Below, piece by piece: positions 1 to 64,000 of a DNA stretch of 64,000 nt. Under the pieces are notes generated by a model. It saw only the letters and a program-made list of their open reading frames with translations, was not told where the DNA came from and searched no databases. Source of the stretch: Salinicola peritrichatus (GTDB lineage: Bacteria > Pseudomonadota > Gammaproteobacteria > Pseudomonadales > Halomonadaceae); NCBI RefSeq assembly GCF_003206715.1, contig NZ_PZJU01000029.1, positions 45,448 through 109,447 of the forward strand, given 5' to 3'. Position numbers and translations under genes: made by a program. Within the stretch, counting starts at the first letter, position 1, and every line of letters begins with the position of its first letter.

Positions 1-73
1 GTTCTCTCCGCTTCGAGTCTGCGCTGCGTGCGCCTTGCGCTTCATCCCGCTCGCCGATTTATTTAGCGCTTCC
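1..73. mobile_element. Right end of a MITE-like element (family B), cut by window edge
   Basis: Bases about 27-73 match the last part of the complete element at 60591-60803 almost base for base, ending in the same 17-bp terminal sequence (57-73), whose reverse complement begins GGAAGCGCTAAATAAAT. The first 26 bases are more diverged. The left end lies outside the window, so length and target duplication cannot be read. No coding capacity is seen. Confidence 0.7.
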
Positions 74-134
74 CTGGGAAGACCCTGATGACCTATTCCG
101 CTGGAACACACGGCGTTATCGTCACTCCCGATCA

Positions 135-189
135 CTTCCCTCTTCTTCCTTTCCTCTTCCCTCTTCTTCCTTTCCTCTTCCCTCTTCTT
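135..189. repeat. Polypyrimidine tract of 21-bp tandem units
   Basis: A C/T-only stretch downstream of cdd made of 21-bp units at 135-155 and 156-176, identical, plus a partial third at 177-189. On the cdd-coding strand it is purine-only. It begins 3 nt beyond the cdd stop codon, so it would lie in the 3' end of the nucleoside-operon transcript. No hairpin terminator is seen here. Confidence 0.85.
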
Positions 190-191
190 TC

Positions 192-632
192 TCACTCCAT
201 CCCCGATGTCTTGTTCAGGTTCTCCGGGCCGAAGGAGTCGGGCAGCAGCTCGTCCATGGTGTAGTGCTTGAGCGGGGCGCCGTCGCCGTCGAGGACGACG
301 ATCTCGGTTTCCGGCGTGGCGAATTCGCGAATGCGCTGGCGGCAGTCGCCGCAGGGCGTGCACAGATGTTCGCCGGGGCCGATGACGTAGATGGTACGAA
401 TGGTTCGTTCGCCGCTGGTGACCAGTCCGGCGATGGCGCTGGCCTCGGCGCAGAGTCCCTTGTAGTTGGCGCTTTCGACGTTGCAGCCGAGGTAGTGGCG
501 GCCGCTTTCGCTGATCAGTAGCGCGCCCACCGGATGCGCGGAGTAGGGCACGTAGGCGTTGTCGCGCACGGCGAGCACCGCCTGGCGGATGGCCTCGGGA
601 ACGATGACCTTGGGAGCGAGAGTCTCAGGCAT
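192..632 (-). CDS. cdd: Cytidine deaminase
   Basis: Deaminates cytidine and deoxycytidine to uridine and deoxyuridine in the cytosol, feeding pyrimidine nucleosides into salvage. The zinc-site motifs are visible: CAEASA with its Cys-Ala-Glu, then PCGDC further on. Three cysteine ligands indicate the short homotetrameric class rather than the larger dimeric E. coli type, and 146 aa fits. I chose the ATG at 632 because AGGA precedes it at good spacing; an in-frame ATG at 650 would add six residues but lacks a ribosome site. The start overlaps the deoD stop by 8 nt, so translation is probably coupled. Last gene of the deo operon. Confidence 0.95.
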
Positions 633-1371
633 GGCGGTTTTCCTGGGCATGGTGGGCCCGATCGTCGCGAATCAGGCCCTCGAGAGTGATCGCCATCATC
701 TCGGAAAAGCCGGTCTGGCGCGATATGGCATCGAGCGCCTCGCCGTTGAGGATATGATCGGAGACGGTGCACACCGTGAGTGCCCGGGCGCCGAACTCGG
801 CGGCGACGCCATAGAGGCCGGCAGCCTCCATCTCGATGCCGAGAATGCCGTGGCGCTTCATGACCTGAAAGAAGTCGCTGTTCGGTGTGTAGAACAGATC
901 CGCCGAGAACAGGTTGCCCACCTTGACCTTCGTGCCGCGCTCGCGGGCGGCATCGAAGGCATGCCGGGTGAGGTCGAAGTCGGCGATGGCGGCGAAATCG
1001 TGGCCACCGAAGCGCGTTCGATTGACCCCGGAATCGGTACAGGCGCCCATGCCGATGACGATGTCGTTGACCGTCACGTCGTCGCGCACGGAGCCGCAGG
1101 AACCGACCCGCACCAGACGCTTGACGCCGTACTCGGTGATCAGCTCCTTGGCGTAGATGGAGAGTGACGGAATGCCCATGCCGCTGCCCATGACGGAAAT
1201 CTTCCGTCCTCGGTAGCTGCCGGTGAAGCCGAGCATGTTGCGCACGCGGTTGACGCACTCGATGTCGTCGAGAAAGGTCTCGGCGATGAACTGGGCGCGC
1301 AGCGGGTCGCCGGGCATCAATACGGTGTCGGCAAAGTCGCCCGGCCGGGCTTCGATATGGGGCGTGGGCAT
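625..1371 (-). CDS. deoD: Purine nucleoside phosphorylase, DeoD type
   Basis: Phosphorolysis of purine (deoxy)ribonucleosides to free base and (deoxy)ribose-1-phosphate, which DeoB then isomerises. The 248-aa protein follows E. coli DeoD closely: N-terminal TPHI with its active-site His, MPGDPLR phosphate-binding loop, RVGSCGS, the EMEAAG ribose-binding motif near residue 180, and TVSDH with the catalytic Asp. The C-terminus is about ten residues longer than E. coli's. The gene lies 16 nt after deoB with GAGGAG 10 nt before the ATG. Part of the nupX/deoC-A-B-D/cdd operon. Confidence 0.97.
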
Positions 1372-1387
1372 GTTCAGTCGTCTCCTC

Positions 1388-2629
1388 TCAAGACGTTTCT
1401 TCTTTCAAGACGTTTCTCTTGGGGGGTATTTCGTCGAGCAGCGAGCGCCCGTAATCCATTGGCGACAGGCCGAAGTGCTCGGCCAGCGTCTGGCCGATGT
1501 CGGCGTAGGTCTCGCGCTGGCCGTAATTACCGGGGCGCAGGGCGTCGCCGGCGATCAGCACCGGTACCTGCTCGCGGGTGTGGTCGGTGCCATGCCAGGT
1601 CGGGTCGTTGCCGTGGTCGGCGGTGAGAATCAACAGGTCGCCGGGGGCGAGCCTGGCCATCACTTCCGGCAGGCGGCGATCGAAGGCTTCCAGCGCGCTG
1701 GCGTAGCCTTCCGGGTCGCGGCGGTGGCCGTAGAGGGTGTCGAAGTCGACGAAGTTGGTCATCACCAGGGTTCGCTCACCGGCTGCGTCGATCGCTTCGA
1801 GCGTGGCATCGAACAGGGCGTCATGGCCATGAGCCTTGATCATTTTCGAGACACCGCAGTGGGCATAGATATCGCCGATCTTGCCGACGCCGAGCACCGT
1901 GCCGCCGTCGTCATGCAGCCTCGAGAGCACGGTCGGCGTGGGTGGCTCGATGGCGTAGTCGCGGCGGTTGCCGGTGCGCTCGAAGGTTTCCGGTGTCTCG
2001 CCGGTAAAGGGACGGGCGATGACCCGGCCGATGTTGTAGGGCATCAGCAGTTCGCGGGCGATTTCGCACAGGCGATAGAGGCGGTCGAGACCGAAGTGGG
2101 CCTCGTGGGCGGCGATCTGAAACACTGAGTCCGCCGAGGTGTAGACGATCGGCTTGCCGCTCCGGATATGTTCCTCGCCGAGTCGCTGAATCACCGGGAC
2201 GCCGGAGGCGTGGCAGTTGCCGAGCACGCCGGGCAGATCGGCGCGTTCGATCAGCGCTTCCAGCAATTCGGGCGGAAAGCTGTTCTCCAGGTCGGTGAAG
2301 TAGCCCCACTCGAACAGCGCCGGCACGCCGGCGATCTCCCAGTGACCGGAGGGCGTGTCCTTGCCGGAGGATATCTCCCGGGCGCAGGCGTAGGCCCCTT
2401 CGACGGTTGCGGGAACCTCGACGCCCACCGCCCATTCGCCGGTGCTCAGATGATGAGCGTGATAGAGGCCTAGTCGACCGAGGTTGGGTAGCTCGAGTGG
2501 GCGGCCGGCATCGGCACGACAGCGGGCGATATGACCCAGGGTGTCCGAGCCGGCGTCGCCGAACGCCTCGGCATCCGGGGCGTTGCCGATGCCGAAGGAG
2601 TCGAGCACCAGCAGGATGGCGCGGGTCAT
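1388..2629 (-). CDS. deoB: Phosphopentomutase
   Basis: Interconverts (deoxy)ribose-1-phosphate and -5-phosphate, linking the phosphorylases (DeoA, DeoD) to the aldolase DeoC. An alkaline-phosphatase-superfamily metalloenzyme of 413 aa (E. coli 407). Visible metal-site motifs are the N-terminal LVLDSFGIG with Asp10, and [16 protein letters not shown] near the C-terminus, carrying the Asp and His ligands. The start overlaps the deoA stop by 4 nt (ATGA), a classic coupling arrangement. Cytosolic. Confidence 0.97.
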
Positions 2630-3960
2630 GGCAGATCCTCCCGGCGTAGGGTGGCGTGAATCAACGGTGGTGGCGCATCGCTGGACGTGTCGCTCAGGCT
2701 GAAGGCAGCGCGCAGCCGTTCACTGACGGCGCTTGCCTCCGACTCGCTACGGGCATGAATCCGCGCCAGCGGCTGGCCGCGTTCGACCCGCTGGCCGAGT
2801 GCGGCGATGCGCGAGAGGCCGACACGGTGATCGATGGTGTCCCCGGCGTTGCGCCGTCCGCCACCCAGTTCGACCACCGCCAGGCCCAGCGCGCGGGTAT
2901 CGATGGCGCCGAGCGTACCGCTCGCGTCGGCGGCGATTTCCGTTTCGTAGGGCGCGGCTTCGAGATAGTGATGCGGGCGTTCGGCCAGATCGCCGGGGCC
3001 GCCCAGGCCATGAACCATGCGCGAGAAGCGCTCCAGTGCCTCGCCCGAGTCGAGCGCGCGATCCAGGCGTCGTGTTGCGTCGGCGATGTCGCTGGCGATG
3101 CCGGATTGGATCAGTATCTCCAGGGCAAGCGCACGAGTCACGTCATGGAGACGGCTCTCCCCCTTCTCGCCACGAAGCAGGCGTAACGCTTCAAGGATCT
3201 CCAGCGCATTGCCGGCACAGTCGGCCAGCGGCTGGTTCATGTCGGTGAGCAGCACGCTGGTCTTCGTGCCGGCATCGCAGCCGATGGCGACGATGGCTTC
3301 CGCCAGCTCGCGGGCGGCTTGCGGCGTGGGCATGAAGGCGCCGCTGCCGACCTTGACGTCCATCACCAGCGTTTCCAGCCCGCAGGCGAGCTTCTTGCCG
3401 AGGATCGAGGCGACGATCAACGGCAGCGATTCCACCGTGGCGGTGACGTCGCGCACCGCGTAGAGGCGCTTGTCGGCGGGAGCGAGCGATCCGGTCTGGC
3501 CAATGATCGCCACGCCGGCCTCTTTCACCAGGCGGCGGAAAGTGGCATCGGATGGCGCGACGTCATAGCCGGGAATCGACTCCAGCTTGTCCAGGGTGCC
3601 ACCGGTATGTCCCAGGCCGCGCCCGGAGACCATCGGCACGAAGCCGCCGCAGGCGGCGACCCACGGCCCCAGCACCAGCGACACCAGATCGCCGACGCCA
3701 CCGGTGGAGTGCTTGTCGAGCACCGGGCCATCCAGATCGAGATCGTCCCAGCGCATCACCTGGCCGGAGTCGCGGATGGCTTCGGTCAGCGCGACCGCTT
3801 CTTCGCGCCGCATGCCGTTGAGGTAGACCGCCATGGCGAAGGCGCCGATCTGGGCGTCGCCGATGCTGCCGTCGGCGATGCCGTTCATGACGAGTCTCAA
3901 CATCGTATGATCGAGCGTTTGGCCGTCGCGCTTACGGCGCAGGATTTCCTGGATCATCAT
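2626..3960 (-). CDS. deoA: Thymidine phosphorylase
   Basis: Cleaves thymidine and deoxyuridine to base and 2-deoxyribose-1-phosphate. The 444-aa protein has the family signature [17 protein letters not shown] near residues 113-129, the phosphate-binding KHSTGGVGD loop, and [10 protein letters not shown]. Two consecutive Met codons (3960 and 3957) are possible starts; GGAG lies a few bases upstream of both. It follows deoC by 15 nt and overlaps deoB by 4 nt. The gene order deoC-deoA-deoB-deoD is that of the enterobacterial operon, with cdd added at the end. Confidence 0.97.
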
Positions 3961-3975
3961 GGTCTACCGCTCCGA

Positions 3976-4764
3976 TCAATAGCCGCTGGTGGCCGGTTTG
4001 GCTTCGCCGCCTGCGAGGGTGGCGAGCAGCGCATCGAGCAGCCCCGAGGCGCCGAAGCGGAAGTGCGCCGGCGTCAGCCACGCCTCGCCCATGATGCGCG
4101 CGGCCAGCTCGAGATAGGCGCGGGCGTCTTCCGTGGTACGAATGCCGCCGGCGGCCTTGAAGCCGACTTCGCGGCCGCTGTCGCGGATCGCGGTCAGCAG
4201 GATCTCGGCGGCTTCCAGCGTGGCGTTGACCTTGACCTTGCCGGTGGAGGTCTTGAGGAAATCGGCGCCGGCTTCGAGGGCGATGTCCGCCGCCTGACGG
4301 ATCAGCGCCGGCTCCTGCAGTTCGCCGGTCTCCAGGATCACCTTGAGCAGGCGCTCGCCGCAGGCGGCGCGACAGGCTGTCACCAGGGCTCGGCCGGCTT
4401 CGGCATCGCCGCCGATCAGTGCCTTGTAGGGGTACACCACGTCGACTTCGTCCGCGCCGGCGGCCACCGCCGCGCGGGTTTCCCGCGCGGCACGTTCGGC
4501 GTTGACGCAGCCGTCCGGGAAGTTGGTGACGGTGGCGATGCGTACGCGATCGCGCAGGTCTGTATTTCGCAGCCCCATGTCGCGAAGCTCGCGATCGGCG
4601 GTTGCGATGAACGCCGGGTAGATGCAGACCGCGGCGGGCGAGCCCTGGGGTGTCTCGGTACGGCGGCAGAGCGCGGCGATGCGCTCGTCGTTGTCATCGT
4701 CGTTGAGGGAGGTCAGGTCCATCATTGCCAGCGCCAGGCTGGCGGCGTGCTCGAGTGTCATCAT
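3976..4764 (-). CDS. deoC: 2-deoxyribose-5-phosphate aldolase
   Basis: Splits deoxyribose-5-phosphate into acetaldehyde and glyceraldehyde-3-phosphate, the last step of deoxynucleoside catabolism. 262 aa (E. coli 259). Lys171 in DFLKTSTGK is the Schiff-base lysine and Lys203 in GFKAAGGIRT is the second active-site lysine; Asp107 in the DEVDVV region is also kept. AGGAG lies 7 nt before the ATG at 4764. The upstream gene is the nucleoside transporter, but a 143-bp inverted-repeat element lies between them, ending only 17 nt before this start codon. Confidence 0.97.
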   Translation of the reverse strand: MMTLEHAASLALAMMDLTSLNDDDNDERIAALCRRTETPQGSPAAVCIYPAFIATADRELRDMGLRNTDLRDRVRIATVTNFPDGCVNAERAARETRAAVAAGADEVDVVYPYKALIGGDAEAGRALVTACRAACGERLLKVILETGELQEPALIRQAADIALEAGADFLKTSTGKVKVNATLEAAEILLTAIRDSGREVGFKAAGGIRTTEDARAYLELAARIMGEAWLTPAHFRFGASGLLDALLATLAGGEAKPATSGY

Positions 4765-4781
4765 TATGTCTCCTGAGCCTG

Positions 4782-4924
4782 AGAGGGTGTCTACAAAAGG
4801 GCTGCATTCGGCAATACGGCGTTGAAATCGTCCTCACAATGCTCATTTACGACTTGTAAACTGCGCTTGTTCGGTCGATTTCGCCTTGTCTTGCCTTCAT
4901 TCGCCTGTTTTGTAAACACCCTCT
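4782..4924. mobile_element. MITE-like repeat (family A) between transporter and deoC
   Basis: 143-bp non-coding element with 17-bp terminal inverted repeats (4782-4798 and 4908-4924) that differ at one position. The interior (about 4820-4870, including the CTCATTTACGACTTGTAAAC core) matches the copies at 48197, 53390 and 62591. On either strand the ends could pair into a long stem. It lies inside what is otherwise a continuous minus-strand operon. Confidence 0.85.
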
Positions 4925-4988
4925 GAGCGGGAATGCCCGATCCGCACTTTGCCTGCGAGCTGGCGGATCATGGCCTCGATGCCGGCGA

Positions 4989-6260
4989 TCAGGCCGTTCC
5001 GGCCAGCGACAGGAAAATGCCAGCCAGTGTCGCGGACATCAAATTGGACAGCGTACCGGCGAGCACCGCCTTGAGGCCGTAACGGGCGATTTCCGGGCGA
5101 CGACTGGGTGCCAGGGTACCGAGACCGCCGAGCAGGATGGCGATCGACGACAGGTTGGCGAAACCGCACAGCGCGAACGACAGGATCGCCGCCGTATGCG
5201 CCGACATCGCCTGGCCGGTTTCCGTCACCGTGGCGTCGCCGCTGATATAGGGCGCCAGGTTGATATAGGCGACGAATTCGTTGACCACCAGCTTCTGACC
5301 GATGAACGAGCCGGCCAGGGTCGCCTCGTGCCATGGAATGCCCAGCACGAACGCCAGCGGCGAGAACAGCCAGCCGAGGATCATCGACAGGCTCAACGAA
5401 TCCACGCCGAACCAGCCGCCGATACCGCCGAGAATGCCGTCGATCATCGCGATCAGGCCGATGAAGGCCAGCAGCATGGCGCCGACGTTGGCGGCCAGCA
5501 TCAAACCGGAAGAGGCGCCGGAGGCAGCGGCGTCCAGCACGTTGGCCGGCTTGTCCTCGGCTTCCAGAATGGCCTTCGCCTGTTCGACGTGATCGTCCGG
5601 CTTTTCGGTTTCCGGCATCAGGATCTTGGCGAACAGCAGACCGCCGGGGGCGGCCATGAAGGAGGCGGCGATCAGGTACTCCATCGGGATGCCGAGTTCG
5701 GCATAACCGGCGAGAACGGAACCGGCGACGGACGCGAGCCCGCCACACATGACGGCAAATAGCTCGGATCGGGTCATGCCGGCGAGGAACGGTCGCACCA
5801 CCAGCGGTGCCTCGGTCTGGCCGACGAAGATGTTGGCCGTCGCCGACAGCGATTCGGTACGCGAGGTGCCCAATACCTTCTGCAGCGCACCGCCGAGAAT
5901 ACGCACCACCCACTGCATGATGCCTAGGTAATAGAGCACGGCCGTCAGCGACGAGAAGAAGATGATGATCGGCAGCACCTTGACGGCGAAGACGAAGCCG
6001 ACATTGCTGGGGTCGGCGAGATCACCGAACAGGAAGCCGATGCCATCGTTGGCATAGTTGATCACCTGGCCCACACCGCTGGAAAGGGTTCCCAGTACGC
6101 TTTGACCAAATGGAACGTAGAGCACGAAAGCCCCGATGCCGGCCTGAATGGCAAAAGCGCCGATGACGGTGCGCAGGCTGATCGCCCTGCGGTTGCTCGA
6201 AAAGATCAGCGCGATCAGCAGCAGCACGATGACGCCGACCAGACCCATGATGAGTGTCAT
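4989..6260 (-). CDS. Concentrative nucleoside transporter (CNT family, NupX/NupC-like)
   Basis: Inner-membrane cation-coupled nucleoside importer. 423 aa with many hydrophobic segments; family motifs seen are [12 protein letters not shown] (transport-domain GQxExP), the [11 protein letters not shown] loop, [12 protein letters not shown] and the C-terminal [14 protein letters not shown]. The sequence resembles E. coli NupX more than NupC. The start is the ATG at 6260, 8 nt after AAGGA; a longer reading from 6335 adds 25 hydrophilic residues with no support. First gene of the minus-strand operon that continues, across a repeat element, into deoC-A-B-D-cdd. It works with the divergent Tsx channel: Tsx crosses the outer membrane and this protein the inner. 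Confidence 0.93.
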
Positions 6261-6626
6261 GTTGTTGTCCTTGGTGTTGGCCTTGATGAGTCGAAAATGC
6301 ATTCCAGAGCGTGTCGGGACCGAGGAAACGGACACGAGTCATGCCGACCGCCTCATGCCGCTCGTCCACGCATTGGTCAATGCCTTTTCTTGAAAGGTTT
6401 TTAACATTTTTTGGTTTTGCTCGTCACTTATTGTTTTTATTCTTACAAGCTCATAGAGTAGTTCCCGACGAGGCGAAGGCCCATATATAGTGCTTTTGGC
6501 TTGATATGACGCTTCGGCTCGGGCCATGCGTTCGCTTTCTCTCTAACCGGCTCGATTGCAGGGGAGATGAGAAAATAGTCACAAAATGAGCATCAACACG
6601 CCATAACAACAAAGTAGGGGGATGGC
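6261..6626. other. Divergent promoter region, transporter/deo operon versus tsx
   Basis: 366 bp without a believable gene. The middle (about 6380-6450) is much richer in A/T than the flanking genes and should hold the promoters for both directions. DeoR is encoded nearby, but I could not find a convincing match to a known DeoR, CytR or CRP operator by eye, so no site is called. Confidence 0.5.
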
Positions 6627-7625
6627 ATGGTAGAAGGACTCGCACGGCCGGCGGCGGCTGAACGGTGGGCAGGCAAGGGATCTCATCTTCTGGCGTTGTC
6701 GGTCTCGTTGGGATTGGGTTCGATGACGCTGGCGGCCGCTCCGGCCTGGGCCGCCGACGATCAGGGCGACGCGCCGGTCATCGAACAGGAGACGCCCGAT
6801 GCCGGCCCCACCGAAGAGGGCTCGACGGCGGACGGACCCTATCTCTCCGACTGGTATCACCAGAATCTGACGGTCATCGGCAGCAAGAACATTCGCTTCG
6901 GCCCGCAACCGGTCGACGACATCTACCTCGAGTACGAATTCTTCGGCCGCAAGGGGCCGCTGGATCTCTACGGTTACATCGATTTCCCGAAGTTCTTCGG
7001 TACCGGCAACGGCGCGGATAGCGGCATCTTCGACAAGGGCTCGCCGGTGTTCATGGAGCTGGAGCCGCGTCTCTCCATCGACGACATGAGCGGCAAGGAT
7101 CTGAGCTTCGGCCCGTTCAAGGAGTGGTTCGTCGCCTTCGACTATATCTTCGACTGGGGGCACAACACGGCCAACCGCCAGAACACGCTCTATGCCGGTC
7201 TGGGAACGGATATCGACACCGGCTCGCCGCTGGGGCTGTCGTTCAACTTCTACAAGCGCCGCCAGTGGGAGAACTACGGCGCCGGTAACGAGCATTCCTG
7301 GGACGGCTACCGCGCGCAGCTGAATTACTCCTATCCGCTGGGGAATTTCAGCAACGGTGCCTCGCTCACCTACGTCGGTTTCACCAACTACGACTTCGGC
7401 TCCGACCTGCGTGACAGCGACGGGCCTAGCCGTACCAACGAAGCGGTGGTGGCGACCAACGTGCTGCTTTACCAGTTCACGCATCTGCGCTTCATGGCGG
7501 TGGCGCGTTACTTCCATAACGGCGGCCAATGGAATGACGACGAGGTGCTGGACTTCGGCGACGGCCCGTTCCATCTGCGCTCCACCGGCTGGGGCTACTA
7601 TTTCGGTGTCGGCTGGCAGTTCTGA
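6627..7625 (+). CDS. tsx: Nucleoside-specific outer-membrane channel Tsx
   Basis: Beta-barrel channel for diffusion of nucleosides through the outer membrane. 332 aa. It matches E. coli Tsx along its length: YLSDWYHQNLTVIGS, DIYLEYEFFGR, SPVFMELEPRLSID, LSFGPFKEWFVA, GLGTDIDTGSPL and the terminal RSTGWGYYFGVGWQF ending in Phe, as outer-membrane proteins usually do. A signal peptide with a long positively charged N-region ends around APAWA-ADD (residue 43). Unlike E. coli it has an acidic linker of about 25 residues before the barrel. AGGGGG precedes the ATG. Divergent from the nucleoside transporter. Confidence 0.95.
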   Translation: MVEGLARPAAAERWAGKGSHLLALSVSLGLGSMTLAAAPAWAADDQGDAPVIEQETPDAGPTEEGSTADGPYLSDWYHQNLTVIGSKNIRFGPQPVDDIYLEYEFFGRKGPLDLYGYIDFPKFFGTGNGADSGIFDKGSPVFMELEPRLSIDDMSGKDLSFGPFKEWFVAFDYIFDWGHNTANRQNTLYAGLGTDIDTGSPLGLSFNFYKRRQWENYGAGNEHSWDGYRAQLNYSYPLGNFSNGASLTYVGFTNYDFGSDLRDSDGPSRTNEAVVATNVLLYQFTHLRFMAVARYFHNGGQWNDDEVLDFGDGPFHLRSTGWGYYFGVGWQF

Positions 7626-7668
7626 GCGGCGCCCAGCGCTTTTCATCATGTCTCTTGCCCACGTATAT

Positions 7669-7697
7669 CGGGGAGCCTTCGGGCTCCCCGAACTTTT
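7669..7697 (+). terminator. Rho-independent terminator after tsx
   Basis: Perfect 9-bp stem CGGGGAGCC/GGCTCCCCG (7669-7677 and 7682-7690) with a TTCG tetraloop, followed by AACTTTT. It lies 43 nt after the tsx stop and separates tsx from deoR. Confidence 0.9.
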
Positions 7698-7838
7698 GCA
7701 GCCTGGATACCATCTCTCCTAACCAGCCGATTGACAGTGCCCACGCGGCATGCGCTACTTGATTGACAATATCGGCAAAGCCTTGACTAAAAAGATAAAT
7801 CCAGAGGATGCGATGAGCGGGCACAAGGGAGTTAGGCA

Positions 7839-8615
7839 ATGAACGGACGCAGCGCCGTCAGGCTCGAACGGTTGCGCGAGGCGTTGAAGAACGGCGGTAC
7901 GATTCAGCTTGCCGATGCGGCCGCGTTGTGCGGCGTCTCCGAGATGACGATCCGGCGCGACATCGCCGCCAGCAACGGTGCCATCGTCTCCTTCGGCGGT
8001 CACCTGGTGATGGCCGACAATCCTCAGTTCGCCGCGGCCTACAACCTCAATGCGCAGAAGGATCGCTACGCCGGCGCCAAGCAGCGGCTGTGCGAGGCGG
8101 CCGCGGCGATGGTCGAAGAGGGCGACACGCTGTTCATCGACTGCGGCACCACCCTGATGCCACTGTGCGCGCTACTGCCACGGGACATGACGGTGACGAT
8201 CGTCACCTACGCGCTCAACGTCGCCAACGCCTTCAGCCAGCGCGACATGCCCAACATGCGCCTCGTCGTGCTCGGTGGACTCTACTACGCCTCGTCGCAA
8301 TCCTTCGGCGGCCAGGATGTCACCACCGCGATCCGCCGACTGGGCATCAACAAAGCGTTCCTCTCCGCTGCCGGCGTCCAGGCCGACAAGGGCGCCAGCT
8401 GCTTCCATTTTCACGAGGTGGCGCCCAAGCAGGCGGCGATCGAAAACGCCGAACGCTGCATATTGGTGGTCGACGAAAGCAAGCTCGACGTGATGCGGGC
8501 CGCCTTCTTCGCCGAACTCCCCGATTTCGATGTCATGCTGACCAGCGGCGATGCCGGCCGGGCATGGCAGACGCGCGTGGCCGGAGAGGGCGCTCCCGCC
8601 ATCCAAGTCGTTTGA
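7839..8615 (+). CDS. deoR: Deoxyribose-5-phosphate-responsive repressor DeoR
   Basis: DeoR-family repressor of 258 aa, expected to control the adjacent nucleoside genes. N-terminal winged helix-turn-helix at residues 24-41 (LADAAALCGVSEMTIRRD). The C-terminal sugar-phosphate sensor domain shows LFIDCGTTL, VTYALNVANAF, LSAAGVQADKGASCF and the terminal ILVVDESKLD. It resembles E. coli DeoR itself (same SEMTIRRD helix, same AGV..KGA.CF segment), not only the broad family. AAGGGAG lies 9 nt before the ATG. Its own transcription is separated from tsx by a terminator. Confidence 0.9.
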   Translation: MNGRSAVRLERLREALKNGGTIQLADAAALCGVSEMTIRRDIAASNGAIVSFGGHLVMADNPQFAAAYNLNAQKDRYAGAKQRLCEAAAAMVEEGDTLFIDCGTTLMPLCALLPRDMTVTIVTYALNVANAFSQRDMPNMRLVVLGGLYYASSQSFGGQDVTTAIRRLGINKAFLSAAGVQADKGASCFHFHEVAPKQAAIENAERCILVVDESKLDVMRAAFFAELPDFDVMLTSGDAGRAWQTRVAGEGAPAIQVV

Positions 8616-8751
8616 TTATCCTATCGTTTGTCTGAATTGCTTCTGGTGAATTGCTCTGTTTCACAGGAGGACTTCGCCTTGGCGCGAGGAGTAGGATGCT
8701 CTTGTGCCGATATCCTGCCAATCCTATCAACCCGGATAAGCGAGCGAGACG

Positions 8752-10200
8752 ATGTCACTACCCGTTCCAACCCAAGCCACGGTCTATGACGCTGCCGTCG
8801 TCGGTATCGATGCGACCGAGATGAGGCGTTATGCAGTGCGTTCGCCGGCGAGCGGCGAAATCATCGCCGAGGTCGCCGATTGCACGGTCGAACATGCCGA
8901 ACTGGCGGCGGAGAATGCCCAGCGCGGTTTCGAGTCCTGGCGCCGGACCACGGCGTTCGAGCGCGCGGCGCTGCTCAAGGCGTGGCACCGGGCGATGCTG
9001 GAAGCCAAGGAGACTCTGGCGCTGACCATGGCCCGCGAGATGGGCAAGCCGATCCGCGAGGCGCGTGGCGAGGTCGACTACGCCGCCGGGTTCCTGGAGT
9101 GGTTCGCCGAGCAGGCCAAGCGCGTCGACGGCGACATCCTGCCGAGCCAGCATCCGGACAAGCGCTTGAGCGTGTTGCGCCAGCCGGTAGGGCCGGTATT
9201 CGCGATCACGCCGTGGAACTTCCCGGCGGCGATGATCACCCGCAAGGTGGCGCCCGGTTTGGCCGCGGGCTGTTCGGTAATCGTCAAGCCGGCGGAACAG
9301 ACCCCGATCACCGCGCTGATGCTGGCCGAGTTGTGGCGCGAGGTGGGCGGGCCCGCCGAAGTGTTCCAGGTGATTACCGCCGAACGCCCGGCGGAAATCA
9401 GCGACACCCTGATGGCGGATGCGCGCATTCGCAAGCTGACCTTCACCGGCAGCACGCCGGTGGGCAAGCATCTCTACGCCAAGTCGGCGGCGACGATGAA
9501 GCGCATGTCGCTGGAGCTCGGCGGCCATGCACCGTTCGTGATCTTCGACGATGCCGACATCGATGCCGCCGTGGCCGAGGTGATGGCGAGCAAGTTTCGC
9601 AATGGCGGCCAGACCTGCGTCTGCGCCAATCGCATCTACGTTCAGCGCGGTATCTTCGACGCCTTCGCCGAGCGCTTGGCGGCAGCGGTCGACGAACTCC
9701 GAGTGGGGCAGCCGGAGGACGAAGCGACGCAGATCGGCCCGCTGGTCAGCCAGGCCGGTCGCGACAAGGCGCAGTCTCACATCGACGATGCGCTGGAGAA
9801 AGGCGCCCGGCGTTTGACCGTGGCGCGTGCCGTGGACGGTTTGTTCGTCGCGCCCACGGTGCTGGCGGATGTGACCAGCGACATGCGCATCATGCGGGAA
9901 GAGACTTTCGGCCCGGTGGCGCCGCTGATCGCCTTCGACAGCGAAGCCGAGGCGATCGCCAACGCCAATGCGACGCCGTTCGGGCTGGCGGCCTACCTGT
10001 GGACGCGCAACCTGGGCCGCGCGGCGCGGGTTTCCGAGGCGCTCGACTATGGCATCGTCGGCGTCAACGACGGCGCGCCCTCGGTGCCGCAGGCGCCGTT
10101 CGGAGGCATCAAGGATAGCGGCCTCGGCCGCGAGGGCGGGCGCTACGGCATCGACGAATATCTCGATCTCAAGTTCGTCTCGACCCGCCTGGACGGCTGA
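8752..10200 (+). CDS. NAD(P)-dependent succinate-semialdehyde dehydrogenase family protein
   Basis: Aldehyde dehydrogenase of 482 aa. Visible hallmarks: the cofactor loop ITPWNFPAAMITRK, FTGSTPVGK, the general-base Glu in SLELGGHAP and the nucleophilic Cys in GGQTCVCANR; the C-terminus has APFGGIKDSGLGREGG. By sequence it belongs with GabD-type succinate-semialdehyde dehydrogenases, so the usual product would be succinate from a C4 semialdehyde, but the substrate is inferred. Its stop overlaps the start of the PucR regulator by 1 nt, which suggests a self-contained operon with the regulator and a HAD hydrolase. No GABA transaminase is nearby. Confidence 0.85.
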   Translation: MSLPVPTQATVYDAAVVGIDATEMRRYAVRSPASGEIIAEVADCTVEHAELAAENAQRGFESWRRTTAFERAALLKAWHRAMLEAKETLALTMAREMGKPIREARGEVDYAAGFLEWFAEQAKRVDGDILPSQHPDKRLSVLRQPVGPVFAITPWNFPAAMITRKVAPGLAAGCSVIVKPAEQTPITALMLAELWREVGGPAEVFQVITAERPAEISDTLMADARIRKLTFTGSTPVGKHLYAKSAATMKRMSLELGGHAPFVIFDDADIDAAVAEVMASKFRNGGQTCVCANRIYVQRGIFDAFAERLAAAVDELRVGQPEDEATQIGPLVSQAGRDKAQSHIDDALEKGARRLTVARAVDGLFVAPTVLADVTSDMRIMREETFGPVAPLIAFDSEAEAIANANATPFGLAAYLWTRNLGRAARVSEALDYGIVGVNDGAPSVPQAPFGGIKDSGLGREGGRYGIDEYLDLKFVSTRLDG

Positions 10201-11810
10201 TGACGAATCGGGGCGATTCGAACGCCGGCGGCTCGCCGGCCGAGCTCGATCTGGCCACGGCGCTGCGCGAGACCAAGCTGCGCCACGCCAGGGTCGTGGC
10301 CGGCGAGCGTTCGCTGGATCGGCCGCTGCGCTGGGTGCACATGGTCGATCACCCCGACATCATTGCGTGGGTCCAGCCGGGTCAGCTTCTGCTGACCACC
10401 GGCTATCATTGGCCCGACGAGCCCGCTGCCGAGCGCGCACTGATCGAAGCGCTGGCCGCCAAGGGGCTGGCCGGCGTGGCGTTGGCCGTGCCGCGATTCT
10501 TGACCGCCTTTCCCGAAACCAGCCGCCAGGTGGCGGAATCTCTCGACTTTCCCCTGCTGGAGATTCCCTGGGACGTTCCCTTCAGTCAGATCACCGAGGA
10601 GGTGCATGCCTGGCTGATCGCGCGCCAGGGGCAGTTGATCGCGCGGGCCGAGCGCATCCATCGCGACCTGACCCGATCGGCACTCACCGCGCGCAGCCTG
10701 GGCGACATCGCCTCGGCACTGAGCCTGCTGCTGGAGCGCGACGTGCTGTTCACCGGCCTGGATGGAGAGTGGCTCGGCGGCAGCGGCGAGCGTGAGGCCT
10801 TGCGTCTGCCGACGCCGCCGATGCTGATGGCGGTTGCCCGGCTCGAAGCCGTTTCCGCGTTGTCGCTGGCAGGCGATGACGACACCTCGCCGTGCCGCCT
10901 GCTGGCCTGTCCGGTGCGCATCCAGGAAGCGTTGGTCGCCACCTTGTGGATCGATGAGACCGAATCCCGCGTCAGCGAACTCGAGCAGCGCGCCGCCGAG
11001 CAGGCGGCGCTGATCTCGGCCCTGCACCTGTCGCACCAGCGTGCCTTGCAGGCGCAGGAAACCCGGCTCGGTTACGCCTTCGTCGACTCGCTGCTGGAAG
11101 GGCGTTTCGAGGCCACGCCGGCGGCGCTGGAGCGGGCCGCCCTGCAAGGGTGGGATCCGCAGGCGGATTACCATGTCTGCGCCATCCTGCTCGACGAGCC
11201 GGTGCCGCTGAGCCGCGACGGCCTGCTGCGACGCGAACGCTGGGAGCGACGGCTCGGCCGCTACCTGCGGGATCAGGATCATCCGTTGCTGGTCTCGGTG
11301 TCGCTCAATCAGCTGCTGTTCCTGCTGCGCGCCGAAATGTCGGCGACGGCGTTGTGGCAACGGCTGGGTGACGGCGGGGCTGCCATGGCGGTGAGCCGCC
11401 TGGTGCAGGGGGCCGAGGCCATCGGCCGAGGTGCCGATGACGTGGCGCGCCTGCTGCCCTCGCTCGAGGCCGGCGAACTGCGCGACTTCGAAGCGCTGCT
11501 GTTCAGCCGCGTACTCGAAGGCGATGCCGAGGCGCGGCGGCTGTTTCTCGAGCGGCTGTCGGATGGTCTGGGCTCGGGCGCTCGCCGCCGGACCTGGCTG
11601 GAAACCCTGGCGGCGCTGACCGGGCACGGCTTCCAGCTGGCGCAGACCGCCCGCGCCTTGAACATTCACATCAGCACGTTGCGCTATCGCCTGGAACGGC
11701 TGTCGGAGGCGCTGGGCATGGACCTGGACGAGCCCGAAAGCCGGCTGCAACTGCAGGTGGCGATGCGCTTGATGCCACGACAAGACAACCCGATCGGCGA
11801 CGGTCGGTAA
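10200..11810 (+). CDS. PucR-family transcriptional regulator
   Basis: 536-aa regulator. The N-terminal part (about residues 15-135, including [11 protein letters not shown] and [11 protein letters not shown]) matches the PucR N-terminal ligand-sensing domain. The C-terminus (about 470-525: [19 protein letters not shown] then [10 protein letters not shown]) is the PucR-type helix-turn-helix. The family includes purine-catabolism and amine/GABA regulators. The gene overlaps the dehydrogenase stop by 1 nt, so it probably controls its own operon in response to the dehydrogenase pathway substrate; that is inference. Confidence 0.88.
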
Positions 11811-11827
11811 TGCCAAGGAGAAACTTC

Positions 11828-12547
11828 ATGCAATTGACCGACTTCACCACTCTGACCTTCGATGTCTACGGCACCCTGATCGACTGGGAGAGCGGCATGG
11901 TGGCCGGGCTGCAGCCGCTGTTGCAGCGTACCGGGCTGAGCCTTACCCGGGACCAGATCCTCGAAGCCCATGCCCGCCATGAATCGACCCAACAGCGCTA
12001 CACCCCGCACCTGCAATATCGCTGGCTGTTGGCGATCGTCTACAAGCGTCTTGCCGAGGAGTGGGGCGTCAGCGCCAGCCACGACGAGTGCCAGGCCTAC
12101 GGCGATTTCGTCAAGCAGTGGCCGGCGTTTCCGGATACTGCCGAGGCGCTCGCCTATCTCAAGCAGCACTACAAGCTGGTGGTACTCTCCAACGTCGACA
12201 ACGAAAGCTTCGCCTACAGCCAGCGCAAGCTCGGCGTGGAATTCGACGCGGTCTACACCGCCGAGGATGTGGGCTCCTACAAGCCGGCGCCGTGCAACTT
12301 CGACTACATGCTGGAGAAGCTCGGCGAACGCGGCATCGACAAGCCGCAGATCCTGCACACGGCCGAGAGCCTGTTCCACGATCATCAGCCGGCCAACCGC
12401 TTCGGCCTCGCCAACTGCTGGATCTACCGCCGCCACGACAAGGAAGGCTTCGGCGCCACCATGAATCCCGGCGACATGCCCACGGTCGACTTCCGCTTCA
12501 ACAGCATGGCCGAACTGGCCGAGGCGCATCGGGCATTGACGAGTTAA
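11828..12547 (+). CDS. Haloacid dehalogenase type II-like HAD hydrolase
   Basis: HAD-superfamily hydrolase of 239 aa. Motif I is FDVYGTLID, with the nucleophilic Asp near residue 12; motif II is the VVLSNVDN serine region; motif III is the lysine in GSYKPAP; the C-terminal acidic motif is replaced by the [10 protein letters not shown] segment typical of this branch. The ATG at 11828 is chosen because AAGGAG lies 7 nt upstream; an ATG at 11810 has no ribosome site. Third gene of the dehydrogenase-PucR operon. Genuine dehalogenase activity is not implied; many relatives act on phosphorylated metabolites. Confidence 0.85.
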
Positions 12548-12551
12548 GCCA

Positions 12552-13157
12552 TCATCGGCTAGCAGCTGGGTGCCCGACGCAGAACAGCGCGATGGATTGG
12601 AATGGCGTGGGGAGTCGGAGAGCGGCTTGCATGAGGTCATCGTCGTAGCCCATGACCACGACGCCACCGAGCTCTTGCTCGATGGCCGACAGATAGAGGT
12701 TCTGTATCGCGGCGCCGGCTTCGAAGTCGATGTAGCGTACGCCGCGTAAACCATCCGGCTGCTGATCGGCGAAGTGATCGATGGCGATTTGACGGTCGGC
12801 AGCGACGACGATCACGGCGGGGGAGTCTTCCAGCCAGATATCGTCTGCCAGAGATGCCGGCAACAGCGCGCCCGGATGAATGCCGTGCAAGCGCTGCCAG
12901 ATCTCTTTGTGGATGGTCTCCGTTTCATACAAACCGGGTTCGAGCCCTTCGACCCGTCGGGCGATGACGAACGTTTTCAAGGGAAATAACGCGTGCGCCG
13001 ACGGAGCGGTGCGCTTGCCGTCGCAAGACGTGCACCCTTGAGCCGCGAACAGCAGGCGTTCGAGGGCATCGATGGAGAGCGGGCGATCATCGAACCGTCG
13101 GCAACTCCGGCGTTGTCTCAGTAGTCGTTCTAGTTCGCTGATTTTGTCTCGGCTCAT
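12552..13157 (-). CDS. Nitroreductase/SagB-type dehydrogenase family protein
   Basis: 201-aa flavin-dependent oxidoreductase of the nitroreductase fold. The N-terminal RRSCRRFDDRPL is the usual FMN-phosphate-binding arginine stretch, and LERLLFAAQG plus the later FEAGAAIQNLYLSAIEQELGG match the family core. The GLYETETI segment resembles SagB-type members. The substrate cannot be told from sequence. AAGGAG precedes the ATG. It converges with the HAD gene (4 nt apart) and is divergent from the LysE exporter. Confidence 0.8.
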   Translation of the reverse strand: MSRDKISELERLLRQRRSCRRFDDRPLSIDALERLLFAAQGCTSCDGKRTAPSAHALFPLKTFVIARRVEGLEPGLYETETIHKEIWQRLHGIHPGALLPASLADDIWLEDSPAVIVVAADRQIAIDHFADQQPDGLRGVRYIDFEAGAAIQNLYLSAIEQELGGVVVMGYDDDLMQAALRLPTPFQSIALFCVGHPAASR

Positions 13158-13170
13158 GGCGACTCCTTAT

Positions 13171-13200
13171 AGTATTTGCTTGCTAAGTGGCGGAAATACT
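13171..13200. promoter_or_regulatory. Inverted repeat between divergent nitroreductase and LysE genes
   Basis: AGTATTT (13171-13177) and AAATACT (13194-13200) are perfect inverted arms 16 bp apart in the 97-bp divergent spacer. The left arm is just upstream of the nitroreductase ribosome site. It could be an operator; no regulator is encoded next to it. Confidence 0.35.
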
Positions 13201-13254
13201 CGATCATTGCTTGATACCGTCTCCATCGTTTCGACCAGCATTGCAGGAATCCCC

Positions 13255-13890
13255 ATGGAAATGCTACACGGCCTGATCGTCATCACTTTCGTGCATCTAC
13301 TGGCGGCGGCTTCGCCGGGGCCGGATTTCGTGCTGGTCACCCAGCAGACGCTGAATCACGGCAAGCGTGTCGGGTTGCTGTGCAGCCTCGGCATCGCCCT
13401 GGGCCTGTCGATCCACATCGTCTATTCCGCCTTCGGGCTGGCGGCGGTGATCGCCAACTCCGCCGAGGCGCTGTGGGCGATCAAGCTGCTCGGCGGTGCC
13501 TATCTGCTCTACCTGGGCATCAAGGGGCTGCGCTCGCGTCCGACGTTGCCGGCCGCGGCCGAGCCTGAGTTGAGAGCTTCCCGGCCGGCGCGCTCGGCAC
13601 TGCGCACCGTCGGCATGGGTTTTCTGTGCAACGCGCTCAATCCCAAGGCGCCGATCTACTTCGTCTCGCTGTTCACCATCGTGCTGTCGCCGTCGATGCC
13701 GCTCTATCAGATCGCCATCTACGGCGCCTGGATCATGCTGATCCAGCTCGGTTGGTTCTCGTCGGTGGCGCTGTTGCTCTCGACGCCGCCAATCCATCGC
13801 GCGTTCAAGCGCTTCAGCCACTGGATCGATCGGGTACTTGGCGCGGCGATGGTGGTGCTGGGGATCAAGGTACTGACGACGCGGGTATGA
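13255..13890 (+). CDS. LysE/RhtB-family amino-acid exporter
   Basis: Inner-membrane exporter of 211 aa with about six hydrophobic helices. The family signature near the N-terminus is present (AAASPGPDFVLVTQQTL, residues ~18-34), followed by the GIALGLSIH helix and the NALNPKAPIYFVSLF segment. The start at 13255 follows AGGA by 8 nt; the longer open frame from 13072 has no ribosome site and runs over the neighbouring gene. Substrate, probably an amino acid or derivative, is not predictable. Likely transcribed alone or with the downstream deaminase, 73 nt away. Confidence 0.88.
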   Translation: MEMLHGLIVITFVHLLAAASPGPDFVLVTQQTLNHGKRVGLLCSLGIALGLSIHIVYSAFGLAAVIANSAEALWAIKLLGGAYLLYLGIKGLRSRPTLPAAAEPELRASRPARSALRTVGMGFLCNALNPKAPIYFVSLFTIVLSPSMPLYQIAIYGAWIMLIQLGWFSSVALLLSTPPIHRAFKRFSHWIDRVLGAAMVVLGIKVLTTRV

Positions 13891-13963
13891 GTCTGACGCT
13901 TTCCACCAATGGCCATTTTCGGCATCCTGAAGCGCATCCATCCCTGATTGGCAAGGAGCGCCC

Positions 13964-14956
13964 GTGAAGACTTGGTTGCGTGAGTTACCCAAGGTCGAGC
14001 TGCATCTGCATATCGAGGGCTCGCTGGAGCCGGAACTGATGTTCTCGCTGGCGGCGCGCAACGGTGTCGACCTGCCTTATGCCTCGGTGGACGAGGTACG
14101 GGCCGCCTACGATTTCAGCGACCTGCAGTCGTTTCTCGCTCTCTATTATCAAGGCATGCGGGTGTTGCGTACCGAGCAGGATTTCCATGACCTGGCGATG
14201 GCCTACTTGGGCCGTGCCCACGAAGACGGTGTGGTGCATGTCGAACTGTCGTTCGACCCGCAAGCGCACTTGAGCCGTGGCGTCGAGCTGGCGGTACCGT
14301 TCGAGGGGCTGCGCCGGGCCATGCGCCAGGCCGAGCGCGAGTGGGGCATGACCACGGCGCTGATCATGAGCTTCCTGCGCGACCGTGAGGCCCTTGAGGC
14401 GATGGATGTTCTCGAGCGTGCCGCGCCCTGGTACGAGGTGATCGATGCGGTGGGGCTCGATAGCGCCGAAGTGGGCAATCCGCCGGCCAAGTTCGCCGCG
14501 GTGTTCGAGCGTGCCAGGGAACTCGGCATCGCGCGCGTGGCCCACGCGGGCGAGGAGGGGCCGGCGGCCTATATCAGCGAGGCGCTGGACGTGCTCGATA
14601 TCCGCCGAATCGATCATGGCGTTGCCTGCCTGCAGGATCCGCAATTGGTGGCGCGGCTGCGCGAGACGCAGATTCCGCTGACGGTCTGTCCGCTTTCCAA
14701 CATGCGGCTGAAAGTGGTGGATCGGATGGCCGACCATCCGTTGCCGGCGATCATCGATCAGGGCGTCAAGGTGACGCTCAACTCCGATGATCCGGCCTAC
14801 TTCGGTGGCGGTGTGCTGGATAACTACCTGGCATGCCTGGATGCCTTTGGCTGGGATCGCGAGATGTTCAAGCGGCTGGCGGGTAATGCGATCGATGTCG
14901 CGTTCATGCCGGAATCGCGTCGCAGCGAGCTGCTCGAGCGCTTGTCACGCTGTTGA
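13964..14956 (+). CDS. Adenine deaminase (adenosine-deaminase-like, type 2)
   Basis: Zinc hydrolase of 330 aa; predicted reaction adenine + water to hypoxanthine + ammonia. Metal ligands His14/His16 in ELHLHIEGS, the catalytic RVAHAGEEG His-Glu, RIDHGV and the Asp in NSDDPAYFGG are visible. The segments GLDSAEVGNPP and PLSNMRLKV follow the type-2 adenine deaminases (for example the Pseudomonas enzyme) rather than true adenosine deaminases, which have GFDLAGDE. The start is GTG with AAGGAG 5 nt upstream. It complements the deo regulon: bases released by DeoD could be routed to hypoxanthine. Confidence 0.85.
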   Translation: MKTWLRELPKVELHLHIEGSLEPELMFSLAARNGVDLPYASVDEVRAAYDFSDLQSFLALYYQGMRVLRTEQDFHDLAMAYLGRAHEDGVVHVELSFDPQAHLSRGVELAVPFEGLRRAMRQAEREWGMTTALIMSFLRDREALEAMDVLERAAPWYEVIDAVGLDSAEVGNPPAKFAAVFERARELGIARVAHAGEEGPAAYISEALDVLDIRRIDHGVACLQDPQLVARLRETQIPLTVCPLSNMRLKVVDRMADHPLPAIIDQGVKVTLNSDDPAYFGGGVLDNYLACLDAFGWDREMFKRLAGNAIDVAFMPESRRSELLERLSRC

Positions 14957-15003
14957 CCCTTGCCAGGACGGCGAAGCGAAGCCTTAAGGCGACGAAGTGG
15001 CGA

Positions 15004-15035
15004 GGCCCGCTCCGGATAGTCGGAGCGGGCCTTTT
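15004..15035. terminator. Bidirectional terminator, convergent genes
   Basis: Perfect 11-bp stem GGCCCGCTCCG/CGGAGCGGGCC (15004-15014, 15021-15031) with a 6-nt loop, followed on the plus strand by TTTT. It lies between the convergent adenine deaminase and aminotransferase genes. Confidence 0.9.
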
Positions 15036-15044
15036 ACTGTGCGG

Positions 15045-16283
15045 TCAGACGGTCGCGCTTTCGGTGCTGGGCTGCAACGCGGTCAAAAATGGCACCAGGC
15101 GGGCGAGCGCTTCCCTGGCAAGCTCGGGATCGATGGCGAAGCAGATGCGCAGGTAGTCCTCGCCTTCGGGGCCGAAGGCACTGCCGGGCGCCACGCCGAC
15201 CTTGGCTTCCCGCAGAATGCGCTTGGCCATGTCCAGGCTGGAGCCGCTGAGTCCGTGTACCTTGAAGAACAGATAGAAAGTGCCTTGGGGAGAGAACACG
15301 GTGACGTTGTCCAACGCCGTCAGCCCATCGACCAGAATGTCCCGCGAGGCGTGGCAGCGGGCGACCTGGTGCGCGATGAAGTCGTCACCGCTCTCCAGCG
15401 CCGTGATGCAGGCGCGCTGGATGAAGGGCGCCACGCCGGTGGTGTTGTACTGGCACAGCCGGGCGAACAATTGATCCAGGCCCTGCGGGAAGACCACCCA
15501 GCCGGCGCGCCAGCCGGTCATGCACCAGTTCTTGGAAAAGGTGTTGGTCACCAGCAGCCGGTCATCTGGCCCGCAGATCTGCAAAAACGAAGGCGCCGGC
15601 CTCTGGCCGTCGTCGTAGATCCCGTCATTGTAAACAAAGTGGTTGTAGACCTCGTCCGCGACGATCCACAGCCCCTTTTCGCGGCAGAAGTCGCGGAGTC
15701 TGCGCATGTCTTCCAGCGGCATGCGCCAGCCGGTGGGGTTGGATGGCGAATTGACGAAGATGGCGCGAGTACGCTCGGTGACCGCGGCGAACACCTTTTC
15801 CAGATCGAGCGCGATATTGCCATCGGCATGGAAGTCGAACGCCACCGGCACGTTGACGCCGCCGACGATCTCGATCATCTGCCTGGCGTTGGGCCAGGCC
15901 GGCGTCGGCATGATCACCTCGCTGCCTTCGTCGAGAATCGCCTGCATCGCCATGGTGACGGCGTTCATGCCGCCGATCGTGACGCAGAAGCGGTCGGCAG
16001 CGACGTCGACCTGCCAGTGACGTCGATGGTAGTCGGAGAGCGCCTGGCGAAGCTCGGGCATTCCCTGGGAGTAGCTGTAGCGGGTATCGTCCTGGCCGAG
16101 CGCGTCGATCGCCGCCTGCTTGATCGCGTCCGGCGTCGGCAAATCGCCTTCACCAATCCACAGCCGGACGACCGAGGCGTCATGACGGGCGAGATCGGCG
16201 ACGGCGACGATCTGGTTATCGGGCATTTCCTGGACACGGGATGAGCAAACTTGGCGCAGTGCTGCGGGGATGACGTCGGACAT
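15045..16283 (-). CDS. Pyridoxal-phosphate aminotransferase, class I/II
   Basis: Fold-type I aminotransferase, 412 aa. Lys251 in TNTFSKNWCMTGWRAGW is the Schiff-base lysine; Asn182 in SPSNPTGW, Asp210 and Tyr213 in IVADEVYNHF, and the distal carboxylate-binding Arg in YLRICFA are in place. The ATG at 16283 aligns with the usual family start; a reading from 16331 adds 16 residues without support. It stands alone on the minus strand. The amino donor/acceptor pair is not determined; the closest families are the aspartate/aromatic and alanine-type enzymes. Confidence 0.85.
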   Translation of the reverse strand: MSDVIPAALRQVCSSRVQEMPDNQIVAVADLARHDASVVRLWIGEGDLPTPDAIKQAAIDALGQDDTRYSYSQGMPELRQALSDYHRRHWQVDVAADRFCVTIGGMNAVTMAMQAILDEGSEVIMPTPAWPNARQMIEIVGGVNVPVAFDFHADGNIALDLEKVFAAVTERTRAIFVNSPSNPTGWRMPLEDMRRLRDFCREKGLWIVADEVYNHFVYNDGIYDDGQRPAPSFLQICGPDDRLLVTNTFSKNWCMTGWRAGWVVFPQGLDQLFARLCQYNTTGVAPFIQRACITALESGDDFIAHQVARCHASRDILVDGLTALDNVTVFSPQGTFYLFFKVHGLSGSSLDMAKRILREAKVGVAPGSAFGPEGEDYLRICFAIDPELAREALARLVPFLTALQPSTESATV

Positions 16284-16494
16284 GATCGACTCGCGCGGCT
16301 GAGTGAATGGCGGGGGGGACTCGAAGATCATATAACGCCTGTCATTGGCATGCTAACCGTTCCTTTGACACACTGATGACAAGACCCTGCCGGCGTCGTA
16401 TCGAATGGCGCGGGGCGCGTCGGCGGCTCGATCCCAGCGGAGCGGATACGACGTGTACAAGGTTTCCAAGATCATCGGGAGGTTGTTCAGAACC

Positions 16495-16809
16495 ATGTCT
16501 TCTTCGACATCCATCGAGCGTACGCCCGAGGCCCAGGCCGAAGTCGACCGGGCCGTGAGCCGGATGGCGCTCTACCACTTCATGAGCTGCCCGTTCTGTC
16601 AGCGCGTGCGCAGTCAGATCGAGCGCCTGGCGCTACCCATCGAGTTACGGGACATCCAGCGCGAACCCGAGTATCGCCGCGAACTGATCGCCGGTGGCGG
16701 CCGCGCCACGGTACCCTGCCTGCGCATCGAACATGACGATGGTCGGGTGGAGTGGATGTACGAGTCCGCGGATATCAATCGCTATCTGGAGCAGCGTTTC
16801 GGCGGATAA
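16495..16809 (+). CDS. Glutaredoxin-like protein
   Basis: 104-aa thioredoxin-fold protein. Cys32 and Cys35 form CPFC after MALYHFMS, the dithiol glutaredoxin active site; TVPCLRIE carries the cis-proline of the fold and YESADINRYLEQRF the glutathione-side helix. An N-terminal extension of about 22 residues precedes the fold. GGGAGG precedes the chosen ATG by 12 nt; a longer frame from 16405 is unsupported. Probably reduces protein or glutathione disulfides in the cytosol. Single-gene unit. Confidence 0.88.
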   Translation: MSSSTSIERTPEAQAEVDRAVSRMALYHFMSCPFCQRVRSQIERLALPIELRDIQREPEYRRELIAGGGRATVPCLRIEHDDGRVEWMYESADINRYLEQRFGG

Positions 16810-17004
16810 ATCGAATAACGCCGGGTGGCGGGTTTCCGTAGAATGGCCGCTGCTACCCGTGTCATCTTCGGGGACAAATCTTTACGTTTTTCAGGCTGAT
16901 GTCCCGCTGATTCCCGCTACCTTGATAGAGCGCTGTTGCTTTTGGGCAATTGACCATTGGGTCCAAGCGCGAAAAAGGAAGTTCACGTTAGCGAGGTCGT
17001 TTTT

Positions 17005-17193
17005 ATGACACGGAATTCGAAGGCCGATAAGTCGGAAGGTGCTGTTGACAAGGCTGCAGGCAAGGTCAAGGAAGCGGCTGGCAAGGCAACCAAGGATCGA
17101 GAACTGGAAGGCAAGGGCAAGGCGCAGCACTCCAAGGGCCATGCCAAGTCCGCAAAAGGCGAACTCAAGGACGCCGTCAAGCCGCGTCACTGA
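17005..17193 (+). CDS. CsbD-family stress protein
   Basis: Small, very hydrophilic Lys/Ala/Gly-rich protein of 62 aa. It has the CsbD pattern of repeated GKVKEAAGK and KGKAQHSKGHAKSAKGELKD segments, with no cysteine or aromatic core. Family members are induced in general stress and stationary phase; the molecular role is unknown. The ATG at 17005 follows GAGG; an upstream frame from 16957 lacks a ribosome site. It is monocistronic, with its own strong terminator, as expected of a gene made in bursts. The 195 bp upstream must contain its promoter. Confidence 0.88.
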   Translation: MTRNSKADKSEGAVDKAAGKVKEAAGKATKDRELEGKGKAQHSKGHAKSAKGELKDAVKPRH

Positions 17194-17224
17194 ATCGAAG
17201 GGGTCCTTACGCCAGGACCCATGC

Positions 17225-17262
17225 ACGAGGGCCCCGACGTTTGTCGGGGCCCTCGTCGTTTA
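17225..17262 (+). terminator. Strong Rho-independent terminator after csbD-like gene
   Basis: Perfect 14-bp stem (17225-17238 with 17243-17256, core GAGGGCCCCGAC/GTCGGGGCCCTC) with a GTTT loop, followed by CGTTT. The next gene converges, so it may serve both directions. Confidence 0.88.
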
Positions 17263-17361
17263 AGGCCATCGTTTGGAACCGGCATGCGAACCGAGACCGC
17301 CGCGCCATCAGCAGCCGACCAGCAGGTGTAACAGCAAAGATTTCGTTGATTGACGCTCCGG

Positions 17362-18330
17362 CTATTGCTTGCTTTCGCCTACGGTATCCGCGACATAGGC
17401 GTCTCGCTCGCCGATGGGCTCCTTGTCTCCGACCGTAGAGTCGTGCTTCGTCTGATGTTCCATTTCGCTATTGAGCTCTGCCCCCATCAGAACGATGAAC
17501 GCGGAAAGCCAGAACCACATCAGCAGGATCACCACGGCGCCCAGCGACCCGTAGGTCTCGTTGTAGCTGGCGAAATTGTGTACGTAGATCGAGAAGCCGA
17601 TCGACCCCGCGATCCACAACAGCACCGCGGTGACGGAGCCGACGCTGATCCACTGCCAGCGCGGTTTGTCCCGATCCGGGGCATAGCGATAGAGAATGGC
17701 GAGCGCCAGCATGACGATGATCATCAAAAGCGGCCAGCGCGCCAGATTGACGAGTGTGCCGATCAAACCGGGCAGTCCCAGCATGCTGACGATGGCGGGA
17801 ATCGCCGTAATGACGCCTAGGGTCACTATGGTCATGAGAATGGCACCGATCGTCAGCAGCAGCTTCAGCGCCGTTCTCTTGAGCATTCCCCGGTTTTCCT
17901 CTTCGTCGTAGACGATATTCAGGCCGGTCATGAAGCCGTCGATCCCCCGGGAAGCGCTATAGATGGCAAGCAGCAGCCCGCCTGCCGCGGCCAGACTCAT
18001 GCCGGCCCCGGCATCCTGGCTGGCCTGCTCCGCCTGCTGGCGAATGATATTGGCGGCTTCTTCGGGAAGCAGATGGCTGATACTGGAAATTTGCTCGGTG
18101 ATCTCGTGAGGATCGAACAGGATGGCCCAGAGAGAGATGGTCGCCACGATGGCCGGCACCGAGGCCAGCAGCCCGTAGAATGCAATGCCTGCCGCGACCA
18201 TCGAGACATTGTCGCGGTTCATTTCCTCCTTGCTGCGCTTGAGTATGTCCTTCCAGCCGGACCCGGGAATCTGCGAGGGTCGATCTGCCTGCCGCCCGCG
18301 TTGGGATGCTGCAGCCTTGTGCTTTGCCAT
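17362..18330 (-). CDS. YihY/virulence factor BrkB family membrane protein
   Basis: 322-aa inner-membrane protein with about six hydrophobic helices. The N-terminal half has the family pattern RDNVSMVAAGIAFYGLLASVPA (residues ~39-60), then YSASRGIDGFMTGLNIVYDEEENRG, and the C-terminal helices end in YGSLGAVVILLMWFW, followed by a charged tail. The family was once mislabelled RNase BN; its actual function is unclear. The start at 18330 has AGGGAAGAG upstream; longer in-frame readings come from the neighbouring symporter region. It lies 98 nt downstream of the symporter gene on the same strand. Confidence 0.9.
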   Translation of the reverse strand: MAKHKAAASQRGRQADRPSQIPGSGWKDILKRSKEEMNRDNVSMVAAGIAFYGLLASVPAIVATISLWAILFDPHEITEQISSISHLLPEEAANIIRQQAEQASQDAGAGMSLAAAGGLLLAIYSASRGIDGFMTGLNIVYDEEENRGMLKRTALKLLLTIGAILMTIVTLGVITAIPAIVSMLGLPGLIGTLVNLARWPLLMIIVMLALAILYRYAPDRDKPRWQWISVGSVTAVLLWIAGSIGFSIYVHNFASYNETYGSLGAVVILLMWFWLSAFIVLMGAELNSEMEHQTKHDSTVGDKEPIGERDAYVADTVGESKQ

Positions 18331-18428
18331 GATCTCTTCCCTGAGATGACCATCGTTCAGTCCGAAGTGGTTACCAACTAGAACGTAGGCAAGCTCGCCC
18401 GATTGCGCAAAAGCGAACCGCCGGGGCG

Positions 18429-19682
18429 TCAGGCCTTGCCCGGGCGGTTGTAAACGTCGAGATCCAGTTCCTTCTCGCTCTTGCCGACCAGCGTGGTGAC
18501 CATCAGGTCGCCGGCGACGTTGACGCTGGTGCGCGCCATGTCGAGGATGCGATCGATGCCGGCGACCACGCCGATGGCTTCCAGCGGCAGGCCAATCTGC
18601 GCCAGCACGATCGACAGCATGATCAGTCCTGCGCCGGGCACGCCGGCGGTGCCGATGGAGGCCAGGGTGCCGGTCAGCACGATCATGCCGTAGTCCGTCA
18701 GCGACAGATCGACACCGACCAGTTGCGCCACGAACAGCGCCGCCACGCCCTGGTAGATCGCGGTGCCGTCCATGTTGATGGTGGCGCCGACCGGCAGCAC
18801 GAAGCTCGACACGCCCTCGGAGACACCGAGATTCTTCTGTGCGCAGCGAATCGAGACCGGCAGCGTGCCGGAAGACGAAGCCGAAGAGAACGCGACGACC
18901 AGCGCGTCCAGGCTGCCCTGCAGGTAGCGGAGGGGATTGAGGCGGCCGATCAGGCTCAGCAGGCCGCTGTAGACCACCAGCACATGCACGATGCAGGCGA
19001 GATAGACCACGCCGATGACCTTGGCCAACGGCCACAGCACGTCCAGCCCGTACTGCCCGGAAACGTTGGCGATCAGCCCGAACACGCCGAACGGTGCGAA
19101 CGCCATGACGATCGCGGTGAGCTTGTACATCGCCTCGGCGAAGCTCTCGAAGACCCGCACCACCGGCTCGCCTTTCTCGCCGATCAGCATCAGCGAGATG
19201 CCGAGACCGATGGCGAAGACGATGATCTGCAGGATGTTGCCCTCGATCATAGCCTGCAGCGGATTGGAAGGCACCAGGCCGACGATGATCTCCACCAGCG
19301 AGGGGGCTTCACTGGCCTGTTGCGGGGCGTCCATCGAGGCATCGATGCCGGCGCCTGGCTGGAAGATCGTCGCCGCGACCAGGCCGATCACGATCGCGAA
19401 GGCGGTCGTGATCAGGTACAGCGCAATGGTTCTCACCCCGACGCGTCCCATCTTCTGCGGATCGCGCATGCCGGTGATGCCCACCACCAGGGTCGAGAAC
19501 ACCAGCGGCACGATCAGCATCTTGATGCCGTTGATGAAAAGATCGCCAAGAGGCTTGAACAGGGTGGCGTCCTCGCCCATCAAGGCGCCGGCCAGTACGC
19601 CGAGCAGCAGGCCGGCGATGATTTTCTGCCATAGAGGAATGCGTCGCCACAGGTTGGGGCGAGAAGAAGAACTTGCGGTCAT
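18429..19682 (-). CDS. Dicarboxylate/amino acid:cation symporter (DAACS family)
   Basis: 417-aa inner-membrane symporter of the GltP/GltT/DctA family. Hallmarks seen: the re-entrant serine-rich loop FSSASSSGTLP, the NMDGTAIYQ sodium/substrate-site motif, GTAGVPGAG, and the C-terminal GIDRILDMARTSVNV with the substrate-binding Asp/Arg. Imports glutamate, aspartate or C4-dicarboxylates with Na+ or H+; which one is not decidable from sequence alone. The ATG at 19682 starts just before the first helix. It is probably cotranscribed with the YihY-type gene downstream. Confidence 0.92.
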   Translation of the reverse strand: MTASSSSRPNLWRRIPLWQKIIAGLLLGVLAGALMGEDATLFKPLGDLFINGIKMLIVPLVFSTLVVGITGMRDPQKMGRVGVRTIALYLITTAFAIVIGLVAATIFQPGAGIDASMDAPQQASEAPSLVEIIVGLVPSNPLQAMIEGNILQIIVFAIGLGISLMLIGEKGEPVVRVFESFAEAMYKLTAIVMAFAPFGVFGLIANVSGQYGLDVLWPLAKVIGVVYLACIVHVLVVYSGLLSLIGRLNPLRYLQGSLDALVVAFSSASSSGTLPVSIRCAQKNLGVSEGVSSFVLPVGATINMDGTAIYQGVAALFVAQLVGVDLSLTDYGMIVLTGTLASIGTAGVPGAGLIMLSIVLAQIGLPLEAIGVVAGIDRILDMARTSVNVAGDLMVTTLVGKSEKELDLDVYNRPGKA

Positions 19683-19842
19683 GCGCGGGCTCCGGCTGGG
19701 TGATTAACGGCTGAAGTTGTTAACGGCAAATTCGGTTGCGAGCGCGCATTCTACCGGCGTATGGACTCACCGCCAGGCGAATCATGCGATGGTATGAGGG
19801 ATTCAGGTTAAAAAGCGTCGTTCGAAGGTAATCGTATGGTAC

Positions 19843-19868
19843 TCGACGGCGGCCTGAGCCGCCGTCGA
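19843..19868. terminator. Hairpin after thiC, no U-tract
   Basis: Perfect 11-bp stem TCGACGGCGGC/GCCGCCGTCGA (19843-19853, 19858-19868) with a CTGA loop, 13 nt beyond the thiC stop. Neither flank is T-rich, so it may protect the mRNA 3' end or act as a weak terminator. Confidence 0.6.
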
Positions 19869-19881
19869 TGCATTCAGGAGT

Positions 19882-21984
<2,103 letters not shown>

Positions 21985-22091
21985 CAAGCTGGCGATGCAG
22001 CGCATCGCTGCAAAGCAGTCTGGATCCGCTCCCGGAAAGGGTCAAGCCTCACGCCGAGAAAGGAACGCCCCAGAGCGGGCACGGGCAGGTT

Positions 22092-22997
22092 TCAACCCGG
22101 TCCCGAAGTCGGCGCCGTGATCGCCTTGACCAGCGCAACGAAGTGTTTGGTCTGTGGCGTCGCGCGGTGGCGGGCATGAGCCATCCATACTTCCGAAACG
22201 GCATCCAGGTCTTCCAACCGTCGGTAACGCACGTTGTCGATCTGGATATGCCGGAATGACTCCGGGAGCAGCGACACGCCCAGTCCACTCGCGACCAGAC
22301 TGATGATGGTGTTGGGGCCGCCGACTTCCTGAACGATTCGGGGCGTGAGCCCGTGCTTGGCAAACAGTGCATGGAAGCGATCGATCAGCCCGGTGCCGGC
22401 GCTTGGTGAGAAATAGACGAACGGCTGCGTGGCGAGTTGGGCCAGGCTCAAGGGGCGGCGCTCGTCGGCCTGCGGGCTGGCGGCGTTGACGACCGCCACC
22501 AGCGGTTCGCGCAGCAGCAGGGTGGCCTGGAGTTCGTCGGGCAAGGTGGTGGCGCGCATGATGCCGATATCGAGATCGCCCTCCAACAGCGGCGGAATCT
22601 GACGCTGGCTGTTGAGCTCCTGCATGCGCAGATCGACGTCCGGATAGTGACGGCGATAGTCCAGCAGCACGCGAGGCAGGGCGGCGATCAATGGTACGGA
22701 CGTGGTGAAGCCGATTCGCAGCCGGCCGGTTTCACCGCGACCGACTCGTGACACCAGACGTGAAGCGCGTTCCGTTCGGGCCAGGATGTCGCGTGCCTCG
22801 TCGAGAAACAGCCGGCCGGCCTCGGTCAGCTCGACGCGGCGGTTGGTTCGTATCAGCAGTCGGCTGCCCAGTTCGCGCTCCAGTGCCTGAATCTGCTGGC
22901 TCAGCGGCGGCTGGGAAATGCCCAGGCGCTCGGCGGCTCGGCTGAAATGCAGCTCTTCGGCCACGGCAACGAAATAGCGTAGATAACGCAGTTCCAT
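22092..22997 (-). CDS. LysR-family regulator, divergent from ynfM-like gene
   Basis: 301 aa. N-terminal winged HTH (residues ~1-60: RYFVAVAEELHFSRAAERLGISQPPLSQQIQ), then a periplasmic-binding-protein-like effector domain (GRLRIGFTTSVPL, GDLDIGIMRA, LVASGLGVSLLPES). It is divergently placed from a YnfM-type exporter, the same arrangement as ynfL-ynfM in E. coli, so it probably regulates that gene. A 144-bp inverted-repeat element lies between the two starts. thiC lies downstream on the same strand but has its own riboswitch leader. Confidence 0.88.
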   Translation of the reverse strand: MELRYLRYFVAVAEELHFSRAAERLGISQPPLSQQIQALERELGSRLLIRTNRRVELTEAGRLFLDEARDILARTERASRLVSRVGRGETGRLRIGFTTSVPLIAALPRVLLDYRRHYPDVDLRMQELNSQRQIPPLLEGDLDIGIMRATTLPDELQATLLLREPLVAVVNAASPQADERRPLSLAQLATQPFVYFSPSAGTGLIDRFHALFAKHGLTPRIVQEVGGPNTIISLVASGLGVSLLPESFRHIQIDNVRYRRLEDLDAVSEVWMAHARHRATPQTKHFVALVKAITAPTSGPG

Positions 22998-23077
22998 ATT
23001 GAGTCGTATGGCCTCTCAAAAACAACGAATAATATATTGGAGAGCTTAATTGCCTCGGCGTAACCTACCAAGGTCTA

Positions 23078-23221
23078 AGAACCTGTCTACGATCTGCTGC
23101 GCGTCGGCCACACGTCGTTACCCCCTAAACTCGTACGCGAGCCCGGTCCTTTCCTCAAGTGTTTTTGCCCCGAATTATCCAAAAATCGGGGCTCTAGCTC
23201 GCGAGATCGTAAACAGGTTCT
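23078..23221. mobile_element. MITE-like repeat with 18-bp inverted ends (variant of family A)
   Basis: 144-bp non-coding element with ends AGAACCTGTCTACGATCT (23078-23095) and its inverse at 23204-23221, one mismatch. The length and the GTCTAC/GTAAAC end motif match the element at 4782-4924, but the interior differs, so I treat it as a second subfamily. It contains a further small hairpin (CCCCGAATTATCCAAAAATCGGGG). Confidence 0.75.
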
Positions 23222-23287
23222 AAACGAGTTATTCGAGACGGGGCTTGACTGCGTCGGCTCCGCCGCTCAGAAATTGGGAGAAACAGG

Positions 23288-24568
23288 TTGTCCCGCCATA
23301 CCTCATCGTCCGATATCGAGGACGATTCTCGAACTGCAAGCCAGGCTGCAAATCATCGGCTGGCCCAGGAAGCGGAAGTCATCGAAAGCGGGTTCATCGA
23401 ACGCGGCCAGCACGGCTACCGACCGACCATGCTGGCGCTGTTCCTCGGTGCGTTTTCGACCTTCGTGCTGCTCTACTGCGTGCAGCCGTTGATGCCGATT
23501 TTGTCGGACGCTTTCGGCATCGATGCCGCCACCAGCAGCCTGTCACTGTCGGTGGCCACCGGGATGCTGGCGATCGGCCTGTTGATCACCGGGCCGATCT
23601 CGGATGCCGTCGGGCGCAAGTCGGTGATGTCGGTGGCGCTGCTGGCGGCAGCGGTCTGCACCCTGATCGCCGCGGCGATGCCGAGCTGGACGGGTGTGCT
23701 GGTGATGCGGGCGTTGGCGGGGTTGTCGCTGTCCGGGCTGTGCGCGGTGGCGATGACCTATCTCAACGAGGAGATCCACCCCCGCTACATCGGCCTGTCG
23801 ATGGGGCTCTATATCAGCGGCAGCTCCATCGGCGGCATGAGCGGCCGCCTGATCAGCGGCGTGATGGTGGACTGGATGCCATGGCGCGTCGTGATCGCGA
23901 CGATCGGCGTGGTGGCCTTGATTGCGGCGCTGCTGTTCATGCGCTGGCTGCCGCCGTCGAAGCATTTCCAGTCGCGGTCGCTCAACTGGCGCAACGTGGT
24001 TTCCGGCTTCACTGTGCAGTTCAAGGATCGCGGACTGCCGTTGCTGTTTCTCGAAGGCTTCCTGCTGATGGGCGGCTTCGTCACCCTCTACAATTACATT
24101 GCCTTTCGGCTGCTGGCGGAACCTTATCATGTCAGCCAGGCGCTGGTCGGTGTACTGTCGATTGCCTATCTCTCCGGTACCTACAGCTCCGCCTGGGCCG
24201 GCTCGCTGGCCGACAAGCTGGGGCGTCAGCGGATCTTCTGGCGATTCGTGGTAATGATGCTGGTGGGGCTGGCGATAACGCTGTTCCAGCCCATCAGCCT
24301 GATCCTGATAGGCATGCTGGTGTTCACCTTCGGCTTCTTCGCCGCGCACTCGCTCGCCAGCGGCTGGGTCGGCCAGCGTGCCAGGCAGGCCAAGGGACAG
24401 GCGTCCTCGCTCTATCTGTTCAGCTACTATCTTGGCTCCAGCGTGGCCGGCACTCTGGGTGGCGCTTTCTGGTACTGGGGCGGCTGGAACGGCGTCGCGG
24501 CGTTCATCGCAATCCTGCTGCTGGTGGCGTTGGCGATTGGAGGCTTGTATCTGCGGCGGTTAGATTGA
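23288..24568 (+). CDS. MFS exporter, YnfM family
   Basis: Inner-membrane major-facilitator transporter, 426 aa with 12 expected helices. It follows E. coli YnfM along most of its length: FVLLYCVQPLMPILS, GLLITGPISDAVGRKSVM (motif A), ALAGLSLSGLCAVAMTYLNEEIHP, GLYISGSSIGGMSGRLISG, DRGLPLLFLEGFLLMGGFVTL and GQASSLYLFSYYLGSS. The start is TTG at 23288 with GGGAG about 7 nt upstream; no ATG lies near it. The substrate of the family is poorly known (efflux of small organics, including arabinose in E. coli). Divergent LysR gene at 22092. Confidence 0.9.
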   Translation: MSRHTSSSDIEDDSRTASQAANHRLAQEAEVIESGFIERGQHGYRPTMLALFLGAFSTFVLLYCVQPLMPILSDAFGIDAATSSLSLSVATGMLAIGLLITGPISDAVGRKSVMSVALLAAAVCTLIAAAMPSWTGVLVMRALAGLSLSGLCAVAMTYLNEEIHPRYIGLSMGLYISGSSIGGMSGRLISGVMVDWMPWRVVIATIGVVALIAALLFMRWLPPSKHFQSRSLNWRNVVSGFTVQFKDRGLPLLFLEGFLLMGGFVTLYNYIAFRLLAEPYHVSQALVGVLSIAYLSGTYSSAWAGSLADKLGRQRIFWRFVVMMLVGLAITLFQPISLILIGMLVFTFGFFAAHSLASGWVGQRARQAKGQASSLYLFSYYLGSSVAGTLGGAFWYWGGWNGVAAFIAILLLVALAIGGLYLRRLD

Positions 24569-24701
24569 GCAAAGATAACTATCGGCGCAGTGCGCTATAG
24601 ATCAGGAAAAAACGAACGATAAACAGTAAGCGGCGGGAATGAGACGGAACGGATAACGCTCGATCAGCACATGCGCCTGGTTGCCAAAAGAGGCGGGAAT
24701 C

Positions 24702-24938
24702 ATGACTGAGCAACAAGTGCGAATTTTTACCTCGACCGATGGGCAGGCGCAGCTCGAGGTGGCGCTGGATCAGGAAACGGTCTGGCTCAATCAAAGCCAA
24801 ATGCCGGTCCTGTTTGATACATCAACCGATAACGTTAGCTTACACCTGAAAAACATCTATCAGGAGGGTGAGCTTGAGGAAGTGCGAACTACCGAGGATT
24901 TCTCGGTAGTTCACCAGGAAGGCAAGCGCCAGGTCCAC
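24702..24938 (+). pseudogene. Truncated RhuM/virulence-protein N-terminus
   Basis: The first ~75 codons from ATG 24702 match the N-terminal domain of RhuM-type proteins: QVRIFTSTDGQAQLEVALDQ, ETVWLNQSQMPVLFDTS, LHLKNIYQEGELEE and SVVHQEGKRQVHR. Just where intact members continue with YNLDMIISVGYRV the similarity stops; the frame then runs antisense through the VOC gene's hairpin and coding region to 25091. Intact members are several hundred residues long. Probably a remnant left by a deletion or recombination. Such genes are common on genomic islands and next to restriction-modification systems, but no such genes remain here. Confidence 0.65.
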
Positions 24939-24939
24939 C

Positions 24940-24968
24940 GAAGCCGCCGATCCAGCATCGGCGGCTTC
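24940..24968. terminator. Hairpin after VOC gene
   Basis: Perfect 12-bp stem GAAGCCGCCGAT/ATCGGCGGCTTC (24940-24951, 24957-24968) with a 5-nt loop, just beyond the VOC stop codon on the minus strand and followed by CTTCCTTACTT on the plus strand. It is probably the terminator for the VOC gene and blocks readthrough from the remnant. Confidence 0.65.
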
Positions 24969-24973
24969 CTTCC

Positions 24974-25399
24974 TTACTTGGCGAACAGCTGGCCCATGTC
25001 CTTGAACGCCTTGAACTCCAGCGCATTGCCGCACGGGTCGAGCAGGAACATGGTGGCCTGTTCGCCGGGCTGGCCCTTGAAGCGCACGTAGGGCTCGATC
25101 ACGAACTCGGTGCCGAAACCTCGCAGACGCTCGGCCAGCGCTTCCCACTCTTCCCAGCCAAGCACGATGCCGAAATGCGGCACCGGCACGTCATGGCCAT
25201 CGACCGGGTTGGTGTGGGCGGCTTCCTGGGACGGCGTCTTGGGATGCTCATGGATCACCAACTGGTGGCCGTAGAAGTCGAAATCCACCCACTGATCGCT
25301 GGAGCGGCCTTCGCTCAGTCCGAAGGTCTCGCCGTAAAACTTGCGCGCGGCGGGCAGGTCATGAACCGGGATCGCCAGGTGGAAAGGGGATAGTGCCAT
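24974..25399 (-). CDS. VOC-family (glyoxalase/bleomycin-resistance fold) protein
   Basis: 141-aa metal-dependent vicinal-oxygen-chelate fold protein. Paired beta-alpha-beta modules begin at [22 protein letters not shown] and [20 protein letters not shown]. Candidate metal ligands are His7, His75 of VPHFG and the Glu of GNALEFKAF near the C-terminus. Lyase, dioxygenase or resistance roles cannot be told apart by eye. AGGAG lies 6 nt before the ATG. It is divergent from a LysR gene 118 nt away, its likely regulator. Confidence 0.85.
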
Positions 25400-25517
25400 G
25401 GTCGTTCTCCTGAAAGCGGTTGGGTTCGAGCATTCTGAAGGCGAATAATTTCGATAGAAAGCGCATAATATTGCTGTCTGTTATCAAAAAAATTGGATTC
25501 ATTAGCCTCGATAACGA

Positions 25518-26411
25518 ATGCTCAGAGAACTCAGGACCTTTCTGGCAGTGGTCCGTCATGGCACCTTTTCCGCCGCTGGCAACGCGGTCGGCCTGACCCA
25601 GTCGGCGGTCAGCACGCAGATCCGCAACCTGGAGGCGGAGCTTGGCGAGGCGCTGTTCGAACGCACCGGGCGCGCCGTCAGGCTCAATGCCGCGGGCCGT
25701 CGTCTGCTGCCGCAGGCCAGCGAGATGCTGGCGCTGGCCGAGCGCATTCGCCATTCCTCGTCGGAGACGCTGGCGGGGGAGTGGCACCTCGGCGCGATCG
25801 CCAGCCTGCAGAGCGGTCGGCTGCCGGCGGTGTTGCAGAGACTAGCGCGGGAATTCCCGGGCGTGCGGGTACGCGTCGCACCCGGGGTTTCGCTGTCGCT
25901 GCTCGACCAGGTCGACAAGGGCGACCTGGACATGGCGCTGATCGTGCGGCCGCCGTTCGGTCTGCCGGCGGACCTTCATACCCGGGTGATCGCGCGGGAA
26001 CCATTCGTGCTGATCGCGCCGCCGGAGAGCACGGAGGACTCCCTGGAAGCGCTGCTCGAGCGCTACCCGCTGGTGCTCTACGACCGGGGCTCCTTCGGCG
26101 GGCGGCAGGTGGTGCGGTTCCTGGAGCGCCAGCGGCTGCGGCCGTCGATCCGGCTGGAGCTCGACGAGATCGATGCCATCGCGCGGATGGTGGAGTGTGG
26201 CCTGGGCGTGGCGCTGATTCCGCTGACGGGGTTATGGCAACGACAATCGCCGCTGCCGGTGAGATCGCTGCCGCTGGGCGAGCGGGAATTCCATCGCGAA
26301 CTGGTGATGGTCTCCCGGCTCACGCCGATCCAGTCGCCGTTGGTGGCCTCGATCGAACGCGCACTGCTGGAGGCGGAATCCGTGGAGGATGGCGACGATT
26401 CCATGCAATGA
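25518..26411 (+). CDS. LysR-family transcriptional regulator
   Basis: 297 aa. HTH at residues ~5-60 (LRTFLAVVRHGTFSAAGNAVGLTQSAVSTQIRNLE) and a substrate-binding domain with GEWHLGAIASLQSG, GDLDMALIVRPP and MVECGLGVALIPL. Divergent from the VOC gene, so regulation of that gene is the simplest idea; the pirin gene follows 76 nt downstream on the same strand and could be a second target. Effector unknown. Confidence 0.88.
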   Translation: MLRELRTFLAVVRHGTFSAAGNAVGLTQSAVSTQIRNLEAELGEALFERTGRAVRLNAAGRRLLPQASEMLALAERIRHSSSETLAGEWHLGAIASLQSGRLPAVLQRLAREFPGVRVRVAPGVSLSLLDQVDKGDLDMALIVRPPFGLPADLHTRVIAREPFVLIAPPESTEDSLEALLERYPLVLYDRGSFGGRQVVRFLERQRLRPSIRLELDEIDAIARMVECGLGVALIPLTGLWQRQSPLPVRSLPLGEREFHRELVMVSRLTPIQSPLVASIERALLEAESVEDGDDSMQ

Positions 26412-26487
26412 ATCGACGCAAATCATTCGCTTTTCTCTCCCGGAGGCTGGCCTAAACTGGTGCTAGACGATCCTTAGGAAGTGAGTC

Positions 26488-27354
26488 ATGTCCCCATTTG
26501 CATCACGCCGCGTGCGTGCCCAACATCCCGCCCTGCGCGACGACATCGGCGACCTGACGACCCGTCGGCCACTGCCGGGTCCGGGGCTGGACCAGCTCGA
26601 CCCGTTCCTGTTCCTCAACCATCACGGCCCCCAGGTCTATCCGCCGAACAATCGTGGCCTGCCGTTCGGGCCGCATCCGCACCGCGGCTTCGAGACCGTG
26701 ACCTTCATCCTCGAGGGCTCGCTAGCGCATGCCGACAGCGCCGATCACCAGAGCGTGATCCACGCCGGTGGCGTGCAGTGGATGACCGCCGGCAGCGGCA
26801 TCGTGCATGCCGAGATTTCACCGCCCGAATTCCTGCACGACGGTGGCCCGCTGGAGATCCTGCAGCTGTGGATCAATCTGCCGTCCCGGCTGAAGATGAG
26901 CGAGCCACACTACGTCGGCCTGCAGCGCGAGTCGATTCCCACACTGACGCTGGAAGGTGGTGGCAAGCTGCAACTGACCGCCGGCGAGCACGGCGGGCGG
27001 CGTGGGCCGATCGATTCGCTCACCGGGGTGTTCATGTCGACCCTGGAATTGCCGGCTGGCGCGCAGGAGCGCCTGCCGGTACCGGCAGGACGCCAGGTCT
27101 TCCTGTATGTCGTCGATGGCGGTGTCACAGTGGCCGGCGAGGCGGTCGAGGCGCAGCACCTGATCGAACTCGGTCAGGAAGGCGATGGTGTCGAGATCGC
27201 GGCGAGCTCCAAGGCCCGGCTGCTGTTCGGGCATGCCGAGCCGATCGGTGAGCCGGTGTTTTCGCATGGTCCGTTCGTGATGAATAGCCGCGACGAGATT
27301 CTCGAAGCCATCGAGGATTACCAGGCCGGGCATTTCGGCGGTCTGGCGCAATGA
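26488..27354 (+). CDS. Pirin-family protein
   Basis: 288-aa bicupin. The N-terminal cupin has PFGPHPHRGFETVTFILEG (His pair and Glu as metal ligands) and VQWMTAGSGIVHAE (fourth ligand His); a C-terminal pirin cupin follows (LPAGAQERLPVPAGRQVFLYVVDGG). Members bind one Fe and some, such as E. coli YhhW, act as quercetin 2,3-dioxygenases; others are redox-sensing co-regulators. The two roles cannot be separated here. AGGAAG lies upstream of the ATG. Probably its own unit. Confidence 0.88.
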   Translation: MSPFASRRVRAQHPALRDDIGDLTTRRPLPGPGLDQLDPFLFLNHHGPQVYPPNNRGLPFGPHPHRGFETVTFILEGSLAHADSADHQSVIHAGGVQWMTAGSGIVHAEISPPEFLHDGGPLEILQLWINLPSRLKMSEPHYVGLQRESIPTLTLEGGGKLQLTAGEHGGRRGPIDSLTGVFMSTLELPAGAQERLPVPAGRQVFLYVVDGGVTVAGEAVEAQHLIELGQEGDGVEIAASSKARLLFGHAEPIGEPVFSHGPFVMNSRDEILEAIEDYQAGHFGGLAQ

Positions 27355-27487
27355 CCCGGTGCGCTACCTTCGCGTCATTCGCCGGATCTTTCTAGACTGA
27401 GTTATCGATCCCTTTGCGTTATCGACATTCACCGGGGCCGGCTTCCGCGAGGCTGGCCGTTTCTTCGTCTTCAGGGAGGTCATCGGC

Positions 27488-28372
27488 ATGAAAATCGGAT
27501 TCGTCGGACTCGGCGCCATGGGGCAGGGCATGGTCGGCCAGTTGTTGCAGTCGGGCCACGCGGTCAAGGTGTGGAATCGTTCCCCCGGCCCTGTCGAGCA
27601 AGCCATCGAGCAAGGGGCGGAGGCCGCCAAGTCGGCGCGTGCCGTGGCCGAGTCCTGTGAGCTCATGGTCAGCATGCTGCCGGACGACCACGTGATCCAT
27701 AAGGTGCTGGTCGAGTCGAAGGCGCTGGATGCGCTGCCAAAGGGTGGCCTGCATGTCAACATGGCCACGGTGTCGCCAGGGTTTGCCCGGGGCATGGCGG
27801 CGCTGCACCGGCGGTTGGGGTCTCATTACCTGGCGGCGCCGGTTCTCGGCCGGCCCGACGTGGCCGCGGCCGGCAAGCTCAACATCGTGGTGGCCGGTGT
27901 GCCCGAGGTGCGCGAACGGGCCACGCCGGTGCTGGAGACGCTGGGCCAGAAAACATGGCCGGTAGGCGACGAGCCGGAACGGGCCAACGTGGTCAAGATC
28001 GCCGCCAACTTCATGCTGGCGACGGCGATCGAGTCGATGGGTGAAGCCTCGGCGCTGACTCGGGCCTACGGCATCGGCGCCGATACTTTCCTGGAGATCG
28101 TCACCAATACGCTGTTCGCGGCGCCGGCCTATCAGGGTTACGGCAAGATGATCCGTGAGGCGAGCTATACGCCGGCGGGCATGAAGATGACCTGGGGCCT
28201 CAAGGATATCGGCCTGGCGCTGCAGGCTTCCCAGGAGGAACGGGTGCCGCTGCCGTTCGCCGGTGTGCTGCGCGATAGCCTGCTCGACGCGCTGGCCTGT
28301 GGTGATGGCGACAAGGATTGGTCGGCCATGGCCGAGACGACGGCCAGGCGGGCCAAGCTCGACGAGCGCTGA
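27488..28372 (+). CDS. NAD(P)-dependent beta-hydroxyacid dehydrogenase family protein
   Basis: 294-aa two-domain enzyme of the 3-hydroxyisobutyrate dehydrogenase/GLYR group. Rossmann motif GFVGLGAMGQGMVG (residues 4-17) and the family signature region from KIGF onward; WNRSP following beta-2 points to NADP(H) preference. The substrate-side APVLGRPDVAAAGKL and the catalytic Lys in NVVKIAANFM are present, as is the KDIGLALQ helix. The actual hydroxyacid or semialdehyde substrate is unknown. GGGAGG precedes the ATG. It converges with the acyltransferase gene. Confidence 0.87.
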   Translation: MKIGFVGLGAMGQGMVGQLLQSGHAVKVWNRSPGPVEQAIEQGAEAAKSARAVAESCELMVSMLPDDHVIHKVLVESKALDALPKGGLHVNMATVSPGFARGMAALHRRLGSHYLAAPVLGRPDVAAAGKLNIVVAGVPEVRERATPVLETLGQKTWPVGDEPERANVVKIAANFMLATAIESMGEASALTRAYGIGADTFLEIVTNTLFAAPAYQGYGKMIREASYTPAGMKMTWGLKDIGLALQASQEERVPLPFAGVLRDSLLDALACGDGDKDWSAMAETTARRAKLDER

Positions 28373-28395
28373 GAACGGGCCTGTCGGGGGTTGCG

Positions 28396-29319
28396 CTAGC
28401 GCTTGTTGTAAAGCCGATAGCGTCGATAGTCGGGGACGCCCTGCTGCTCCTGCTCGGTCTTCTTCCAGCGCTTGTATTCCCACTGATACTGCGCCGGGTC
28501 GAGCGCCACGGCGGCCTCGACGCAGGCATTGACGCCGGCGGCGGAGGTCGTCTCCTCGGGTTCGTAGACCCGCGCATCGGCGGCCAGGAAGTGAATCGCG
28601 AAACCGCGGCCTTCCGGCAGGCGCCTGGCCACGCCGGTGACGACACGGGCCTGGGTCCGCGCCACCAGCTTCGGTAGCAGCGTCGCGGTGTAGGCCGGGC
28701 GGCCGAAGAAGTCGGCGAACGCGCCGCTGCCCCAGCTCGGTTCCTGATCGGGCAGGATACCGACCGCCTCGGCGCGCTTGAGCGCCTTGAGCAGGGCGGC
28801 CACGCCGCGCGGATTGGTCGGTACCAGTTCGGCGCCCATGCGCTCACGACCGTGACGAATCACCGGATCGAGATCGGCAATCTTGGGAGGCTCGTACATC
28901 GCGGTGAACGGAAAGTGGCTCGACAGCCAGAAGTTGAGCACTTCCCAGTTGCCGAAATGGGGCGCCAGCACGATGACGCCGCGATTGTCGGCGCGCGCCT
29001 CGTCCAGCAGTTCGCGACCGTGGACTTCGGCGATGGCGTCCTCGACCCGCTGTGGCGCGCCGATCCAGGCAAAACCCAGTTCGAACATGGTGGCCGCCGA
29101 GTGGTGCAGGCTGTCACGCACGCGACGGCGGCGGGTTTCCGCGCTCTCCTCGGGATAGGCGACTTCGAGATTGCGCCGCGTGACGTGGCGTTCGCGCCGC
29201 GACAGCGCGTACAGCAGGCGACTGGCAACGCCCGCCAGTCGCCACAGGGTCTTCAGGCGGCAGCGGGAGAAAATGCGCCATAGACTGTGGATGGCGCGAG
29301 CTTGCAAACGTTCGATCAT
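28396..29319 (-). CDS. Lysophospholipid/lipid A acyltransferase (LpxL/HtrB family)
   Basis: 307-aa membrane-associated acyltransferase. The catalytic HX4E motif is H121-E126 in LAPHFGNWEVLN; LYALSRRERHVTRRNLEVAYPE near the N-terminus and GILPDQEPSWGSGAFADFFGRPA fit the LpxL/LpxM superfamily. It probably adds a secondary acyl chain to a lipid A precursor or related glycolipid. The window has a second, more LpxL-like paralogue at 59227, so this one may act at another step. It is followed by a short membrane-protein gene on the same strand upstream (29365), suggesting a two-gene unit. Confidence 0.85.
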   Translation of the reverse strand: MIERLQARAIHSLWRIFSRCRLKTLWRLAGVASRLLYALSRRERHVTRRNLEVAYPEESAETRRRRVRDSLHHSAATMFELGFAWIGAPQRVEDAIAEVHGRELLDEARADNRGVIVLAPHFGNWEVLNFWLSSHFPFTAMYEPPKIADLDPVIRHGRERMGAELVPTNPRGVAALLKALKRAEAVGILPDQEPSWGSGAFADFFGRPAYTATLLPKLVARTQARVVTGVARRLPEGRGFAIHFLAADARVYEPEETTSAAGVNACVEAAVALDPAQYQWEYKRWKKTEQEQQGVPDYRRYRLYNKR

Positions 29320-29364
29320 TCGGGGGCTTTCGCTACGCGATTCGTGTTCGGCATTTGCCGCCGA

Positions 29365-29751
29365 TTACCACAACCAGGCGGTGACGTTATCGGGTGCGCG
29401 CTTTTCCTGCAGCGCCTTGAAGCCCTTGACGCAACGCACGATCAGCCAGACTGCCTGAAGCACCATCAATACGAAACCGATCAGCACGAAGGCGAGCACC
29501 CAACTGATACAGGCATAGAGCAATCCGATCCAGAAGGTGCGGATGTGGTAGCGGTAATGCTCGTCCAGCCATTGGGGGCCGCGGCCACGATAGACATAGG
29601 CGATGACGACGCCGATGATCGGCGTCACGCCGGTGACGAAGACTCCCAGCAGCAGGGCGTAGACGACCATCGCCAGGGTGGTGTCCGGCGCCGGTTCGTG
29701 CGGGAAATCGGCGTCCGGATTGGGGCGGGCGGTATCGACCGGTCGATTCAT
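29365..29751 (-). CDS. DUF4870-like small membrane protein
   Basis: 128 aa with two to three hydrophobic helices: VVYALLLGVFVTGVTPIIGVVIAYV (residues ~29-53), then DEHYRYHIRTFWIGLLYACISWVLAFVLIGFVL and a third stretch ending in IVRCVKGFKALQ. The short cytosolic loop with H/Y/R residues between helices (YRYHIRTF) resembles the DUF4870/TIC20-like proteins of unknown function. The start at 29751 follows AGAGAG. Lies 45 nt upstream of the acyltransferase and may be cotranscribed. Confidence 0.7.
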   Translation of the reverse strand: MNRPVDTARPNPDADFPHEPAPDTTLAMVVYALLLGVFVTGVTPIIGVVIAYVYRGRGPQWLDEHYRYHIRTFWIGLLYACISWVLAFVLIGFVLMVLQAVWLIVRCVKGFKALQEKRAPDNVTAWLW

Positions 29752-29850
29752 GGCGTCTCTCTGCGGATGGTAAACCAGTCCGCATTTTGCCGTTGCCCGG
29801 CGCCGGGTGCCAGTCCGATTCCGGAACCGGCCCCCGAACACTGCCGGGAA

Positions 29851-29893
29851 GAGGGTGTCGACGAACGTCACCAGCGACGGTCGGGCAAGACGA
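29851..29893. repeat. Solo end of family A repeat next to eboB stop
   Basis: About 43 bp (GAGGGTGTCGACGAACGTCA onward) that match the reverse complement of the right end of the 48197-48338 element. The other half is absent. It stops 2-3 bp from the eboB stop codon, so the end of the ebo transcript runs into it. Confidence 0.7.
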
Positions 29894-29895
29894 AT

Positions 29896-30816
29896 TCACT
29901 CGATCAGCAGGTCGCGATGCCTACGCGGCTGGGCGGACTCCACTCGCGGCTCGCGGCCGCCGCGCAGGATCGAGTTACCCTCGAACAACGTGCGTTGATC
30001 GATCTCCGGTGGGTCCAGCCAGTCGGCTTCCTGCAGCTGTCCGCTCTTGCCGTAGACGGTGAGGGCGTTTTGATAGGTGACCTGGTGCACCACGGACTCG
30101 GCGATGCCGCTCTGGAGCGCCAGGCGGGCGGTCTTGGGTACGCCCAGGCAGTCCGAAATGCCCCAGTCGCAGGCACTGTCGACGATGATTCGCTCGCCGC
30201 CGTACTGCTTGAGCAGTTCGACCATGCGGGCGTTGCCCATCTTGGTCGAGGGGTAGATCGAGAAGCCGGCCCAGTAGCCTCTATCGAGGGTTTCGCGCAC
30301 GGTCTCTTCGTTGTTGTGATCGATGACCACCCAGGACGGATCGAGCCCCATCTCCTCGCAGACATCCATCGAGCGCGAGGTGCCTCGTTTCTTGTCGCGG
30401 TGCGGCGTGTGCACCATGACCGGAAGCTCGAGCTGTTTGGCCAGCGTCAGCTGGGCGCGAAAATACCTGTCCTCCAGCGGCGTCTGCTCGTCGTAGCCGA
30501 TTTCGCCGATCGCGACCACGCCCTCCTTGATCGCGAAGCGCGGCAACCACTCCATCACGCCCTCGGCCAGCGCTTCGTTGTTGGCCTCCTTGGAATTGAG
30601 GCCGATGGTGCAGTAGTGGCGGATGCCGAACTGGCCGGCGCGGAAGCGCTCCCATCCCACCAGCGCCGACAGATAATCGACATAGGTACCGACGAAGGTG
30701 CGCGGTTGCCCGACCCAGAAGGCCGGCTCGATCAGCGCCACCACGCCGGCCGCCGCCATCGCTTCGTAGTCGTCGGTGGTGCGCGAGATCATGTGCGCGT
30801 GTGGATCGATGAACAT
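29896..30816 (-). CDS. eboB: EboB, TatD-like metal-dependent hydrolase
   Basis: 306-aa TIM-barrel amidohydrolase of the TatD superfamily, the eboB position of the ebo cluster. Metal-site residues: His6/His8 in DPHAHM, Glu105 in AIGEIGYDE, His136 in VMVHTPH, His167 in VIDHNNE and the late Asp in IIVDSACDW (213). All are present, so it looks catalytically competent. In Nostoc the ebo genes are needed to move a scytonemin precursor to the periplasm; the substrate of the hydrolase is unknown. It follows eboA with 1 nt between stop and start, so the two are a tight pair. Confidence 0.88.
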   Translation of the reverse strand: MFIDPHAHMISRTTDDYEAMAAAGVVALIEPAFWVGQPRTFVGTYVDYLSALVGWERFRAGQFGIRHYCTIGLNSKEANNEALAEGVMEWLPRFAIKEGVVAIGEIGYDEQTPLEDRYFRAQLTLAKQLELPVMVHTPHRDKKRGTSRSMDVCEEMGLDPSWVVIDHNNEETVRETLDRGYWAGFSIYPSTKMGNARMVELLKQYGGERIIVDSACDWGISDCLGVPKTARLALQSGIAESVVHQVTYQNALTVYGKSGQLQEADWLDPPEIDQRTLFEGNSILRGGREPRVESAQPRRHRDLLIE

Positions 30817-30817
30817 C

Positions 30818-31684
30818 TCAGGCGGCCTCGTAGGATGACAGGTTGTCCCAGCCGAGTTGGCCGGCGTCGACCCGCGATACCATCTCCGGCGTCGCCGCCA
30901 GCAGGTGACGCGCCTGATCGGTGCCGGCGCTGGTCAGCGCCAGGGTGGCGGCGAGCCGTTCGGCCGGGGAGCCGCCCAGCGCTCGTTCGAGGGCGGCATA
31001 GGCCGCTGCGCTGTCGGCATGCGGGCCGACGCAGCGCCACAACTCCGGCGTGACCGCGCGGCCGGCCGCCCAGCGCTCCTGGGCGTAGTCGATCAGGATG
31101 CGGGCCAGCTCGGGATTGCTGCGCGCATCCAGCCCGACGATCGGCGCCAGCCGGCTACCGATGAACAGCGCTTTCAACACCATGTGATTCCAGCGGTGGA
31201 TATCGAAATGATCGCGGGGATAGGGGTTGCCATGGGCGATCGCCTCGAACACCGCACGCATGTTGGAGCGCAGCCCTTCACCGACCTCGAAGGCCAGACT
31301 TTCGGGCTGCGGGTAGAGCGCCAGACCGCGATAGAGGGCGATCAGTTCGCGGGCATCGGCGGTGCGCACCAGGTCCTTGAACACGGCCGCGAAGGGGCGC
31401 TTGCCGCGGAAGGCGAGCAGGCCGGCGATGCGTGCCGCGCCGTCCAGGCTCCAGTTGGTCGGATGCCAGCCCGGATGGCAGCGTTCCGCCAATGCCAGGT
31501 CCTCCGCCGACAGTTGCAGATCCGCCTTGCCCAGCCGCCGGGGCACCAATCCCAGAAACAGGTGCAGTGTCTGCTCGGAAGCTCCCGCCTCGAGTCGCGC
31601 CAGTTGCGACTCGAACCAGCCGCGCTCCGGGCCGGCTTGTCGGGTTACCCAGTCACGCAACAGCGCTTGCGTTGTAACGACCAT
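30818..31684 (-). CDS. eboA: EboA-domain protein
   Basis: 288-aa cytosolic protein of unknown fold and activity, recognised as EboA by its position before eboB and by segments such as GWHPTNWSLDGAARIAGLLA, DHFDIHRWNHMVLKALFIGS and DIHRWNHM; it is rich in predicted alpha-helix and has no known catalytic motif. The start at 31684 is preferred because AGGA lies 7 nt upstream; an ATG at 31699 would add five residues. Divergent from eboF, with 295 bp between their starts. EboA is the most enigmatic subunit of the cluster. Confidence 0.8.
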   Translation of the reverse strand: MVVTTQALLRDWVTRQAGPERGWFESQLARLEAGASEQTLHLFLGLVPRRLGKADLQLSAEDLALAERCHPGWHPTNWSLDGAARIAGLLAFRGKRPFAAVFKDLVRTADARELIALYRGLALYPQPESLAFEVGEGLRSNMRAVFEAIAHGNPYPRDHFDIHRWNHMVLKALFIGSRLAPIVGLDARSNPELARILIDYAQERWAAGRAVTPELWRCVGPHADSAAAYAALERALGGSPAERLAATLALTSAGTDQARHLLAATPEMVSRVDAGQLGWDNLSSYEAA

Positions 31685-31905
31685 GTCATCGTCCTGCATC
31701 GATTGTCCGAAAAATCACTCTATCGACAGCCGAATCGAATCCCCAACCTCAATTATCTGGCCAATTGAAACGGTGAATTCGGGGCATGACTTCCCTGAAA
31801 AGTGTGGAATTCATGCCGACGACCTCGCCGCAATGACCAGTTTCATTCATGACGATTTCGTAAATTGCACGCCGATCAAGCGTAACGATTGAACGTGAGA
31901 ATCCG

Positions 31906-31920
31906 GCCTGCTATGCAGGC
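31906..31920 (+). promoter_or_regulatory. Short perfect hairpin in the eboF leader
   Basis: GCCTGC TAT GCAGGC (31906-31920) followed by TTTACATT, 60 nt before the eboF ATG in the eboA/eboF divergent spacer. It resembles a weak terminator or attenuator; the stem is only 6 bp. The rest of this 295-bp spacer is A/T-richer and must contain promoters for both directions. Confidence 0.35.
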
Positions 31921-31979
31921 TTTACATTCCGTTTCGAATAACATCAAAAACACGTCTTCGGCGTGGTGGATGAGGTCCG

Positions 31980-33416
31980 ATGTACAAGGCACTGGTGATA
32001 CTGGCCGTGGGGTTGACGCCGAGGCTGGTGGGCGAATACACGCCCCATCTCGAGCGTTTGGCCGAGCGCGGTGGCATGCGGCCGCTGAACACGGTGACGC
32101 CGGCGGTCACCTGCAGCGCCCAGGCGACGCTGCTGACCGGGCTGACGCCGGGAGAACACGGCGCGGTGGCCAATGGCTGGTATTTTCGCGAGCTGTCGGA
32201 AATCTGGCTGTGGCGCCAGTCCAACCGGCTGGTCGCCGGCGAAAAGATCTGGGAGGCCGGCAAGCGCCGAAATCCCGACTTCACCTGCGCCAAGCTGTTC
32301 TGGTGGTACAACATGTATTCGACCGCCGACTGGAGCGCCACGCCGCGGCCGATGTATCCCGCCGACGGTCGCAAACTGCCCGATCATTACAGCTACCCGC
32401 CGGAACTGCACGACGAACTCGACGCCAAGCTGGGGACCTTCCCGCTGTTCGCCTTCTGGGGGCCGATGGCCGATATCTCCTCGAGCCGCTGGATCAGTGA
32501 CGCCACCTTGCATGTCATGGAGACACGGGACCCGACGCTGACACTGACCTACCTGCCGCATCTCGACTACAACCTGCAGCGGCTGGGACCGGATACTTCA
32601 CGTCCCGAACTGCAACGCGACCTGCGCGATCTCGATGCGCTGTGCGGCGAGCTGATCGATGCCGCCGAGCGGGACGGCCGGCGAGTGATCGTGGTTTCCG
32701 AATACGGCATCACGCCGGTGCGCGAGGCCGTTCATATCAATCGCGCCCTGCGCGAGGCCGGCCTGATCGCGGTGCGCCGGGAGCGTGAGCGGGAACAGCT
32801 CGATCCCGGCGCTTCCCGGGCCTTCGCGGTGGCCGATCACCAGGTGGCTCATGTCTATGTCCGGGATCCGGCGGCGATCCCCCAGGTCAGGTCGCTGCTG
32901 GAAGCGCTGGATGGTGTCGAGGCGGTATGGGGCGAGACGGAGAAACGCAGCCGAGGTCTCGATCATCCCAACGCCGGGGAGCTGGTGGCGATCGCCGAGC
33001 CGGATCGCTGGTTCAGCTACTATTTCTGGCTGAATGATGCCCGGGCGCCGGACTATGCGCGTACCGTTGACATCCACCGCAAACCCGGTTACGACCCGGT
33101 GGAGCTGTTCTTCGATCCGGCGCTCAAGTCGCCGAAGCTGTCGGCGGGCTGGCGGCTGTTCAAGCGCAAGTTGGGGATGCGCCAACTGCTCGACGTGATC
33201 TCGCTCAACGATACCGCGCTGGTCAAGGGCTCCCACGGTCGCATCACCGACGATCCGTCGATGGGCCCGCTGGTGATCTCCTCACAGGCGGAGCTGCTGC
33301 CGCCGGGGGCGCTCGAGGCCACCGATTTCAAGGCGCTGGTATTGGCCCACGTTTTCGGAGCCGCGGAGAATACCGCTGCCGATCCCGCGGCGGCAGTCTC
33401 GGCGGCGGAGAAGTGA
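31980..33416 (+). CDS. eboF: EboF, alkaline-phosphatase-fold (nucleotide pyrophosphatase-like) protein
   Basis: 478 aa, type I phosphodiesterase/nucleotide pyrophosphatase relative. The nucleophile region TPAVTCSAQATLLTGLTPGEHG (Thr44) is clear, and LTYLPHLDYNLQRLGPD and KGSHGRI are the later site segments. By eye several usual metal ligands are changed: the first-strand DGL motif reads VGL and the DHGM motif reads EYGI. No signal peptide is obvious. GAGG precedes the ATG at 31980. It is the only ebo gene on the plus strand, divergent from eboA and convergent with eboC. Confidence 0.85.
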   Translation: MYKALVILAVGLTPRLVGEYTPHLERLAERGGMRPLNTVTPAVTCSAQATLLTGLTPGEHGAVANGWYFRELSEIWLWRQSNRLVAGEKIWEAGKRRNPDFTCAKLFWWYNMYSTADWSATPRPMYPADGRKLPDHYSYPPELHDELDAKLGTFPLFAFWGPMADISSSRWISDATLHVMETRDPTLTLTYLPHLDYNLQRLGPDTSRPELQRDLRDLDALCGELIDAAERDGRRVIVVSEYGITPVREAVHINRALREAGLIAVRREREREQLDPGASRAFAVADHQVAHVYVRDPAAIPQVRSLLEALDGVEAVWGETEKRSRGLDHPNAGELVAIAEPDRWFSYYFWLNDARAPDYARTVDIHRKPGYDPVELFFDPALKSPKLSAGWRLFKRKLGMRQLLDVISLNDTALVKGSHGRITDDPSMGPLVISSQAELLPPGALEATDFKALVLAHVFGAAENTAADPAAAVSAAEK

Positions 33417-33450
33417 AGCCGGATTCCGGCACTCGGCGGGATGGCTGCGG

Positions 33451-34341
33451 TCAGGTGCCGGAAGTCAGGCGCTGCAGCGCCAGGGTGGCGACGAAGGCGA
33501 GGATGCCGAGGAGCGCCGGCAGCACAGCGTTCATCGCCGCCATCAGCGTGGCGTCGAACAGCGAGATGGCGGCGATCAGACCGACGACGGCGCGTGGCAC
33601 GTCGCCGGGCCCGCGCCGGTGAAGACGCGACAGACACCAGCCACCCCAGCAGAGATAGACGAGCCACAGACACAGCGCCAACAACGAAGGCGCCGGGCCG
33701 GTCAGCATCGCCGCCAGCATGATGACGACGGGTATGACCATGACCCCCAGCGGCCAGACGGCTCCCAGCCGATCGTAGACCTCCTGGCGCGCGGCGTAGG
33801 TGAGTCCGACCACGTGGCAGGCCAGGCCGAGGGCGCCCCAAACGAGCGGGTCATTCAATGCGCCGCCCAGCGCCAGCGCCGCGACGAGATACGTCAACAG
33901 CCGGCAAGCGCCCATCAGTAGCGGGCTCCAGCCGATGCGCTTGTGCCACCAGTCGTAGCCGAGAATGGCGGCGATCAGTGCCAACCCGGCGTAGCCGGTA
34001 GCCGCGTTGCAGAGAAACAGCAGCAGGCTGGCCACGACCAGCATCGCCGCACCGAGCAGGGCGACACTGAGTCGGTCGACATCACCGCGGGGAATGGGAC
34101 GGTCGGCGCGCTCGCGAGCGTCGATTTCGGCGTCGCAGGCATCGTTCAGATACATGCCGCCGAGATAGCACAGCGTCAGGGCCGCGAAAAGCGCCAGCGC
34201 GGGATCGAACGACCAACTGGCGCCGGCCAGCACCGCGCCGGCCAGGGCGTTGCTCCACACCGTGGGCAGATTGGAGACCCGCCCCAGTTCCAGCCACACG
34301 TGATGGGAACGCCGGTGTAGGGGCTGTTGCCGTTTCAGCAC
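33451..34341 (-). CDS. eboC: EboC, UbiA-family prenyltransferase-like membrane protein
   Basis: 296-aa polytopic UbiA-superfamily protein. The N-terminal WLELGRVSNLPTVWSNALAG is typical, and the first Asp-rich motif is N66-D67-x2-D70-x3-D74 (YLNDACDAEID). The expected second Asp-rich motif after the fifth helix reads RQEVYDRLGA, with only one Asp, so classic Mg-diphosphate binding may be changed. The only in-frame start near the homology is GTG at 34341; it sits in the loop of a hairpin and has no close ribosome site. It lies 26 nt after eboE and converges with eboF (34 nt). Confidence 0.85.
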   Translation of the reverse strand: MLKRQQPLHRRSHHVWLELGRVSNLPTVWSNALAGAVLAGASWSFDPALALFAALTLCYLGGMYLNDACDAEIDARERADRPIPRGDVDRLSVALLGAAMLVVASLLLFLCNAATGYAGLALIAAILGYDWWHKRIGWSPLLMGACRLLTYLVAALALGGALNDPLVWGALGLACHVVGLTYAARQEVYDRLGAVWPLGVMVIPVVIMLAAMLTGPAPSLLALCLWLVYLCWGGWCLSRLHRRGPGDVPRAVVGLIAAISLFDATLMAAMNAVLPALLGILAFVATLALQRLTSGT

Positions 34342-34370
34342 GGACCGGGATGAAACCGCAACAACCCCTA
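34318..34370 (-). promoter_or_regulatory. 20-bp stem hairpin spanning eboE end and eboC start
   Basis: 34318-34337 and 34351-34370 are inverted repeats of 20 bp with two mismatches (arms TAGGGG...GTTTCA). In the minus-strand mRNA the 5' arm holds the eboE stop codon TAG and the AGGGG that could serve as ribosome site, while the GTG start of eboC lies in the 13-nt loop. There is no U-run, so translational coupling or mRNA processing is likelier than termination. Confidence 0.7.
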
Positions 34371-35555
34371 GGCGCCGAGCTGTTTTCTGACCCAGCGCAG
34401 TTCCCGCGCCACGGCTTTTTCTACGCTCTGGCTGCGCAGTGTCTCCGGTAGCACTTGCCATGTGTAGGTCTCCACTTCCAGATGCGGTGATAGCGGCTGC
34501 TGGCGATGCAGCGCCAGGATCTCGATGAGGAACGCCCGGGTGGTTTCGAACGGCGGGATTTCGGCGACGAAGATCGGCACGTGGAAATGGACGCGCCACT
34601 CTTCGCCGTCGGCCCGCTCCGGATCGTCGAGCGCCTCGGGCAGATCGGCGTAACGCGTCAACCCGGTGGCGTTCTTGGCGACCACCTGATGTAGATAGGT
34701 CGGCTCGCAAAAGCGGGCGAGCAATTCGCGAGCGGCGGCATCGAGCGCGGGGACCCGCAGTGCCGCGCTCAGCTGCAGCTTGTGGATCGGGATGCCGGCC
34801 CGACGCAGCGCCTCGATGCTCGCGACGGGATCCTCGAATTCCACCGCGGCATGACAGACGTCGTAGCACACGCCCAGATGTCGCGGGAGGGCGGCGCGGG
34901 CTTCGTCGGCAGAGAGTCCCGTCAACTCGCGCAGCCGCTCGACCGCGGTTTCGGCAAACAAATGGTCGCGAAAGAACGCCACCGTCTCGTCGATGGTCTC
35001 GAGGAAGCAGCAAGGCTCGGGCTCCAGCGCGATGGCGACGGTAACGTCCATCTGCCGGGCCAGCTTGATGCAGTGAGCGGCGCACTTGAGCAGGTTGTCC
35101 GTCATGGCGGCCTCGGCGCCCTCGGCGAGAGGCTTGTAGGTGCCGGGCACAGTGCTCAGGCTGACGCTCTCGCCGGCTGCGGCCAGCTCCGTCATCAGAT
35201 CCGCCAGCCAGCAGGTGTAGTCGAGTCTTGCCCGCTGCTTCCAGTCGGGCTGATACACTGCCTGCTTCACCGGCACGCCGTGGAACGGCCCGAAGGGAAA
35301 GCCGTTCATGGTCACCACGCGATAGTCCTCGCGAGCCAGGATCTCCTTGAGTTCGGCACGCGCATCGGGGGAGCGCAACTCCTCGAGGGCCTGGGCGGAG
35401 AGGCGCAGGCCGACGGCAAAGGTTTCATTCGGCGCGACGGCCTGACGGACTTTCTTGACGGGCCCGAGCAGGGCTTCGCGCACCGCTAGCCAGGTCTGGG
35501 TCGGATGGATGTTGAGACAGTAGGTCAGGTAACCGAGATCATCGCTGAGTTGCAT
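34368..35555 (-). CDS. eboE: EboE, sugar-phosphate isomerase-like metabolite traffic protein
   Basis: 395-aa TIM-barrel protein of the xylose-isomerase-like family in the eboE position. Segments that identify it: LGYLTYCLNIHPTQTW at the N-terminus, TMNGFPFGPFHG, LSTVPGTYKP, IALEPEPCCFLETIDE and LGVCYDVCHAAVEFEDP, the last two giving Glu, Asp and His residues placed as metal ligands in this fold. Natural substrate unknown; in cyanobacteria it is one of the ebo genes needed for precursor export. The start overlaps the eboD stop by 17 nt, so translation is coupled. Confidence 0.88.
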   Translation of the reverse strand: MQLSDDLGYLTYCLNIHPTQTWLAVREALLGPVKKVRQAVAPNETFAVGLRLSAQALEELRSPDARAELKEILAREDYRVVTMNGFPFGPFHGVPVKQAVYQPDWKQRARLDYTCWLADLMTELAAAGESVSLSTVPGTYKPLAEGAEAAMTDNLLKCAAHCIKLARQMDVTVAIALEPEPCCFLETIDETVAFFRDHLFAETAVERLRELTGLSADEARAALPRHLGVCYDVCHAAVEFEDPVASIEALRRAGIPIHKLQLSAALRVPALDAAARELLARFCEPTYLHQVVAKNATGLTRYADLPEALDDPERADGEEWRVHFHVPIFVAEIPPFETTRAFLIEILALHRQQPLSPHLEVETYTWQVLPETLRSQSVEKAVARELRWVRKQLGA

Positions 35556-36834
35556 CGCCGTGGGCCTCCTCGCGTAGCCATTCGATCGCCTCGATCATAT
35601 GGGTCTCATCGATATGATGGACGTCGATGCCCCGGCCGATGCCGGACAGCAGCGTGACGGTGAGCTCGCCGCCGAGATGTTCCTGGAACTCCCCGAGACC
35701 CGCCAGAATGGCAGGCTGGCCGTCGTCACCGATCTCCAGCAACTGGGCATGGAAGACCGGCAGGCCCAGACGCTTCAACAGCCACACCACGCGCCATTCT
35801 GCGCCGGCGGGCAGCAGACCCTTGAGCACGGAATAGCGAGCATCGAGCGCGATACCGATGGCGACGGCTTCACCGTGGCTGATGCCGTGATGAGTCAGCG
35901 CCTCGAGCTTGTGCGCCGACCAGTGACCGAAATCCAGCGGGCGCGACGAACCCTGCTCGAACGGATCGCCACCACGGCCGATCTGCTGCATGTGCAGCTC
36001 GGCGCTGCGGCGGATCATGATCTCCTCGGTGCGTGGATCGAATTCGGCCAGCGAATCGGCGTTGGCCTCCAGCCAGTCGAAGAAGGCGCCATCGCGGATC
36101 AGCGCCACCTTGATCGCCTCGGCAATGCCGGCGAGCCGGTCGCGGCGCGAAAGCGTGCACAGGAAGTCGAAGTCGTTGAGCACGGCCCACGGCGGGGCGA
36201 AGGTGCCGATGAAGTTCTTGCAACCCTGGAAATTGACGGCGTTCTTGACCCCGACGCCGCTGTCGTTCTGCGACAGAACGGTGGTCGGTAGCCGGATCAG
36301 GCGCACGCCGCGATGACCCATGGCGGCCGCGAGGCCGAGCGCATCCAGCGCCGCACCGCCGCCGATGACGATGACATAGGCGTGGCGATCGACGCCGTAG
36401 CGCCGGATGTCTTCCAGCACGCCGTTGACCGTCTCCAGGTCTGCCTTGATCGCTTCCCCGCCGGGTACGGTGATCGGCGCCGCGAGCAGGGTCATCCGGC
36501 TGGCGTGGGCGGCGAAGTAGGCGTTGATCCGCGTTTCCAGATCCGGCCAGGTAGCGGCGATGCCGGCGTCGACGTAGATCAGACAACGATGAGTCTTGCG
36601 CGGCTCCTTGCGCGAGATGACGTCGGCCAGCAGAGGATTGTCGGGAGAAAAGATCTCTCGGGTAAACGCGATGGGATAATCGTAAGCGACGGAAAATCGC
36701 TGCCAGTGGACTTCCGACGATGACGAGATTTGCGAGGTGTCGAGTTGTCGTACCGGGTTCGGTTGCATCGCAAAAGATGGGGGTTCGATAGCGACATTGC
36801 CATCGATCGAAAACGATAAAGCGGGCCGGTTCAT
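35539..36834 (-). CDS. eboD: EboD, 3-dehydroquinate synthase-like protein
   Basis: 431 aa, homologous to 3-dehydroquinate synthase and first gene of eboD-eboE-eboC. NAD loop GGGAALD (158-164), Lys197 in VGVKNAVN, metal ligands Glu239 (AEAIK), His304 and the HGEAVAIG His320 are kept, so it should bind NAD and a divalent metal. VGV replaces the usual VGG near Lys197. It may be a sugar-phosphate cyclase with another product than the shikimate enzyme; the real aroB is expected elsewhere. The ATG at 36834 is 33 nt after a strong terminator hairpin; an internal ATG at 36768 is an alternative start. Confidence 0.88.
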   Translation of the reverse strand: MNRPALSFSIDGNVAIEPPSFAMQPNPVRQLDTSQISSSSEVHWQRFSVAYDYPIAFTREIFSPDNPLLADVISRKEPRKTHRCLIYVDAGIAATWPDLETRINAYFAAHASRMTLLAAPITVPGGEAIKADLETVNGVLEDIRRYGVDRHAYVIVIGGGAALDALGLAAAMGHRGVRLIRLPTTVLSQNDSGVGVKNAVNFQGCKNFIGTFAPPWAVLNDFDFLCTLSRRDRLAGIAEAIKVALIRDGAFFDWLEANADSLAEFDPRTEEIMIRRSAELHMQQIGRGGDPFEQGSSRPLDFGHWSAHKLEALTHHGISHGEAVAIGIALDARYSVLKGLLPAGAEWRVVWLLKRLGLPVFHAQLLEIGDDGQPAILAGLGEFQEHLGGELTVTLLSGIGRGIDVHHIDETHMIEAIEWLREEAHGDATQR

Positions 36835-36867
36835 GAAGTTATCGCCTGCGTAAGGGGTCCGAAAACG

Positions 36868-36905
36868 AAAAAAGCGGACCGCTTCATTAGGGGGCGGTCG
36901 CGCTT
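36868..36905 (-). terminator. Intrinsic terminator/attenuator 33 nt before eboD
   Basis: Minus-strand hairpin: AAGCG-C-GACCGC pairs with GCGGTC-CGCTT (11 bp, one bulged C) around an 11-nt loop, followed by TTTTTT (36873-36868). This is a complete Rho-independent terminator. Since the previous gene abgB has its own terminator-like hairpin at 37048-37073, this one may belong to the ebo leader and act as an attenuator. Confidence 0.8.
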
Positions 36906-37043
36906 GGCCTTGGCCTAGGTTTCACGGGGTTAGCTTCGGGGTTTCGTGGGGCAGGCGACAAGAATGGTTCTTCTGCTACGAAGTACTAGCAACGTATCGG
37001 GTTTTTGGACGTGTCGGTACTCATCAAAACGTCCGTGGTGATC

Positions 37044-37073
37044 GAAAGGGCGGCGCTAACTCCTTGCGCCGCC
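37044..37073 (-). terminator. Terminator-like hairpin after abgB
   Basis: Minus-strand stem GGCGGCGC/GCGCCGCC (37073-37066 with 37056-37049), 9-nt loop, followed by CTTTCG. It lies about 55 nt past the abgB stop. Between the two hairpins (36906-37047) there is room for an ebo promoter; I could not pick a convincing -35/-10 pair. Confidence 0.65.
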
Positions 37074-37128
37074 TGGATTAACGTTGATCTCGCGCGTCGT
37101 GTTTTCTCGCGATCACTCTTTCTCGCGA

Positions 37129-38604
37129 TCATCCTTTCAGCGGCGACGGAGTGACATCGGCGGGAATCGGGCAGCGATAGGGTTCCCGGCGCGTGGCGGC
37201 GTCCAGCTCCTCGCGCGCCTGGGCCAGGGTGGCGGGGTTTTCCAGTAGCGCGACGGCGGTGCCGGCCATCACCTTGGCCGCCTGCAGCATTCCCTTGTGG
37301 CCCAGCGAACTGCGTCCCTGCGCGACCACCTGCCAGGTGTGCAGTGGCGTGCCCAGCGCGAAGCAGTTGACGTAGCACTGGGCCGTTGGCACCACCCAAC
37401 TCACGTCACCTACATCGGTGGAGCCGTACATCAGTGCTTCGCTGGCGCTGTACGGCGCGAGATCCTCGACCAGCGCCTTGTCGGCGAGCCCGTCGACGTA
37501 CGCTTCGGCGGCCTCGCCGCCGGCGCTGACGATGTTGGCGTAGGTCGTGCGCAGGTCATCTTCGCTGACGGTTGCCTTGATCCGCTCGGCGTAGGCCTTT
37601 TCTTCCGCATCGTGGCGCGGCGGGCCGAACGCCTCGAACTGGGCTTGCATCACGCTTTCCAGCGTGCGGTTCGGACGATACCCGGAGCACGCCTTGTCGA
37701 ACACCATCTCGACCTCGGTCCCGGTCATCAGCGCCGCGCCCTCGGCGATCTTCTGGATGCGCTCGAAGATCGCCTGGACATCGTTCATGCGCCTGGCGCG
37801 CATCAGGTAGAGCGCCTCGGCCTCGGCCTGGACCACGTTCGGCGAAGCGCCGCCGGTGCGGGTGATCGAGTAGTGGAAGCGGGCGTCCGGCACTACGTGC
37901 TCGCGCAGATAGTTGGCGCCGACGTTCATCAGTTCCACCGCATCCAGCGCGCTGCGGCCGAGGTGCGGCGAGTTGGCGGCGTGGGCGGAGGTGCCCTTGA
38001 AGCGGAAGTAGGCCTGGATATTGGCCAGGGTCGGGGTCGAGAAGATGGCGTTGAAGGCCTGCGGGTGCCAGGTGAGGGCGGCATCGACATCGTCGAAAAC
38101 GCCTTCGCGCACCATGAAGGTCTTGCCGGAGCCCCCCTCCTCGCCGGGGCAGCCGTAGAAGCGGATCGTGCCGGACAGACCCTGCTGCGCTCGCCATTCT
38201 TCCAGATAGTCGCGCACGCCGACGGCGGCAGCGAGCGCGGCGACGCCAAGCAGGTTATGCCCGCAGCCATGACCGTTGCCGCCGGGGATCAGCGGTTCCG
38301 CGTCGCTCGCTTCACCGCGCTGGCTGAGTCCGGCCAGGGCGTCGTATTCACCGAGCAGGGCGATGACCGGCTTGCCGCTGCCATAGCTGGCAACGAAGGC
38401 CGTATCGATGCCGGCGATGCCGCGTTCGACCTGAAACCCTTCGGCTTCCAGCGCTTCGCTCAGTGTCGACGCCGAGCGACCCTCCTCGAAACGCGTCTCG
38501 GCGTATTCCCATACCTGGTTGGCGTAGTCGATGAAGCGATCGCGCTTGTCTTCGATCAAGGCATCGAGTCGCTGGGTCGTGGTGTCGATAGCAGTTGCGT
38601 CCAT
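37129..38604 (-). CDS. abgB: p-Aminobenzoyl-glutamate hydrolase subunit B
   Basis: 491-aa M20 metallopeptidase. With AbgA it cleaves p-aminobenzoyl-glutamate, a folate breakdown product, to p-aminobenzoate and glutamate. Metal-site motifs are LLGEYDALAG, GNGHGCGHNLLG and YGCPGEEGGSG; the dimerisation domain has GTSAHAANSPHLGRSALDAVEL. The ATG at 38604 is chosen for the GAGGAG upstream; a TTG at 38622 is unlikely. Last gene of abgT-abgA-abgB. A 13-bp direct repeat (TTTCTCGCGATCA at 37103 and 37119) overlaps its stop codon. Confidence 0.92.
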   Translation of the reverse strand: MDATAIDTTTQRLDALIEDKRDRFIDYANQVWEYAETRFEEGRSASTLSEALEAEGFQVERGIAGIDTAFVASYGSGKPVIALLGEYDALAGLSQRGEASDAEPLIPGGNGHGCGHNLLGVAALAAAVGVRDYLEEWRAQQGLSGTIRFYGCPGEEGGSGKTFMVREGVFDDVDAALTWHPQAFNAIFSTPTLANIQAYFRFKGTSAHAANSPHLGRSALDAVELMNVGANYLREHVVPDARFHYSITRTGGASPNVVQAEAEALYLMRARRMNDVQAIFERIQKIAEGAALMTGTEVEMVFDKACSGYRPNRTLESVMQAQFEAFGPPRHDAEEKAYAERIKATVSEDDLRTTYANIVSAGGEAAEAYVDGLADKALVEDLAPYSASEALMYGSTDVGDVSWVVPTAQCYVNCFALGTPLHTWQVVAQGRSSLGHKGMLQAAKVMAGTAVALLENPATLAQAREELDAATRREPYRCPIPADVTPSPLKG

Positions 38605-38618
38605 GGGGTTCTCTCTCC

Positions 38619-39965
38619 TCAAAGGGTCTCGGTACGTCGGCGGCGTGGTACAGCGTCGTCTGCCTGCAGTGCCAGATGCGCCAGGGTGCGAATGGCCAGC
38701 GGAAGCACGTCCTCGTCGAAATCGAAGCGCTGATGGTGGTGGCCGGCGGCGAGATCGGTGCCGAACACCATGTAGGTGGCCAGGCCGCCACGCTCGCGCA
38801 CGCGCTGCATCATGGTGGTGGCGTCCTCGGAGCCGGAAGGGCGATTCTCGACGGGAACTACGCTGTCGATGCCGGGAAGGCCGGCAATCCGTTCCTGTAT
38901 GAACGCGACCAGCTCGGGGCTGGGCTCGCAGTTGCGCGCCTCGCCGGCGAGGGAGTAGGTCATCTCCACGCCCTGCATCGCTGCCGCGCCGCGCAGCACG
39001 TCCAGCGCCCGGCGCTGCATCTCGTCGTTGATCTCGCTGGTCTCGCCACGGGTCTCGAACTTGAGCGTCGCGGTGGCCGGCACCACGTTGCGGCCGCTGC
39101 CGGCGTTGAGTACGCCGACGTTGATGCGCGAGGCGCCGGCACTGTGACGCGGGATGGCGTGCAGGCCGAGCGCCGCCTGGGCGGCGGCCAGCAGCGCATT
39201 GTTGCCGGCCTCCGGGTTGGCGCCGGCATGGGCGGGCACGCCGGTAAAGGTGACGTCGAGCTTGGTGGTGGCGAGATAGCCGTTGTGGCCGCAGATGACG
39301 GTCCCCTTGGCGACGCCGGTGCCGATATGGGTGGCGATGAAGATATCGGCGTCGTCGAGGACGCCGGCTTCGACCATCGACCTGGCACCGCGCACGCCCT
39401 CTTCGGCGGGTTGGAAGATCAGCTTGATCCGTCCGTTCAGTTGCGATTTCAGCTCGACGAACAGACGCGCCAGGCCGAGCCCGATGGTGGTGTGACCGTC
39501 GTGGCCGCAGGCGTGCATCATGCCGTCGTTGCAGGAGGCGAACCCCTCGCGGACGGGGCGGTGGTCTTCGTCGCGGGACTCGTCGAGATCGAGCGCATCC
39601 AGGTCGACGCGGTAGGCGAATGTCGGCCCCGGGCGACCGGTATCCAGCTCGGCCACCACGCCGGTATAGCCGCCGGCGAGTGCCGGCAGCCAGCGTTCGA
39701 CGGCGCCTTGGTCGCGGGCGCGCTCGAGCGCTCGGGCCAGCACTTCGGGCTCGGGGACGCCCATGCGGCTGTCGGCGTCGATCACGTCACGACCGGCGCT
39801 GACCCGATAGCCGAGCCGCTCCAGCTCTTCGGCGACGATCGAGGCGGTGCGGAATTCGACCCAGCCCGATTCGGCATGACGGTGAAAATCGCGCCGCCAG
39901 GTCTTCAGCTGCGGCGACAGGGCCGCGATCGCGGTTTCCAGATCTGGCGCGGTGATGGTGCTCAT
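38619..39965 (-). CDS. abgA: p-Aminobenzoyl-glutamate hydrolase subunit A
   Basis: 448-aa M20 peptidase, partner of AbgB in a heteromeric hydrolase. It shows FRRDFHRHAESGWVEFRT-type N-terminal features (TWRRDFHRHAESGW), the FAYRVDLDAL metal-bridging Asp, MMHACGHDGHTTIGL, FQPAEEGVRGA and the dimerisation-domain GVPAHAGANPEAGNNAL. Slightly longer than E. coli AbgA (436 aa). It lies 57 nt after abgT and 14 nt before abgB, so the three genes form one operon under the divergent LysR regulator. Confidence 0.93.
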   Translation of the reverse strand: MSTITAPDLETAIAALSPQLKTWRRDFHRHAESGWVEFRTASIVAEELERLGYRVSAGRDVIDADSRMGVPEPEVLARALERARDQGAVERWLPALAGGYTGVVAELDTGRPGPTFAYRVDLDALDLDESRDEDHRPVREGFASCNDGMMHACGHDGHTTIGLGLARLFVELKSQLNGRIKLIFQPAEEGVRGARSMVEAGVLDDADIFIATHIGTGVAKGTVICGHNGYLATTKLDVTFTGVPAHAGANPEAGNNALLAAAQAALGLHAIPRHSAGASRINVGVLNAGSGRNVVPATATLKFETRGETSEINDEMQRRALDVLRGAAAMQGVEMTYSLAGEARNCEPSPELVAFIQERIAGLPGIDSVVPVENRPSGSEDATTMMQRVRERGGLATYMVFGTDLAAGHHHQRFDFDEDVLPLAIRTLAHLALQADDAVPRRRRTETL

Positions 39966-40022
39966 GGTGAAGTTCTCCGTCTGTTCGGTGTCGTCGTGCG
40001 TCTTTTCACATCCGGGCCTTCG

Positions 40023-41558
40023 TCAGGACGGCAGATAGGTCGTGATGCCCGGGCCGTAGGGCAGCCCCAGCAGATAGAACGCGGTCAGCAGCAGGATCCA
40101 GATGCCGAGGAACGCCAGGGTGTAGGGCAGCATCAGCGACATCAGCGTGCCGAGGCCGGCGTTCTTGTCGTATTTCCGGATGAAGGTGAGCACCACGATC
40201 ATGTACGGGTTGAGCGGCGAGATGATATTGGTCGAGGAGTCGGCGATGCGGTAGGCGACCTGCACGAACGCGGGGTGATAGCCGAGCTGCATGAACATCG
40301 GCACGAACACCGGCGCTTCCAGCGCCCATTTGGCGGAGCCGCTGAAGATCAGCAGGTTCATGCAGGCAGTGAACACGATGTAGCAGAGGATGACCGGGAA
40401 CCCGGTGAAGTCCATGGCCGTCAGCAGGTCGGCGCCATTGACCGCGATCCAGGTGCCGATGTGCGACCAGTTGAACCAGGCGATGAACTGGGAAGCGGCA
40501 AAGATCAGCACGATATAGCTGCCCAGGTCGCGCATCGCTTCGGCCATGTTCTCGGAGATGTCGCGGGAACGCTTGATACGGCCCACGGTGATACCCCAGG
40601 TCACGCTGACGGTGATGAAGAAGAACAGGATGATCGGGATGATGCCGCTCAGGAATGGTGACGGGATCAGGCCGCCATCCGGGCCGCGCAGCGGTGAATC
40701 GGGCCAGAACAGCAGCGTGGCGATGGCGACGACGTAGACCAGTGCGGCGATGCCGGCATTGCGCAGACCCCGACCGGCGTTTTCCGGTTCATTGTTTTCG
40801 ACCTTCTCGACATCGCCCTGATAGGTGCCGAGGCGCGGTTCGATGACGCGTTCGGTGACGACGGCGGCCACGATGGTGAGCACGAACACGGAAACGCAGT
40901 TGAAGTACCAGTTGTCCACCGGGGTCACGGTCATGTCGCTGCTGACGATGCGTGCCGCTTCGGTCGAGATCCCGGAAAGCAGGGCATCGGTGCCGACGAT
41001 CAGCAGGTTGGCGGTGAACCCCGCGCCGGCGCTGGCAAAACCGAGCGCCAGCCCTGCGATCGGATGGCGTCCCAGCGAGTGATAGACCATGGCGGCCAGC
41101 GGTGGCAGCAGGATCAGCGAGGCGTCGGAGGCGACGTTCATCATGATGCCGGTGAACGCGACGGTATAGGTCACCAGACGCTTGGGCGCCGACAGGATCG
41201 TATGGCGGATCAGGGTTTCCAGCAGACCCAGCTTTTCGGCCAGGCCGATGCCAAGCATCATCGACAGCACTAGGCCGAGCGGGGCGAAGCCGGTGAAGTT
41301 ATCGAGCATGGAGTCGAGAATGAACCGGATGCCCTCGCCGGAGACCAGGCTGCGGATCGCTTCCACTTCCCCGCTGCCGGGGTGTTCGACGGAGGCACCC
41401 GCAGCGGCGAACAGTGCCGAGGCGATCAGTACGACCAGAGCGAGAATCACGAAGATCATGAACGGGTCGGGGAGACGATTGCCGAAACGCTCGATAGCGT
41501 TCAGCAACCGGATCGACAGCCGCGGGCGCGCGGCGTCGCGGGAGGCGGTCGCTTCCAT
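40023..41558 (-). CDS. abgT: p-Aminobenzoyl-glutamate transporter AbgT
   Basis: 511-aa inner-membrane protein with about ten hydrophobic helices, AbgT family. Characteristic segments: RLPDPFMIFVILALVVL, GFAPLGLVLSMMLGIGLAEKLGLL, MMNVASDASLILLPPLAAMV, FTANLLIVGTDALLSGIST, and IADSSTNIISPLNPYMIVVL, which contains the conserved NxIxPLxPY loop. Members import p-aminobenzoyl-glutamate or export antifolates such as sulfonamides. Here it leads the hydrolase operon, whereas in E. coli it is the last gene, so uptake of the dipeptide for breakdown is the likely role. Confidence 0.93.
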   Translation of the reverse strand: MEATASRDAARPRLSIRLLNAIERFGNRLPDPFMIFVILALVVLIASALFAAAGASVEHPGSGEVEAIRSLVSGEGIRFILDSMLDNFTGFAPLGLVLSMMLGIGLAEKLGLLETLIRHTILSAPKRLVTYTVAFTGIMMNVASDASLILLPPLAAMVYHSLGRHPIAGLALGFASAGAGFTANLLIVGTDALLSGISTEAARIVSSDMTVTPVDNWYFNCVSVFVLTIVAAVVTERVIEPRLGTYQGDVEKVENNEPENAGRGLRNAGIAALVYVVAIATLLFWPDSPLRGPDGGLIPSPFLSGIIPIILFFFITVSVTWGITVGRIKRSRDISENMAEAMRDLGSYIVLIFAASQFIAWFNWSHIGTWIAVNGADLLTAMDFTGFPVILCYIVFTACMNLLIFSGSAKWALEAPVFVPMFMQLGYHPAFVQVAYRIADSSTNIISPLNPYMIVVLTFIRKYDKNAGLGTLMSLMLPYTLAFLGIWILLLTAFYLLGLPYGPGITTYLPS

Positions 41559-41787
41559 GGGACACTCCTGAATCGATTGTTGTTGGATCGGTTGGGCCGA
41601 TCGGATGTCATGTCGTGTTGTTGGGTTGCTCGGAGCCGGCGGTCGGTTGTGTTATGGCATCTGGGCATTGAGCGGGGTCGCTGTCAGCGACCCAGAAACA
41701 CAGTAGAACCGGCTTGAGATCTGCAAAAGATGTCGATTATTTTTTGGCGATAACCTGCGGTGATCACGAACATCGGAGTCCGTTGTT

Positions 41788-42690
41788 ATGCAGTATCCGA
41801 TCAAGCTCCATCAGATTCGCGCTTTCGTCGAGGTGTCGCGTCGCGGCAGCATTCGTGCGGCGGCGCGTGAACTGGGGCTTTCCCAGCCAGGGTTGACCAA
41901 GGCGATTCGGGAACTGGAAGAGGGGCTGGGGGCCGCACTGCTGCTGCGGACTTCCCAGGGGGTGACGCTGACCGAGTCCGGGCGCGCCTTCGAACAGCAC
42001 GCCCATCTGATCCTCGAGGAACTGCGCCGGGCGCACGAGAACGTCGAACAGCTGAACGGCGTGCTGCGCGGCCAGATCGTGATGGGAGCCTCAGCGACGG
42101 TGGCGCGCACGCTGCTGCCTCAGGTGGTCGGCCGCTTCCGGCGGGAACTGCCCAACGTGAAGTTGCGCGTGATCGAAGGTCAGTTGTCGTCGATGGTGGC
42201 GGGGCTGCGCGACGGTGAGCTGGATTTTTCGATCAATACCGTTTCCAGCGGCGTGCTCGACAACGACCTCGAAGCGTTGCCGCTATTCTCGAAACCGTTC
42301 GTGGTGGTCATGCGTCGCGATCATCCCAAGAGCGGGGCGCGGCGGCTCAGCGAACTGGTCGACTGCGACTGGGTATTGCCCACCGCGCGCAGCGGCTACT
42401 ACGCCGATCTGGCCGACACGCTGGAGCGCCACGGGTTTTCGCGTGATCAGGTCAGCGTGGTGTGTGACTCTTTCACCACTTCGCTCAATCTGATCCAGCA
42501 CAGTGACATGGTCGGCGCCTTTGCCAGCGAAATGACTGCCCAGCATGGCATGGGTGAACTGGTGGAGCTGACGCTGGACGACTCGCTGCCGATGGCGACC
42601 TTCCACATGATCAAGCGCCGTGGCGTCCCGCTGACGCCGGTGTCCTCGCAGCTGGCGCGGCTGTTCGAGTTCGAGAGCCGGGGCGCTTGA
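41788..42690 (+). CDS. abgR: LysR-family regulator of the abg operon
   Basis: 300 aa. It resembles E. coli AbgR closely at the N-terminus: KLHQIRAFVEVSRRGSIRAAARELGLSQPGLTKAIRELEEGLGA, then the HLILEELRRAHENVEQL linker helix, and an effector domain with GRFRRELPNVKLRVIEGQLSSM and GELDFSINTVSSG. Divergent from abgT with 229 bp between starts, the same relation as abgR to abgA in E. coli. It therefore most likely activates abgT-abgA-abgB in response to p-aminobenzoyl-glutamate or a related ligand. Confidence 0.88.
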   Translation: MQYPIKLHQIRAFVEVSRRGSIRAAARELGLSQPGLTKAIRELEEGLGAALLLRTSQGVTLTESGRAFEQHAHLILEELRRAHENVEQLNGVLRGQIVMGASATVARTLLPQVVGRFRRELPNVKLRVIEGQLSSMVAGLRDGELDFSINTVSSGVLDNDLEALPLFSKPFVVVMRRDHPKSGARRLSELVDCDWVLPTARSGYYADLADTLERHGFSRDQVSVVCDSFTTSLNLIQHSDMVGAFASEMTAQHGMGELVELTLDDSLPMATFHMIKRRGVPLTPVSSQLARLFEFESRGA

Positions 42691-42702
42691 GCCGCTCGCG
42701 AA

Positions 42703-43977
42703 TCAGCTCGCCTTGCGGGCCGCTGAGGGTATCTCCACCGGCTCCTCCTCGACGCCATCGAGGCGGTCGGCGCGGCGCAGGACCGGGAAGCCCCACATCC
42801 AGATGCCGACGATCGCCAGTGTGCCCAGCGAGCCGATCACCGCCGCCGGCACGGTGCCGAACCAGGAGGCGGTGACGCCGGACTCGAACTCGCCGAGTTC
42901 GTTGGAGGCGCCGATGAACAGCATGTTGACGGCATTGACCCGGCCGCGCATCTCGTCCGGCGTCGCCAGTTGCAGCAGTGTCAGGCGCACGTAGACGCTG
43001 ATCATGTCGGCGGCGCCGGCGATCAGCAGCGCACCGAAGGAGAGCCAGAACCAGTGCGACAGGGCGAACACCAGGTTGGCGAGGCCGAACACCGCCACGG
43101 CAGCGAACATGATCGGGCCGGCGTGCCGCTTGATCGCGCGCACGCCGAGGTAGAGCCCCATCAGAAAGGCGCCGACGGCAATCGCGCTGCGCAGGGCGCC
43201 GAGCCCTTGCGGACCGACATGCAGAATCTCGTGGGCGTAGACCGGCAGCAGCGCGACGATGCCGCCGAACAGCACCGCGAACAGATCCAGCGAGATGACA
43301 CCGAGGATCACCGGCTTGCTGCGGATATAGTGAATGCCGGCGGTGAAACGCTGCCACGCGGTATCGTCGGTCTGAATGCGTTCGAAGGCATAGCGTACCG
43401 GCACGCTGGCCAACGCCAGTTGAGCGAGAAGGAAGCAGCCGAGGTTGACGCTATAGGTCAACGTCGGGCCGAAGGTATACAGCAGGCCGCCCAGCATCGG
43501 CCCGCCGATCACGCCGATCTTCATGATCGAGGAGTTGAGCGCGATCGCCTTGCCCAACTGCTCCCGGGGCACGACCTGCGGCAGCAGGCTCTGCAGCGTC
43601 GGGCCGGCGAAAGCGCGGGCGGCGCCGAACAGCACCAGCACGGCGTAGAACGGGGTCGCCGTGTCGGGGGCTTTCAGCGATAACACGACCAACAGTGCGC
43701 TACAGATACCCTGGACCAGCCAGCTCAGTTGCAGGATGCGTTTGCGATCGAAGCGGTCGACCACATCGCCGGCCGGCAGCAGCAGCAGGACCATCGGCAG
43801 AAATTGTGCCAACCCGACATAGCCCAATGTCAGCGGGTCGCGGGTGATGTCGTACACCTGCCAGGCGACCACGATGGCCTGGATCTGCATGGCGAAGACG
43901 GCAAACAGGCGGGAAACGAGAAACGGGGCAAAGCCGGGCTGGCGGTAAACGGGACTGTCACTATCGTGGGCGGGCAT
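42703..43977 (-). CDS. MFS transporter (MFS_3/EntS-like)
   Basis: 424-aa inner-membrane transporter with 12 expected helices. YRQPGFAPFLVSRLFAVFAMQIQAIVVAWQVYDIT at the N-terminus, GDVVDRFDRKRILQLS (motif A), QSLLPQVVPREQLGKAIALNSS and DEMRGRVNAVNMLFIGASNELGEFESG fit the MFS_3 group, which holds siderophore exporters such as EntS. No siderophore genes are near, so the substrate is open. ATG at 43977 has AGGA 6 nt upstream; a TTG at 43992 is less likely. It converges with abgR (12 nt) and is divergent from another MFS gene. Confidence 0.87.
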   Translation of the reverse strand: MPAHDSDSPVYRQPGFAPFLVSRLFAVFAMQIQAIVVAWQVYDITRDPLTLGYVGLAQFLPMVLLLLPAGDVVDRFDRKRILQLSWLVQGICSALLVVLSLKAPDTATPFYAVLVLFGAARAFAGPTLQSLLPQVVPREQLGKAIALNSSIMKIGVIGGPMLGGLLYTFGPTLTYSVNLGCFLLAQLALASVPVRYAFERIQTDDTAWQRFTAGIHYIRSKPVILGVISLDLFAVLFGGIVALLPVYAHEILHVGPQGLGALRSAIAVGAFLMGLYLGVRAIKRHAGPIMFAAVAVFGLANLVFALSHWFWLSFGALLIAGAADMISVYVRLTLLQLATPDEMRGRVNAVNMLFIGASNELGEFESGVTASWFGTVPAAVIGSLGTLAIVGIWMWGFPVLRRADRLDGVEEEPVEIPSAARKAS

Positions 43978-44371
43978 GATGTCCTGCGGCAATCGGGGTC
44001 GAGGTGCGGACTGCCAAGCATACGCCGATCGGTAGCGTATTGTCGTTGGATGGCCTTGTTTCTATCGCTAAAGATGCAGCCCCTATGCTTGAAAAAGCGC
44101 TTTGCACCTCCCAACTGCGGTTTTTGAATGGGTAAAGGCATGCTTTGAATAAGCATGGCTAATGGGTGCTTCAAACACGCGCCAAAATGATGCATTGGCC
44201 GATTTTCAGTGCATTTTTCGGCTTCTTTCGGCGCAAAGGCCGGCGTATAGTTCGCTCGCTCTCATCCCGTCCGGCCGATGAGGCACCACGCTCCAGGTGG
44301 AACGTCGGCAGTCGCCATGGTGCATCCCCTTGTCGCCATTCTCGCCGACACGTATCGAGGTTCATGAGGTT
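43978..44371. other. Divergent spacer between two MFS genes
   Basis: 394 bp with no supported gene. It contains A/T-rich stretches and a small perfect hairpin, CATGCTT/AAGCATG (44139-44145 and 44151-44157). Related half-sites GCTTGAAAAAGC (about 44087) and GCTTCAAACACGC (about 44167) lie on either side of it, which could be repeated operators. Promoters for both flanking genes must lie here. Confidence 0.4.
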
Positions 44372-45754
44372 ATGTCACGGCAGCTCCTTTCCATGGCCCT
44401 GGCGCCGTTACTCGGATTGTTCATTCTCGGTATCGGCAACGGCTTTCTGGCATCGCTGATCACGCTGCGCCTCGACGCGGCCGGGGCCTCGGTAACGACC
44501 ATCGGCTGGGTTTCGGCGGCCTACTACGTCGGCCTGGCCATCGGCGCGCTGTTCAACGACCGCCTGCTGCTGCGCATCGGCCATATCCGCGCCTACGCCT
44601 GTTTCGCCTCGCTGGTGGCGGTGACGGTATTGCTGCAAGGGCTTTGGCTGAACGCCGAGCTGTGGTTCATTCTGCGCATGATCGGCGGCTGGGCCACGCT
44701 GGGCGTTTATCTGGTGATCGAGAGCTGGCTGCTGACCGCCGCCGATACGCGCGTGCGCGGGCGTCTGCTCGCGCTCTACATGATCTCGCTCTACGGCGCC
44801 GGGGTGATCGGTCAGCTGTTGCTCGGCGTGGCCGACAACGCCGGCCCCAACCAGCCGTTCATGGTCATCGCCATGCTGGCGTCGCTGTCGGTGTTGCCGC
44901 TGGGCATGATCCCGCGCGTCTCGCCGCTGATCGAGCACGCCGAGCCGCTCTCGCCGTGGCGTCTGATTACGGTGACTCCGACCGGGGTCATGGGCTGCTT
45001 CGGCTCGGGCCTGGTGGTTTCCGCGATCTACAGCCTGTTGCCGCTTTACCTGCAGCGCAGCGGTTTCGAGGTGCAGAAGATCGGCGAGATGATGGCGGTA
45101 GTGATTCTCGGCGGGATGCTGCTGCAGTACCCCATCGGGCGCTGGTCGGACCGCCACGATCGCCAGATCGTGCTGATCCTGATTGGCGTGGTGATGGCGC
45201 TGTTGTGCGTCGCCATGATGTGGATGCCGCAACTGCCGTGGCTGCTGGCGGTCGTACTGTTTCTGCTCGGCGGCGGCGTGTTCGCGCTCTATCCGGTGGC
45301 GGTCAGCCACGCCGCCGACCGCGCACCGGCTGGCGCGCTGGTACGCATGAGCCAGGGGCTGCTGCTGATCAATGCGCTGGGCGCGACCTTGAGTCCGCCG
45401 CTGATCACGCCGCTGATGACCCATGTCGGCGATCCCGGCCTGTTCGTGGCGCTGGCCGGACTGGGCGCCTTCCTGGTGGCGTTCTTCGTCTGGCGGCGTA
45501 GTCGCCGTCCGGCGCCGGCACCGGTGGCACCGTTCACCTCCAACCCGCCGCAATCGGTGGTCGGGGCAGAGTTGAGCGTCACCGATGCCTTGGTGCAAGG
45601 GGCCATCGAGCATGAGCACCAGGAGGATCTTTCCCAGGTCGTGCCCGATGTGGAGACGGCCTTGCCCGACGAACGGGCGAACTCCGCCGACGGTCCGGCA
45701 ACGCGGGAAGAGGCAGTCACCGAGAAGGCCGAGGACGATACGACACGGCCGTGA
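44372..45754 (+). CDS. MFS transporter, YcaD/UMF2-like
   Basis: 460-aa 12-helix transporter. LLGLFILGIGNGFLASLITLRL opens the first helix; FNDRLLLRIGHIRAYACFAS is the motif A loop; RMIGGWATLGVYLVIESWLLT and LSLYGAGVIGQLLLG match the YcaD-like group of uncharacterised transporters. After the last helix a hydrophilic tail of about 75 residues rich in Glu, Asp and Ala is present, longer than in E. coli YcaD. The start at 44372 begins the first helix properly; a frame from 44297 is leader. Substrate unknown. Confidence 0.85.
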   Translation: MSRQLLSMALAPLLGLFILGIGNGFLASLITLRLDAAGASVTTIGWVSAAYYVGLAIGALFNDRLLLRIGHIRAYACFASLVAVTVLLQGLWLNAELWFILRMIGGWATLGVYLVIESWLLTAADTRVRGRLLALYMISLYGAGVIGQLLLGVADNAGPNQPFMVIAMLASLSVLPLGMIPRVSPLIEHAEPLSPWRLITVTPTGVMGCFGSGLVVSAIYSLLPLYLQRSGFEVQKIGEMMAVVILGGMLLQYPIGRWSDRHDRQIVLILIGVVMALLCVAMMWMPQLPWLLAVVLFLLGGGVFALYPVAVSHAADRAPAGALVRMSQGLLLINALGATLSPPLITPLMTHVGDPGLFVALAGLGAFLVAFFVWRRSRRPAPAPVAPFTSNPPQSVVGAELSVTDALVQGAIEHEHQEDLSQVVPDVETALPDERANSADGPATREEAVTEKAEDDTTRP

Positions 45755-45783
45755 GCGAGCTCGCTTCGGCCTGCCAACAACGC

Positions 45784-46455
45784 TCAATGGGCGGGATCGA
45801 CCACCCCGCCCAGCGAGGCATTGCGCCGGAACCAGCCGGCAATGCTGGTCCGTGGCAGCCGGGTCGGCAGCACCTCGTGGGGAATGCGATCCGACAGGAA
45901 ACAGGCGAAGGTGCCCGCCTCGGGACGGATGCGTGACACCTCCCGCTCGGTCTCGTACTCGTCGAACAGTGCCATTTCGCCACCGCCGTCGGCGGGCCAG
46001 TCGGCGTTGAGATAGAGCACTGTCGACACCACCCGGTTGGCGCGGCCGCGAAAGCTGTCGTAGTGCTTGCGGTAGAAAGCGCCGGGTGGGTAGTGGGCGA
46101 AGTGCGCCTCGAACTCGAACAGGCCCAGGTAGAGCGCGACATTGATCTGTTGCTGGAGTTCGTTCATCAGCGCCAGGTAACGCCGCTGGGCCAGGCTTTC
46201 GCGATCCAGCCAGTGGATGGCGTCGCCGCGAATGTCGCGGCGCAGCGTGCGCTCGTCGCCACGGCCGATGCCGGCTTCCTGCAGCGCCTGACGCTGGTGC
46301 AGCATGTGCAGCTCGTCGCGCAGCTCCCGGCACAGGTCGCTGTCGATGAAGCGCTCCCCGACATACCAGCCGCGCGCTACCAGCGCGTCGATCAGCGCCG
46401 ACAGCTGGGTATCGTCCCAATAGGCATGGTGGGCGTCGGTATGTGGCATGGGCAT
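45784..46455 (-). CDS. 2OG-Fe(II) oxygenase (prolyl 4-hydroxylase-like)
   Basis: 223-aa double-stranded beta-helix dioxygenase. The iron ligands are the HYDSF His-Asp pair after YPPGAFYRK and the distal His in RIPHEVLPT; the 2-oxoglutarate-binding Arg is probably in the following TRLPRTSIAGW. VVSTVLYLNADWPADGGGEMALF is the typical SM-20/P4H core. Target protein or metabolite unknown; bacterial relatives hydroxylate elongation factor Tu or ribosomal proteins. The ATG at 46455 lies 14 nt after the CoA pyrophosphatase stop; the longer frame to 46635 overlaps that gene and is rejected. Confidence 0.83.
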   Translation of the reverse strand: MPMPHTDAHHAYWDDTQLSALIDALVARGWYVGERFIDSDLCRELRDELHMLHQRQALQEAGIGRGDERTLRRDIRGDAIHWLDRESLAQRRYLALMNELQQQINVALYLGLFEFEAHFAHYPPGAFYRKHYDSFRGRANRVVSTVLYLNADWPADGGGEMALFDEYETEREVSRIRPEAGTFACFLSDRIPHEVLPTRLPRTSIAGWFRRNASLGGVVDPAH

Positions 46456-46469
46456 GAGTGTCCGCTCGG

Positions 46470-47129
46470 TCAGCGCGAGGCCCCGTTCGGCGCTCGCGGT
46501 ACTGGCGACGTGGTCTGACGGCGCCGCTGCGGATGATAGCGCAACTCGCCGTGGCTTGGTGCTCGGGTCAGCGAAACGTCGAGACCGAAGCCGACCGACA
46601 GCAGTTCCACCAGCATCATTGCCGACAATCCCCATATGACGCGCTCATCCACCCGATAACTGGGTACGTAATAGGGTTGGTCGTCGACCGGGATGACATC
46701 GGTGTGGGTGCGGCGGTCGTCGAGGAAGTGGCTGAGCGGCACCTCGAAGATGGCGGCGATTTCGCCCGGTTCGGCGACCAGCGGGAGACCGGGCGGGATC
46801 ACTCCGACGAAGGGTGTCACGCGCAGGCCGTGCAGCGAGATCACGTCGCTCAGGCGACCGACGACCTGCACCGCATCCGCATTCAAGCCGATCTCTTCCT
46901 GGGACTCCCGCAGGGCGGTAGTCAGCAGGTCGCCATCCTCGGGCTCGCGCTTGCCGCCGGGGAAGGCGACCTGGCCGGCGTGCTGCTTGAGATGGGCGGT
47001 GCGCTGGGTGAACAGCAGGGTCGGCTCGGGCCCGTCGATGATCGGGATCAACACGGCTGCCTGGGCGAAGGCGCTGCTCAACCTTCTGGGGTGGTGCGCT
47101 TGCAGACGCTCGTTGAGTTTCTCTAACAT
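46470..47129 (-). CDS. CoA pyrophosphatase-like Nudix hydrolase (NudL type)
   Basis: 219 aa. The Nudix box GGKREPEDGDLLTTALRESQ continuing EEIGL has the required G, E, RE and EE positions, and the preceding LLFTQRTAHLKQHAGQVAFPGG is the CoA-pyrophosphatase subfamily motif. It would cleave CoA or its derivatives to 4'-phosphopantetheine and 3',5'-ADP. The C-terminal ~30 residues are basic and low-complexity. First gene of a pair with the dioxygenase; divergent from the second Nudix gene, 62 nt away. Confidence 0.88.
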   Translation of the reverse strand: MLEKLNERLQAHHPRRLSSAFAQAAVLIPIIDGPEPTLLFTQRTAHLKQHAGQVAFPGGKREPEDGDLLTTALRESQEEIGLNADAVQVVGRLSDVISLHGLRVTPFVGVIPPGLPLVAEPGEIAAIFEVPLSHFLDDRRTHTDVIPVDDQPYYVPSYRVDERVIWGLSAMMLVELLSVGFGLDVSLTRAPSHGELRYHPQRRRQTTSPVPRAPNGASR

Positions 47130-47191
47130 GGTGACTCGGCTCTGTCTGGCCGGCGTACCGATGGGTACCTGGCGGCTGTTGCGAGACGCCG

Positions 47192-47749
47192 ATGAATTAC
47201 TGTAGCCAGTGTGGCCATCCTGTACGTTTCGCCGTGCCCGAGGACGACGATCGTCCGCGTTTTCTATGCGATGCCTGTGGCGTCGTCCATTATCAAAACC
47301 CGCGTATCGTCGCCGGAACCCTGCCGGTGGCCGGCGAGCGGATTCTGCTCTGTCGCCGTGCGATCTCGCCGCGCAAGGGTTTCTGGACGCTGCCCGCCGG
47401 CTTCATGGAAAACGGCGAGACCGTCGAACAGGCGGCGCTGCGCGAGACCCGCGAGGAAGCCCGCGCGGTGGTCGACGCCCCTTCACTTTATACGCTGATC
47501 AGCCTGCCGCACATCAATCAGGTCTACATGATCTTTCTCGGCGAACTGAACGGCGATTTCGCCGCCGGCCCGGAAAGCCTGGAAGTGGAGCTGTTCGAGG
47601 AAACCCAGATCCCCTGGGACGAACTCGCTTTTCCGACCATCGAGCGCACCTTGCGCCAGTTCTTCGACGATCGCCGCCGTGGAACCTTTGAACTGCAACT
47701 GAGCCAGATCGGCAAGGAAGAGCGGGAGCGCTACTTCGGCTCGGCTTGA
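47192..47749 (+). CDS. Zinc-ribbon Nudix hydrolase
   Basis: 185 aa. N-terminal zinc ribbon, CSQCGHPV then CDACGVVHYQNP (CX2C...CX2C, residues 4-29), followed by the Nudix box GFMENGETVEQAALRETREE (about 70-89). The family's usual Gly after EE is replaced by Arg (EEARA). Members with this ribbon include NudC-like NADH/RNA-decapping enzymes and ADP-ribose hydrolases; the domain order here is the short form. Cytosolic. Monocistronic, convergent with the NIF3-like gene. Confidence 0.85.
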   Translation: MNYCSQCGHPVRFAVPEDDDRPRFLCDACGVVHYQNPRIVAGTLPVAGERILLCRRAISPRKGFWTLPAGFMENGETVEQAALRETREEARAVVDAPSLYTLISLPHINQVYMIFLGELNGDFAAGPESLEVELFEETQIPWDELAFPTIERTLRQFFDDRRRGTFELQLSQIGKEERERYFGSA

Positions 47750-47772
47750 GCAGGCTCCGAGTGGGTTGGCTC

Positions 47773-48102
47773 TCAGGCCTCGGGCAACGATTCCACGTCG
47801 CTCAGCGGCCACACATCGAAGGCCGGCTCTTCGTAGGGATGGGCTTCGATCAGGGCGGCGACGGCGGCACGGATGCGCTGATCCTCGCACACCAGCTCGA
47901 CCCGATACTCCTCGACCGTTTCCAGTGCGCCCACCGAACCGATATGCGGCTGGGCGCCGGCGAGCGGGCGGAACTGCCCCTGCCCGCGAATCTGGAAGCA
48001 GCACGCCTCGTAGTCGCCGATCTTTCCCGCGCCGGTGGCGAATACCGCTGTCTTGACACGTTCGAGGTCCGCCTCGGGAACGTAGAACGCCAGTTTGTAC
48101 AT
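47773..48102 (-). CDS. Small NIF3/YqfO-type domain protein
   Basis: 109 aa: MYKLAFYVPEADLERVKTAV, then GAGKIGDYEACCFQIRGQGQ and a C-terminal EAHPYEEPAFDVWPL. This is the PII/CutA-like inserted domain of YqfO/NIF3 proteins occurring alone; the dinuclear-metal NIF3 domains are absent. Function unknown, often given as NGG1p-interacting factor 3-like. GGGAGG is 5 nt before the ATG at 48102; the longer frame to 48333 runs into a repeat element and is rejected. Confidence 0.83.
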   Translation of the reverse strand: MYKLAFYVPEADLERVKTAVFATGAGKIGDYEACCFQIRGQGQFRPLAGAQPHIGSVGALETVEEYRVELVCEDQRIRAAVAALIEAHPYEEPAFDVWPLSDVESLPEA

Positions 48103-48196
48103 TTGTCCTCCCGTTTTGGATGCTGCCGCGACGGTGGGCCGTATACGGCGATGATGGCATAATGGCCCCCGTTTCGACAGCGGCCCGCCGCGCTCT

Positions 48197-48338
48197 GGAG
48201 AATGCCGATAAACCACTGCGCTTGCCCACGCAGCGTTGAAATCCGCCTCACAATGCTCATTTACGACTTGTAAACTGCGCTTCTTCGGAGGATTTCGCCT
48301 TGCCTGACCATCGCTCGTGACGTTTGTCGACATCCTCC
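48197..48338. mobile_element. MITE-like repeat (family A) before ftsB
   Basis: 142-bp copy with imperfect 17-bp inverted ends (48197-48213, 48322-48338; three mismatches) and the family core CTCATTTACGACTTGTAAAC at about 48256-48275. It lies in the divergent spacer between the NIF3-like gene and ftsB, leaving only 44 bp to the ftsB start, so promoter elements for ftsB may lie within or just downstream of it. Confidence 0.85.
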
Positions 48339-48382
48339 TCTGTCACTCACCTCTGGATTTTCGTCGATCGGGATAGGTTGCG

Positions 48383-48703
48383 ATGTGGAAATGGGTCATG
48401 CTGGTCTTGGTCATGATGCTGGGGCTGATGCAGTACCGGCTCTGGTTCGGTGAGGGCGGTATTCGCGAGTTCAACGACATCCAGGCGCGTGCCGATGCGC
48501 TGGAAGGCGCGACCGATACCCTGAAGGCCCGCAATGACCGACTCGCCGCCGAGGTCGTCGATCTCAAGACCGGTCTCGATGCCATCGAGGAGCGTGCCCG
48601 CAGCGACATCGGCATGGTGCGCCAGGACGAGCAGTTCTTCTGGGTGCCGAATGTCGATACCGGCAAGGGACCGGCGGCCAAGACAGGAGTCGTGCAGCCA
48701 TGA
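48383..48703 (+). CDS. ftsB: Cell-division protein FtsB
   Basis: 106-aa bitopic membrane protein of the divisome, forming the FtsQ-FtsB-FtsL complex at midcell. One N-terminal helix (residues 3-20, [19 protein letters not shown]), then a coiled coil (about 28-72, [26 protein letters not shown]) and the family segment [17 protein letters not shown]. The stop overlaps the ispD start by 4 nt (ATGA), the usual ftsB-ispD coupling. In many gammaproteobacteria eno precedes ftsB; here a NIF3-like gene and a repeat element are upstream instead. Confidence 0.95.
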
Positions 48704-49422
48704 AACTGTGGTTGATCGTTCCTGCCGCCGGCCGCGGCAGCCGCATGCAGGCCGACCGTCCCAAACAGTACCTTTCCCTGCACGGCCGCAGCGTGCTGGC
48801 GCGCACCCTCGAGCGCCTTCATCAGGCATTCCCCGATGCCATTCTCCGACTCTGTCTCGATCCCGAGGATGCCTGGTTCGATCCGGAGGACGTGCCGTTT
48901 GGCGAGTGGCAGCGCGTCAGCGGTGGCGAGGAGCGCGTGGATACGGTCCGCCGTGCGTTATCCACATTGGCAGACGAGGCGGCCGACGACGATTGGGTAT
49001 TGGTGCACGACGCCGCGCGGCCCTGCGTGCGTCTCGAAGACCTTCATCGCTTGCGAACGGCACTCGACGACGAGGCTATCGGCGCGCTGCTGGCGACGCC
49101 GGTGGCGGATACCATGAAGCGTGCCGACGAGCGCGGCCGGGTCAGCCACACCGAACCCCGCGACGGGCTGTGGCATGCGATGACACCGCAGGCGTTTCGC
49201 TTCGATCTGCTGCGTCAGGCGCTCGATGCCGCGCTCGCCACCGGCGCTTCGGTGACCGACGAGGCGTCGGCGATCGAGGCCATGGGGCTGGCGCCTCGAC
49301 TGGTGCCGGGCAGTCGCGACAATCTCAAGATCACGCGGCCGGAGGATCTGGCGCTGGCGGCCCGGATCCTTGCGTTGCAGATGGACCCGGCCTCGGCCGC
49401 AGAACAGGGAGCCGACGCATGA
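48700..49422 (+). CDS. ispD: 2-C-methyl-D-erythritol 4-phosphate cytidylyltransferase
   Basis: Third enzyme of the MEP isoprenoid pathway, making CDP-methylerythritol from MEP and CTP. 240 aa. The CTP loop [18 protein letters not shown] (residues ~6-23, with the conserved Arg and Lys), [11 protein letters not shown] with the metal-binding Asp, and the C-terminal TDEASAIEA are all present. Overlaps ftsB by 4 nt and ispF by 4 nt, so all three are translated in sequence. Cytosolic and essential in most bacteria with this pathway. Confidence 0.97.
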
Positions 49423-49904
49423 ATCTCAGAATCGGACATGGTTTCGACGTCCATCGCTTCGGCGAAGGCAATCATCTGATGATCGGCGGCGTGCGCCTGC
49501 CTTTCGAGCGCGGTTTCGTGGCCCACTCCGACGGCGACGTGCTACTGCATGCGATCAGCGATGCGCTGCTGGGGGCCTGCGCCCTGGGCGACATCGGCCG
49601 CCATTTTCCCGATACCGATCCGGCATGGCGGGGCGCGGACAGTCGCGGCCTGCTGCGCCACGTCGTCGCTCTGGTGCGTGACGCGGGCTATTGCGTCGGC
49701 AATCTCGATGCCACGTTGATGGCCCAGGCTCCACGCATGGCCGAGTGGATTCTGCCCATGCGCGAAACCATCGCCGCCGATCTCGGCGTCGCCATCGGCG
49801 ACGTCAACGTCAAGGCGACCACCACCGAGCGGCTCGGCTTCACCGGGCGCGGCGAGGGGATCGCCGCCGAGGCGGTGGTGCTGTTGATGGCGGCCAAAGC
49901 GTGA
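49419..49904 (+). CDS. ispF: 2-C-methyl-D-erythritol 2,4-cyclodiphosphate synthase
   Basis: Cyclises CDP-ME-2-phosphate to MEcPP in the MEP pathway. 161 aa. [14 protein letters not shown] carries the zinc-binding Asp-His pair (residues ~10-12), [18 protein letters not shown] the third ligand, [11 protein letters not shown] the loop of the trimer interface, and [21 protein letters not shown] the C-terminal signature. The ATG overlaps the ispD stop (ATGA); AGGGAG precedes it. Its TGA overlaps the GTG start of truD (GTGA). Confidence 0.97.
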
Positions 49905-49972
49905 GCGAAGAATCGGACGTGAGCGAAGAATCGGACGTGAGCGAAGAATCTGGCGCGAGCGAAGAGGCCGCG
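49901..49972 (+). repeat. 18-bp tandem repeat at the truD 5' end
   Basis: Three in-frame copies of GTGAGCGAAGAATCGGAC (49901-49918, 49919-49936, 49937-49954; the third diverges in its last bases) and a degenerate fourth at 49955-49972. Each unit is six codons (VSEESD) and begins with a GTG that could start translation, so copy-number change alters the N-terminus without changing frame. Confidence 0.95.
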
Positions 49973-51004
49973 CTCTGGCCGCCACGCTGGGCCTTCGTCG
50001 ATGGCGAGCCCTCGCTGGCGGGGTTGTATCGTCAGTGTCCCGAGGATTTTCAGGTCGAGGAGCAGCTCGATTTCGAGCCCGAGGGCCATGGAGAACATTT
50101 GTGGTTGTGGATCGAAAAGCGGGCGCTGACGACGCCGGATCTGGCGCGCCACCTGGCCCGGCTGGCCGGCATCGCGGTACGTGACGTCGGCTTCAGCGGG
50201 CTCAAGGATCGCGATGCGGTCACCCGCCAATGGTTCTCGCTGGCGCTGCCCGGCCGGGAGCTGGCAGCGGGCTGGGACGCGGCGCTCGCCGAGCGCGGGG
50301 CGCGCGTGCTCTCGGCGGCACGGCATCCGCGCAAGCTGAAGCGTGGCGTGCATCGTGGCAACCGGTTCCGGCTGCGCATCGCCGGGAAGGCGATCGAGCA
50401 CGAAGCCACGCGGTTGCGCTGGCGGCGCATCGTCGACCAGGGCGTGCCGAACTACTTCGGGCCGCAGCGCTTCGGCCCGGATGGGCGCAATCTGCAGCGT
50501 GCCCGGCAACTGCTGGTGCGAGGCTGGCGCAAGCGACAGGATCCCCAGGGCCTGCTCCTTTCGACCGCACGCAGCTATCTTTTCAATACGCTGCTGTCCG
50601 AACGTGTCGCGGACGGCACCTGGTGCACGCCGCTGGATGGCGACGTGCTCAACCTGGAAGGCACGGCCAGCCGGTTCGGGGCGGCGACGGTCGACGCCGA
50701 ACTGTCGGCACGCGCCAGCGCCGGCGATCTCCATCCCACCGGACCGCTGTGGGGATGTGGCAATCGGGAAACCGCTGGCGATGTTGCCGAGCGCGAAGCC
50801 CGGTTGGCCGCGCGCTACCCCGAGCTGAGCCAGGGGCTGGAGGCGGCCGGCGCCCGTCAGCAGCGACGAGCGCTGCGCGTGAACGTGGCCGAAGCGACAT
50901 GGGAGCGTCGGGCCGATGCCGTGTGGCTCGGTTTCACGCTGCCGCGCGGGGCTTTTGCCACGGCCGTGCTGCGAGAGCTGTTTCGACATCCGACACTGAC
51001 ATGA
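49901..51004 (+). CDS. truD: tRNA pseudouridine(13) synthase TruD
   Basis: Converts U13 of tRNA-Glu to pseudouridine. 367 aa. The catalytic Asp is in [15 protein letters not shown], and [16 protein letters not shown] with the PTGPLWGCG segment are TruD signatures. The start is GTG at 49901, overlapping the ispF stop. The first ~22 residues are not part of the usual fold: they are an acidic tandem repeat, VSEESD three times. GTG codons at 49919 and 49937 are equally placed for starting, so the true N-terminus is uncertain by up to 12 residues. Followed by surE 61 nt later. Confidence 0.95.
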
Positions 51005-51065
51005 CCGGCGGTGTCCAGGGTCAACGAGAGCGGTCGGTGAGAACGAGCCATAAGGAGTGAGGAAG

Positions 51066-51818
51066 ATGCGCAGACTGCTACTGTCCAATGACGATGGCGT
51101 TCACGCCCCCGGGCTGCAAGCGCTGGCGCAGGCACTCGAAGCGCATGCGCGGCTGAGAGTGGTGGCGCCGGATCGTGACATGAGCGGGGCCAGCAATTCG
51201 CTGACGCTGACACGGCCGCTGGCGCTGACGCCTATCGACAACGGTTTCTACAGCGTCGACGGCACGCCGGCCGACTGCGTCTATCTCGGCGTCAACGGCG
51301 TCTGGGAAGAGAAGCCCGATCTGGTCATCTCGGGTATCAATCACGGCGCCAACCTGGGCGACGACGTGCTCTATTCCGGGACCGTCGCCGCGGCGATGGA
51401 GGGCCGCAATCTGGGCATGGCGGCGATCGCCATCTCGCTCTGCGGCCAGCGCCATTTCGAGACCGCCGGGCGGGTGGCGGCGAGCCTGGTGGGCGCCGCC
51501 GACAACCTGTCGCTGCCGCCGCGCAGCCTGCTCAACGTCAACGTGCCGGATCTGCCCTGGAGCGAGATCCGCGGGTTCCGCGTCACCCGCCTGGGATATC
51601 GCGGTCCGGCCTCGCAGCCGATTCACATGCAGGACCCACGCGGTCGCGACCGCTACTGGATCGCGGCGGTTTCCGAGAACGCCGACGATGGCCCGGATAC
51701 CGACTTTGCGGCAATCGAAGGCGGGTTCGTGTCGATCACGCCGCTGCAAACCGATCTTACCCGTCACGAGACGCTCGATGATGTACAGGGCTGGCTGGAT
51801 GGATTGTCACACGCCTGA
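51066..51818 (+). CDS. surE: 5'/3'-nucleotidase SurE
   Basis: Broad-specificity nucleotidase/exopolyphosphatase involved in stationary-phase survival. 250 aa. [17 protein letters not shown] holds the metal-binding Asp-Asp pair (residues ~9-10), [14 protein letters not shown] the loop that follows, and [25 protein letters not shown] the Asn ligand and core. The ATG at 51066 is preferred, with AAGGAG 8 nt upstream; a GTG at 51057 is possible. It sits with pcm and, further on, nlpD and rpoS, the conserved stationary-phase block. Confidence 0.96.
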
Positions 51819-51837
51819 GGAACTCAGCGGTGTCGGC

Positions 51838-52473
51838 ATGACGTCGCAACGAACGCGCAATCGCATGGTCGAGCGCTTGGTGGCCGCCGGCATTCGTCAT
51901 GCCAAGGTGCTCGAGGTGATGGCCGCGGAACCGCGCCATTTGTTTCTCGACGAAGCGCTGGCGCATCGTGCCTACGAGGATACCTCGCTGCCACTGGGGC
52001 TGGGGCAGACGCTGTCGCAGCCTTGGATCGTGGCGCGGATGAGCGAGCTGGTGGCGCTGGCCGAGCCGCGGCGGGTACTCGAGATCGGTACCGGCTCGGG
52101 CTACCAGACGCTGATCCTGGCGCGGCTGGTGGAACGGGTATGGAGCGTCGAACGTATCGCCGCGCTGCAGGCGCGGGCGCGACAGCGGCTGCGTCGCCTG
52201 GGCGCCGGCAATGTCTTCCTGCGCCATGCCGACGGCGGCCAGGGGTGGCCGCAGGCGGCGCCGTTCGATGTCATCTTGTTGACGGCCTGCGCCAGCCAGT
52301 TGCCCCAGACACTGTTGTCGCAGCTGCGTGATGGCGGCGTGCTGATCGCGCCGTTGGCCGATGGCGAGGGGCGCCAGTGGCTGACCCGCATACGTCGCCG
52401 GGGTCAGGCCTTCGATCATCAACGTCTTGAAGAGGTGCGTTTCGTGCCGTTATTGGAAGGAGTCATTCGTTGA
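51838..52473 (+). CDS. pcm: Protein-L-isoaspartate O-methyltransferase
   Basis: Repairs isoaspartyl damage in proteins using S-adenosylmethionine. 211 aa. The AdoMet loop VLEIGTGSGYQTLILARL (near residues 80-97), SLPLGLGQTLSQPWIVARM, and C-terminal LEEVRFVPLLEGV match Pcm; VWSVERI is motif II. The substrate-side RHLFLDEALAHRAYED is also typical. The ATG at 51838 gives the usual N-terminus, but an in-frame ATG at 51799, inside surE, has a better ribosome site (AGGG), so coupling with surE is possible. Its TGA overlaps the TTG start of the next gene. Confidence 0.93.
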   Translation: MTSQRTRNRMVERLVAAGIRHAKVLEVMAAEPRHLFLDEALAHRAYEDTSLPLGLGQTLSQPWIVARMSELVALAEPRRVLEIGTGSGYQTLILARLVERVWSVERIAALQARARQRLRRLGAGNVFLRHADGGQGWPQAAPFDVILLTACASQLPQTLLSQLRDGGVLIAPLADGEGRQWLTRIRRRGQAFDHQRLEEVRFVPLLEGVIR

Positions 52474-53387
52474 AACGCATCGCGACAACGTTTTTGAAAG
52501 GAATGGGGATGGGTGCGGCGGATGCGGTGCCGGGTGTCTCCGGCGGCACCATCGCACTGATCGTGGGCATCTACGGGGAATTGATCGAGACCATCAAGCG
52601 CTTCGGGCCGGGCGCCATCGGGGTCTGGCGCCGGGAAGGCACCGCGGGCCTGGTCGGCTATCTCAACCTGCGTTTCCTGATCCCGCTGATATTGGGCATC
52701 GGCGTCAGCCTGGTTACCGTCGCCCATCTGGTCACCTGGCTGATGGCGCAGCACGTTCTGCTGCTCAATGCTTTCTTCTTCGGCCTGGTGCTGGCATCCG
52801 CCTGGATCGTGACCCTGCAGGTCGGTCACTGGCGCTGGCGCTACCTGTCGCCTGTGCTGTTCGGACTGGTGGTCGCCGTCTATCTGCCGCATCTGTTGCC
52901 GGACATGAGCCAGGCAGGCAGCACGACGCTGTTCATCGCCGGGGCGATCGCCATCAGTGCGATGCTGCTGCCTGGTGTTTCGGGTAGCTTCCTGCTGCTG
53001 GTGATGGGGCTCTACGGCACGGTGATGAGCGGCATCAAGAGCTTCGATCTGGGGCTCATCGTGGTCTTCGGCGCCGGTTGCGTACTGGGACTCTTCACCT
53101 TTTCTCGACTGCTCTCGTGGCTGCTGCGCCGCTACCACGCGCTGACGTTGATGGCGATCGTCGGCTTCATCCTGGGCTCGCTGCCCCAGCTCTGGCCCTG
53201 GCGCCAGGTGCTGAGCTACCGCATGGCGGAGAACGGCCAATCGGTGGCGTTGGCCTATCGCTATCTCATGCCGTCGGATTACGCCGCGGTCACCGGCCAG
53301 CCATCGCAGTGGATTGCCGCGATAGCATTGATCGTCGTAGGTATCGTAGTGGTAATGTGCCTGGGCGAGCGGAAGGAGAAGGCGTAG
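52470..53387 (+). CDS. DUF368 membrane protein (PopT-like undecaprenyl-phosphate translocase family)
   Basis: 305-aa polytopic membrane protein with about eight helices. The DUF368 family repeats are visible: GAADAVPGVSGGTIALIVGIYGELI near the N-terminus and ISAMLLPGVSGSFLLLVMGLYG in the middle, an inverted-topology pair with PGVSG in each half. Some members recycle the C55 lipid carrier across the inner membrane. The start is TTG at 52470 with AAGGAG 8 nt upstream, overlapping the pcm stop. In E. coli nothing sits between pcm and nlpD; here this gene does. Confidence 0.9.
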   Translation: MKRIATTFLKGMGMGAADAVPGVSGGTIALIVGIYGELIETIKRFGPGAIGVWRREGTAGLVGYLNLRFLIPLILGIGVSLVTVAHLVTWLMAQHVLLLNAFFFGLVLASAWIVTLQVGHWRWRYLSPVLFGLVVAVYLPHLLPDMSQAGSTTLFIAGAIAISAMLLPGVSGSFLLLVMGLYGTVMSGIKSFDLGLIVVFGAGCVLGLFTFSRLLSWLLRRYHALTLMAIVGFILGSLPQLWPWRQVLSYRMAENGQSVALAYRYLMPSDYAAVTGQPSQWIAAIALIVVGIVVVMCLGERKEKA

Positions 53388-53389
53388 CC

Positions 53390-53532
53390 GGAGAATGCTG
53401 ACAAACTACTGCGCTTGCCCATGCAGCGTTGAAAATCCGCCTCAAAATGCTCATTTACGACATGTAAACTGCGCTTCTTCGGCGGATTTCGCCTTGCCTG
53501 GCCATCGCTCGTGACGTTTGTCAGTATCCTCG
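53390..53532. mobile_element. MITE-like repeat (family A) before nlpD
   Basis: 143-bp copy starting 3 bp after the DUF368 stop codon, ends GGAGAATGCTGACAAAC (53390-53406) and its inverse at 53516-53532 with three mismatches; interior nearly identical to the 48197 copy. It leaves 54 bp before the nlpD start, so it separates nlpD-rpoS from the upstream operon. Confidence 0.88.
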
Positions 53533-53586
53533 CCGGGCGCCTGCCGATCCCTTCACGGCTTTTCGTCACGAAAAAGGAATTTTCTC

Positions 53587-54738
53587 ATGAGCAAGCGTCA
53601 TACGGCCCTGTTACTGGGAGTCTTACCCGCGATGGTCATCGGCTTGAATGCCTGTACCACCTCCAGCGGGCAACCGCAGGTCCAGGATCTTTCGGTCAGT
53701 CGCAACAGCCAACCGAGCTCGACTTATACCGTCAAAAGTGGCGATACCATCTATGGCATTGCGTGGCAGAACCGGGTCGACTTCCGTGATCTGGCGCAGT
53801 GGAACGGCATCTCGCCACCTTATCGGCTCGAGCCGGGCCAGCAACTGCGGCTGACTTCCGGCGCCAGCGTGAGCGGCAGGCAGAACGTGGCGTCCTCCGG
53901 CGGGGGCGCTACCGCTACGCCATTGGGCGGTGGCAATACGCAGGCCAGCGGGGACGATGAAAACCCGTCCTGGCTGTTGCCGGCTACGGGCGGCGCGGCT
54001 GCCAGCGCCGGCCAGACGTCATCGTCCAGCTCAGCGGGCGCCAGTTCAACGGGCGCCAGTTCAATGGGCGATGCCTCGCCGGGGCCGGTATACGATCAGA
54101 ATCAGACACAACCCGATTCTAATGCGGTGGCGGCGGCCGGTAATGCGGCTTCCGGGCAACAGGCGGCGTCCGCGTCTCAAGATTCGGCGGCGTCGGAGCA
54201 GGGACCGACATCGTTGGCGACGGCTGACACCGCTTCGTCATCTTCATCTGCTTCCATGGCACGTGAGGATACGCGCACCCCGGCCGGCAACGATGCCGGC
54301 ACCGAGGTTGCGGGTGAGCCCAGCGGAGCACCGGATCGTTCCGATCGGACCTATCAGCCGGTGGAGGACGTACCCTGGCAATGGCCGGCCGACGGTCAGT
54401 TGATCGGCCGCTTCGACGACGACTCCAACATAACGCCCGGCATTGATATTGCCGGTCAAAAGGGGCAACCTGTGAAAGCAGCCGGACCAGGGATTGTGGT
54501 GTATGCCGGCGATGGTGTACGGGGATATGGAAATCTCATCATCCTCAAGCACAACGATCGCTTCTTGAGTGCCTATGCACACAACGACACGTTACGAGTG
54601 AAGGAGAACGATGTCGTTGAGGCCGGAGAAACGATAGCTACCATGGGGCAGACGGATGCTGACCAGGTTGAGCTACATTTCGAGGTTCGCGTCAACGGCC
54701 AGCCTCAAGACCCGCTGCAATACTTGCCCAAGCGCTGA
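53587..54738 (+). CDS. nlpD: Murein hydrolase activator lipoprotein NlpD
   Basis: 383-aa outer-membrane lipoprotein that activates the amidase AmiC during cell separation. Signal peptide with lipobox GLNAC (Cys23 lipidated), one LysM domain (residues ~47-90, YTVKSGDTIYGIAWQNRV), a long Ser/Ala/Gly-rich linker, and a C-terminal M23/LytM domain (PADGQLIGRFDDDSNITPGIDIAG to VELHFEVRVNGQPQDP). The LytM site lacks the first zinc ligands, as expected of a non-catalytic activator. AAGGA is 9 nt before the ATG. In enterics the main rpoS promoter lies inside this gene. Confidence 0.95.
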   Translation: MSKRHTALLLGVLPAMVIGLNACTTSSGQPQVQDLSVSRNSQPSSTYTVKSGDTIYGIAWQNRVDFRDLAQWNGISPPYRLEPGQQLRLTSGASVSGRQNVASSGGGATATPLGGGNTQASGDDENPSWLLPATGGAAASAGQTSSSSSAGASSTGASSMGDASPGPVYDQNQTQPDSNAVAAAGNAASGQQAASASQDSAASEQGPTSLATADTASSSSSASMAREDTRTPAGNDAGTEVAGEPSGAPDRSDRTYQPVEDVPWQWPADGQLIGRFDDDSNITPGIDIAGQKGQPVKAAGPGIVVYAGDGVRGYGNLIILKHNDRFLSAYAHNDTLRVKENDVVEAGETIATMGQTDADQVELHFEVRVNGQPQDPLQYLPKR

Positions 54739-55050
54739 TCGCGAGATCGGTGCTTCATACCGCTGCGTCGGGAAGCGTTGTGTTCGAACGCCGATCGACA
54801 TCCGAGCCATGCCGATGACCGTACGGGCTGCGATAGCCACTGCGGTCTTCGGTCGAAGGGGCCGGGACGGTCGGCGTCGCTCCCGCAACGTTTCCCGGGA
54901 TTTCAGGGAAAGTCCAAAACACAGCCACAACACGGATAGCCATAACACGGATAGCCATAACACGGATAGATAGATAGGAATGCGCGGTCGCCATGGGCGG
55001 TTGTGCTCCATGGCGAGGTACTCAGGTAGCCTAGATTGGGGGTAGTGGAC
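54739..55050 (+). promoter_or_regulatory. rpoS leader with 15-bp tandem repeats
   Basis: 312 bp between nlpD and rpoS with no supported gene. At 54926-54970 lie three tandem 15-bp units (CATAACACGGATAGC type), ending in GATAGATAGATAGG. In enterics the rpoS 5' leader folds to hide the ribosome site until small RNAs open it; this stretch is in the same place. The ribosome site before the start is weak (GTGGAC), in line with leader control. Confidence 0.65.
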
Positions 55051-56025
55051 ATGAGCATGCTTGAACGGGATATTCAGGATGTTGAGCTCGAAGGTGTCGA
55101 CAGCGCAGAGGTCGAGACCGATGACACGGATAGCAAGGATGACGACAGCGCCTTCGAAAAGGCGTTGAACCGTGAAGAAAACAACTACCACCATAGTCTC
55201 GATGCGACGCAGATCTATCTCAACGAGATTGGGTTTTCGCCGCTGTTGACACCGGAGGAAGAGGTCCATTACGGCCGCCTCGCCCAGAAGGGCGACCCCG
55301 CCGGGCGCCAGCGAATGATCGAATCCAACCTGCGCCTGGTGGTCAAGATTGCCCGCCGCTATCTCAACCGCGGGTTGTCGCTGCTCGACCTGATCGAAGA
55401 GGGCAACCTCGGCTTGATCCGCGCGGTCGAGAAATTCGATCCGGAGCGTGGCTTCCGTTTCTCGACCTATGCCACCTGGTGGATTCGCCAGACCATCGAG
55501 CGTGCGTTGATGAACCAGACGCGCACGATTCGCTTGCCGATCCATGTCGTCAAGGAACTCAATATCTATCTGCGCGCCGCTCGCGAACTGACCCAGAAGC
55601 TCGATCACGAGGCTACCGCCGAGGAGATCGCTGATTTTCTCGACAAGCCTGTCGGCACGGTCAAGAAGATGCTGGGGCTTAACGAACGGGTTTCGTCGGT
55701 CGACTACCCGATGGGCACCGAGAGTGACAAGCCGCTGATCGATACGCTTGCCGACGAGAATGAAGTCGGGCCGGAATCCAACCTGGTCGATGACGACGTC
55801 AAGGCGCACGTCGACGAATGGCTGGCCGAACTCAGCGACAAGCAGCGCGAAGTCGTGGTGCGTCGTTTTGGTCTGCGCGGGCATGAGGCCGCGACGCTTG
55901 AAGAAGTGGGAGAGGAGATCGGCCTGACCCGGGAGCGCGTTCGTCAGATTCAGGTCGAAGCGCTCAAGAAGCTGCGTCGTATGCTCGAGAAACAGGGATT
56001 GTCGATGGATTCCATTTTCGAATAG
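55051..56025 (+). CDS. rpoS: RNA polymerase sigma factor RpoS
   Basis: Stationary-phase and general-stress sigma factor, 324 aa. An acidic N-terminal ~45 residues (1.1-like) is followed by region 1.2 ([21 protein letters not shown]), region 2 with the -10 recognition helix ([19 protein letters not shown]), region 3 ([14 protein letters not shown]) and region 4.2 HTH ([24 protein letters not shown]). The start is ATG at 55051 (a TTG 15 nt upstream is in frame; a second ATG follows at 55057). It probably drives stress genes such as the CsbD-type gene, which is inference. Confidence 0.97.
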
Positions 56026-56123
56026 GCGTTTCACGGGGCCGGCAGGGTGGCAAAAGCTTCGCCAAGCCCGATCGCGGCTATTGATCCATTCGCATACATG
56101 CGGCATTGTATGTAAACCTCGCG

Positions 56124-56162
56124 CCGAGGCGTCAGCGGGATTGCTGACGCCTCGGTCGTTTG
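56124..56162 (+). terminator. Rho-independent terminator after rpoS
   Basis: Perfect 13-bp stem CCGAGGCGTCAGC/GCTGACGCCTCGG (56124-56136, 56143-56155) with a 6-nt loop, followed by TCGTTTGT. The remainder of the 302-bp rpoS-tolC spacer shows no gene and should hold the tolC promoter. Confidence 0.92.
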
Positions 56163-56327
56163 TATAGCGGTCGCAGCCGGTGCTCAGCGCTACCGGTTCT
56201 CGAAACCGTCTGGAATCAGTCATTATCGGGTGTCTAGGCAGTGTCAGAAACGCGGCGAGATGACCAGGCCAATCGGTCGAACACGGTTTTCTGATCCCTC
56301 TAGCGCTCAACGATAGGAATCGTCTCG

Positions 56328-57809
56328 ATGTCGCCTCTTGTCCCGTCGCGTTCGCCTTTGCGACATGCCATCTCGCTGCTTATCGCGGCTTCGTTCGCCC
56401 CCACAGTGCAGGCGGCCGACCTGTTGACCATCACTCAGGATGCGCTGGAGCACTCGGCGACCCTGAACTCTTCCCGTTCGACTTTCCGTAGCACCGAAGC
56501 CGGGCAGGATGTCGAGCGCGGCGATCTGCTGCCGCAAATCAGCGCTACCGGCAGCCTTTACCGCTATAACTCGCTGGACAGCCAGAGCGCGTCGGGCGCT
56601 GGCGGTAGCTCGAGCGGCGGCAGTGGCGGCACCTCGAGCGGCGGCAGTGGCGGCACCTCGAGCGAGGACTACAACGGCAGCAGCCTCGGCGTCAGCGTGA
56701 CCCAGGCGTTGTTCGATGCTTCCAACTGGTACGAATACCAACAGAGTAAAAAGCAGGTCGATCAGCAGGCGCTGCAACTGGAGATCGATCAGCAGCAGCT
56801 GCTTTATGACGTCTCTTTGGCCTACTTCGAAATCCTGCGGGCCAAGGAAGTCCTCGATGCCCGCCAGGCGCAGGAAAAAGCGATCGGGCGCCAGCTCGAG
56901 CAGGCCAAGGAGCAGTTCAACGTCGGCCTGGTGGCAATCACCGATGTCAACGAGGCCCAGGCTGCCTTTGACTCGGCGCGCGCGGAGCGCATCGCCGCCA
57001 ACAACGATCTGCAGGTAAGCTTCGAGGCGCTGGAGCGCCTGACCGGGCAGCAGTACGACAGCATCGAAGGCCTGGCCGACGATCTGCCGATCGAGCCGCC
57101 GACGCCGGCCAACCGCAGCGACTGGATCGATATGGCGATGGCCAGCAGTCCTTCGATCCAGTATGCCCAGGCCGCCGTCGAACTGGCCAAGTCCGGTGTC
57201 GATATCGCCAAGGCGGGGCATCTGCCGACGCTGGACGCCTTCGCCGATTACTCCTACTCGGATAACGATATCGACTATCTCAAGGGGCACAATGAGGACG
57301 TGCAGGTCGGTGTCCAGGCCAACCTGCCCATCTATACCGGCGGCTCCACCAGCGCCTCGGTGCGGGAGAACACCTACACCCTGGAAGCGACCCAGTACGA
57401 CTTCGAGGATCAGCGGCGCTATACCACGCAACAGGTCCGCTCGCTGTTCACGCAGGTCGCCAACGACGTGGAATCCGTCGACGCCCAGCAGCAGGCGATC
57501 GTCTCCAGTCGCAGCGCGCTGGAGGCAACCCGCGCCGGCTACGAGGTCGGCACGCGCAATATCGTCGACGTGCTGGATGCCGAGCAGTCGCTCTACGAAT
57601 CGATTTCGGCCTACGCCGACGCGCGCTATACCTACGTGACCGATTTGCTCCAATTGCGTCAGCAGGCGGGCATGCTCAACCTCGACGTCATCCGCGGTAC
57701 CAACCAGTGGCTGCGTGACAGCAACAGCGTCTCGTTGCAGCTGGCCGACGACCGCGGCGTGTCGGCGGTCGACGATATCGGCGAACGGCCCAAGCCGCCG
57801 ACGCCCTGA
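56328..57809 (+). CDS. tolC: TolC-family outer-membrane efflux channel
   Basis: 493-aa trimeric outer-membrane channel used by tripartite efflux pumps and type I secretion. Signal peptide cleaved after VQA (about residue 29). The two duplicated outer-membrane-efflux domains are visible: LYDVSLAYFEILRAKEVL with FNVGLVAITDVNEAQAAFDSARAE, and later RSLFTQVANDVESVDAQQQAI with YEVGTRNIVDVLDAEQSLYES. Between the first beta strands a Gly/Ser-rich loop with two copies of SSGGSGGT (95-110) replaces the shorter E. coli loop. AGGA precedes the ATG. Monocistronic, with its own terminator. Confidence 0.95.
   Translation: MSPLVPSRSPLRHAISLLIAASFAPTVQAADLLTITQDALEHSATLNSSRSTFRSTEAGQDVERGDLLPQISATGSLYRYNSLDSQSASGAGGSSSGGSGGTSSGGSGGTSSEDYNGSSLGVSVTQALFDASNWYEYQQSKKQVDQQALQLEIDQQQLLYDVSLAYFEILRAKEVLDARQAQEKAIGRQLEQAKEQFNVGLVAITDVNEAQAAFDSARAERIAANNDLQVSFEALERLTGQQYDSIEGLADDLPIEPPTPANRSDWIDMAMASSPSIQYAQAAVELAKSGVDIAKAGHLPTLDAFADYSYSDNDIDYLKGHNEDVQVGVQANLPIYTGGSTSASVRENTYTLEATQYDFEDQRRYTTQQVRSLFTQVANDVESVDAQQQAIVSSRSALEATRAGYEVGTRNIVDVLDAEQSLYESISAYADARYTYVTDLLQLRQQAGMLNLDVIRGTNQWLRDSNSVSLQLADDRGVSAVDDIGERPKPPTP
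56610..56664 (+). repeat. 24-bp tandem repeat encoding a Gly/Ser loop of TolC
   Basis: Two perfect 24-bp units (56610-56633, 56634-56657) plus 7 bases of a third, coding SSGGSGGT twice. The unit is eight codons, so copy-number change keeps the frame. By comparison with E. coli TolC the position corresponds to the first surface-exposed loop of the barrel. Confidence 0.92.
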
Positions 57810-57828
57810 ACGGCAGGTGCCACAACCG

Positions 57829-57862
57829 GGCGCCGCTGCGAAAGCAGCGGCGCCTTCTTTTG
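57829..57862 (+). terminator. Rho-independent terminator after tolC
   Basis: Perfect 11-bp stem GGCGCCGCTGC/GCAGCGGCGCC (57829-57839, 57844-57854) with a GAAA tetraloop, followed by TTCTTTTG. 20 nt past the tolC stop. Confidence 0.95.
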
Positions 57863-57951
57863 CGTATTGGAACCGCTTCGCCGAGTCGCCCGTACCTGTC
57901 CCCAAGGCGGTAACATGACCGCAATTCCACTGTCGCGAATAAGGAGTTGTC

Positions 57952-59052
57952 ATGGCCCGGCCACTCAGAGCCGAGATCGATCTCGATGCCTTGCGTCACA
58001 ACTATCGCTTGGCGGCGTCGCTGGCGCCAGGCAGCCGATCGATGGCGGTCGTCAAGGCCGATGCCTATGGTCACGGTGCGGTGGCCTGCGCTGGAGCGCT
58101 CGCTGCTCTGGCGCCGGCCTTCGCGGTTGCCTCGATCGAGGAGGCGGTCACGCTGCGCGAGGGGGGGATCGACCAGCCGATTCTGCTGCTGGAGGGCATC
58201 TTCGAAGCGCATGAGCTGGAGACGGTCGAGGCGCTGGGCCTGTGGCAAGTGATCCATAGCGACTGGCAGCTCGAGGCGCTATTAGCCTACGAGCCGCGCC
58301 AGCCGTTGACCGTCTGGCTCAAGCTCGATTCGGGAATGCACCGCCTCGGTTTTCCGCCGGCGGCGTTCATCGCACGCTGGGAACGGCTGCGCCAGGCGCG
58401 GGACAAGACATGCGATCTGCATCTCATCAGTCATTTCGCCAGCGCCGATCTCGACGACGCGACGGCGTTCAATGCGCAACACGAGGTCGTCGAGCACGTA
58501 CGCCAACAACTCGGGGCGCCGATTTGCGTCGCCAATTCACCGGCGACTCTGGTCAAACCCCAGGCCCACGGCGCCTGGAATCGCCCCGGCATCATGCTCT
58601 ACGGCAGCAATCCGCTGGAAGGCGACCTGCCGGCCGGCCTGACGCTACAACCGGTAATGACGCTGCGCTCGCGGCTGATCGCGGTGCAGACCCTGGATGC
58701 CGGTCAGCCGGTGGGCTACGGCGGTCGCTGGCGCACCCCGAGGCGCTCGCGTATCGGCGTGGTCGCCGCCGGTTACGGCGACGGCTATGATCGTCACGCC
58801 ATGGATGGCACGCCGGTGCTGGTCGACGGTCAGCGCTGCGCCATCACCGGTCGCGTCTCGATGGACATGCTGACGGTGGATATCAGTCACGTGCCCGAAG
58901 CCGATGTCGGTAGCGAGGTCGTGCTCTGGGGCAAGGGGCTGGCGGTCGATGAGGTCGCCCGTCACTGCGACACGATCGGCTATACGCTGCTGACCGGCGT
59001 GCTGCCGCGCGTGCCGAGAGTCTATTCACGATCGCCGAAGTCTGACGGATGA
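57952..59052 (+). CDS. alr: Alanine racemase
   Basis: PLP enzyme interconverting L- and D-alanine for peptidoglycan. 366 aa. Lys35 in AVVKADAYGHG binds PLP; the Tyr of AAGYGDGYDRH is the second catalytic base; GSNPLEGD and GRVSMDMLTVD are C-terminal-domain motifs. AAGGAG lies 6 nt before the ATG. No dadA or dadX partner is nearby, so this is more likely the biosynthetic enzyme than the catabolic one. Likely monocistronic; 174 bp before the next gene. Confidence 0.96.
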   Translation: MARPLRAEIDLDALRHNYRLAASLAPGSRSMAVVKADAYGHGAVACAGALAALAPAFAVASIEEAVTLREGGIDQPILLLEGIFEAHELETVEALGLWQVIHSDWQLEALLAYEPRQPLTVWLKLDSGMHRLGFPPAAFIARWERLRQARDKTCDLHLISHFASADLDDATAFNAQHEVVEHVRQQLGAPICVANSPATLVKPQAHGAWNRPGIMLYGSNPLEGDLPAGLTLQPVMTLRSRLIAVQTLDAGQPVGYGGRWRTPRRSRIGVVAAGYGDGYDRHAMDGTPVLVDGQRCAITGRVSMDMLTVDISHVPEADVGSEVVLWGKGLAVDEVARHCDTIGYTLLTGVLPRVPRVYSRSPKSDG

Positions 59053-59226
59053 ACGTCCTCGATATCGGCTCGATCGGCCCATGTGACGGCGCCGGCAGGA
59101 TCCACGGCGAGATCGGTGCCCCGACGCCGAATCGAATTCGCTACACTGTCTCGCCGTGACTGGCTCGCCATGACAGAATCTGGCGCCGTCAGTGCCAAGG
59201 CGCCATCAGCTCGAACCGGAAGGTGT

Positions 59227-60141
59227 ATGGCCAAGAAAGTCTATCCCGCCAATCATGCTCATCCCCGCTATTGGGGAACCTGGCTCGCGATCGCCCTGAT
59301 GCGGATCGGAGCCTTCCTGCCCTGGCGGCTGAAATTGGCGCTGGGGCGTGGAATCGGTCTGCTGACCTGGCGTTTCGCCAAGCGCCGGCGACACATTACC
59401 GAAACCAACCTGGCGCTGTGTTTCCCGGAGCTGGATCGCGATCGACACGCCGAACTGGTCAAAAAGACTTTCGTCGCCAACGGCATCGGCATTCTCGAAA
59501 CCGCGACCGGCTGGTGCCGTGATCCCGAACATCTGCGCCATCGCGTGACGTTCCGGGGAGCCGAGCACATGGAGCGCGCCATGGCCCGGGGCAAGGGCGC
59601 ACTGATCATCGGCATCCACTTCTCCACGCTGGATCTCGGCGGGGCGCTGCACTCGCTGTTCTTTCCCGCCGATGTGGTCTATCGGCCGCATGACAACCCG
59701 ATGTTCGAGGATTTCATGACCCGGGCCCGGCGGGGCATTTTCGGGGCAGCGATCGATCGCCACGATCTACGTGGCGTGGTTCGACGGATCAAGTCGGGCC
59801 ATGCCGTGTGGTATTCGCCCGACCAGGACTTCGGTCGTGAGGCGAGCGTGTTCGCACCGTTTTTCGGCATTCCTGCGGCGTCGATCAAACTGACAGCCAA
59901 GATCGCCCGCATGACCGGGGCGCCGGTGATGCCGCTGATGTTTCATCGCAACCCGGACGACCGCACCTACACGCTGGAATACCTGCCGCCACTCGAAAAC
60001 TTTCCCAGCGGCGATGACGTGGCCGATGCGACCCAGGTCAATGCCTTCATCGAGCAGGCGATTCGGCGCCATCCCGAGCAGTATCTATGGTTGCACCGGC
60101 GGTTCAAGACGCGACCGCCCGGCGAGGCTTCGTTCTATTGA
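59227..60141 (+). CDS. lpxL: Lipid A lauroyl-type acyltransferase (LpxL)
   Basis: Adds the secondary acyl chain to the Kdo2-lipid A precursor at the inner membrane. 304 aa. It resembles E. coli LpxL strongly at the C-terminus (EQYLWLHRRFKTRPPGE) and has an N-terminal membrane anchor (YWGTWLAIALMRIGAFLP). The catalytic motif reads IHFSTLD: His131 then, four residues on, Asp136, where E. coli LpxL has Glu (HFLTLE). SPDQDFGREASVFAPFFG is the usual substrate loop. ATG at 59227 follows AAGG; the frame from 59083 is leader. Confidence 0.92.
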   Translation: MAKKVYPANHAHPRYWGTWLAIALMRIGAFLPWRLKLALGRGIGLLTWRFAKRRRHITETNLALCFPELDRDRHAELVKKTFVANGIGILETATGWCRDPEHLRHRVTFRGAEHMERAMARGKGALIIGIHFSTLDLGGALHSLFFPADVVYRPHDNPMFEDFMTRARRGIFGAAIDRHDLRGVVRRIKSGHAVWYSPDQDFGREASVFAPFFGIPAASIKLTAKIARMTGAPVMPLMFHRNPDDRTYTLEYLPPLENFPSGDDVADATQVNAFIEQAIRRHPEQYLWLHRRFKTRPPGEASFY

Positions 60142-60297
60142 GCGCGTCGATGGCGCACCGAAACCTCGCCGGCTTGACGAAAATGGCTTTACCGACAAGG
60201 CTTAAAGTGTCCTCAAGGAACGTGGGGATGGGTTGCCGCCGGGCCGTGCCCAATGCCGGCCGCGGCAAGTCTAACAGGCCAGCAAGGGAGTATTGCC

Positions 60298-60456
60298 ATG
60301 CTCAGCTATGCCGTGATTTTCCTCATCGTCGCCATTATCGCCGGGGTTCTCGGCTTCGGCGGCATCGCCGGCGCGGCGGCGACGATCGCCAAGGTCCTCT
60401 TCGTCATTTTCCTGATTCTGTTTGTCGTGTCGCTGATCCGTGGGCGCGGTCGCTAG
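60298..60456 (+). CDS. DUF1328 small membrane protein (YtjA-like)
   Basis: 52-aa hydrophobic peptide with two short helices ([21 protein letters not shown] and [21 protein letters not shown]) ending in RGRGR. This is the DUF1328/YtjA family, whose function is unknown but whose members are often stress-linked. AAGGGAG precedes the ATG at 60298. Monocistronic with a terminator 64 nt later. Confidence 0.92.
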
Positions 60457-60519
60457 GACGAAACTGGCTGCGCTTGCCCCAAAAAGGCGTTAAAGATCGG
60501 CTTCTGATCCTCCAATGAC

Positions 60520-60553
60520 AACGCCCGCCATGAGATTCATGGCGGGCGTTTGG
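60520..60553 (+). terminator. Terminator after DUF1328 gene
   Basis: Perfect 14-bp stem AACGCCCGCCATGA/TCATGGCGGGCGTT (60520-60533, 60537-60550) with a 3-nt loop and TTT at the end. Probably works in both directions, since ettA converges. Confidence 0.88.
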
Positions 60554-60590
60554 CAATGCGCAGATGAAACGTCAACGGCCCTTGTGTTAG

Positions 60591-60803
60591 GGAAGCACTG
60601 CATAAATGCCTACGCGGGCGAATCGCTGCGCTATGGCCGCCGTCCCTGGCGGTCACCGAAGGCCGGCCTACGGCCGTTCAAATTCGCTCCCGGCGAATTT
60701 GTGCGCGGTGCTCGAAGACTCGCCTAACCCCATGTTATGTCTCGCCTTCTGTGCTCCGTGCGCCTTGCGCTTCATCCCGCTCGCCGATTTATTCAGCGCT
60801 TCC
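60591..60803. mobile_element. Complete 213-bp MITE-like element (family B) with TTAG duplication
   Basis: Ends GGAAGCACTGCATAAAT (60591-60607) and ATTTATTCAGCGCTTCC (60787-60803) are inverted repeats matching at 15 of 17 positions. The 4-bp TTAG occurs directly on both sides (60587-60590, 60804-60807), as expected of a target-site duplication. It contains no open frame with gene-like features and no transposase. The right copy of TTAG includes the ettA stop codon. A second copy is cut at the left edge of the window. Confidence 0.85.
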
Positions 60804-62465
<1,662 letters not shown>

Positions 62466-62569
62466 GGAAATCCGGTTGTTGCTGAAAATAGGAAACAGAG
62501 AAAATCCGGTACCGGGAGGCATCGCTCCGGCCTGAGAGGCAGAGTAAACGACTCCTGCCCATAATGCGA

Positions 62570-62589
62570 ACGGGCGCCTGGGCGCCCGT
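62570..62589 (-). terminator. GC-rich hairpin upstream of ettA
   Basis: Perfect 9-bp stem ACGGGCGCC/GGCGCCCGT (62570-62578, 62581-62589) with only a 2-nt loop as written, so the apex must open. It lies between the PA3496-like gene and ettA next to a repeat element; it may end the upstream transcript on the minus strand. The 353-bp ettA upstream region otherwise holds only the repeat element. Confidence 0.5.
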
Positions 62590-62590
62590 G

Positions 62591-62791
62591 TGAGAATGCT
62601 GACAAACTATTGCGCTCGCCCATGCGGCGTTGAGTCGGAGCGCAGCGGAGACAACAGCCGAAGGCTGGCCCGAAGGGCGAGCGAAGCGAGTCAATCCGCC
62701 TCAGAATGCTCATTTACTACCTGTAAACTGCGCTTCTTTAGGCAGGTTTCGCCTTGCCTGGCCGTCGCTCGTGACCTTTGTCAGCATCCTG
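62591..62791. mobile_element. MITE-like repeat (family A) with a 59-bp internal insertion
   Basis: Ends and flanks match the copies at 53390 and 48197, but between GCGTTGA and ATCCGCC there are 59 extra bases (about 62634-62692), making it 201 bp instead of 142-143. The extra stretch is purine-rich and contains GAGCGCAGCGGAG and GAGCGAAGCGAG, short related motifs. Lies between the PA3496-like gene and ettA. Confidence 0.85.
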
Positions 62792-62818
62792 CTGTTTCAG
62801 TTGCAAAAGCGTGACTGC

Positions 62819-63013
62819 TCACTCTTCCTCGTCATCGAAGTCGGCATACCAATCGTCTTCGATGGCGCGCTTGAGACGCCGCTCTTCCAGCAAGGCCTCG
62901 ACCTGGCGGCGGGCCCGCAGGGTATCGGCCTTGCTGCTGCGCGGACGCTCGAATTGTTCGTCATTGACGGCATCGTCAAAGTCTTGCTCGTCGACGTAAT
63001 CTTCACGGCTCAT
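62819..63013 (-). CDS. PA3496-family small acidic protein
   Basis: 64 aa, strongly charged. The C-terminal pattern RRQVEALLEERRLKRAIEDD then WYADFDDEEE matches the PA3496 family of Pseudomonas and relatives, annotated as putative envelope-integrity proteins on indirect grounds. There is no signal peptide or membrane helix visible, so a cytosolic location is more likely from sequence alone. GGAGG precedes the ATG at 63013. The coding end has an Asp/Glu run. Lies upstream of ettA on the same strand. Confidence 0.8.
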   Translation of the reverse strand: MSREDYVDEQDFDDAVNDEQFERPRSSKADTLRARRQVEALLEERRLKRAIEDDWYADFDDEEE

Positions 63014-63101
63014 TTGTTTGGCCCTCCCGTGATCCGGCATCTCGGTGATGCTTGAGGGCTATATATCGCCGAATCAGGCACAAGACAAGACTTTGGTCGT
63101 T

Positions 63102-63135
63102 AAAAAAACCTATCGCCACGATCTGCGACGATAGG
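63102..63135 (-). terminator. Rho-independent terminator of the MFS gene
   Basis: On the minus strand, CCTATCG...CGATAGG (63135-63129 with 63115-63109) with inner pairing CGC/GTG-type, followed by TTTTTTT (63108-63102). It lies about 30 nt past the MFS stop and before the PA3496-like gene. Confidence 0.85.
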
Positions 63136-63165
63136 GTGCGATGAAAGCTATCCCAAAGGTCGGGC

Positions 63166-64000
63166 TCAAGCCTCGACTTCGGCCAGTGCATGGGAGCTCC
63201 AGGCGGCGACCAGGGCCAGGGCCGCCAGCACCAGCAGCAACCCCGAGCTGCCCAGCCACTGCGCCAGCGCGCCGAGAAGCAGGCCCACCAGCAGCATCAA
63301 TACGCCGGTGAAAGTGTTGGAGAAGGCGACATAGAGCGCGCGGGTGCCGCTGTCCGCCAGATCAATCACGTAGGTCTTGCGCCCCAGGCGAATGCCGGCA
63401 TGGGCGATCGTCAGCAAACCGTAGACGCTGGCATAGGGCCACACGCTGGTGCGCATCGATTCCGGCAGCCAGACGCAGGCCGCGCCGGCGAGACAGCAAG
63501 CGGCCGCACTGATCGTGCCGTTGCGCATCACCCGGCGACTGGAGCGATCGGCCAGCCGGCCCCAGATCGGACCGGCGATCATGCCGGCAACACCGGAGAT
63601 GACGATCAGGATGCCCAGGCTCGCTAGATCGGTGCCGCTGTTATGCTGGCCCAGCAGCGCCAGATAAGGCAGGGCGAGGGCGCTCGAGAGCAACAGCGTG
63701 CGGGACAGGTTGAAGTGCAGAAAGCGGCGGTCCCTGCGCAGCAACGACAGGCCCTGCTTGACGCTGTCCCAGGTATTCGCGCCGCCCTCCGTCGCCCCCG
63801 GAGATTCGCGAATCGCTGCCGCGCAAACGGCATTCAGTACCCAACCCAGTGCGGCGGCGAAAAGCAGCACGGCGAGTGCCCAAGTGCCAGGTTGCTGGCC
63901 CATGAAGACCAGGACGCCCCCGACGATCAAGGTCAGGGCACCGGCAACGCCGGCGCTCCATCCCATCAGCGTGCCTCGGCGCTGTTTGGCGATGGTCTTG
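63166..64000 (-). CDS. MFS transporter, N-terminal part beyond the window
   Basis: The last ~278 residues of a major-facilitator protein; the open frame continues through the right edge without a start (KTIAKQRRGTLMGWSAG precedes the next ATG-coded Met at 63966, which is internal). About seven helices are visible, with a charged central loop (ESPGATEGGANTWDSVKQGLSLLRRDRRF) between the two halves and the motif A-like WGRLADRSSRRVM. LGRKTYVIDLADSGTRA is a conserved cytosolic loop. The substrate cannot be told. Ends with a clear terminator. Confidence 0.85.
   Translation of the reverse strand, partial: KTIAKQRRGTLMGWSAGVAGALTLIVGGVLVFMGQQPGTWALAVLLFAAALGWVLNAVCAAAIRESPGATEGGANTWDSVKQGLSLLRRDRRFLHFNLSRTLLLSSALALPYLALLGQHNSGTDLASLGILIVISGVAGMIAGPIWGRLADRSSRRVMRNGTISAAACCLAGAACVWLPESMRTSVWPYASVYGLLTIAHAGIRLGRKTYVIDLADSGTRALYVAFSNTFTGVLMLLVGLLLGALAQWLGSSGLLLVLAALALVAAWSSHALAEVEA

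Follow-up and report, generated by a model that had tools for sequence, protein, structure and literature searches.

The product of the ebo cluster and the way in which it acts have been in question since 2016, and the cluster occurs in many bacterial phyla and in some algal plastids; the locus analysed here raises the question of what six ebo genes would do in a halomonad. The window (the whole stretch of DNA analysed, 64,000 nt of a Salinicola-like genome) carries these genes at positions 29896–36834. An earlier note on this DNA had proposed that the cluster handles a compound made elsewhere in the genome, which is only one option among those weighed below.

The ebo cassette and its boundaries

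The cluster is an ebo cluster of an already known kind, with the order B-A-F'-C-E-D and eboF reversed. On the minus strand, eboB (29896..30816; TatD-like metal-dependent hydrolase, PF01026 profile) lies 1 bp from eboA (30818..31699; EboA-domain protein, NF035938 and NF035937 profiles). An intergenic region of 280 bp (31700..31979) follows, from which eboA and eboF diverge; eboF (31980..33416, plus strand; alkaline-phosphatase-fold protein, PF01663 profile) is opposite to the other five genes and converges with eboC at a distance of 34 bp. The remaining genes, eboC (33451..34371; UbiA-type prenyltransferase, best match NF035940, also PF01040), eboE (34368..35555; xylose-isomerase-like TIM-barrel protein, NF035939 profile) and eboD (35539..36834; sugar phosphate cyclase of the EboD clade by PRK06203 profile and residue signature), are again on the minus strand and overlap by 4 bp (E/C) and 17 bp (D/E); the eboC start codon is uncertain, with a long open frame upstream. 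The complete cluster, with all six genes at these positions and on these strands, and the gammaproteobacterial host (Salinicola) described in the earlier note were thus borne out, and the overlaps and the divergent and convergent gaps fit its three predicted transcription units. The eboA/eboF region measures 179–474 bp in 22 other halomonad loci and is possibly a shared promoter region. Alignments of the eboD upstream region and of the eboA/eboF gap contained no clear block that would point to a common operator, and this candidate was rejected.

The six genes stand together in the same order in 24/24 other halomonad loci, so the order is more than chance. It was also found in some alphaproteobacteria (Sulfitobacter, Roseobacter, Salipiger, Roseivivax, Ketogulonicigenium). 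The earlier note had singled out the strand of eboF; the reversal stands, but it is not unusual, because it is common to the 24 halomonad loci and some alphaproteobacteria, and because section 3.2 of PMC5133447 already reports gene orders besides ABCDEF, such as DECABF, as well as single genes in inverted orientation.

An empty site in G176, a Salinicola genome that lacks ebo, marks the limits of the cassette: the matches to abgB and DUF4870 lie 97 bp apart there. This shows directly that the LpxL-like acyltransferase/DUF4870 and abg flanks are not part of the cluster, as the earlier note had held. They were rejected as members on two counts: they remain together without ebo in G176, and other halomonads have ebo beside different genes. 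EboF was absent from G176 and from four g15 genomes without EboE. Distribution is patchy (15/369 genomes of the class and 3/199 of the phylum, the Salinicola genome itself being counted in both). In a tree from which plasmid loci were left out, halomonad ebo branches within an alphaproteobacterial clade, adjoined by the Sulfitobacter and Roseobacter loci; halomonads may have received the six genes from an alphaproteobacterial lineage as one self-contained block.

Profiles and residue patterns of the six proteins

Profile searches placed EboE clearly in its family (NF035939, 432.7 bits, cut-off 250). EboA exceeded the cut-off of the domain model (NF035938, 158.1 bits, cut-off 50) but not that of the full family model (NF035937, 234.3 bits, cut-off 320), and EboC, for which NF035940 was the best match, also stayed below (111.1 bits, cut-off 250). 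EboC scored 65.5 bits against PF01040 (cut-off 34.2) and is assigned because position and order place it in the cluster; its plasmid counterparts carry only the NCBI name 'UbiA family prenyltransferase'. The Asp-rich motif N76 D77 D80 D84 is invariant (31/31 aligned), and the closest solved relative is digeranylgeranylglyceryl phosphate synthase. EboB and EboF have no ebo-specific model and were matched to TatD (PF01026; EboB 62.6 bits, cut-off 27) and Phosphodiest (PF01663, type I phosphodiesterase/nucleotide pyrophosphatase fold; EboF 212.7 bits, cut-off 23). In 80 aligned EboB sequences, gaps set aside, the HxH motif (H6, H8), E105, H136, H167 and D217 are at least 95% conserved; the best solved relative is 3guw (E 4.5e-20).

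The metal site of EboF appears remodelled. PF01663-type enzymes have the two-metal ligands D, D, H, D, H and H, with T as nucleophile; by alignment to 2gsn and 1ei6, four of these six ligands are replaced in EboF, by V10 (78/79), Q200 (82/82), E241 (81/82) and Y242 (82/82), while T44, D196 and H419 are kept. The change from D to E at position 241 is conservative, and this residue could still bind metal.

EboD scored 560.4 bits against PRK06203 (cut-off 333) and belongs to the dehydroquinate synthase (DHQS) Pfam families, with a signature (H281, R298, D301, H308, H386; 44/44 aligned) unlike that of DHQS. The substrate-site residues of DHQS (K250, N268 and DKK near K356) are missing: EboD has H281 in place of the Lys and D301 in place of the Asn (44/44), and at the DKK position F383 (44/44), R, Q or K at 384, and E385 (43/44). 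The Salinicola genome also has a separate, normal aroB, whose product does carry K, N and DKK; EboD was rejected as the housekeeping AroB on both grounds. The fingerprint of ValA, a SH7P cyclase of the EEVS type, comprises D281, H360 and a Pro at the position of DHQS His275; in 44/44 sequences D301 and H386 match the ValA Asp and His, H386 standing where DHQS has another residue, and H308 stands where ValA has Pro. By whole-sequence score, the EboD profile ranks five dehydroquinate synthases above ValA.

Cyclase exchange and neighbours in other ebo loci

Nine actinobacterial loci were picked by hand among at least 31 actinobacterial records with EboE. In 7/9, an inositol-3-phosphate synthase accompanies the EboC-like SCO3242, EboA, EboB, EboE and EboF; EboD was found in 0/9, versus 10/10 non-actinobacterial loci tested alongside. 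Pfam confirmed the inositol-phosphate synthase in 2/2 loci tested. This enzyme uses glucose 6-phosphate, and the cyclitol would therefore differ between versions of ebo; it is not known to feed the shikimate pathway. A ScyE-family protein is encoded in two Streptomyces loci.

Neighbours were surveyed in the best 80 of 586 confirmed loci, picked by similarity to gammaproteobacterial EboE. Sixty loci had at least four ebo genes, and 55 remained when four halomonad loci and one duplicate were dropped; a gene counted as 'near' if it lay on the stretch fetched, which reached at most ~10 kb from eboE. Outside halomonads the recurrent neighbours are GSDH with cytochrome c, IPP isomerase and TMEM220. 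An exported GSDH dehydrogenase is near ebo in 18/55 of these loci, 13 of which also have cytochrome c, where ~0.8% would be expected, given 27 kb per stretch and an assumed genome size of 4 Mb; binomial values for this enrichment treat the loci as independent, which they are not. IPP isomerase was found near 7/55 by clustering (five confirmed by NCBIfam), and 33/55 have none of the four neighbours in reach. The Pfam census covered 229/391 neighbour ORFs (nearest, 120–700 aa, 53 loci); in each census, GSDH ranks first among the 25 commonest neighbour families, and transporter families occur less often.

As contrast set served 27 loci, listed by hand and rejected as ebo clusters with other ebo genes out of reach of EboE; 11/27 are actinobacterial by record title and some are on short contigs. 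GSDH was present in 18/55 ebo loci and 0/27 EboE-only loci (Fisher p 0.0004), a comparison confounded by taxonomy. Eight EboE-only loci have a short overlapping EboC match, judged spurious. The neighbours of the 27 loci have a catabolic look, judged by eye and not from profiles, and the 11 actinobacterial loci have no inositol-phosphate synthase of the ebo kind.

In Salinicola, none of GSDH, IPP isomerase, TMEM220 and ScyE-type proteins was found in the 64,000-nt window, nor was GSDH of the ebo-linked type found in the 24 halomonad loci. The two GSDH matches of the genome are both away from ebo and were rejected as linked partners; one, YliI-like, is ~23–29% identical to the ebo-linked kind and the other is weak. 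A partner search in Salinicola for the ScyE family gave 0/275 over the cut-off and 7/275 weak partial matches.

Proposed function and known systems

Since it encodes a cyclase and a prenyltransferase, the cluster very probably has its own product. We lean, a little beyond an even chance, to the view that ebo makes one membrane lipid, a prenylated cyclitol, which supports an extracytoplasmic process, and that Salinicola carries it as a self-contained cassette of alphaproteobacterial derivation; what we infer comprises the product, each of the reactions, which way transfer runs and what Salinicola uses ebo for. A C7 cyclitol would arise when EboD cyclises a heptose phosphate, of which sedoheptulose 7-phosphate is the probable one; EboE (isomerase/dehydratase fold) and EboB (metal hydrolase) may tailor the cyclitol. 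In the cytoplasmic membrane EboC would attach a prenyl chain to it, and EboF, lacking the usual two-metal site of its fold, and EboA may be binding or assembly parts. Outside the cytoplasm the lipid would either carry a precursor or assist an exported oxidoreductase. The cyclitol is suggested by the exchange of EboD for inositol-phosphate synthase in actinobacteria, by the ValA-like D301 and H386 and by the retention of a normal aroB; the prenyl chain by the intact Asp-rich motif of EboC, its closest solved relative and IPP isomerase near ebo loci.

The extracytoplasmic role is suggested by the exported GSDH near 18/55 of the sampled loci, together with the Nostoc results of Klicki et al. 2018 (PMC6282210): ebo is needed there to move or process a metabolite outside the cytoplasm, scytonemin is blocked in ebo mutants and its monomer accumulates. 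Several observations count against this view: according to PMC9235831, the flavobacterial EboC Ubi-297 farnesylates an aromatic acceptor, 8-hydroxyquinoline-2-carboxylic acid, in vitro; the EboD profile ranks DHQS above ValA; H308 replaces the ValA Pro; the substrate of inositol-phosphate synthase implies a different cyclitol in the actinobacterial version; PMC6282210 reports no lipid-conjugated monomer in the Nostoc mutants, eboD not being among those tested; E241 of EboF could still bind metal; and Salinicola has neither a linked GSDH nor a ScyE-family protein over the cut-off.

Less likely, though possible, is an aid to metabolite export (Klicki et al. 2018), in which a precursor made elsewhere would cross the inner membrane on a glycolipid-like ebo product that has no redox role. 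This reading overlaps in its chemistry with the prenylated cyclitol and departs from it over what the product is used for, so that the two are not exclusive. Halomonad loci vary in their flanks and thus have no cargo gene fixed beside the cassette, as such an aid would allow; none of the six proteins matched a transporter family in the profile searches, and the lead of GSDH over transporter families among the neighbours also speaks against it. More doubtful is that ebo is a factory and not an exporter, its prenylated cyclitol lipid being a cofactor, electron carrier or anchor for exported oxidoreductases, above all beta-propeller proteins of the ScyE or GSDH type, with an interchangeable cyclase slot (EboD or inositol-phosphate synthase); that each ebo deletion made in Nostoc accumulates the same monomer as the scyE deletion would then come from ScyE not being activated.

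That the isoprenoid-cyclitol product is itself a secreted protective compound of a small secondary-metabolite pathway (Yurchenko et al. 2016) appears unlikely: a cassette that unites a cyclase, a prenyltransferase and tailoring enzymes, the patchy distribution and the empty site would suit it, but the cassette has no resistance or export gene, and a separate end product leaves unexplained the scytonemin block and monomer build-up described in PMC6282210. A role of EboC like that of Ubi-297, with an aromatic acid as prenyl acceptor and EboD only feeding the shikimate pathway, agrees with the quinoline-acid assay of PMC9235831 and with the Pfam families of EboD and is nevertheless very improbable, given the inositol-phosphate synthase swapped in for EboD, the missing K250 and DKK residues and the normal aroB.

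For the prenylated cyclitol, the comparison from the Salinicola locus leads to concrete tests (a cyclitol from EboD or inositol-phosphate synthase, EboF without the usual metals) and points to exported oxidoreductases as possible clients of ebo; the Salinicola cassette is almost invariant, its limits are easy to draw and a relative naturally has the empty site, which would suit it to straightforward genetic tests.

As in the ebo operon described by Yurchenko et al. 2016 (PMC5133447) and Klicki et al. 2018 (PMC6282210), the six gene families are clustered in Salinicola; no scy genes were seen nearby, and the EboC and EboA matches are under the NCBIfam full-family cut-offs. The words Halomonas, Gammaproteobacteria and Salinicola are absent from the main text of PMC5133447. 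PMC6282210 describes the EDB cluster of Pseudomonas fluorescens NZI7 with extra genes for proteins bearing signal peptides and, upstream, CPS-type ABC genes, whereas the Salinicola cassette is adjoined by LpxL-like/DUF4870 and abg. Five alphaproteobacterial clusters of the same order (L084, L085, L086, L090, L144) differ from Salinicola in having GSDH near ebo. The Streptomyces SCO3242-type operon (L176, L177, L179–L183) shares with Salinicola an EboA domain, an EboB-like TatD, EboE, EboF and an EboC-like UbiA protein in a row; it differs in that it lacks EboD but contains an inositol-phosphate synthase together with a sugar phosphate isomerase/epimerase. To what was known of these systems the comparison adds the actinobacterial cyclase swap, the EboD residue pattern, the loss of metal ligands in EboF and the GSDH/cytochrome c and ScyE neighbours.

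The Salinicola cassette, its boundaries and its origin

The six genes occupy 29896–36834: eboB (29896–30816, minus strand; TatD family), eboA (30818–31699, minus), eboF (31980–33416, plus; type I phosphodiesterase family), eboC (33451–34371, minus; start uncertain, best match the EboC model but under its cut-off), eboE (34368–35555, minus) and eboD (35539–36834, minus; PRK06203 group). EboE scored clearly over the NCBIfam cut-off; EboA was over the cut-off of its domain model and under that of its family model. The claim of the earlier note that a complete ebo cluster is present was borne out by these profile matches and by the shared layout. eboD and eboE overlap by 17 bp, eboE and eboC by 4 bp, and eboA and eboB lie 1 bp apart, while a 280-bp region separates the divergent eboA and eboF, and the convergent eboF and eboC are 34 bp apart; such spacing makes three transcription units plausible.

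EboE was present in 25 of 275 family genomes and 2 of 24 genera (17/18 in Salinicola, 8 in the halomonad genus g15); EboF was not found in four further g15 genomes queried. In all 24 other halomonad ebo loci the six genes were linked in the same order and on the same strands as in the window. Reading frames were broken in two of these 24, by decay or sequencing error (eboE in L049, genome G147; several genes in L045, genome G189). Beyond the family EboE was patchy (15/369 class genomes and 3/199 phylum genomes, own genome included in both); one gammaproteobacterial genome, G615, carried two EboE genes (L073 and L080), one belonging to a complete ebo set and the other solitary, at 34% identity.

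Beside the cassette lie abgB, abgA and abgT homologues (37129–41558; names from the earlier note, abgB being peptidase M20-type by profile) and, next to these, a LysR-type gene (41788). The sole EboE-less genome among the 18 Salinicola, G176, has LysR, pirin, LpxL, DUF4870, abgB, abgA and abgT in window order, the abgB and DUF4870 matches being separated by 97 bp, and there the abg homologues and LysR stay together without ebo. Since these flanks are collinear without ebo and different genes flank the cassette in other halomonads, ebo in Salinicola comprises these six genes and no others as one unit, and its flanking genes are incidental. In one Salinicola subgroup (L044–L047), genes of curli type, named by eye, adjoin the cassette in place of LpxL/DUF4870.

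The order B-A-F'-C-E-D (F', eboF on the reversed strand) was also found in nine non-halomonad loci among 95 examined, eight alphaproteobacterial (L084–L088, L090, L095, L144) and one gammaproteobacterial (L075), and likewise on Salipiger, Roseivivax and Ketogulonicigenium plasmids. In a midpoint-rooted FastTree tree of EboB, EboD, EboE and EboF from 77 loci, the 22 halomonad loci formed a single clade with support 1.00, which branched from within a set of Roseobacter-type, Limibaculum and Rhodomicrobium loci; horizontal transfer from alphaproteobacteria would be the simplest reading. What the window holds is a genuine and complete ebo cluster of ordinary kind, with a layout common to halomonads and several alphaproteobacteria, and the interest lies in the comparison that it prompted rather than in the locus as such.

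Residues of EboB, EboC, EboE and EboF

In alignments EboB retained the complete TatD-like ligand set, with residue roles that we take to be those of TatD-like proteins. EboC retained N76-D77, D80 and D84, its nearest solved relative being digeranylgeranylglyceryl phosphate synthase. EboE had many invariant acidic and His residues, and sequence search at E 0.01 returned no solved relative. EboE occurred without other ebo genes at 27 loci (e.g. L122, L135, L141, L156) whose neighbours look catabolic by eye and might show EboE chemistry. Inside the cluster of two Deinococcus plasmids, where eboA is not annotated, lies a short protein (L175, 7806–8144; L186, 7824–8150); that of L175, the one tested, had no Pfam match. 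It is possibly eboG, a gene reported for Deinococcales (PMC5133447).

EboF was the most conserved of five aligned Ebo proteins (mean column identity 62% vs 37–49% for the others). When it was aligned to a solved nucleotide pyrophosphatase/phosphodiesterase and to phosphonoacetate hydrolase, with the metal-ligand numbering that we assume, four of six ligand positions were occupied by V10 (78/79), Q200 (82/82), E241 (81/82) and Y242 (82/82), and T44 (79/79), D196 (82/82) and H419 (83/83) were kept (gaps excluded throughout). Six more proteins, Streptomyces and Deinococcus among them, had identical residues. This argues against the usual two-metal mechanism, with the reservations that metal binding by E241 is still conceivable and that EboF is so well conserved. 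In section 3.4.3 of PMC5133447, which does not discuss these residues, EboF is a hydrolase of a phosphate substrate.

The cyclase slot

The genome has a separate AroB and two further UbiA-superfamily genes. In all 44 aligned EboD sequences the positions examined for NAD binding, metal binding and core catalysis were of superfamily type, His stood at the K250 position of dehydroquinate synthase (DHQS) and Asp at N268, and the DHQS DKK segment was lost, with His at the next position. The sedoheptulose 7-phosphate (SH7P) cyclase ValA shares Asp and His at the last two of these positions and has Pro where EboD keeps His. For K250, N268, DKK and the Asp, His and Pro positions we assume the functional meaning that Kean et al. 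reportedly gave these active-site residues in 2014. SH7P cyclases are described as set apart by a fingerprint of active-site residues (PMC4426668). The EboD profile ranked five DHQS chains over ValA, which counts against a ValA-like reading.

EboD was found in 10/10 non-actinobacterial loci tested, none with an ebo-type inositol-3-phosphate synthase, and in 0/9 actinobacterial ebo/EboE loci fetched, all from plasmid records. In seven of these nine (L176, L177, L179–L183), inositol-3-phosphate synthase, SCO3242-type prenyltransferase, sugar phosphate isomerase/epimerase, EboA domain, TatD, EboE and EboF were contiguous; L184 had EboB, EboE and EboF alone in reach, and L178 (Streptomyces NBC_01244) EboE alone (8968–10146), adjoining type II polyketide genes. 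Pfam confirmed the two synthases tested, which matched both domains (101–162 bits); against the NCBIfam model of the mycothiol enzyme they reached no more than 33.8 and 43.6 bits, with a cut-off of 638. That two unlike cyclase families fill one slot argues that the slot would make a cyclitol. The swap was not found reported in literature searches, and none of PMC5133447, PMC6282210 and PMC9235831 uses the word 'inositol' in its main text.

Neighbours elsewhere and the possible role of ebo

In a Pfam census of 229 neighbouring ORFs from 53 ebo loci, taken as two sets (115 and 114) and shown for the 25 commonest families, GSDH was the commonest (10/115 and 10/114), followed by cytochrome c (4, 5), NUDIX (2, 5; the latter five being IPP isomerase type 1), methyltransferases, VTT and TMEM220. 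Per locus, among 55 non-halomonad loci drawn from the best 80 of 586 EboE loci, GSDH was near 18, cytochrome c 13 (all with GSDH), TMEM220 11 and IPP isomerase 7; 22 had any of the four and 33 had none in reach. As 199 phylum genomes hold 238 GSDH matches, chance would place GSDH in ~0.8% of such stretches (27 kb; 4-Mb genome assumed). The GSDH proteins near ebo fall into two subfamilies, and many of them begin, by eye, with a segment that resembles an export signal. Two Streptomyces loci have a protein of the ScyD/ScyE family directly upstream (243 and 257 bits vs 80), with none in reach at the other seven actinobacterial loci; ScyE of Nostoc is described as a periplasmic protein of the beta-propeller clan (PMC4870267). 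From the GSDH and ScyE-family neighbours, various ebo versions repeatedly adjoin an exported propeller-type protein, yet far from always.

A TMEM220-type membrane protein was seen just upstream of eboD on the opposite strand at 12 loci (L070, L075, L084–L086, L089, L090, L092, L093, L099, L106, L144; two Pfam-confirmed, two counted in the census, the remainder by tblastn). A ferritin-like PF12902 protein was near ebo in five loci (L173, 4879–7961; L087, L095, L129, L139), accompanied in four by a large protein of unassigned family.

The GSDH and ScyE-family neighbours favour an ebo lipid that would serve an exported oxidoreductase as cofactor; in Salinicola no such client gene is linked to ebo, no ScyE-family protein was over cut-off in 275 family genomes, and GSDH elsewhere in the genome amounts to one match that we take to be YliI-like and one weak match. 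The suggestion of the earlier note that the cluster handles a compound made elsewhere in the genome is thus one possibility among others. A lipid that carries a precursor across the membrane, as proposed by Klicki et al. (PMC6282210), is favoured by the Nostoc data in that paper, in which each of five ebo genes tested was needed for scytonemin and the monomer was confined to the cytoplasm. The product was proposed to be a prenylated cyclitol by Yurchenko et al. (PMC5133447), and the present sequence comparison, which fits a carrier as well as a cofactor, supports a cyclitol product and adds a possible type of client.
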